Virus record (IMG/VR): IMGVR_UViG_3300026078_000336
Coordinates: 1-22,772 of that record
Reading direction: 5' to 3' (one strand)
From: a virus
DNA length: 22,772 bases
Shown here: positions 1 through 22,772 of the stretch, one piece after another
Layout of the letters: each line of letters begins with the position of its first letter
Numbering within the stretch: the stretch's first letter is position 1
The notes under the pieces: generated by a model
Database searches by the model: none
What the model saw: only the letters and a program-made list of their open reading frames with translations
Told to the model about the DNA's origin: nothing
Made by a program: the position numbers and the translations under genes

Positions 1-58
1 AGCGCAGTGGGCTACGCGCCGGGCGCGCACGAGATCGGCTTCTGCTCGCACCTCCGAA

Positions 59-115
59 GGGACGGCAGGGAGGGGAGGGGTGGCTAGCCAGGGGTGCGGG
101 CGGGGGGTCTGGGGG
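59..115 (+). other. Two consecutive G-quadruplex-type motifs
   Basis: Bases 59-80 contain four runs of three or more G separated by 6, 1 and 1 bases. Bases 91-115 contain four more runs (4, 3, 6 and 5 G) separated by 3, 1 and 3 bases. Both fit the general pattern of an intramolecular G-quadruplex on the plus strand. An effect on replication, packaging or transcription is inference; in GC-rich DNA such runs can arise by chance. Confidence 0.4.
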
Positions 116-170
116 CTGCGCCAGGACGCGCGAGAGGGAGGGGACCCATGCGTGACAATCTGTGCAATAT

Positions 171-290
171 TTTTCTTCAGGAACATCCGGCAAAAGGTGA
201 AGGCACGTAGGTAGTGGTAATCGGGCAAGGTTATTGCCTAGAGGTAGGTAATCGGCATCTAGCAATTTGCGCCGGGTTCCCTGAAGAAAA
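171..290. ncRNA. Candidate structured RNA closed by a long inverted repeat
   Basis: The left arm 171-184 (TTTTCTTCAGGAAC) is complementary to 276-290 with a single-base bulge. The helix continues after a two-base bulge with 187-191 (CCGGC) against 271-275 (GCCGG), giving about 19 base pairs. Inside lie a hairpin at 224-238 (GGCAA/TTGCC, 5-base loop) and another at 238-262 (CTAGA/TCTAG). The 9-mer GGTAATCGG occurs twice (216-224 and 247-255). The segment is poorer in GC than its surroundings and has no credible gene. I recognise no known RNA family: no tRNA T-loop and no hammerhead core. The fold works on either strand, so direction is undecided. It could also be a DNA site, such as a protein-binding or packaging element. 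Confidence 0.35.
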
Positions 291-297
291 GGGGCTG

Positions 298-498
298 TTA
301 CGTTGTCCCGGGGCCCGGACTGAAACCGCCCGAGGTTGCCGAGGTCATCATCCACACGACGGGTGCTATTCCCGCCTGGCCGTCCCCGCCGGACCTCTGG
401 GCCACGGTTGCGTCCTTGCGAACGCCTATGGCTTGCATACCGGGTAGGTTGGTGCCTATCTTCCAGACTATCGTCGTTCTGGTGCCAGCGGGGCGCAT
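298..498 (-). CDS. Small hypothetical protein, 66 aa
   Basis: Unrecognised. The ATG at 498 is preceded on the minus strand by AGGAG at a spacing of about 8 bases, the main reason for calling this strand. Two plus-strand frames over the same DNA are also open, but neither has a usable start with a ribosome site. The protein has a mixed N-terminal half and a C-terminus rich in Gly, Ser, Thr and Pro. It is the last gene of the leftward minus-strand group, about 80 bases after the zinc-ribbon gene. The function is unknown, and a spurious frame cannot be excluded. Confidence 0.45.
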   Translation of the reverse strand: MRPAGTRTTIVWKIGTNLPGMQAIGVRKDATVAQRSGGDGQAGIAPVVWMMTSATSGGFSPGPGTT

Positions 499-567
499 AA
501 TCTCGCTCCTGCTCGCAAGCCTTCTTAGGGGCCGCCGTTCGCGGAGTGGCTACCGCGTAACAGAAAA

Positions 568-592
568 GGACGCGCCGCCTAGCGGACGCGCC
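568..592. repeat. Short direct repeat GGACGCGCC x2
   Basis: The 9-mer GGACGCGCC occurs at 568-576 and 584-592, a 16-base period. It spans the 3' end of the zinc-ribbon gene and the short gap before the next minus-strand gene. It may be chance in this GC-rich sequence; no function is claimed. Confidence 0.4.
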
Positions 593-920
593 CTCTTAGG
601 GAAATCTTTTTGGCCTTGCAGTAGGCGTAGAACCGTGCTTGGTCTATGGGCTTGGTGGCCCGGCACCCGGGGAAGCCGACGCACCCCCAGAAAAACGCTG
701 CAACGCCCTTACGGACGACCATCCGCTTCGAGCAGACGCAGACAGGGCGCTGCTCTTTCTTGAGCGAGACGAGGCCCGTACAGAGCGGTTCTAATTCGTG
801 GGCCAGCATATAGACCGAAGGCGAGCCTGCGACCGGGGTAAACTTCATGCTTGGGACAGAAGGACCACGGCGAGCCATCCTGGACTCCATGCGGACCCGT
901 GCCCAATTCATCTTCGCCAC
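579..920 (-). CDS. Topoisomerase-type zinc-ribbon protein, 113 aa
   Basis: Residues about 59-92 resemble the C-terminal zinc finger of type IA topoisomerases (zf-C4_Topoisom): a cysteine cluster C61/C63, then V-V-R-K-G, an aromatic pair with W-G-C80, and G-F-P-G-C86. The second half, C-x5-C with an F-P-G core, is a good match. The first pair is C-x-C instead of the usual C-x2-C, with C47 and C101 as other possible ligands. There is no topoisomerase catalytic domain, so it probably binds single-stranded nucleic acid or acts as a small phage regulator (inference). The start is uncertain: GTG at 920, ATG at 911 or ATG at 878. It begins 5 bases after the stop of the upstream gene, so the two are probably co-transcribed. 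Confidence 0.65.
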   Translation of the reverse strand: MAKMNWARVRMESRMARRGPSVPSMKFTPVAGSPSVYMLAHELEPLCTGLVSLKKEQRPVCVCSKRMVVRKGVAAFFWGCVGFPGCRATKPIDQARFYAYCKAKKISLRGRVR

Positions 921-925
921 GGGCG

Positions 926-1138
926 CTACAGGTCCACCCGCTGATTGTGCCGCTGGACGTATCGACTCAGGATGACCCTGCGGTCGAACGTGTGGGCATT
1001 GTGGAAGCGGCCACAGAAAAACACCCGCGCCTCTAAAGGTGCAGGTACTTGCGGGATGGTCGCTTCTCGTGGTAGATTCTTCATAGAGAGTTGGTGACCG
1101 CTTTCACTAACAACCAGAAAGGCTCGCGGGCGGTTCAC
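926..1138 (-). CDS. Small hypothetical protein, 70 aa
   Basis: Unrecognised. The frame is open further upstream to a TTG at 1216, but that part overlaps the 44-aa gene 1153-1287, so the GTG at 1138, just after that gene's stop, is the more economical start; its ribosome site is weak. The protein is soluble and basic, with an aromatic and histidine-rich centre (FFCGRFHNAH) and a C-terminus rich in Arg. It ends 5 bases before the zinc-ribbon gene, giving a compact minus-strand operon. The function is unknown; the position suggests an early or regulatory phage gene. Confidence 0.5.
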   Translation of the reverse strand: MNRPRAFLVVSESGHQLSMKNLPREATIPQVPAPLEARVFFCGRFHNAHTFDRRVILSRYVQRHNQRVDL

Positions 1139-1152
1139 CTGCGGGTCTTTCG

Positions 1153-1287
1153 CTATCTCAGAGGGGATAGCGGCCCTATGTGCTTTGTAGTATAGCAGGT
1201 CCACGGGACATTGCAAGCGTCCGCGAGCATCCCAGGATGCACCTTCCTCTTTCTCTTCCGCGGCCTCGTTTTCTTTCGGCTACTCAT
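1153..1287 (-). CDS. Very basic 44-aa protein at the head of the minus-strand operon
   Basis: The ATG at 1287 opens a 44-codon frame ending at TAG 1153-1155. The N-terminal 16 residues are almost all Lys, Arg, Ser or Pro, which suggests nucleic-acid binding. The second half contains two cysteines (A-C-N-V-P-W-T-C) and is otherwise unremarkable. There is no good Shine-Dalgarno site. Instead the start codon lies inside the motif TCAATGAGTA (1281-1290), which recurs near other gene starts here. It is the first leftward gene after the divergent region. It is short, so a chance frame remains possible, but the tight junction with 926-1138 supports it. Confidence 0.45.
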   Translation of the reverse strand: MSSRKKTRPRKRKRKVHPGMLADACNVPWTCYTTKHIGPLSPLR

Positions 1288-1326
1288 TGAGCAGGTGGGC
1301 GTTTCGTGGTATCGTACTCATTGAGT
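1281..1326. promoter_or_regulatory. Divergent control region with two copies of the TCAATGAGTA motif
   Basis: Leftward genes start at 1287 and rightward genes at about 1327, so both transcripts must be controlled from here or overlapping DNA. Two copies of TACTCATTGA lie at 1281-1290 and 1315-1324, 34 bases apart in the same orientation, close to three helical turns. The second extends into the near-palindrome ACTCATTGAGT (1316-1326). Each copy touches a proposed start codon. A bidirectional operator is the simplest reading; no clear sigma-70 hexamers are visible on either side. Confidence 0.45.
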
Positions 1327-1530
1327 ATGCCGTATCGGATGCAGGGATTCAGTTTCGCCCGGTTCGCCTTGACGCTCCTGATTTGGGGCGCGTTGGTCAT
1401 CGGTATGCAACGTCCCGAGCCCGAGATTCGCTTCATGTGCGGGTGCATCTTCGCTGCCTGTTGTCTGGTGATTTCGGGATGGTACGTCGTCGCGTATGCG
1501 CGTGACCCCGAAGCATGGAGACGGTGGTGA
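1327..1530 (+). CDS. Small inner-membrane protein, two TM helices, 67 aa
   Basis: Two hydrophobic segments are visible, about residues 10-28 and 38-59 counted from the ATG at 1327, joined by a short loop (QRPEPEIR). The second is rich in Cys and small residues. An upstream GTG at 1306 in the same frame would add seven residues; I prefer 1327, although no clear ribosome site precedes it, because the motif ACTCATTGAGT ends exactly there. The 3' end overlaps the phosphatase gene by 16 bases, suggesting coupled translation. The role is unknown; a small membrane protein of this shape could be a holin or superinfection-exclusion factor, but nothing in the sequence decides this. Confidence 0.55.
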   Translation: MPYRMQGFSFARFALTLLIWGALVIGMQRPEPEIRFMCGCIFAACCLVISGWYVVAYARDPEAWRRW

Positions 1531-1997
1531 AGAAGGTGGCCGAAGGGCTCTACGTCGGCAATGACGCCGATGTGGTCGGAGCCATCGACAAGGGCTATGC
1601 CATCTGTTCCGTATGTAAACACGGGCCATTTGGCCATTCTAACGCCCTCGGGTACGGAGGTGGTGCGGCCCCTGCGGGACCGAATCGACTGTGGGTCCTC
1701 AACGGCAATCACCTCCGGGTCAATGCTATCGACAGTGCCTTCGGGCACCCGGATGGATTCAAAGCCCTGGACCACGCGCTGGATTTCGTGAAGCGGATGC
1801 GCGCCATACACAAACCCGTTCTCGTACATTGCAACCAGGGCAAGTCGCGGGCTCCGAGCGTGGCGCTCGCGGCGCTCATTGAGAACGGAGAATTGTCGAG
1901 TGACCTGGACCGGGCGGGACGGGAGTTCCTGGACCTCTATTCTCGGTATGAACCCAAGGGCGGCGTGATGGCATGGCTCGAAAAAAAGTTCGCGTAA
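1515..1997 (+). CDS. Dual-specificity (tyrosine-type) protein phosphatase
   Basis: A compact 160-aa protein with the cysteine phosphatase signature H-C-x5-R at 105-112 (HCNQGKSR), followed by A-P-S and the helix seen in dual-specificity phosphatases. C106 is the expected nucleophile and R112 the phosphate-binding arginine. D73 (in AIDSAFG) is a candidate general acid by position. The family hydrolyses phosphotyrosine or phosphoserine/threonine, and some members act on RNA 5' phosphates or other phospho-substrates, so the substrate is open. It overlaps the upstream membrane-protein gene by 16 bases and the following RHH gene by 25, so it belongs to the same operon. In a phage it may alter host signalling or nucleic-acid ends early in infection (inference). 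Confidence 0.85.
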   Translation: METVVKKVAEGLYVGNDADVVGAIDKGYAICSVCKHGPFGHSNALGYGGGAAPAGPNRLWVLNGNHLRVNAIDSAFGHPDGFKALDHALDFVKRMRAIHKPVLVHCNQGKSRAPSVALAALIENGELSSDLDRAGREFLDLYSRYEPKGGVMAWLEKKFA

Positions 1998-2212
1998 CCG
2001 GGCGCGTCACGCGCGGGTGCCAGCGCAAGACCATCGACTTCCCCCAAGACCTCCACGACCGTATCATGCAAATGGCGGAACAGGACCCGAAGATTTCCTT
2101 CGCGGAATGGGTGCGGCGCGTCTGCGCGCATCATTGCAAAGTAGACCTGCCCCCTGCGGCGGTACGCAAAAGCCGAGGCTTGACCCTGGCCGGGGATGAA
2201 CGTCGTGGCTAA
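1973..2212 (+). CDS. Ribbon-helix-helix-type DNA-binding protein 1, 79 aa
   Basis: Residues 17-55 fit the MetJ/Arc/CopG fold: a short strand with alternating polar residues (RKTIDF), a helix starting at P-Q-D-L-H, a turn, then a second helix (SFAEWVRRVC). The N-terminal 16 residues are strongly basic. Such proteins are usually dimers that insert the paired strand into the major groove of short palindromes. The ATG at 1973 lies inside the phosphatase gene, and the 3' end overlaps the next gene by 17 bases. It is a candidate regulator for the operon or for the TCAATGAGTA sites. The fold is called from pattern only, with no partner toxin visible. Confidence 0.65.
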   Translation: MARKKVRVTGRVTRGCQRKTIDFPQDLHDRIMQMAEQDPKISFAEWVRRVCAHHCKVDLPPAAVRKSRGLTLAGDERRG

Positions 2213-2588
2213 AGGTATCAACAAAACGACCGGGCTCCCCACGAAGAAAACCCTCCATGTCTACGGGAGGAACGGCAGGTCGCGAACCCATTGCGTCAAG
2301 ATTGTGGTATCCCTGGATACCGACCTGGCGGATTGGCTCAAGGACCGCGCCACGATGGAAGGCGTGTCCCTGGCGCTCTTGTGTCGGGATGCGTTGGCCT
2401 TGTGGAGCAACCTCATCCGCGACGAGGAGATTCGGCAGAAGGCCGATTACGAAGTCAGCCAACCCCCACGCGCGCGCCTACGCTCGCACACTCCCGGCTA
2501 CATCGACCGGATGACCCCCGGAGGTTTCACGGGGAACAGCCACCTAGACGATACCCCTCTCGGCATCAACGAGTTTGGAGAAGCATGA
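2196..2588 (+). CDS. Ribbon-helix-helix-type DNA-binding protein 2, 130 aa
   Basis: The best RHH candidate of the three. Residues 32-75 hold a strand (CVKIVVSL), then D-T-D-L-A-D-W-L-K as helix A, a Gly-containing turn (MEGVS) and a second amphipathic helix (LALLCRDALALW). A basic N-terminal arm (residues 6-31) precedes it. A polar, probably flexible tail of about 50 residues follows, with no recognisable domain. It overlaps the previous gene by 17 bases and the next by 4 (ATGA). A repressor or partition-like role is inference from the fold. Confidence 0.65.
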   Translation: MNVVAKGINKTTGLPTKKTLHVYGRNGRSRTHCVKIVVSLDTDLADWLKDRATMEGVSLALLCRDALALWSNLIRDEEIRQKADYEVSQPPRARLRSHTPGYIDRMTPGGFTGNSHLDDTPLGINEFGEA

Positions 2589-3115
2589 CCGACATCGCCC
2601 CGCCCCCGGACCCAAAGCGTACCCGTCAAACCCGTGCGGGCAGGTTCGCGCAGGCCGGAATCCCCGATGACCCCGATGCGGCCAAGAAGGCGCTACGGAA
2701 GCGTCGGAATATCCAGGCGACGACCGAGCCTAAAGAGGCTCTCACCATCTACATGAAAGAACGCATCATCGAGACGGTGGACACCATCGCCACCCGCTTC
2801 GATGTCGCACCCAATCAGGTCTGGACCCGCGCCATCGAGGACGCCATCCGCAAGTACGGGCTCACGGAAGAACAGCAGTACGCCGGGCTCCTGGTGGTAC
2901 CGAAGGTCAACCCCTTCGACCCGATGAGTAACCCGGCACAGTACGCCGACTATGAGAGCGCGGCCAAAGACATTCAGCGCGTTGTGGCCCAGGTGGAATC
3001 CTATCCGCCCGAGACGCGCCTTGCCAACCGTGCCATTCTGGACGGTATCGACCCCAAGGACCTGCCCGGTATGCCCGGAGCCGCCCGCGTTGAGGACTTC
3101 ATCAATGAGCCTTAG
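2585..3115 (+). CDS. Ribbon-helix-helix-type protein 3 with C-terminal extension, 176 aa
   Basis: The ATG at 2585 overlaps the previous stop in an ATGA junction; the same frame is open far upstream but only in the shadow of the preceding gene. Residues 1-48 are polar and basic. Residues 49-92 resemble an RHH or short helix-turn-helix module: strand EALTIYM, helix KERIIETVDTIATRF, turn, helix NQVWTRAIEDAIRKY. The remaining 84 residues are unrecognised, with a Pro-rich stretch and a helical stretch around 122-150. Three different proteins of this class in a row are unusual. The DNA target is unknown. Confidence 0.65.
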   Translation: MTDIAPPPDPKRTRQTRAGRFAQAGIPDDPDAAKKALRKRRNIQATTEPKEALTIYMKERIIETVDTIATRFDVAPNQVWTRAIEDAIRKYGLTEEQQYAGLLVVPKVNPFDPMSNPAQYADYESAAKDIQRVVAQVESYPPETRLANRAILDGIDPKDLPGMPGAARVEDFINEP

Positions 3116-3272
3116 AATCACGTTCGCCATTCAGGATGAGGGGGCTAAGGCTCCGTTCAAGGCGCAACTCGCCTTCCTGTGCAAGCAGTTCTCGGACGAC
3201 TATGCCGGACGGACCATGACCAACTTCGGAGAACCCCAACTCGTCCAGATGATTGGAATCGAGGAAGTATGA
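3105..3272 (+). CDS. Small hypothetical protein, 55 aa
   Basis: Unrecognised. The ATG at 3105 overlaps the previous gene's end by 11 bases and the stop overlaps the next start as ATGA, so it sits within a translationally coupled chain. It starts with a beta-like segment (SLRITFAIQDE) and continues as a helical stretch (KAQLAFLCKQF). Longer in-frame starts exist upstream but lie inside the preceding gene. No motif suggests a function. Confidence 0.6.
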   Translation: MSLRITFAIQDEGAKAPFKAQLAFLCKQFSDDYAGRTMTNFGEPQLVQMIGIEEV

Positions 3273-3595
3273 GGCTTATCCAACCGCAGACGGCCCTGGT
3301 GGAAGTGGTCAAGCACTCAGGGTATACCGATTCGGGCATCCTCATCTTCGACCACGACGAGGCCAAAGACGTAACGGGCAGGCCCATCGCGCTGCTCCAT
3401 CGGGTGCTGGAAACCCACCCCTCTTGCAAGTACGTCAAACCCGGCATGGTGGTCGGCCTCTGCAACCCGTACGCGGTATCCACCATCAAGGCCGATGGCC
3501 TCGATTACCTCGTGGTGCATGAAGATAACGTGGAGTACGAGGTGGAGGGCTACGACGAGAAGGCTGAGGCGTTGGCCCAGGTGGTCGGGCTCTAA
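3269..3595 (+). CDS. GroES-like co-chaperonin-fold protein, 108 aa
   Basis: The C-terminal half reads like the GroES/Cpn10 family: V-K-P-G-M-V-V-G, a short loop, then I-K-A-D-G-L-D-Y-L-V-V-H-E-D-N-V-E-Y-E-V. This matches the usual arrangement of a bounded cavity strand, the D-G-x-x-Y-L segment and a terminal strand. The length is typical of a 10-kDa co-chaperonin. The first half is more divergent; the mobile loop that would contact GroEL would fall around residues 20-40. Phages such as T4 encode GroES replacements (gp31) for capsid folding, which would fit here, but this one lies in the accessory block and the match is partial. The start at 3269 overlaps the upstream stop. Confidence 0.6.
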   Translation: MRLIQPQTALVEVVKHSGYTDSGILIFDHDEAKDVTGRPIALLHRVLETHPSCKYVKPGMVVGLCNPYAVSTIKADGLDYLVVHEDNVEYEVEGYDEKAEALAQVVGL

Positions 3596-3599
3596 ATGC

Positions 3600-3670
3600 T
3601 CCCCGTTCATCTAACGGTAAGATAGCGGGCTTTGAATCCGCTCATGGTGGTTCGAGTCCATCGCGGGGAA
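3600..3670 (+). tRNA. tRNA-Gln (UUG)
   Basis: A complete cloverleaf of 71 bases can be drawn. The acceptor stem pairs TCCCCGT (3600-3606) with GCGGGGA (3663-3669), with one G-U pair. The D stem is ATCT/AGAT around AACGGTA. The anticodon stem is GCGGG/TCCGC with the loop CTTTGAA, so the anticodon is TTG and it reads CAA. The variable loop is 4 bases; the T stem GGTGG/CCATC encloses TTCGAGT. The discriminator is A3670 and CCA is not encoded. It begins 4 bases after the stop of the GroES-like gene. In a GC-rich genome where CAG should dominate, a CAA-reading tRNA may compensate for host scarcity (inference). Confidence 0.95.
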
Positions 3671-3675
3671 TTCTA

Positions 3676-3831
3676 ATGGGCCGCATCCTCTGGTATACGG
3701 GCTTTGGACCGGATGACCCGAAGCCCTATGCCGGAACCCTCCTGGAGCATATCCCGTACATCGCGGACGGCGACGATGATTGGAAAGAGTTTGCTCCCCA
3801 GGACCAAGACGAGGAAGGGGATAGTTCCTAG
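3676..3831 (+). CDS. Small acidic hypothetical protein, 51 aa
   Basis: The ATG at 3676, 5 bases after the tRNA, opens 51 codons to TAG 3829-3831. The protein begins with an aromatic segment (MGRILWYTGFGPDD) and ends in a strongly acidic tail rich in Asp and Glu. There is no clear ribosome site, because the tRNA acceptor arm occupies the upstream bases (the GGGG there could serve). GC-rich third positions support coding. The function is unknown. Confidence 0.55.
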   Translation: MGRILWYTGFGPDDPKPYAGTLLEHIPYIADGDDDWKEFAPQDQDEEGDSS

Positions 3832-3839
3832 CGGAAACG

Positions 3840-3848
3840 TGCTATACT
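3840..3848 (+). promoter_or_regulatory. Extended -10 promoter before the lysine-rich protein gene
   Basis: TGC followed by TATACT (3843-3848) forms an extended -10 element. No good -35 hexamer is found 16-18 bases upstream, as is common for extended -10 promoters. Transcription would begin near 3855, giving a leader of about 33 bases before the ATG at 3888. The same TGn-TAnnCT form recurs at 7260 and 11119. Confidence 0.5.
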
Positions 3849-3887
3849 CGCCCCAACATGGCACTCACGACGAGGAGTTCAACGCAG

Positions 3888-4124
3888 ATGGCGACCAAAA
3901 AGACCGCCTCCAAAAAGGCGATGAAGAAGAAGTCCGACCCGAATTTCATCCAGAAGGCCACGGACAAGATGAAGGCCAAGGGCACCATCGGCTCCTTCGG
4001 CAAAGCCACCCCGAAGAAAATTGCCAAGGCCAAAGCCGAAGGCGGCAAGATGGAGAAGAAAGCCGTGTTCGCGGCCAATATGAAGAAAATCGCCGCCAAG
4101 AAGAAAAAGGCCAAGAAAAAGTAA
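3888..4124 (+). CDS. Lysine-rich nucleoid-like protein, 78 aa
   Basis: Over a third of the residues are lysine, with clusters at 4-15 and at the extreme C-terminus. The centre (about 17-66) is a distinct sequence with FIQKATDKMKAKGTIGSF and an alternating Lys/Ala helix. I chose the ATG at 3888 because GAGGAG lies 10 bases upstream and the promoter at 3840 would leave an in-frame ATG at 3858 almost leaderless. The composition suggests a histone H1-like DNA-condensing or DNA-masking protein. The K-G-T-x-G-S-F core recalls small viral proteins of unknown function (DUF5872-like), only a tentative comparison. Role uncertain. Confidence 0.7.
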   Translation: MATKKTASKKAMKKKSDPNFIQKATDKMKAKGTIGSFGKATPKKIAKAKAEGGKMEKKAVFAANMKKIAAKKKKAKKK

Positions 4125-4322
4125 GTGGTCGTCGCCTACGGAGATTTACGTCCAGGCGTGGTCTACGCCTCAGGTGACGGGGCCACAATCTCGGTCCACG
4201 TTGACGACCCCCTGCCCGGTCATGTTACTCTGGCCCTAACAGACCACGACGGTAGAAGCGTGGTCGTCCTGCCGCAGCCGCAGTTCGATGGGGCTATTGC
4301 GGCCTACATGGACAGGGAGTAA
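4125..4322 (+). CDS. Small hypothetical protein, 65 aa
   Basis: Unrecognised. A GTG start follows directly on the previous TAA, so it is probably translated by reinitiation. The sequence is acidic and beta-rich, with alternating hydrophobic residues (VVYASGDGATISVHVDD, HVTLALTDHDGRSVVVL), and ends in a short helical segment. There are no membrane segments. It lies between the lysine-rich gene and two membrane-protein genes. Confidence 0.6.
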   Translation: MVVAYGDLRPGVVYASGDGATISVHVDDPLPGHVTLALTDHDGRSVVVLPQPQFDGAIAAYMDRE

Positions 4323-4324
4323 TC

Positions 4325-4564
4325 ATGCACAAGTTCGATTTCGCGGCCATCCTCTCGACAGTAGTCGGTGTGGGCGCGCTCGCGACCGATGCGGCCTTCG
4401 GGACGTATCTCCAAACCCTCTTCGGCGCTCACGCGAACGCCATCCTCGCGGCCCTGGGTGGCGCGGGCCTCCTGGCCGCCACCATCCTGCGCGTTATCTC
4501 CAATCCCTCACCGCCTGCCGGGACCGTCTCGGTGGTGGAACCCGTCGTAGCAAAGGACGCCTAG
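4325..4564 (+). CDS. Small membrane protein, possible holin, 79 aa
   Basis: Two hydrophobic helices, about residues 6-25 and 38-58, are separated by a short loop (QTLFGAHAN). A Pro/Val-rich tail lacks the charged cluster typical of many holins. AGGGAG about 6 bases before the ATG is a good ribosome site. Together with the next gene it forms a pair of small membrane proteins, the arrangement often seen for holins, but no endolysin is visible in the window. A membrane role is well supported; lysis is only a guess. Confidence 0.6.
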   Translation: MHKFDFAAILSTVVGVGALATDAAFGTYLQTLFGAHANAILAALGGAGLLAATILRVISNPSPPAGTVSVVEPVVAKDA

Positions 4565-4565
4565 T

Positions 4566-4820
4566 ATGCTCGCCAAAATCCTCTCCTGGATTCTCGCCGC
4601 TGTCGGCGTGGTCAATGCGGTCAAGCAGGTCATCCCCGGCGCGAGCGACCTGGCCTCGGTCATCGTCCGCGACCTGACGAACGATGCGGCAGAGTTTGCA
4701 GACTACGAGAACGGTCAAGCCGTGGTCTTTGCCCACGCGACCATTCCGGGCGAAACCCAACGGTGCGTCCTCGTGGCGCTCAAAGAAGGCGGACCCGCCT
4801 ACGCGAGCCTCTTCGGCTAA
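4566..4820 (+). CDS. Small protein with N-terminal membrane helix, 84 aa
   Basis: Residues 4-22 form one hydrophobic helix (ILSWILAAVGVVNAV). The rest is a soluble domain with an acidic helix (DLTNDAAEFADYENG) and a beta segment (QAVVFAHATIPGE). It starts one base after the previous stop, so it is co-translated with the preceding membrane protein. It is the last gene before a strong terminator. Function unknown. Confidence 0.6.
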   Translation: MLAKILSWILAAVGVVNAVKQVIPGASDLASVIVRDLTNDAAEFADYENGQAVVFAHATIPGETQRCVLVALKEGGPAYASLFG

Positions 4821-4861
4821 GGTTGCCATCGGTTCACCTTAGAGCCGTCCCGATGGTACGC

Positions 4862-4907
4862 GCAAAACCCTTCGCCGCTTCCATTCACGGCGAGGGGTTT
4901 TGCTTTT
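4862..4907 (+). terminator. Strong intrinsic terminator ending the accessory block
   Basis: The arms 4862-4877 and 4888-4903 pair over 16 bases with only one U-G wobble, around a 10-base loop. The descending arm ends GGGGTTTTGC and is followed by TTTT (4904-4907). It separates the accessory operon from the packaging and head genes. The next gene starts only 20 bases downstream, so a new promoter must lie within or just after the hairpin, or the phage must read through. Confidence 0.85.
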
Positions 4908-4912
4908 GGTGT

Positions 4913-4922
4913 TCAATGAGTA
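4913..4922 (+). promoter_or_regulatory. TCAATGAGTA motif before the small terminase gene
   Basis: An exact copy of TCAATGAGTA lies between the terminator and the ATG at 4927. The T-rich DNA after the hairpin offers no recognisable -10 in the 20 bases available, so this motif is the only conserved element at the head of the packaging operon. It may be an operator, promoter part or start-site signal (inference). Confidence 0.4.
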
Positions 4923-4926
4923 GGCC

Positions 4927-5619
4927 ATGAGCGCGGAGTTATCGGGGCCCATCAAGCAGGCGCACAATATCCTCGAAACGATGGAGTTGCCCGAGGAAAT
5001 GTTCTTGAATTGGTGGTCGCTCCTGGCCGAGCAAGACCGTTCGGAGTTCGTCCACTTCTACCAGGGCGACACCATCCTGGCCCGGTTCGTCTGCGTCTTG
5101 GACTACCTCATCATGCAGAAGGTCCAAGCGGGGCAAGAAAACCTCTTCGCGATGGCCTACTACATCGCCGCGCGCCCCTTTGGCGAGGACGCGGTAGAAA
5201 TGGGCTCGCAATCCTGCCGTACCCGCTCGCAGAAAGCCTGGCAACACCCTGCGGTCGAGGCCCTCATCGAGCGCGTCAAGTTCCGCGCCACCCGCCAGCG
5301 GGTCCTCCGCATCGGCAACCTCCTTTCCCGAAACCTCGAAACCATGCTTGAGGACGCGCACAAGGTAGACGACGAAGGCAACCCCCTGTACGGGATGAAG
5401 GAGCGCAATCTCGCGGCTATGGCGTCTATCAAATACATGGAGTTAGCAGCCAGGGAAGAAGCCGAAATCATGGCGATTCGCACCAAGGCGGGCTTGGAGA
5501 ACGCCCGCAAATCCCTGGCCGCGGGCGAGGAAGAGGTTGACCCGAAGGTGCTTGAGGGCTACGTCCGGCTGGCGAAGTCCATCCTTCCGGCTGACAAGTT
5601 GAAGGAGTTGACCGCCTAG
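4927..5619 (+). CDS. Probable terminase small subunit, 230 aa
   Basis: It lies immediately upstream of the large terminase, overlapping it by one base, the usual place for the DNA-recognition subunit. The protein is soluble and mostly helical. An N-terminal helical region (residues 1-65) has WWSLLAEQDRSEFVHFYQGD. A basic helix-rich centre (about 95-145) has several Arg pairs, and a C-terminal acidic helical segment follows. I see no certain helix-turn-helix, so the call rests mainly on gene order, size and composition. In other phages the small subunit binds the pac or cos site and stimulates the large subunit ATPase. Confidence 0.6.
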   Translation: MSAELSGPIKQAHNILETMELPEEMFLNWWSLLAEQDRSEFVHFYQGDTILARFVCVLDYLIMQKVQAGQENLFAMAYYIAARPFGEDAVEMGSQSCRTRSQKAWQHPAVEALIERVKFRATRQRVLRIGNLLSRNLETMLEDAHKVDDEGNPLYGMKERNLAAMASIKYMELAAREEAEIMAIRTKAGLENARKSLAAGEEEVDPKVLEGYVRLAKSILPADKLKELTA

Positions 5620-7253
5620 TGCCCGCCCCGACAGGCGGCATCCGGGGAGCCCTCGCGGACCACCTCCTCACGGACCTGTTCACATACATGAAAGCAACGT
5701 CAGGGATGACCCTGTATGAACAGCCGCACCGCGAGACCTGCGATTACCTCGAAAGCCTCCTCCCGCCACCGCCCGACCAGATGAAAGGAGCATCCCAAAC
5801 CAAGGGAATGTTCCTAGCAAGCCGCGAGACGCTCAAGACCTCTGCGTCGCAAAGTTTAGTCGAATACTTCATCCTCAAGTGGAAACGCCTCTACAACTAC
5901 GACGTTCGGGTGCTCATCATCCGGTCCAACCGCGAAGCGGCAAAGCAAGTCCTGGGAGCAATCTCTCAAAACCTCGGCGGCAACAACCCGGTCATCAACG
6001 AGGCGTTCGGGAACCTGAAAGAAGGCTCGCCCCTGTGGTCTGCCGAGGCGCTGACCATGAACAACCGCTCCACCAACTACCGCGAACCCACGGTCGGAAC
6101 GGCAGGCACAGAGACGCCGACGACGGGCTGGCACGTAGACCTCGTTATCATGGACGACCTCGCGAACGAAACGAACTATCTCTCCGAACGAGATATGCGA
6201 ACGGCTCGCAATAAAATCCAATCCCTGGACCCCGTGGTCAATCGGTGGGGCTCCCAAATCCTGGTCGGAACGCGGTGGGGACACAACGACCCGAGCGCCT
6301 TCATCCTGGAAATCAACGAGCGCCTGGTGAACGATGGCAAAGAGCCGGAATGGAAAACCCTCATCCGGGGATGCTACCTGGACGACGGCAGCCTCTACTA
6401 CCCGGCGCATCTTTCCGAAGCGTACATCGAGCAGAAGCGCCGCTCGCTGGAAACCAAACTGTTCACCGCCTGGTATCTCAACCAGGTCATATCCGATGAG
6501 AGCAAGGTCTTTCGCCCGGAGTTTCTCCGTTTCTACGGGGCGGAATCAACCTACACGCCGGATACGGATGACATCGCCTCGCTTGAGGTCGTCGGAGGAA
6601 CCCTGGACGGATGGAAGGGAGCGGTGCGGGCGACGGTTCACGTTGACCCTGCGGCTACGGTCGGGGCCGATTCCAACTTCACGGGCGTTGCCGTGGTGCT
6701 GACGGCGGAAGATGAGAACGGCAAGGAGCGGTACTTCATCCACGAATCCTGGAAAGGCAAGGAGGGCCCCTCGGCCATCATCGCCCGCCTCGTCGCCACC
6801 TGCACGATGTACGCCCCGCACCTGCTCTCCATCGACGTACTCGGCCAGCAGAACCTCTGGCTCTTGCCCCTCAAGGCCGCGCTGGACAAGGCGGGGATAC
6901 GGGTGCCCCTGGGCTCCTATCGCGGCCGGACGCATGACGAGAAGGTGGGCAAGGGGATTCTCGGCAAGGCCAAGCGCATCGAGGCCCTCGAACCCCTGTT
7001 CCGTAACGGGCAAATCTTCATCCGCACGGGCTACAACAACGCCCTGCTCCACGAATATAACTTCTACGATGGCCCCACGCACAGCAACCACTTCGACTTG
7101 CTCGACGCCCTGGCACACCTGCGGACGATGACGCGCAAGCCGCAACCGGATATGTTCATCGAGAACCTCGAACGCTTGGAAATGGCCGAGTTGGAGGATA
7201 TGGAAGGGCCGCGCGTCCGAAGAAAGGTGCCGGGGACCTTCGCGGGAAGGTAG
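5619..7253 (+). CDS. Terminase large subunit
   Basis: The 544-aa packaging motor has an N-terminal ATPase and a C-terminal nuclease. The Walker A-type segment is at 67-75 (ASRETLKTS, Lys 73), a divergent form of the terminase loop without the usual Gly before Lys. Walker B is VDLVIMDD (173-180), with adjacent acidic residues. The motif ILVGTRWG (214-221) is the standard coupling segment. The nuclease has D343 (HVDPA), D406 (SIDVL) and D493/D496 (HFDLLDALAH), the expected metal-binding acids. The GTG start overlaps the stop of the upstream gene by one base. It cuts concatemeric DNA and pumps it through the portal. The length is normal for a full two-domain protein. Confidence 0.93.
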   Translation: MPAPTGGIRGALADHLLTDLFTYMKATSGMTLYEQPHRETCDYLESLLPPPPDQMKGASQTKGMFLASRETLKTSASQSLVEYFILKWKRLYNYDVRVLIIRSNREAAKQVLGAISQNLGGNNPVINEAFGNLKEGSPLWSAEALTMNNRSTNYREPTVGTAGTETPTTGWHVDLVIMDDLANETNYLSERDMRTARNKIQSLDPVVNRWGSQILVGTRWGHNDPSAFILEINERLVNDGKEPEWKTLIRGCYLDDGSLYYPAHLSEAYIEQKRRSLETKLFTAWYLNQVISDESKVFRPEFLRFYGAESTYTPDTDDIASLEVVGGTLDGWKGAVRATVHVDPAATVGADSNFTGVAVVLTAEDENGKERYFIHESWKGKEGPSAIIARLVATCTMYAPHLLSIDVLGQQNLWLLPLKAALDKAGIRVPLGSYRGRTHDEKVGKGILGKAKRIEALEPLFRNGQIFIRTGYNNALLHEYNFYDGPTHSNHFDLLDALAHLRTMTRKPQPDMFIENLERLEMAELEDMEGPRVRRKVPGTFAGR

Positions 7254-7259
7254 TCCCTG

Positions 7260-7268
7260 TGGTAGACT
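7260..7268 (+). promoter_or_regulatory. Probable extended -10 promoter before the portal region
   Basis: TGG followed by TAGACT (7263-7268) matches the TGn-TAnnCT form found at 3840 and 11119. A poor -35 (TTCGCG at 7239-7244, 18-base spacing) lies at the end of the terminase gene. The transcript would start near 7275, just ahead of the ribosome site AAGGGAG of the 63-aa gene. Confidence 0.4.
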
Positions 7269-7292
7269 GACCCACAAGTAAGGGAGAACCAG

Positions 7293-7484
7293 ATGGCTGA
7301 GAACGCTTTGAACGAAACCATTACCTGGGGCACGAAGCAGAAGTCGCTCAACGCGACGATGGGGCAACTGCCGGGCGATAATTCCCACGCAATCCCCAAG
7401 AGTTTCGGTGACGCCCTCGGCCAGAAGGGCACGAAGAAACGCGCCTCCAAGCCGGAAAAACTCAACCGGGCCCTGGGTCAATAA
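7293..7484 (+). CDS. Small hypothetical protein between terminase and portal, 63 aa
   Basis: Unrecognised. The ATG at 7293 has a good ribosome site, AAGGGAG, about 8 bases upstream. The protein is hydrophilic, Lys- and Asn-rich, without hydrophobic segments; two short similar stretches (WGTKQKSLNATMGQ and QKGTKKRASKPEKLNRALGQ, both ending in a leucine-containing turn and GQ) suggest a degenerate internal repeat. It may be a minor head protein or small DNA-binding factor. Confidence 0.7.
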   Translation: MAENALNETITWGTKQKSLNATMGQLPGDNSHAIPKSFGDALGQKGTKKRASKPEKLNRALGQ

Positions 7485-7490
7485 CGTCCC

Positions 7491-9446
7491 TTGGGCGCGA
7501 ATATCTACGCGGAATCAACGTCGCAGCCCGAAGCGAAGATTGAGTATAAGCGCCGCAAGAACCTGACGAAATCCCAATGGGATGACCTGGCGATTAACGT
7601 CCGCCAGGGGGTTGAAGCGGCATTGGCCGGACGGGAGCCTCTCGAACAGAACCTGGCCGAATGGTCGGATATGTACGAAATGCTCACGGAAGAGAAGGAT
7701 ACTCCGTGGCCCAATAGCGCGAATCTCAAGACTCCGCTCATCGCGACGGAACTTGAAGCCCTGGTCGCCTACATCGCAGGCCAGGTCCTGGTTCCGCGTC
7801 TGTTCCTCGTGTCCGGCTTGACGCAACCCGCGGTCGATGGTGCCTCCCAGGTGGAGCGGTATCTCAACGCGGAGTTGAAGCGCCAGCGTGGCGATACCAC
7901 CTGGTTCGAGGAGTTTGTCGAATGGCTTCACCTCGCGACCCGCGACGGCACGGGCTACATCGAGGCCCTCTGGAACTACAAGAAAACCAAACTCAAGGTC
8001 TTTCTCATCCAGCCGCAGATGGCCCCGGACGAGACGGGGCAGTTGGCTCCCGTCATGGGTCCCGATGGTCTGCCCGTCATCGAGCGTATCCCCCAGGAAG
8101 TGGAGGATATTCAGAACGATGTCAACGTGCAGGCGGTAGAACTGCGGAACGTCATCACCATCCCTGCCGAGGCTACGTCTATCCAGGACGCCGCCGCCGT
8201 GTGCAAGGTCGAATACCTGTACGAAGATAGGCTCATGGAAATGGTCCATGACGGCCTGCTGGACGAAGAAGAAGTAGACCTGGCCCTGTCGATGGTGCCG
8301 ACCGGGACCACGGAACTTGCCAACTCCCAACAGCCCCTCAACACCTACACGGCAGGCGATACCCTCTCCATCGGTATCGGCCAGGGCGCGCAGACGAGTA
8401 AATTCTTCAAGAAGCGCGGTCCTATCGAGGTCTACCGGGTCCATTCCAACCAATACGACCTGGACAACGACGGGACGCCCGAAGAGAACGTCTTTTGGAT
8501 TCACTCGACCACCTGGCGGCTCTTGGGCTGGACCCGCTACGAATACTTCAATGGGCAACGCCCCTTCTTTCCGTTCTCCCCCTTCTCGCGCCCCAAGCGC
8601 CTCCTCGGATTCTCCCTGGTCGGACGCCTGGCCGGGTTGCAGAACGAACGGGACGCGCTCCGCAATCAGCGCCTGGACGAGAACAGCCTGCGCCTGAGCC
8701 CGCCCTTCATCGGCAAGAAGGGCACCTCGCTCGAAGATAACGGCTTCACCTGGGGACCCAGGGAAGTGTGGTGGACGGAGGACCCGACCGGGGACTACCG
8801 TCGCTTCGATATGCCGCCTATGCCCGCATCGGCGTACAACGAAGAGAGCCTCATTGTCCAGGACGCGAAGGAATATACGGGCCTCTCTAACCCCATGCTT
8901 GGGGCACCGAGCGGCGGGAAGCGTTCGGCTACAGAAGCGCGTATGTGGCAACAGGCGGCCATGACCCGCACGGGCCTGCTTGCGATGCGCTACCGGATGG
9001 CGATTCGCCCGGTCATCAACTTCATCTTCGCCCTGAAAAAGCAGTATCTCACCCAGGACCAATCCTTCACGGACCAGGCGGGGAACTTCACCCTGCCCCT
9101 GCAGATACTCAATCAGGACTATCAAATCGACATATCGGGCGCAAGCGACCCGATAGACGCGGCGGCCCGTCGCACCGAAACCCTCGCCGCCTACGAGGTC
9201 CTCTCGCAGAACCCCATCATCATGGGCGACCCGAAAAAACTCTTCGCGCTCACCCGCAAGTTGGTCGAATCCTTCGATTGGGGCCCCGAGGCGGACAAGA
9301 TTCTCGGAAGCGAACAAGAGGTCTTACAGAAGATTCAGCAACAGCAGGCAGCGCAGGCTGCCCAAGCAGGCCAGCAGCCCGGAGCGCCACCGCAGGGTGG
9401 TCCGCCCCAGGCTCCGCCGCAAGGCGCACAACCTCCCGCGCAGTAA
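7491..9446 (+). CDS. Portal protein
   Basis: A 651-aa protein directly after the terminase, of the size and pattern of P22-type portals. Key features are an N-terminal helical region with TPWPNSANLKTPLIATE, an acidic DNDGTPEENVFW segment, and the helix GLQNERDALRNQRLD (about 383-397), which typically precedes the channel stem. After residue 614 the tail is low complexity in Gln, Ala, Pro and Gly. The portal is the dodecameric ring at one capsid vertex through which DNA enters and leaves. The start is a TTG at 7491, six bases after the previous stop, with no clear ribosome site; no better start exists in frame near the conserved N-terminus. Confidence 0.9.
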   Translation: MGANIYAESTSQPEAKIEYKRRKNLTKSQWDDLAINVRQGVEAALAGREPLEQNLAEWSDMYEMLTEEKDTPWPNSANLKTPLIATELEALVAYIAGQVLVPRLFLVSGLTQPAVDGASQVERYLNAELKRQRGDTTWFEEFVEWLHLATRDGTGYIEALWNYKKTKLKVFLIQPQMAPDETGQLAPVMGPDGLPVIERIPQEVEDIQNDVNVQAVELRNVITIPAEATSIQDAAAVCKVEYLYEDRLMEMVHDGLLDEEEVDLALSMVPTGTTELANSQQPLNTYTAGDTLSIGIGQGAQTSKFFKKRGPIEVYRVHSNQYDLDNDGTPEENVFWIHSTTWRLLGWTRYEYFNGQRPFFPFSPFSRPKRLLGFSLVGRLAGLQNERDALRNQRLDENSLRLSPPFIGKKGTSLEDNGFTWGPREVWWTEDPTGDYRRFDMPPMPASAYNEESLIVQDAKEYTGLSNPMLGAPSGGKRSATEARMWQQAAMTRTGLLAMRYRMAIRPVINFIFALKKQYLTQDQSFTDQAGNFTLPLQILNQDYQIDISGASDPIDAAARRTETLAAYEVLSQNPIIMGDPKKLFALTRKLVESFDWGPEADKILGSEQEVLQKIQQQQAAQAAQAGQQPGAPPQGGPPQAPPQGAQPPAQ

Positions 9447-9462
9447 GCAGGAGGGCTCCCCG

Positions 9463-9489
9463 ACTCATTGAACACCGTACTCAATGAGT
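9463..9489 (+). promoter_or_regulatory. Perfect 9-bp inverted repeat covering a start codon
   Basis: ACTCATTGA (9463-9471) and TCAATGAGT (9481-9489) are exact complements around a 9-base loop. The right arm includes the ATG (9484-9486) of the next gene and completes the motif TCAATGAGTA (9481-9490). The only ribosome site, AGGAGGG, lies at about 9450-9456, some 27 bases from the ATG. Folding the hairpin would bring it close but would also pair the start codon. It could act as a translational switch or as a paired operator site. Confidence 0.5.
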
Positions 9490-9750
9490 AAGCGCACCGA
9501 GTATGAGGACGAGTTCCTCGCGGACCTTCGCGATAGCCCCGCATGGGCATACTTCGTGAATTCCGTCGCGGCCCCGCTCATCGCCGCCCGAGAGAACACG
9601 GCGCTCAAGTCCTGTGTCAACGCGGATGCGGTCGTCGGAACGTATGCGGTCGGGATGCGCGACGGGATGCTCGACCTGCTCCTGGCGGTGTATGGCGACC
9701 ACGACAGCATCCCCGAGACGATTAAGAACCTTCGCAGAAAGGCGATGTAA
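9484..9750 (+). CDS. Small hypothetical protein downstream of portal, 88 aa
   Basis: Unrecognised. It is largely helical and acidic at the N-terminus (KRTEYEDEFLADLRD), with a mixed hydrophobic centre (AYFVNSVAAPLIAA, GTYAVGMRDGMLDLLLAVYG) and a basic end. It lies between portal and scaffold genes, two bases before the latter. The start codon lies in the hairpin described above. It may be a head-assembly accessory protein, judged only from position. Confidence 0.7.
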   Translation: MSKRTEYEDEFLADLRDSPAWAYFVNSVAAPLIAARENTALKSCVNADAVVGTYAVGMRDGMLDLLLAVYGDHDSIPETIKNLRRKAM

Positions 9751-9752
9751 GC

Positions 9753-10424
9753 ATGGCAGACCCCCTCTTGGACACCCTGCTGGACGAAACTCCCGAACCC
9801 GAAACCCCGCCTGCTCCCGAGGTAGACGAGGAGAAGGAGCGGCTTCGGAAAGAGAACGAGGCGCTCCTCAAGGCCATCGAGACGCAGGGCTCGCAAATCA
9901 ACGACCTGCGCCAGCAGTTCTCCGCTTCCCAGGTGGAAGCGCCCGCCGCGCCCGATGAAGCGGCGTTCTATGCCGACCCGCAAGGGGAATCACGGCGCAT
10001 CGCCCGCGAGGTCCTCGTGAACGAGGGTGGTCCGCAACTGCGGGAAATGAACACGAAGATGGGCCGGATGGTCCTCTCGGGGTTCCTCGCCACCAAGACG
10101 GGGGACCGTTTCTACGCCGGAGCCCAACCCTTTTTCAGCGCCCGGATGAAGGATATTCCGCTCGACCAACTCGGGTCGGCACCGGATGCCATCGCCACGC
10201 AGACGCTCAATATCGCTTGGGATGCGGCGGTCGGGCAGTTCATCCAGGCCGAGGCGGTCAAGCGCCCTATCCCTCCGAATATCGGGGGCGGTGGAAGTGG
10301 CGGCGGGGGTGTCGCCAAGAAGAAAACCCTCATGGAAATCGACCCGCGAGCCTACAACATGGCGGTTGCGGCGGGGATGACGGACGAACAGATGCAGGCC
10401 ATTGCCGATGAGGAGCAAGAGTAG
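9753..10424 (+). CDS. Probable scaffold or head-assembly protein, 223 aa
   Basis: The N-terminal 24 residues are acidic and proline-rich. Residues 24-58 have a heptad-like charged pattern (EEKERLRKENEALLKAIETQ) indicating a coiled coil. A globular middle follows. A Gly-rich linker with GGGGSGGGG near residue 180 leads to a C-terminal helical segment. The coiled coil, acidity and place between portal and capsid match internal scaffolds, which guide capsid assembly and are then lost. No protease motif is visible. The next gene starts at the last base of the stop codon. Function inferred from features and order, not from a motif. Confidence 0.6.
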   Translation: MADPLLDTLLDETPEPETPPAPEVDEEKERLRKENEALLKAIETQGSQINDLRQQFSASQVEAPAAPDEAAFYADPQGESRRIAREVLVNEGGPQLREMNTKMGRMVLSGFLATKTGDRFYAGAQPFFSARMKDIPLDQLGSAPDAIATQTLNIAWDAAVGQFIQAEAVKRPIPPNIGGGGSGGGGVAKKKTLMEIDPRAYNMAVAAGMTDEQMQAIADEEQE

Positions 10425-11059
10425 TGAGCGAGGAAAAGCGCAAGCCCGGACGCCCGCCCAAGGTCCAGGACGTTATCCCTGAGGCCCCGCCGATTCAGAC
10501 CGAGGTGGGCGCGGCAGAACTGCAAGCCCTCAATCAGATTCGGGAGTTTGAATTCCGAGGCCCACGGCGCGGCGAAGGCACCGCCATCCTGCCGGGCGGA
10601 CGGCGAATCTCCGCCCCCCCCTTCCTCCAGGCGTCCTACAACTTGCAGAACGCGGCGGCCACGGTGCTTGGAGCCCCCGAGAACATCGTCAAGCCGAGCC
10701 ATCGGGCCGCGCACCGGGGCTGGCACTACGCCTGGCCCGTGGCGCTCCACGCACAGACGCAAGCCTTCATCCGCTCCAACGTCTACGAGAAGGTCGCGTT
10801 CGAGGACGTAGACGATACGAACCCGCTCGCCGCCGTCACTAAGACGCCCGAAGGCGATACGATGTGGATGCAACACCTCCTCGTCTGCATCCCACCCGAT
10901 AAGTGGGCGCTCCTAAAGACCAACCCGGAACTGACCTCAATCTCCAAGACGGCGCAGAATCGCGCGATGGTCGAAGCGCAGTTGAACGAATCGTTCGGAG
11001 GTGCCGGATACACCGCGCAGGTGTCGGTCGAGGACCAACGCGAGGAACGCATCACTTAA
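10424..11059 (+). CDS. Hypothetical head-region protein with AT-hook-like N-terminus, 211 aa
   Basis: The GTG start overlaps the previous TAG by one base. Residues 5-13 read K-R-K-P-G-R-P-P-K, the core of an AT-hook that would contact minor-groove DNA. The rest is one soluble domain with Trp-rich HRGWHYAWPVAL and a segment MWMQHLLVCIPPDKWALL. I do not recognise a family. It is the last gene before a terminator, so it closes the terminase-portal-scaffold transcript. It may bind packaged DNA or regulate expression (inference); the AT-hook match is short and could be coincidental. Confidence 0.7.
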   Translation: MSEEKRKPGRPPKVQDVIPEAPPIQTEVGAAELQALNQIREFEFRGPRRGEGTAILPGGRRISAPPFLQASYNLQNAAATVLGAPENIVKPSHRAAHRGWHYAWPVALHAQTQAFIRSNVYEKVAFEDVDDTNPLAAVTKTPEGDTMWMQHLLVCIPPDKWALLKTNPELTSISKTAQNRAMVEAQLNESFGGAGYTAQVSVEDQREERIT

Positions 11060-11083
11060 AATCTGCCCATCGTTCCCAAAAAT

Positions 11084-11117
11084 AAAGGAGCCCTCCCATT
11101 GAAAGGGGGCTCCTTTT
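11084..11117 (+). terminator. Intrinsic terminator upstream of the capsid genes
   Basis: AAAGGAGCCC (11084-11093) pairs exactly with GGGCTCCTTT (11107-11116), extended inward by a U-G and a C-G pair. The arm ends in TTTT (11114-11117). It follows the stop at 11059 by 25 bases. The descending arm is also the spacer of the promoter below, so the two elements share the same DNA. Confidence 0.75.
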
Positions 11118-11127
11118 GTGTTAGCCT
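11099..11127 (+). promoter_or_regulatory. Sigma-70-type promoter for the capsid operon
   Basis: TTGAAA (11099-11104), a 17-base spacer, then TAGCCT (11122-11127) preceded by TGT, which makes an extended -10. The -35 matches the consensus at five of six positions. Transcription would start near 11134, about 30 bases ahead of the ATG at 11164, which has GAGGAG as its ribosome site. The -35 lies in the loop of the terminator, so upstream transcription ends where capsid transcription begins. Confidence 0.6.
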
Positions 11128-11163
11128 CCCCCTCAGAAGGTCCCCTTCCAGAGGAGCGTTTGC

Positions 11164-12105
11164 ATGGGAACTACTATCGGCTACACCGAGCCGCGCATTG
11201 TCGGCACTCCGGGCAAGGAGCCGCGAATTCTCCTCGGCCCCTACGCACAGAGCGCAGCGTGGCGGCGGGGCGACATTCTGCAGAACATCACCACGGGCAC
11301 GGTTTCCCCGCCGCCCGTAAACGGCACCTCCACCCTCGCGGGTGTTGCAGGTCCGGTACTCGGAACCACCCTCCACGTTTCGTACTCCGCTTCGGCGGGC
11401 GCACCGCAGGCCACCTACTATGGCGCCGCCTCGTATACGGCGTCCGGCCTCGAATCGGTCGCCACCCCGTTCGTCATCAACGTTCCGGCAGGCAACCTGC
11501 CGACCGTTCTGGTGGATTCGGCGGGCGCTCCGGCGAGCGCGGACCACTTCGCCGCGTACCTCGGCACCTCGCCGGGGAATATCTCGCTTCAGCAGGCCAC
11601 CCGCACGACCACGGCCCTGGGCGCGACGTTCACGGCGGCCAATCCGCTCACGAATAGCGTCGGCTGGAACCGTTCGGTCACGAATCCTTCGGCCAACATC
11701 GTCGGTATGGCGGTGGACGCTTCGAGCGAACTGTTCTTCTCCGGTGGCGGCGGGTCGTTCGCGGTTGGTCCGGGCTCGCTCCTGGGCGCACAGACGCCGA
11801 TGAGCCCCGCGATTACGGAAGCGCAGAGCGCCTACGTTATCGGCCTGGGTCAGAACCAACAGGTCGAAATGAATCTCATCAACACCACGGCGTTCTACCC
11901 GAGCCTCATCGGGACGACCGCTGGCCTGGCGCTGGATACCGCGACCGGGTTCTTCATCGTGGACCCGGGTGGGTCCAACAAGATTCTCACGATTGTAGAC
12001 CGCCGTCCGGGCGTGTTCATCGGGCCGACCACGGGCGGCCAGGTGGGCGACGGCGGCGTTCGCGTCATCGTTGAGTTTGCCGCTTCGAGCCTGGTTATTC
12101 AGTAG
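11164..12105 (+). CDS. Probable head decoration or structural protein, 313 aa
   Basis: The first gene after the capsid-operon promoter, ending 9 bases before the major capsid gene. Rich in Gly, Ala, Ser and Thr, with repeated beta-like stretches and no charged helices, as expected of a capsid-exterior or beta-sandwich protein. Segments such as TVSPPPVNGTSTLAGVAG and the Gly-rich FSGGGGSF look like loops or linkers. The C-terminal 90 residues are more ordered (QQVEMNLINTTAFYP, DGGVRVIVEFAASSLV). No enzyme motif is visible. Head decoration is inferred from position and composition; a fibre-type protein is the alternative. Confidence 0.65.
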   Translation: MGTTIGYTEPRIVGTPGKEPRILLGPYAQSAAWRRGDILQNITTGTVSPPPVNGTSTLAGVAGPVLGTTLHVSYSASAGAPQATYYGAASYTASGLESVATPFVINVPAGNLPTVLVDSAGAPASADHFAAYLGTSPGNISLQQATRTTTALGATFTAANPLTNSVGWNRSVTNPSANIVGMAVDASSELFFSGGGGSFAVGPGSLLGAQTPMSPAITEAQSAYVIGLGQNQQVEMNLINTTAFYPSLIGTTAGLALDTATGFFIVDPGGSNKILTIVDRRPGVFIGPTTGGQVGDGGVRVIVEFAASSLVIQ

Positions 12106-12114
12106 GAGTAGAAC

Positions 12115-13080
12115 ATGGCAGGACTTATCAATACCCGCACTTCTACCCAGGCTCGAACGAAGGTCCTGGAAGCGACGTTTATGAACGAGTTGAAGGCGGG
12201 TATCCCGCCGCTCTACTCGCGCGTCGTGAACGTCATCACGCCAACGGCGAAGCGGTCGGTTATGACCGTCCTCCCGATGGCGGGCCTCGGGACCACGGAG
12301 TTTAAGGGCGAAGGTCAGGCTCCGGCTTACGACCAACCCTACGAACTCATCCCGCTCTCGTCCACGTTCTTCACCTACGCCCTGGCGGTCAAGGCCACCG
12401 AGGAAGCGCAGGAGGACGACATCAGCAACCTGGTTGCCGATATTCCGGCGCAGTTGGCGAAGTCGAGCCGCGACTCGAAGGATTTGGTTATCAACCAACT
12501 CTTCAACCTGGCCTTCAATGCGAACGTCCTCTACAACGACGGACAGCCGTTGTGTTCGACGGCGCATCCGCTCGGCCCGGTTTCGACGCCCACGGGTATC
12601 TTCGCCTCGGCGGGGACGTTCTCGAACAGCCTCGGCGCGACGGCGCTCACGCCCGAATCGCTCCAGCAGGCGTACATCCTGTTCGCCACGTTGCTGAACG
12701 ACCGTGGCCTTCCGGACCAGCGCACCCCGCGTTGCCTCATGGTGCCCACGGGCATGGTGAAGCAGGCGCAGGAAATCGTCGGCTCGGCCAAGGCTCCGTA
12801 CACGAACGACAACCAGGTCAACGTCCTGGAAGGAACCGTCGAGGTCCTCGGCAATCGCTACCTGACCAACGCGAACAATTGGTTCGTGCTTGGCAACCAG
12901 GGCGACCCGTTCAAGGGTGGCGACAACCACCAACTGTTCGCTGCCTTCAAGAAGGTGTCGGCGTACAAGGCGTGGACCGATGGCGAGACGGACAACTACA
13001 ACCAGAAGGTTAGCGACCGCTACACCTACAACGCGGCGGGCTGGCGCGGTCTGGTCGGCAGCATCGGTTCGGCGGGCTAA
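12115..13080 (+). CDS. Major capsid protein (HK97-fold type)
   Basis: A 321-aa protein with the hallmarks of capsid proteins of the Mu-gpT-like type. The N-terminal region is helical (TSTQARTKVLEATFMNEL), followed by a strand-rich E-loop-like part with FKGEGQAPAYDQ. The central signature DGQPLCSTAHPLG (about 141-153) corresponds to the x-L-F-S-T-x-H-P motif of this group. The C-terminal domain ends with the DGETDNY and WRGLVGSIG segments. GGAG 8 bases ahead of the ATG is a good ribosome site. The protein forms the icosahedral shell. No maturation protease is visible nearby, and the N-terminus shows no delta-domain. Confidence 0.88.
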   Translation: MAGLINTRTSTQARTKVLEATFMNELKAGIPPLYSRVVNVITPTAKRSVMTVLPMAGLGTTEFKGEGQAPAYDQPYELIPLSSTFFTYALAVKATEEAQEDDISNLVADIPAQLAKSSRDSKDLVINQLFNLAFNANVLYNDGQPLCSTAHPLGPVSTPTGIFASAGTFSNSLGATALTPESLQQAYILFATLLNDRGLPDQRTPRCLMVPTGMVKQAQEIVGSAKAPYTNDNQVNVLEGTVEVLGNRYLTNANNWFVLGNQGDPFKGGDNHQLFAAFKKVSAYKAWTDGETDNYNQKVSDRYTYNAAGWRGLVGSIGSAG

Positions 13081-13625
13081 TGTCTACCAAAGGCAAGGCG
13101 CACATCAAGGGCGCGGTGGGGTTCGACGGTATCATCCAGATACCGTTCGATAACCTCGCGTCCGTGACGGCCTCGATTGGCGTCAACGCGGTGTCGGTGC
13201 CTCCGGTTCCGATGGCGCAACACTTCAAAATCGAACACGTCTCGGCTACGGCGACGGCTATCTCGGGTTCGCCCGCGTTCCAAATCGTCGTCGGCACCGG
13301 GAATGCGGGCTCGCCGGGTTCGACGGATACCAACGCCATCGCGGGAACGACGGTGTTCGCGGCTCCTGTCTCCATTTCGGCGGCGGCGGGAACGTGCCAG
13401 GTGAACTACCCGGCGAACTACGATGTCATCTATCCGGCTTCGCGTCCGTATGCCGTGCCTGCGGAAGTGGCCTACCCGCTCTCGCTTCGGGTGGTCACGG
13501 GTCCGGGCGACACGGCGACCAATCTCAAGGTCACGGTCGCCGGGAAGTGCATCGACCCGACGCCGGGAGCGACGGAAACCCCGACCCTGCTCGGCAACTA
13601 CGGGTACGACCCGTCCACCCATTAG
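13080..13625 (+). CDS. Structural protein of unknown role after the capsid, 181 aa
   Basis: Starts in the stop codon of the major capsid gene (TAATG). Strand-rich, Ala/Thr/Val-rich, with alternating hydrophobic residues (HFKIEHVSATATAISGSPAFQIVVG) and no enzyme motif. The size and beta content fit head-decoration or head-tail completion proteins. Similar composition is seen in the next gene, so the two may be diverged relatives. Function inferred from place only. Confidence 0.65.
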   Translation: MSTKGKAHIKGAVGFDGIIQIPFDNLASVTASIGVNAVSVPPVPMAQHFKIEHVSATATAISGSPAFQIVVGTGNAGSPGSTDTNAIAGTTVFAAPVSISAAAGTCQVNYPANYDVIYPASRPYAVPAEVAYPLSLRVVTGPGDTATNLKVTVAGKCIDPTPGATETPTLLGNYGYDPSTH

Positions 13626-13647
13626 GTAACGCACCAGAGGAGAAGAT

Positions 13648-14130
13648 ATGGGAACCGGAAGTGGCCTCGGACTCGTTCGGGTCAACGCCACCATCCTCTC
13701 GGTACAGGCAGGGGCGGCGACAGTTTCGACGCCTCTTTCTGCGTACGGGACGATTGGCGTCAACGATACGGGTATGGCGCTCAACGAAGCGCGAGACTTC
13801 AAGACCTGGAACTTCTCCCTGACGGGCGTCGGCGCGGGCTCGACGCCCGAGATAACCATCTACGGGACCAATGACCCTGCGGCGTATCGTGCCTGGGTGC
13901 AGGCGTTCAATCCGGGATACTATCCGGGTGGTGTGGCGACGGTGCCCGCTTCGTCCTGGTTCGTCCTTCCGGGGCCGGACCAGGAAGCGGGCACGGGCAC
14001 GATGGCAAACCCGCTCACGGCGGCGGCTCCGTACTTGGAGTTCAAGGGCTCCATCCTCGCGTGTCGCGCCGTGTTCACGGGCGGTGCGGTGGTCGGTACG
14101 GCAGTAAGCGTTCAAGCAGAAGTTTCCTAA
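13648..14130 (+). CDS. Structural protein of unknown role, 160 aa
   Basis: A strong ribosome site, GAGGAG, precedes the ATG by about 6 bases. The sequence is beta-rich, Gly- and Ala-rich, with the segment TWNFSLTGVGAGSTPEITIYGTNDPAAY, which resembles the strand-turn-strand blocks of small phage beta-sandwich proteins. It sits between another beta protein and the head-tail adaptor, suggesting a virion component. No family is recognised. Confidence 0.65.
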   Translation: MGTGSGLGLVRVNATILSVQAGAATVSTPLSAYGTIGVNDTGMALNEARDFKTWNFSLTGVGAGSTPEITIYGTNDPAAYRAWVQAFNPGYYPGGVATVPASSWFVLPGPDQEAGTGTMANPLTAAAPYLEFKGSILACRAVFTGGAVVGTAVSVQAEVS

Positions 14131-14139
14131 GGGGTATGG

Positions 14140-14967
14140 ATGAAGGCTTCGGAGGTTGCAAGCCTCGCGCAACTGTGGTCCGGCGAGCAGAACGTCGGGC
14201 AGACCTGGACGCCTTCGCAATGGCTTCAGGCGGTTGACCGCGCGCAGAAAACCCTCGTGCGGGACCTCAAATGGCCCCCGTCGCGGTTTCTGTTCACCTC
14301 TACGCCTCAGGTCCAGGAATACCAACTGCAGGAAGTGCTGCTCATCTTGCGCGTGTACGTCAACGGGCAGATTCTCCCGCGAACGTCCATCCCGCAACTC
14401 GAAGGCGAACAGTTGCAGGTCGATGACCAGAGCGGCAACGTCGGCGGTCCTTCGGGCCTCGTCTCGCCTGTTGCGCCTCCGGTAATCGCCGGGGGGCAAT
14501 ACACCCCCGCGTGGACCTCGGCCCCGCCCGCCAACTATCCGGCGTCCAATAACTTCCTTTACGGAACCACCCTCTCGGCCTCCCCGTGGTTTACGGGCCA
14601 ACGGCCCATGTACTACACGCGCGGAGGGAACGTAGGGATTGTGCCTGCGCCGCTCACTGCGGTTCCCGTGGTGTGCGATGTGGTACGGCAGCCCGTTCCG
14701 CTCCAGGCGATGACCGATGATATGGTCCTGCCGGACATTTGCTCGGATGCGATGGCTTGGGACGCCTGCGAGCAGTTCTATTATTCGGTACGCGACCAGA
14801 GCGGGTCATCGGACAACCGCAACTTCGCGCACGAGAAGCGTATGGAGGCGATGCAGAAGTGCAAGGATTGGCGCAAGACGTATGAAGGGGGCATCCAGGG
14901 ACCCATTCCGCTGACCTACCGGACCTATTATCGCAAGGGCCAACGACGATTGGGGAATGACGTATGA
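14140..14967 (+). CDS. Head-tail adaptor (connector) protein
   Basis: The 275-aa protein begins with an amphipathic helical domain (ASLAQLWSGEQNVGQTWTPSQWLQAVDRAQ) followed by WPPSRFLFTSTPQVQEYQLQEVLLILRVYVNG. The latter is the strand pair commonly seen in gp4/gp11-type adaptors of podovirus-like phages. Around 157-171, MYYTRGGNVGIVPAP matches the Y-x-R-G-G-x-x-G-x-x-P-x-P signature. The C-terminus is helical and basic (EKRMEAMQKCKDWRKTYEGG). Adaptors dock under the portal and link it to the tail. The ATG has AAGGGG just upstream, and the stop overlaps the next start by 4 bases. Confidence 0.75.
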   Translation: MKASEVASLAQLWSGEQNVGQTWTPSQWLQAVDRAQKTLVRDLKWPPSRFLFTSTPQVQEYQLQEVLLILRVYVNGQILPRTSIPQLEGEQLQVDDQSGNVGGPSGLVSPVAPPVIAGGQYTPAWTSAPPANYPASNNFLYGTTLSASPWFTGQRPMYYTRGGNVGIVPAPLTAVPVVCDVVRQPVPLQAMTDDMVLPDICSDAMAWDACEQFYYSVRDQSGSSDNRNFAHEKRMEAMQKCKDWRKTYEGGIQGPIPLTYRTYYRKGQRRLGNDV

Positions 14968-15515
14968 CGTATCCTTCCGGGTTGAATCTCGAATACGCCG
15001 ACGCGGGCGTGGTCTCCATCGACCCTGGCTTTGAATATCAAGGCCAGGAAACGGGGGCGCTCTACGTCGAGACGCGCATCATTCAGGGCGCAATCTATAA
15101 CGTCCAGAACGCGACCTGGAACAAGTTTGCTCAAGTGTGGTCGCTTGTCGATGTCACGAAGCCCGCCAACGGGTTCTTGCTCGATGCGAGCGGGGTATTC
15201 TCGGTCATCACCTCGCCAAGCGGAACCACGCCGTTCACCGTATGGACGACCACCGGGGTCTTGAGCCTGCAACGCTCGGGAACGCAGGCGTCCGTACCTG
15301 CGGATGGTTCGGCGGCGGTGACGATTTCGTACTCCTCGCCCTTTCCGACCGCGACGAGCGCGGTGGTGCCGTCCATCATCAACGATTATCAGGCGAACCC
15401 GTGGGGCCTTACGGTGCAAATAACCGGGGTAACGAAAACCGGGTTCACGGTCAATGTCGCAGGTGCGCCTTCTGGCGCGACCGTCTCTGTGGGGTATATC
15501 GCCAATGGAAATTAA
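14964..15515 (+). CDS. Structural protein with C-terminal beta-sandwich, 183 aa
   Basis: ATGA overlap with the adaptor gene. Residues 1-105 form an unrecognised strand-rich domain. From about 110 the sequence VPADGSAAVTIS, then PF near 128, then TGVTKTGFTVNVAGAPSG and a terminal Y-I-A-N-G-N, has the layout of the small lectin-like sandwich that ends many phage fibre proteins (P-F-x-x-P, T-x-T-G-F-x-V, terminal A-x-G). The 101-aa protein at 18044 has the same pattern. It may be a tail-surface or collar protein. The stop overlaps the hydrolase gene by 11 bases. Confidence 0.65.
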   Translation: MTYPSGLNLEYADAGVVSIDPGFEYQGQETGALYVETRIIQGAIYNVQNATWNKFAQVWSLVDVTKPANGFLLDASGVFSVITSPSGTTPFTVWTTTGVLSLQRSGTQASVPADGSAAVTISYSSPFPTATSAVVPSIINDYQANPWGLTVQITGVTKTGFTVNVAGAPSGATVSVGYIANGN

Positions 15516-17073
15516 GAAGATTCTCCCCAGGGTTCCGGGGTGGGCGATGCTCACGCTGGCAATCCTCGCGTCGTTCCTGGTCGGCGGTCAAGCCGCAACG
15601 GTCGTCTACAACGGCAGCCTCGCGGTTCCTACGGGCGGGTCGATTACGAACAGTAACTTCCCCTCAGGCAATGAGGTATTCACGACGACGGGAGGGCTGT
15701 TCACCTCCGCCCCCGTACCCGCGGCGACGATTAACCCGTCCTCAACGACGACCGCGACGTTCTATTTCGCGGGAGATTCCATCACCTATGGCCTGGGCAT
15801 CAACAACCAGACGGCGCTCGGGTGCTCGGGATACACGTACCCTTCGCCCTGTTTCGCAGACCAGGTTTCCTCGTACTTCGGGGCCACGGAATCGAACAAG
15901 GGCGTCCCGTCTACGTGCTTGGAATCGACCACGACAGTTGGGAGCCTGTGCAATCCTGCCGTAGCCACCCCGCTCATCACCTCGTACACGACGAGTCTCT
16001 TGCCCCATGCCGGAGCCAACAACAATTGGTTCTGGATTATGATAGGAACGAACGATACGGCGTGCGCGTCCTATCTCTGCAACTCCGAGGCCGCCGTGGA
16101 CACGCAGGTCAACGTAGCGACGTACAAGGCGGACCTGGCGACTATCGTCTCGGCACTTGAGAGTGCGGGGACGCCGGGGAATCAAATCGTCCTCTCGGAG
16201 ATTATCCAGAACATTTATATCTCGCAGACGCTGGCAAACACGCTCGCGCCTACGGCCCTGGTGCAGAACTTCAACACGGCCATTGCGGAAGTGGCCCTGC
16301 AGTACCACACGCGCCTGGCGACCTCGTACCACGCGACCGGGCAATGTATCCCGAACGTCTCCACGCAAGTCAACCCGTGCCTCTTCGATAACGTCCACCC
16401 GAACAACACGGGCCATGCGAATATCGCCTTGGAGTACGAGGCGGCAACGCAATCCAATGCGCTGACGGCGCGCGCGGCGTATGCGTCCAATGCGACCCTC
16501 AACTCCGTTCAGGCGGTGACGAATCCGTACAACGCACAGTTCTCGGTCAAGACGCTCAACGTGACGGGAACCACCTCCTCGCTCTACGGACCCTTGAGCA
16601 CCTATCGGTTGCTGAATTGGGGAACGGCGGCGAGCACGGCGGGCGGCTTCATGAATATCGGCACGGGCGCAAGTACGGCGGCAGGTGTCGCGGGAACGTG
16701 CCTCATCCTCTTCCCGGGAGCGAGCCCGCCACCGGGCGGTGTGGATATGACGGTCAACTGCCTCTCGGGGGACATCGGCTCGGGGGGAACGGTGAAGTAT
16801 GCGGTCCCGGTCGCCACGACGTGCACCTCCGCGGCGGTGCTGGCCTGCATCTTCTCGTGGACGTGCACGATGAGCAGCGGGGCGTGTACGACGACGCAGG
16901 CGATTCCGTCTGGCGCGACGTGTACGGTTCAAGCGAATGTCACGCCTCGCATAAGTTCCACGAACATCGTTACGGATTGGGTGACCGTTTCCGGAACGGT
17001 GCTGACGGTGCACGTCACCGATATGCTGGCATCAGCATCCTCGGCGTTCTCCGGCGTCGGAAGTTGCGTCTAA
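15505..17073 (+). CDS. Exported SGNH/GDSL hydrolase with cysteine-rich C-terminus
   Basis: Residues 1-30 form a signal peptide: charged KK, hydrophobic 12-27, then GQA as cleavage site. After it comes VYNGSLAVP, shared with neighbouring genes. The hydrolase core has block I FAGDSITYG with nucleophile S92, block II NKG (131-133), block III GTND with N183, and block V FDNVHP with D295 and H298, the full set expected for an active esterase/deacetylase. Residues 320-395 form a probable linker; 420-522 hold six cysteines (440, 448, 454, 461, 473, 521) in a domain shared with the next gene. Such enzymes often remove acetyl groups from polysaccharides. I use the ATG at 15505; an upstream in-frame ATG would bury the signal peptide. 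Confidence 0.88.
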   Translation: MEIKKILPRVPGWAMLTLAILASFLVGGQAATVVYNGSLAVPTGGSITNSNFPSGNEVFTTTGGLFTSAPVPAATINPSSTTTATFYFAGDSITYGLGINNQTALGCSGYTYPSPCFADQVSSYFGATESNKGVPSTCLESTTTVGSLCNPAVATPLITSYTTSLLPHAGANNNWFWIMIGTNDTACASYLCNSEAAVDTQVNVATYKADLATIVSALESAGTPGNQIVLSEIIQNIYISQTLANTLAPTALVQNFNTAIAEVALQYHTRLATSYHATGQCIPNVSTQVNPCLFDNVHPNNTGHANIALEYEAATQSNALTARAAYASNATLNSVQAVTNPYNAQFSVKTLNVTGTTSSLYGPLSTYRLLNWGTAASTAGGFMNIGTGASTAAGVAGTCLILFPGASPPPGGVDMTVNCLSGDIGSGGTVKYAVPVATTCTSAAVLACIFSWTCTMSSGACTTTQAIPSGATCTVQANVTPRISSTNIVTDWVTVSGTVLTVHVTDMLASASSAFSGVGSCV

Positions 17074-17085
17074 AGGAGGCATCAC

Positions 17086-18036
17086 ATGAAGAAACTACTG
17101 CTTGCTCTCGCCGTCTGTGCGATGCTTCCTCTGGTGGCCCTTGCGGATTCTCCGCTCGCGACCTACAGCGGAAGCCTTGCGGCGACGGGCACCTCGGTCC
17201 CGCTCTCGCTTGCGGGGCAATCCACCTGTGCGGTGGTCCTGTCAGGAACCTGGACCGGAACGGCGACGTTCCAGGGCTCGGGCGATAACGGCGCGACCTG
17301 GAACACGGTCACGAATATCAACACCGGAACGGCGACGGCCAACGGGACGTATGGCGGGAACATCGCCCCGTACCTTACGCGGTTCCGCGTCTCGTGGGCG
17401 CGCTCGACCGGAACCCTGGTCTACTTCGAGGCGTGTTCGGCTACGGTGAGTGCGAACGGGGGTCTTGGTCCGAACCCGGTTTTTACGGGGAGCGTGGTCG
17501 GTAACGCAGGTGCGGCCACGCCTTCTCCTGCACCCACGGGTTTCAACGGCCCTTTCGTCGTCGCGCAAGCAACGGCGCTTCCGACCGGACAGCCTGGCAA
17601 TATTGGCGTAACCGGGAGCGTCCAAGTGGTCAACGGCACGTTCTCGGGAGGGTACGTCAACTGCAATGGGTTTGCGGCGGTATGCGCGCCGACGCTTATG
17701 GTATCCAACACGGGGCGCATTTCTCTGGCTTCGGGCGGTGGCTCGATTACGGGGACGATTCCCTTCACTTCTCCGACCCATGCCATCGTGTGTTCGTCTA
17801 CGAGCGACCTCCCGTGCGTGGCGACGGGAACGTGCAGCCTCTCCGCAGCGACCACCTGCAACTTCACGACCTCGGTCCCGGCAAGTTCCAACTGCGATGC
17901 GACTCGGAACAACAGCGATACGACCACGGGGGTTTCCTCGTGGAAGGCGTCCTTGACCACGACCACGTTGACCGTTACGGTCACGGCGGCGGCCTCGCAG
18001 ACGACGACCGCCGCCGTGAATATCCATTGTCTGTGA
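17086..18036 (+). CDS. Exported structural-type protein with six-cysteine C-terminal domain
   Basis: The strongest ribosome site in the window (AAAGGAGG) precedes the ATG. Residues 1-20 are a classic Sec signal peptide (MKKLLLALAVCAMLPLVALA, cleavage before DSP). Next is ATYSGSLAATG, matching the mature N-termini of neighbours. Residues 45-118 form a beta-sandwich common in phage tail proteins (SGTWTGTATFQGSGDNGATW, then FRVSWARSTGTL). A low-complexity linker leads to a C-terminal domain from about 218 with cysteines 236, 244, 250, 258, 270 and 315, spaced almost as in the hydrolase. No catalytic motif. The cysteines suggest disulfides formed outside the cytoplasm. The partner or target is unknown. 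Confidence 0.8.
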   Translation: MKKLLLALAVCAMLPLVALADSPLATYSGSLAATGTSVPLSLAGQSTCAVVLSGTWTGTATFQGSGDNGATWNTVTNINTGTATANGTYGGNIAPYLTRFRVSWARSTGTLVYFEACSATVSANGGLGPNPVFTGSVVGNAGAATPSPAPTGFNGPFVVAQATALPTGQPGNIGVTGSVQVVNGTFSGGYVNCNGFAAVCAPTLMVSNTGRISLASGGGSITGTIPFTSPTHAIVCSSTSDLPCVATGTCSLSAATTCNFTTSVPASSNCDATRNNSDTTTGVSSWKASLTTTTLTVTVTAAASQTTTAAVNIHCL

Positions 18037-18043
18037 GGGCGGC

Positions 18044-18349
18044 ATGACGCAGATAGTGTCTCAGGACTTCCGCTTCGCTACGCCGCAACAGGGGGCTACC
18101 TTGACCACGCAACCTTGGTCCGCATCCTCCGTTCCCCTGGACGGTTCGAGTTCGGTGGTTGTTCCGTTTCTCGACCCGTTCGCCCAATATTGCAATGCGG
18201 TGAACCCGCAGTATAACCCCAATGCCCTCACGGGCTACGTCCTGGCCCCGGAGATTACGGATGTCACGACGCAAGGGTTCACGCTCACGGTCTACGGTGG
18301 CCCTTCGGGCATGACGGGGCCCTTCTTCGGAACGGCGACGGGCATATGA
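18044..18349 (+). CDS. Small beta-sandwich protein, 101 aa
   Basis: No signal peptide, unlike its neighbours. Residues 31-101 share a pattern with the end of the 14964 gene: VPLDGS, alternating strand SVVVP, PF, then ITDVTTQGFTLTVYGGPSG and a terminal G-T-A-T-G-I. This looks like a diverged duplicate of the lectin-like sandwich. The start is ATG 18044 with a weak GAGGG; the stop overlaps the next gene by 4 bases (ATGA). It is probably a tail or fibre accessory made together with the S74 protein. Confidence 0.65.
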   Translation: MTQIVSQDFRFATPQQGATLTTQPWSASSVPLDGSSSVVVPFLDPFAQYCNAVNPQYNPNALTGYVLAPEITDVTTQGFTLTVYGGPSGMTGPFFGTATGI

Positions 18350-19215
18350 GACGGCTTCTGCTGGCGCTGGCTCTCGTGCTGTTCCCGGCGACCGCCTCGG
18401 CGGGGGCGCTCTACACGGGCTCGCTCTATGTGCCGATTGGCTCGACGGTCACGTTGCAGGGTTCGACGGTCGGGTGCGCCCTGTTCAATGGCTCGGGGGT
18501 TCTCTACGAGGGCGTGTGCCCTTCGGGGACGGCAGCGTTCTCCGGGACGTTGCCCATCGTCATCACGGGCTCGGGTCCGTATGCCATCACCTGTCCTACC
18601 TGCTTCACGACGGCAGGCGGGTCGGTGTCCGGTGCGACCACCTTCTCGTCGCTCCTCACGGCAAGCGCGGGCATCAACAGTACGTCTACGGGAGTTCCGG
18701 TCACGAGCGGCGCGTCGGGGTTCGCGTCTGCGGGATACTACCTGGGCTCGACCGCTGGCTTCACGAAACTCTCGACCACGGGAACGTCGGTCTGCGGCGG
18801 GGTCACGGGCAACGCGCTGACCATCACCTCCAATGCCACCCCCATCATCGGTATCGACCAGGCGGGGAATCTCTGCGCCATCGGGACCATCTACTATACC
18901 TCCGACCCGAAGGCCAAGACGGACATCGCGGTGGCGCATATCGACGGGCTTGCGGCCATCCGTGGCGCAGACTTCGACTTGTCCTGGCGCTACAAGGGCT
19001 CGAACCAGGTGCATTACGGGCCGATGGCGACCCAACTCCCCTCCTTCATTTCCGGCCCCAACCACGACCATATCGACACGCAAGCCCTCGCGACGACGGA
19101 AGCCATCGCCATCCAGCAGTTGAGCAACCAGGTCGAGGCGATGCGCTGGATGGTCGCAATCCTGGCGGGCCTTCTCGTCCTGATTGGATGCGTGGCAGTT
19201 GGTCGGCGGGCGTAG
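18346..19215 (+). CDS. Exported S74-chaperone fibre-like protein with C-terminal TM helix
   Basis: Residues 1-19 are a signal peptide (MRRLLLALALVLFPATASA). The mature start ALYTGSLYVP resembles the two preceding exported proteins. Residues 30-180 are Gly/Ser/Thr-rich and strand-like, with several cysteines. Residues 185-267 match the peptidase S74 intramolecular chaperone of tailspikes: S186-D-x3-K191 as the expected Ser-Lys dyad, I-x-x-I-x-G-L, a Y-G-P-M-A-T-Q-L segment in place of I-A-Q-E-V, and a helix with Q-Q-L-S-N-Q-V-E. Residues 268-285 are a membrane helix ending GRRA. S74 domains drive trimer folding and then cut themselves off; here the released part would stay membrane-bound. Both termini point to the membrane. 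Confidence 0.82.
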   Translation: MRRLLLALALVLFPATASAGALYTGSLYVPIGSTVTLQGSTVGCALFNGSGVLYEGVCPSGTAAFSGTLPIVITGSGPYAITCPTCFTTAGGSVSGATTFSSLLTASAGINSTSTGVPVTSGASGFASAGYYLGSTAGFTKLSTTGTSVCGGVTGNALTITSNATPIIGIDQAGNLCAIGTIYYTSDPKAKTDIAVAHIDGLAAIRGADFDLSWRYKGSNQVHYGPMATQLPSFISGPNHDHIDTQALATTEAIAIQQLSNQVEAMRWMVAILAGLLVLIGCVAVGRRA

Positions 19216-20038
19216 GGTCCTCGCAGGGGTTCTCCTTGCGCTCACGCTAGCCATCTCCGGGTCGCAGACGCTGACCCGCGGCTATCTCTATAGCAACATC
19301 GGCACCCTGTTCACCTGGGCCTCTTCCGCGCAAGCGGGATGGAACGGTAGTTCCCAGGTAGCGACCTGCGCCGACTTCGCCACCTATATCCAGAACGACG
19401 GGACCCCCTGCGTTTCCAGCGTGGCGACCCTCTTGGATTCCTACGCGCTTGCCCATGCGGTCAACAGCGTTACGCATAGCCCCCTCGTAGCCAACGGGAC
19501 GTTCTTGAACGGCACCTTCTCGCCGTGGACGAGTGCGAATACGGGCGCGTGTTCGGGGGTCATCACCTTCGCGGGACAACCCGTAAGCCCGGACTACAAC
19601 GGGGACAACGGCGTGGCGGCGGCCTCCTCGGGAACGTGCGTAGCAACCCCGGCAGAGACGACGTTGACGCAGGTGTTCTCCATCGCGGGAACGCCTACGG
19701 TGCAGACGTACTTCTTCGCCTACCGTGCGTTGCAATCGACCTACGGGGACCCGGATTGTACCGTCGCTTCGGGCTCCGTCTCGATGCTGTTGAAGATGAA
19801 CGGCACCACGGTGGCATCCATCGCAAGCCCAGCGCTTGACGGGGCTTGGCATACGGTAAGTGGAACGATGACCGCTATGGCGAACGGTTCAAACACCCTC
19901 GTTCTCGATGCTACTCTTGCGGGCGCTACGGGGGCCACGCAGATTTTCCGGCCTGGCATTGGCGATGTCTGCAAGCCCGCCGTCACCGTAGCGCAACCGT
20001 TGCAGGTGGACGACTTCATCCTCTCGGCGGTGTTCTAG
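19184..20038 (+). CDS. Exported carbohydrate-binding-like protein, 284 aa
   Basis: Hydrophobic residues 12-26 after an Arg pair (RRVLAGVLLALTLAIS) form a signal peptide or anchor. The start is uncertain: TTG at 19184 or TTG at 19199, both inside the previous gene, with no clear ribosome site. From about 104 the sequence NGTFLNGTFSPW opens a jelly-roll of carbohydrate-binding type (CBM4/9-like N-G-x-F-x-x-G-x-x-x-W). Further strands (TLTQVFSIAGTPTVQTYFFAYRA, AWHTVSGTMTAMANGSNTLVLDA) and a closing DDFILSAVF fit this. Two cysteine pairs may form disulfides. It probably binds sugars at the cell surface; the fold is inferred by pattern. Confidence 0.65.
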   Translation: MDAWQLVGGRRVLAGVLLALTLAISGSQTLTRGYLYSNIGTLFTWASSAQAGWNGSSQVATCADFATYIQNDGTPCVSSVATLLDSYALAHAVNSVTHSPLVANGTFLNGTFSPWTSANTGACSGVITFAGQPVSPDYNGDNGVAAASSGTCVATPAETTLTQVFSIAGTPTVQTYFFAYRALQSTYGDPDCTVASGSVSMLLKMNGTTVASIASPALDGAWHTVSGTMTAMANGSNTLVLDATLAGATGATQIFRPGIGDVCKPAVTVAQPLQVDDFILSAVF

Positions 20039-20039
20039 G

Positions 20040-22208
20040 ATGCAGGAGTTGCTGCGCGTCGGCCCCTTCGGCGGCCTGAATACCTCGACGGAACCCTACT
20101 ACCTCACGCCCGAACAGGCGTCTCAGGTAAGCAACGTCGATGTCTCGTATCGTCTGGGGGCGTTCTCCACGGCCTTCGGTCGGGACATTCTCGGAGAGAT
20201 TACGCTTTCTCCGGGCTATGCGTTGACGGCGGCGGCAGAGTTCCGGGCCTTCTACGGAGAGCCTCCGGCCTCCAAGCGGCTCATCATCTTCTCGTCCAGC
20301 AATGGCTCTACGAGTATCCAGGGCTACTACGATACGGATACCAATGTCACGACGACGCTTCCCAATGCCTCGGCGTTCGCGAGCGCGGTGCAGTTCGGCG
20401 CAAGCCTCTACACGGATGGCGGGGACCGCATCTTCTATCTCTCCGGGGTCCTGGCATCGGACACCTGGCAGATTCAAGTCCCCTACCCCTACTCGTACAA
20501 TGTCCAGGGAACGTATGCGACTGTCTCGGGCAATGCCCCTCTGGATACCTACACCTATGCGATAACGCTCCGCAAGGCGCAAAGCCCCTGGCAGACCTCC
20601 GGCTCCGCGCCCGATACCATCTATTCCCCGGACCTGGAATCGCTCCAAGAATCCAGCCCGGTGTTCTCGACCTCGGTCATGGTCACGGCGGGACAACAGC
20701 CCGGCTTCACCGTGCCCTCTTCGCTCAGCCTTCCCAACCTCGTTTCAGGCTTGACCACGGGCGGCGAGCAGTACTACGGGTGCCTCTATCGGTTCCGCAT
20801 CCTCAACCCCGTGTATACGTTCGTGGACTACCTCGCGAACATCGGGGTCACGACGGACCACAACGGCGACCCGGCCATCATCGACACCTACTCCGACGAC
20901 AAGATAGCGGATAACGCAACCCTCATCTTCCATCGCGACCCGCCCCCGATTATCGGCCAGACCTACCCCGGAGCCATTGCGAACAACTCCTCGTCTACGA
21001 GTTTGCAAGAGAGTTCGCAACAGGTGTCCTTCACCTACACGAACCCGGCCTTTCTCTGCTCCCACAAAGGGCGTATGTGGGTGTTCACGCTCTATCCGGC
21101 AGAACCCGTAGGCTCTTCTCCGGTGGTCATCCCCGATGAGTTGACCCTGCAACCGCAGGTCTGGTGTTCGGACTACAACGTGCCGTGGCAGTTCAACGAC
21201 GACTCGGCCAACAACCAGGTCCTCCTCGTGGGGCCCGAAGATACGCCCGGCAACGGGTCGGTCACGGGAAGCATCGCTACGAATCCGCCCTGGACGCCGG
21301 GGGTGCTGGACGACACGCCGATGGGGATGGCCTCCACGGGCTCCTATCTCGTCCTTTTCAAGAGCCAGCGCACGTACATCGTCTTGGGAGATACGCCTTC
21401 GGAGTTCATCGTCCAGCAGGGCTTTGACATCGGGTGCGTGTCCTCCAAGTCCGTTGCTCCCGCCGAGGGCGGTATCTTTTGGCTCGCCCCGCAGGGCGCA
21501 TACTTCTTCAACGGCGGAAGCCCGGAGTATATCAGCGAGGACATTCGCGGCACCCTGGATGGTCTACCCTGGGCCAATCTCCAAGGGGCCATCGGGTCGT
21601 ACCGGGATAAGACCTACTACCTCTCCGTGCCGGAATCGTCCATCACGTTCTGCTACTACATTCCCACGAAGAAGTGGTACACGCTGCCCTATGCGTGTAC
21701 GGCGGCGCTCTACTCGCCCGCAAACCGCAATAGCCTCCTGTTCCTGAATCCCGCGACCAACGCATCCCAAGTGCAAGCGGTAGACACGAACCCCGGATTG
21801 GACCTGGGGCAGCCCATCACGGCCACCTGGAACATGGGGGTAACGGATTCCAAGGTGCCGGGACAACTCAAAGCCTACACCTATCTGCAAATCGTCGCCT
21901 CGGTCCAGCCGGGAACCATCATCGCGCAATTGCACTTGGACGAAGGCTCGGCCATCCCGACCACCTACGAAGTGCATTTCGATGCCGCTCAGGGCAATGG
22001 CGCGCACGTCGCCAAGTTGCCGCAAGCGATGCGCGGCTATGAAGCGCGGCTGACCGTGAGCGTAACGACGGACGCCAACGCTACGGCCCCTATCGTCATC
22101 CGCTCGGCGGTGGTCAGTGGCGAGGTGGTGCATACGTTGCAGGCTCCGCAGACCACGGACATCACGAAAGCCACCCTCAACGGCGCGCAGGTGTACCCCA
22201 TTGTCTAG
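20040..22208 (+). CDS. Large tail protein, probable beta-propeller hub (gp10/gp12-like)
   Basis: The 722-aa protein opens with GPFGGLNTSTEPYYLTPEQASQVSNVDVS, the R-V-G-P-F-x-G-x-N and Q-x-x-x-x-N-V-D/R signature of the tail-hub proteins of P22- and T7-like phages. Many repeated strand blocks follow, typical of a propeller: STIQGYYDTDTNVTTTLPNA-type blades, GSYLVLFKSQRTYIVLG and GGIFWLAPQGAYFFNGG, the last two very characteristic. There is no signal peptide. The C-terminal 170 residues form a separate strand-rich domain. It would plug or extend the tail below the adaptor. The start ATG lies one base after the previous stop. Confidence 0.75.
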   Translation: MQELLRVGPFGGLNTSTEPYYLTPEQASQVSNVDVSYRLGAFSTAFGRDILGEITLSPGYALTAAAEFRAFYGEPPASKRLIIFSSSNGSTSIQGYYDTDTNVTTTLPNASAFASAVQFGASLYTDGGDRIFYLSGVLASDTWQIQVPYPYSYNVQGTYATVSGNAPLDTYTYAITLRKAQSPWQTSGSAPDTIYSPDLESLQESSPVFSTSVMVTAGQQPGFTVPSSLSLPNLVSGLTTGGEQYYGCLYRFRILNPVYTFVDYLANIGVTTDHNGDPAIIDTYSDDKIADNATLIFHRDPPPIIGQTYPGAIANNSSSTSLQESSQQVSFTYTNPAFLCSHKGRMWVFTLYPAEPVGSSPVVIPDELTLQPQVWCSDYNVPWQFNDDSANNQVLLVGPEDTPGNGSVTGSIATNPPWTPGVLDDTPMGMASTGSYLVLFKSQRTYIVLGDTPSEFIVQQGFDIGCVSSKSVAPAEGGIFWLAPQGAYFFNGGSPEYISEDIRGTLDGLPWANLQGAIGSYRDKTYYLSVPESSITFCYYIPTKKWYTLPYACTAALYSPANRNSLLFLNPATNASQVQAVDTNPGLDLGQPITATWNMGVTDSKVPGQLKAYTYLQIVASVQPGTIIAQLHLDEGSAIPTTYEVHFDAAQGNGAHVAKLPQAMRGYEARLTVSVTTDANATAPIVIRSAVVSGEVVHTLQAPQTTDITKATLNGAQVYPIV

Positions 22209-22710
22209 TGCGCTCTCGTCGCGTGTCCCGATGGAATACATCGCGGCCAAGGGATTCCACTCGACGCAGACCTCGCGCACGGGCCGCGCCATCCTGCCCC
22301 TGTTCTCCGAACAGTTCGGCGGGTCTACCCACTCCACGCTTGCCACGGAGAACGTGGCGGTCACGGTGTCTATCCCGCCACTCTCTGCTTCGGCCTCCGA
22401 TACGCTCGCGGCCACGCAAGGGTTGCAGGACATCAACGCGGTGCAGTTGGCCTCGTGCGACATCGGCCAGGCCCTCATCACGAACGTCTCGGTCGCCCCG
22501 CCTGCGGGGATTCTTCCGGGACACCCCACTATCCAAATCGTCTCGGCGCAAGGGACCACGCAATCGGGCACCTTCCAGCCGGGCCAAGCGTACACGAAAC
22601 TCTCCTTGCAGGTCGGGCTTACGGTGTTCGCCATGACGGCGTTCGCCGGAGGCGATGCCACCATTACCGCCAGCGTCATCCTTATCGGGACGGCGACGGG
22701 CAATCAGTGA
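22201..22710 (+). CDS. Beta-rich structural protein, 169 aa
   Basis: Unrecognised. I prefer the TTG at 22201, which overlaps the previous stop by 8 bases; an ATG at 22231 is the alternative. A hydrophilic start (EYIAAKGFHSTQTSRTGR) is followed by alternating strands (ENVAVTVSIPPLSASASD, GQALITNVSVAPPAG, TKLSLQVGLTVFAMTAF). The end, I-L-I-G-T-A-T-G-N-Q, resembles the ends of the small sandwich proteins at 18044 and 14964. It is probably a virion protein acting with the propeller-like protein. Confidence 0.6.
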   Translation: MSSALSSRVPMEYIAAKGFHSTQTSRTGRAILPLFSEQFGGSTHSTLATENVAVTVSIPPLSASASDTLAATQGLQDINAVQLASCDIGQALITNVSVAPPAGILPGHPTIQIVSAQGTTQSGTFQPGQAYTKLSLQVGLTVFAMTAFAGGDATITASVILIGTATGNQ

Positions 22711-22721
22711 TAGGATAGGGT

Positions 22722-22772
22722 ATGCTCGGACAACCGCCTGGTCCCCAGGGACCGCAACTCCCCCAAATGGGT
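22722..22772 (+). CDS. Start of a gene cut by the window edge
   Basis: The ATG at 22722 follows a purine-rich AGGATAGGG and opens 17 codons without stop to the edge. The visible residues are rich in Pro, Gly and Gln (MLGQPPGPQGPQLPQMG), a low-complexity N-terminus like that of some tail or internal virion proteins. No function can be inferred. Confidence 0.5.
   Translation, partial: MLGQPPGPQGPQLPQMG

Follow-up and report, generated by a model that had tools for sequence, protein, structure and literature searches.

The window analysed here, a podovirus-type genome fragment of 22,772 bases and 62% GC (IMG/VR record IMGVR_UViG_3300026078_000336), may well carry a cassette, belonging to an uncultured podovirus family, whose late-expressed products are disulfide-bonded appendage proteins exported by Sec; we hold this reading with about as much confidence as reservation. 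Export of the cassette proteins is likely, and considerably more secure than their role. It is well supported because the proteins carry predicted signal peptides and even numbers of cysteines, because the arrangement is conserved in the family, and because the signals diverge in sequence with their character kept.

Genome context of the cassette

Six genes, named here by their first base, lie between the genes for the tail adaptor and the tail nozzle: 14964, 15505, 17086, 18044, 18346 and 19184 (Table 1). The gene calls and coordinates of the first-pass annotation of this DNA were correct. A charged, hydrophobic leader is found in four of the six (15505, 17086, 18346 and 19184); 14964 and 18044 are without a signal peptide. 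The genes follow one another closely within the late virion run (successive gaps of −11, +12, +7, −4, −32 and +1 bases), and the nozzle gene at 20040 begins one base past the end of the cassette. A promoter search of the cassette gave no signal exceeding chance, which together with the packing fits late expression. Elsewhere in the window, weak dual-specificity phosphatase family matches lie upstream of the head genes (1515-1997), and a tRNA-Gln (ttg) gene occupies 3600-3670.

Table 1. Coordinates of the cassette and of neighbouring head and tail genes in the window, with the evidence for each assignment. A slash marks a cut site.
Feature	Position	Strand	Evidence
Terminase large subunit	5619..7253	+	phrog_38 E 6e-43; 28% identity to relatives L181/L185
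Portal protein (used for family search)	7491..9446	+	phrog_1216 E 2e-18; 33-34% identity to L181-L185, E 1e-91 to 1e-98
Major capsid protein, Mu-gpT type	12115..13080	+	PF25209 E 1.8e-9; 36-38% identity to L181/L185
Tail adaptor	14140..14967	+	27-29% identity to same-position gene in L181/L185; weak phrog_10775
Fibre-like gene without signal peptide	14964..15515	+	C-terminal lectin-like domain about 15288-15482
Predicted exported GDSL/SGNH esterase-type protein, 522 aa	15505..17073	+	PF13472 E 2.6e-12 at aa 88-305; 16 Cys in mature part
Predicted signal peptide of 15505	15505..15594	+	predicted cut GGQA/ATVVYNGSL; score 8.7
Six-Cys C-terminal domain of 15505, common to 17086	16822..17067	+	BLAST E 2e-4
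Predicted exported disulfide-rich protein, 316 aa	17086..18036	+	10 Cys in mature part; leader score
Predicted signal peptide of 17086	17086..17145	+	predicted cut VALA/DSPLATYSGSL; score 12.2; RBS AAAGGAGG upstream
Six-Cys C-terminal domain of 17086	17791..18030	+	BLAST match to 15505 domain
Lectin-like domain protein without signal peptide, 101 aa	18044..18349	+	E 9e-11 to C-terminal domain of 14964; signal score −16.5
Predicted exported fibre-like protein with S74-like C-terminal chaperone domain, 289 aa	18346..19215	+	S74 E 0.024, sub-threshold; hhalign E 4.7e-5
Predicted signal peptide of 18346	18346..18402	+	probable cut TASA/GALYTGSL; score 12.6; scorer's best site 2 residues earlier
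S74-like motif region (SDPKAKTDI...) of 18346	18901..19035	+	S74 model match, hhalign
C-terminal transmembrane segment of 18346, ending GRRA	19129..19212	+	19-residue hydropathy 2.56
Probable exported protein, 284 aa, 6 Cys	19184..20038	+	signal score 3.6; CBM_4_9 E 0.029, sub-threshold
Probable signal peptide or anchor of 19184	19184..19258	+	TTG start; possible cut after A-I-S
Tail nozzle/stabilisation protein	20040..22208	+	phrog_511 E 2.6e-15; 29-31% identity over main segment to relatives

Signal peptides of the cassette proteins

Leaders were evaluated with a home-made von Heijne-type scorer trained on 38 known signal peptides. In a leave-one-out control, 37 of the 38 known signal peptides scored at least 7, and 734 internal starts of window proteins, taken as the negative control, reached a top score of 3.3. 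The leaders of 15505, 17086 and 18346 scored 8.7 to 12.6 and that of 19184 scored 3.6; the remaining window genes all scored below 1, except for an 84-residue protein at 4566 (11.1). When 68 virion or late genes from four model phages (T7, P22, lambda and N4) were scored, lambda Lom, a known exported protein, was the only one flagged.

A positive n-region, a hydrophobic core and an A-x-A-type site are clear in three of the cassette leaders and weak in one. Signal peptides had been proposed for all four genes: the leaders of 15505, 17086 and 18346 clearly have the form of textbook Sec signal peptides, and that of 19184 is weaker and a probable signal peptide. The mature start Y-x-G-S-L, also remarked on before, is indeed present in three proteins (VYNGSL, TYSGSL and LYTGSL), and the N-termini of 15505 and 18346 match each other weakly (E 0.015). 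The ATG of 15505 sits within a longer frame opening at 15454, and a clear signal peptide follows from the 15505 start only. The 84-residue protein (4566-4820), with its signal-like N-terminus, adjoins a conserved two-segment holin-like gene at 4325 and is probably a membrane protein.

Cysteine content of the mature parts

The mature parts of 15505, 17086, 18346 and 19184 contain 16, 10, 6 and 6 cysteines, respectively (2.4-3.4%), versus 0-6 cysteines (0-1.45%) in the other 15 late proteins of the window (p 0.0016). Odd cysteine totals turn even once the cysteines of the signal or of the C-terminal membrane segment are excluded. The seven signal-bearing proteins of the relatives described below have 18, 8, 2, 4, 8, 8 and 16 mature cysteines. 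For the window and the relatives taken together, counts are even in 11 of 11 signal-bearing proteins (p 5e-4) versus 11 of 32 without a signal, the parity p-values being approximate because some of the proteins tested are homologous. Cysteine makes up 1.98% of the signal-bearing proteins of the relatives versus 0.48% of those without a signal, an enrichment of about 4-fold (p 5e-5). With cysteines that are both even in number and enriched, the mature parts appear suited to an oxidising compartment.

The individual cassette proteins

The first-pass annotation had described an esterase-type enzyme, a disulfide-rich partner, a self-cleaving membrane-anchored fibre-like protein and a sugar-binding-like protein. 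The first of these, 15505, is GDSL-like, matching PF13472 at 48 bits against a cut-off of 32.9, and the GDS, GTND and DxxH catalytic blocks are readable in its sequence. The description of 17086 is borne out by its C-terminal cysteine-rich domain, which matches that of 15505 with five cysteines aligned and one more cysteine near each C-terminus.

Protein 18346 has six cysteines outside the signal and the C-terminal segment. Its C-terminal fragment missed the cut-off of PF13884 (Peptidase S74; 15.3 bits versus 22), and a six-frame scan gave no S74 match at E≤10. The dyad of Peptidase S74 is Ser-x4-Lys, and SDPKAK (S-x4-K) of 18346 aligns with SDRRLK and SDRNKK of known S74 members. Single-sequence AlphaFold models, with pLDDT of 43 and 33, were too poor for structure search; the C-terminal segment of 18346 is a confident terminal helix within an otherwise poor model. 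The C-terminal hydrophobic segment is real and the motif is present, but the S74 match stays sub-threshold, and 18346 would at most work like an S74 fibre. The sugar-binding-like character of 19184 is likewise a resemblance, to CBM_4_9, that falls below threshold. Protein 14964 gave sub-threshold matches to H_lectin (E 0.0024) and Gp53-like_C (E 0.0084), and it matches the same-position gene in L185 (E 1e-5).

Relatives in the same podovirus family

Direct searches with the cassette proteins, the nozzle and the capsid protein found no close relative in IMG/VR or phage records, and profiles of the capsid and terminase reached distant podoviruses only. A portal profile built from the window and L144 recovered the family, comprising L181, L182, L183, L184 and L185. 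Two scans of genome contigs found no relative and so gave no host. L181 and L183/L185 share the terminase, portal, capsid and adaptor with the window, in the same order and at the identities listed in Table 1; the nozzle is common to the window, L181 and L185. These shared proteins indicate that the window belongs to the podovirus family of L181, L183 and L185.

Searching related genomes for the gene block, a check suggested at the outset, revealed the same type of cassette in the relatives, mainly in the gap between terminase and portal, which is another place in the head-tail region. In this gap L181 has four consecutive signal-bearing, cysteine-rich genes (868, 433, 200 and 191 residues) and L183/L185 have two (349 and 970 residues); one further signal-bearing gene lies upstream in the L181 genome (389 residues, minor-tail-like, E 8.7e-5). 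Two of the relatives' seven leaders had low scores (1.9 for the 200-residue protein of L181 and 2.7 for the 970-residue protein of L183), and by eye both have a charged start, a hydrophobic core and a plausible cut site. The large cassette proteins of the relatives are fibre-like, containing repeats with a C-x(12-18)-C pair (usually x14-15) and Gly-rich adhesin-like tips. Two L181 proteins share the mature start IPFN..F. A profile of the Cys-pair repeats found no match in the window proteins, suggesting that what the cassettes have in common is their design more than their sequence. The N-domain of 17086 resembles the 970-residue exported-type fibre of L183 in pairwise comparison only (BLAST E 6e-7, SW z 7.1), and a two-sequence N-domain profile of the relatives gave no convincing match to the window cassette proteins, 17086 included.

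The 868-residue protein of L181 and the 970-residue protein of L183 are homologues, with 13% identity in the signal peptide, 57% in the N-domain and 65% at the C-terminus. The low identity of the signal beside that of the N-domain suggests that it has been kept as a signal and not as a docking sequence. Most pelagiphage homologues, too, are less alike in the signal than in the core; the test covers the L181/L183 pair and the pelagiphage proteins, the window proteins being without a close homologue.

Wider occurrence

Distant relatives recovered through the capsid rarely have signal-bearing genes: the strict scorer accepted 12 of their 1516 open frames. The head-tail region of terminase relatives has them repeatedly (L164, L165, L100, L142, L094 and L141), and the one in L100 encodes a CBM96 domain (E 3.6e-9). 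The distantly related podovirus L164 has five signal-bearing genes from the terminase to the presumed capsid gene (L164:9092-13726), one of them laminin-G-like (E 1.5e-4). At L141:9176-9691, a cement/head decoration match (PF09956, E 1.9e-6) carries a strong signal peptide as well as four cysteines. An 889-residue GIGTTSP-repeat protein of tail-fibre type with a strong signal peptide is encoded at L094:4075-6744, with the terminase on one side and a gene of portal size on the other.

Isolated pelagiphages, which are of various types, and two phages of Roseobacter encode a protein with four mature cysteines and varied leaders (8 of 8; several leaders score low), and in several cases a carbohydrate-binding-like partner comes next. 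This cassette, with its four conserved mature cysteines, relocates among these phages (L006:21475-23550, L174-L180) and is mostly annotated as hypothetical; one CRP-810 copy is annotated as OmpA family. Recurrence in other podoviruses, pelagiphages and Roseobacter phages shows that such a cassette is not a one-off.

Probable export, proposed role and alternative explanations

In the proposed course of events, the cassette proteins would be made together with the virion proteins and carried by Sec across the inner membrane, with loss of the signal peptide and formation of disulfides in the periplasm, a compartment that they would need because they need the disulfides. Protein 18346 would trimerise while tethered by its C-terminal segment. 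At lysis the proteins would meet virions or debris, and appendages for receptor binding or processing would attach to virions, during lysis or once it is over, by way of the N-terminal region that they share; alternatively, the proteins could act free on surface polysaccharide. Tailed-phage virions form in the cytoplasm, and virions formed there would need a post-lysis step to gain periplasmic fibres, which counts against the proposal. The most specific version, in which the family exports receptor-binding fibres via Sec, matures them in the periplasm with the help of disulfides and a self-chaperone tethered to the membrane, and fits them to cytoplasm-built virions only at lysis, is speculative and on balance unlikely.

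Receptor-binding or receptor-processing appendages are favoured as the most likely role. The fibre architecture, the shared mature start and the scarcity of other obvious fibres (14964 type only) lean towards virion appendages, whereas export as such and the examples of curli and Lom favour action on the envelope. It is a tenable possibility that the proteins are free, never part of the virion, and alter or cover surface polysaccharide, acting from within the periplasm or once the cell has lysed, which would stop progeny from sticking to debris or siblings. Sec signals with disulfide-type cysteines, an esterase next to weak sugar-binding similarity, lambda Lom in a late region and the exported curli genes of pelagiphages (PMC9599517, PMC9004378) are all consistent with such free action. 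However, the fibre shafts, a domain resembling S74 and the likeness to minor tail proteins speak for parts of a virion type, export by Sec on its own would take a protein no further than the periplasm if the host is diderm, and the curli families were not matched among the window proteins scanned. The joint role first suggested was remodelling of the host envelope, for example against superinfection, or a virion part matured outside the membrane. Of this interpretation, export is well supported and the joint role is not; the second option is at least as good as the first, given the fibre shafts with Gly-rich tips and the minor-tail-family match in the relatives. Superinfection defence as the main job does not fare as well because the genes are packed in the late virion operon. 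A cassette shielding the infected cell could draw on export and on an enzyme able to alter receptors, and the same role has been proposed for pelagiphage curli (PMC9599517); it is nonetheless improbable here, with a promoter signal not above chance, little time left for exclusion by late expression in a lytic phage, and large, fibre-like proteins.

It is similarly doubtful that the hydrophobic N-termini, instead of being export signals, serve to dock on the membrane or the virion, or are cut off in the cytoplasm. Tail parts usually stay in the cytoplasm, host OpdA removes the first 20 residues of gp7 according to the P22 record, and the signal-bearing gene of L141 resembles a capsid cement protein; yet the signal regions of homologues are not conserved as their N-domains are, cleavage motifs are present, and the cysteine counts are even only after signal removal. 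A lysis role for the cassette was rejected, the relatives carrying a separate amidase and a holin-like gene.

If the host envelope is its target, the cassette would represent a class of exported phage effectors; otherwise it would reveal an assembly route of tailed phages that uses two compartments. Screening late genes for a signal peptide together with an even cysteine count offers a way to more such cassettes.

Comparison with known systems

Like tail fibres with an S74 intramolecular chaperone, 18346 has an S-x4-K motif, placed C-terminally, and a fibre-like region upstream; unlike them, it matches the family below threshold and carries a signal peptide at the N-terminus and a membrane segment at the C-terminus. 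Reports of signal-bearing tail fibres were not found in the open-access literature. Lambda Lom resembles the cassette in being exported and encoded in the tail gene region, but it is a single outer-membrane protein. SGNH/GDSL domains occur in phage tail fibres. According to the abstract on Pectobacterium phage Possum, this phage has a polysaccharide-deacetylating fibre (PMC9569702), to which 15505 would compare as a polysaccharide-acting-type enzyme in a host-recognition setting; that abstract names no export signal, whereas 15505 is signal-bearing.

HTVC023P, HTVC033P, HTVC202P, Baldr, HTVC115P, Mosig and the Roseobacter phages likewise have two or three consecutive genes, most with signal-like leaders. 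As in the window, the mature parts contain cysteines (four conserved), a carbohydrate-binding-like partner is present in several, and several adjoin head-tail genes; unlike the window cassette, these are without an esterase or an S74-like domain, and sequence similarity to the window proteins was not detected.

The nearest described idea is that of the pelagiphage curli, or type VIII secretion, cassettes, which are phage-carried, multi-gene, deliver their products to the host envelope and have moved between phage lineages, with proposed roles in superinfection defence, sibling capture and lysis control (PMC9599517, PMC9004378). The window cassette is also a phage-carried multi-gene set of exported-type proteins. 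Unlike the curli cassettes (CsgG/CsgF/CsgA-B), it combines esterase, cysteine-rich and fibre-like proteins inside a virion run, and none of the CsgG, CsgF and CsgA/B Pfam families was found in a scan of 10 window proteins that covered all four with a signal. Phage-encoded exported proteins are a known kind, of which the window cassette is a new variety.

Follow-up and report, generated by a model that had tools for sequence, protein, structure and literature searches.

A six-cysteine C-terminal module shared by proteins with signal-peptide-like N-termini in the tail block of an uncultured phage

Two adjacent genes in the tail block of an uncultured virus, coding for an SGNH/GDSL hydrolase and for a 316-aa protein, end in the same six-cysteine module, and a third copy of this module ends a spike-like protein of an unrelated phage. 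Positions given here are those of the window, i.e. the whole 22,772-nt stretch of DNA analysed (IMG/VR record IMGVR_UViG_3300026078_000336), and genes are named after their start. On balance, we think that the module is probably a disulfide-stapled, lectin-like C-terminal trimerisation or tip module carried by exported spike-type proteins.

Two C-termini in the window share a six-cysteine module

An earlier note on this DNA had described the spacing C-x7-C-x5-C-x6/7-C-x11-C-x44/47-C at both C-termini, with the last cysteine as the penultimate residue. Checked residue by residue, both points are exact. The cysteines of the hydrolase lie at 457, 465, 471, 478, 490 and 538 of 539 aa (numbering from 15454), with spacing x7, x5, x6, x11 and x47, and those of the 17086 protein at 236, 244, 250, 258, 270 and 315 of 316 aa, with spacing x7, x5, x7, x11 and x44. 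Upstream of the six, each protein has two more, which the note had not counted (416 and 436 in the hydrolase, 193 and 200 in the 17086 protein). Coordinates are collected in Table 1.

We aligned the two ends, as the note had proposed, and obtained 27% identity over 120 columns with the six cysteines and one tryptophan in register. BLASTP gave E = 1e-5 in a single comparison, with 16 of 53 residues identical, and none of 2000 shuffles reached the pairwise score (z = 6.3). Masking of the cysteines lowered z to 1.5, a score reached by 191/2000 shuffles; hence the cysteine pattern makes up most of the signal between the two window proteins. Homology was nevertheless settled by the third copy, on the contig L034, which matches the hydrolase with the cysteines masked (z = 5.0, 0/2000 shuffles) and agrees with the 17086 protein in 69% of 162 aligned columns. 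Chance similarity of the two ends is thereby ruled out. By sequence comparison the three copies are homologous, and the proposal of one module common to both C-termini is borne out.

Table 1. Features of the export-type genes and of the module copies in the window
Feature	Position	Strand	Basis or detail
SGNH/GDSL hydrolase gene, spike-type protein, six-Cys module at end	15505..17073	+	ORF call, Pfam
Signal-peptide-like N-terminus, hydrolase; ends ..GGQA/ATVV	15505..15594	+	hydropathy 2.29 over 14 residues, sequence
YNGSL segment right after predicted cleavage site, hydrolase	15607..15621	+	sequence
SGNH catalytic domain (Pfam envelope)	15766..16419	+	residues 89-306 of translation from 15502
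Six-Cys C-terminal module, copy 1 (hydrolase)	16771..17070	+	Cys codons 16822, 16846, 16864, 16885, 16921, 17065
316-aa spike-type protein, six-Cys module at end	17086..18036	+	ORF call; upstream AAAGGAGG
Signal-peptide-like N-terminus, 17086 protein; ends ..VALA/DSPL	17086..17145	+	hydropathy 2.81, top among listed genes
YSGSL segment past predicted cleavage site, 17086 protein	17164..17178	+	sequence
C-terminal region common to 17086 protein and L034 spike	17548..18033	+	69% over 162 columns; includes the module plus two more conserved Cys
Six-Cys C-terminal module, copy 2 (17086 protein)	17740..18033	+	Cys codons 17791, 17815, 17833, 17857, 17893, 18028
Third export-type Cys-rich protein, without six-Cys module; hydrophobic C-terminus	18346..19215	+	YTGSL (18412-18426) after signal segment
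Fourth export-type Cys-rich protein, without six-Cys module; TTG start uncertain	19184..20038	+	sub-threshold CBM_4_9 match

A third copy ends a spike-like protein of an unrelated phage

The third copy came from a scan of viral contigs with a degenerate DNA pattern. With the x7 form of the pattern, 40 viral stretches were obtained, among which this was the one real copy, 32 having an in-frame stop and 7 being open but unrelated by eye. The x6 form gave 2 viral stretches and a stricter x7 form 21 genome stretches, none of them related by eye. L034 is a 6277-base phage fragment, in which the module ends a 754-aa spike-like ORF; this ORF is cut at its 5′ end and, so truncated, holds 14 cysteines. 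All six cysteines are kept in the three copies, drawn from two phages, and the last of them is the penultimate residue in 3/3. The module is thus a terminal domain, on carriers that would be virion spikes. The translated L034 spike (L034:4014-6275) contains three copies of a repeated segment around PTAQPGNV; a single counterpart, PTGQPGNI, immediately precedes the module of the 17086 protein.

Directly downstream of the L034 spike ORF lie a baseplate protein that we take to be gp25-like (baseplate wedge subunit or baseplate protein in the PHROGs labels), a protein with a Baseplate_J match (Pfam E 8.8e-19) and one resembling Mu gp48, in this order. Baseplate genes of this kind are found in contractile-tail phages. 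The window belongs to another type of phage, an uncultured short-tailed-phage-like virus with terminase, portal/head-tail adaptor and capsid genes. A common end on tail-block proteins of two such unlike phages would fit the usual swapping of receptor-binding modules.

Searches for relatives of the module

The earlier note had recognised no named family, and we also obtained no match to the module in Pfam, PHROG, NCBIfam or PDB sequence searches. A related-locus search with alignment A3 gave the L034 contig only among viral contigs and nothing among genome contigs. For the H-type lectin family PF09458 the three copies produced no row at E up to 5, in a search whose HMMER filters drop most weak matches. 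We disregarded the weak matches of phrog_17706 to the hydrolase end (E 0.036) and of DUF5979, Cadherin-like and LtfC to the L034 module (E about 0.1-0.2).

In 50,697 phage records, tblastn found no match for either module end, the hydrolase, the 18346 protein or the L034 end, nor for the full 17086 protein at E up to 10; the BLAST low-complexity filter applied in these searches may conceal Ser/Thr-rich relatives. The 20040 protein had no match in the same phage records, and the hydrolase end none in plasmids. A related-locus search of viral contigs yielded none for the hydrolase, the 17086 protein, the 20040 protein, the terminase or alignment A1. In whole genomes at E <= 0.01 there were matches in 13/399 and 6/385, all partial and several with stops; none scored above 22.7 bits, whereas L034 scored 232.6, and they were treated as noise. 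At E <= 0.001 the counts were 0/398 and 0/392. With no more than 10 candidates scored per genome at either threshold, the negative is a weak one.

Structure prediction

With the hydrolase end as first of two sequences, AlphaFold gave a model of pLDDT 38.5, which was not usable; its structure matches were at noise level (best Z 2.7) and included no tailspike C-terminal domains. With the 17086 end as first of three sequences, pLDDT was 47.7 overall and 53-73 over the last ~70 residues, and the model showed a six-stranded beta fold. Foldseek found no PDB match to the latter at E <= 0.001 (best 0.24); two viral predictions passed this threshold but superposed poorly. VIA-align gave a best Z of 6.7, within the tool's range for models without a clear match, where values of Z < 8 may reflect merely a common arrangement.

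Among the 50 matches listed by VIA-align, 12 are tailspike or pyocin-fibre C-terminal regions, from seven proteins (LKA1 gp49, Sf6, the R1 and R2 fibres, KP32gp38, phi297 and Pam1), and a further 3 belong to Helix agglutinins or SLL-2 (2ccv, 4q56, 3wmp). Where numbered, the tailspike and fibre alignments fall at or near C-terminal ends, e.g. at 616-699 of the R1 fibre construct 323-701. Against this low-confidence model, the tailspike/fibre C-terminal domains and the H-type lectins score Z 5.0-6.5, below the deciding level, and CUB, GOLD and collagen-binding beta-sandwiches score as high as the tailspikes. Because unrelated beta-sandwiches do equally well and Z stays under 8, a lectin-like fold of the module is no more than our best guess from the model.

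Signal-type N-termini and cysteine content in the tail block

The hydrolase belongs to the SGNH/GDSL hydrolases: it passes the Pfam cut-offs for PF13472 (E 2.6e-12) and PF00657 (E 6.2e-8) and has the GDS, GTND and DNVHP blocks. Its ORF exists in a longer form from 15454 (539 aa) and, from the ATG at 15505, codes for 522 residues; the start at 15505 is the more likely since the signal-type segment begins directly there.

Four tail-block genes (15505, 17086, 18346 and 19184) combine signal-peptide-like N-termini with high cysteine content; such N-termini are unexpected in a tail block. By sequence and hydropathy, a positively charged start, a hydrophobic core and a small-residue cleavage site are present in the 15505, 17086 and 18346 products, and the export-type N-termini that the earlier note had seen on the two module carriers are recognisable as such. 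The signal segment of the 19184 product is weaker because its start is uncertain; this fourth protein probably has a signal-type N-terminus too. We take the 18346 product to comprise a region like the S74-type tail chaperones, followed by a hydrophobic C-terminal segment; it has no Pfam match at E up to 0.1.

We counted 39 cysteines in the 1316 residues of the four mature export-type proteins, against 24/4203 in 14 other packaging and virion genes, a 5.2-fold difference (Fisher p 1e-10 if residues are taken to be independent; p 0.0017 in a rank test across genes). The mature proteins hold 16 (hydrolase), 10, 7 and 6 cysteines; the protein with the odd count has one of them within its hydrophobic C-terminal stretch. 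Within the window, these counts support an enrichment limited to the export-type proteins.

A Y-x-G-S-L motif follows the predicted cleavage site in 3/4 export-type proteins (15505, 17086 and 18346) and occurs in 0/14 other genes. The N-termini of the hydrolase and of the 18346 product are alike, at a level reached in 1/1000 shuffles. For pairs that include the 17086 protein, 175, 237 and 680 of 1000 shuffles reach the observed score, so these fail; two pairs involving the 19184 protein lie at the limit (55 and 48 of 1000). The motif is a better docking candidate than the six-cysteine module and could play this part at the N-terminus of the mature proteins.

The export-type genes lie within the tail block, and some overlap or pack closely with tail genes. 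They are flanked by the tail protein 14140 (phrog_10775, E 9e-4) and the tail/virion protein 20040 (phrog_511, E 2.6e-15). A host-derived (moron) cluster unconnected with the tail was rejected on this gene order and on the baseplate context of L034.

Comparison with known systems

The PDB entry 6tku, entitled 'capsule-specific depolymerase produced by Klebsiella phage', is presumably KP32gp38. As in KP32gp38 (6tku), Sf6, LKA1 gp49, phi297 gp61 and Pam1, the module would be a small beta domain at the extreme C-terminus of an enzyme-bearing spike, and its model weakly matches residues 488-574 (6tku), 549-622 (Sf6) and 679-765 (LKA1). No sequence similarity between those domains and the module is detectable. 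The LEC domain at the C-terminus of KP32gp38 is reported to be both required for trimerisation and enough to bring it about, binding being spread over all domains; the module has six conserved cysteines, whereas 'cysteine' and 'disulfide' do not occur in that paper (PMC13082707). H-type lectins (Helix pomatia agglutinin, PF09458) also weakly match the model (Z 6.0 over 73 residues, rmsd 2.5), from which the module differs by the lack of a PF09458 match at E up to 5.

An SGNH hydrolase within a phage tail block recalls the SGNH esterase tail spikes G7C gp63.1, Possum gp66 and the Klebsiella prophage RBPs. G7C gp63.1 is described as such a spike in PMC13123978, and the tail fibre (gp66) of Pectobacterium phage Possum deacetylates O-polysaccharide according to PMC9569702. 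The window hydrolase has, by contrast, a signal-peptide-like N-terminus and 16 cysteines, and 'signal peptide' is absent from PMC13123978. Cysteine-rich virion-type proteins are known from the Agrobacterium phages Milano and 7-7-1, where disulfides run through sheath, baseplate or capsid (PMC10811340, PMC12796354); the cysteines of the window are concentrated in the four signal-bearing proteins instead. Pantoea WceF is an exported tailspike-like enzyme acting on a surface glycan, as the window hydrolase may be, but it is a bacterial gene product with a beta-helix and a Tat rather than Sec-type signal, and 'disulfide' is absent from its paper (PMC7949094).

Possible role of the module

The six-cysteine module lies at the C-terminal end, recurs on the L034 spike and weakly resembles tailspike C-terminal domains, which points to a distal trimerisation or tip module rather than a virion-docking one. 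The C-terminal domain of many phage tail spikes trimerises them. In tail-spike-type proteins the module would form the lectin-like beta domain at the C-terminus, probably as a trimer, and in a variant stapled by three disulfides; from chain order these likely join Cys 1-2 (lead-in), 3-4 (first hairpin) and 5-6 (strand 3 start to strand 6 end). It may close off both the SGNH esterase spike and its 17086 neighbour at their distal ends, holding the trimer together, and may help the spike to hold on to the polysaccharide of the host surface, from which the SGNH domain would remove ester groups. Given the predicted Sec-type signal peptides on the carriers, the disulfides would form in the periplasm, and the concentration of cysteines in signal-bearing genes argues for folding there.

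A signal peptide is, however, hard to reconcile with cytoplasmic tail assembly, and export from the host cytoplasm is to our knowledge unusual for phage tail parts; in a partial coverage of the literature we found no report of signal peptides on tail spikes with periplasmic folding. Two answers are obvious: exported spikes could join virions at lysis, or could act on the host surface. The more extended scheme, in which adsorption proteins are Sec-exported, fold with disulfides in the periplasm and are mounted on virions at or after lysis or used on the host surface, the stapled trimerisation tip being an adaptation to this route, is one that we put forward tentatively and consider unlikely as a whole. 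We regard as similarly unlikely that the SGNH esterase and its neighbours are exported modifiers of the host surface, secreted in infection to trim or coat polysaccharide and so block superinfection or free progeny, with the module as a surface-anchoring or glycan-binding domain. The four signal-type N-termini, the cysteine enrichment and the hydrophobic C-terminus of the 18346 protein agree with such modifiers, as does the precedent of WceF, a bacterial tailspike-fold enzyme whose Tat signal peptide and action on exopolysaccharide are described in PMC7949094; yet the genes sit inside the tail block, and the third module copy belongs to a spike-like ORF next to genes for the baseplate.

Less plausible still are virion spikes that an uncleaved hydrophobic segment at the N-terminus would anchor within the tail, with cysteines becoming oxidised once the cell has lysed, in the manner of the disulfide-linked Milano virions. 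Disulfide networks are indeed documented in Milano and 7-7-1 virions (PMC10811340 and PMC12796354), but cysteines are enriched here solely in the signal-bearing genes and not virion-wide as in Milano, and the N-terminal segments finish with A-x-A or comparable sites of the signal-peptidase type. The earlier note, whose reading stands as to a single module, the lack of a named family and the export-type N-termini, had further suggested a common docking or binding module for this set, which would link the exported proteins with one another or with a shared partner. That role is less well supported and we judge it very unlikely: the module is common to adjacent genes of one operon-like block, but just 2/4 export-type proteins have it, it recurs in an unrelated phage fragment at the extreme C-terminus of a spike, its weak model resembles tailspike C-terminal domains, and tail proteins generally dock via their N-termini (PMC13082707).

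Returning to the trimerisation or tip module on exported spikes, true export of the carriers would mean that phages of this group cannot assemble their tail spikes along the textbook cytoplasmic route. This raises the testable question of where tail spikes fold and when they attach; of more interest is the path by which exported spikes would reach the virion, or else a possible action of theirs at the surface of the host. If the carriers are not exported, the module is still novel in sequence and of a kind useful for stable, oxidised receptor-binding proteins.

Further observations on the window

Small proteins without a signal segment are encoded at 14964-15515 and 18044-18349. The end of the 14964 protein has sub-threshold matches to H_lectin (E 0.0024) and Gp53-like_C (E 0.0084); a profile comparison gave no support for a family shared between this lectin-like end and the module. 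The phage is very isolated: its terminase matches just 10 phage records, at 24-26% identity, the archaeal virus ANMV-1 first and then cyanophages, and its portal has one match, to a Methanomicrobiales virus, over 25% of its length. A tRNA-Gln with anticodon ttg lies at 3600-3670.
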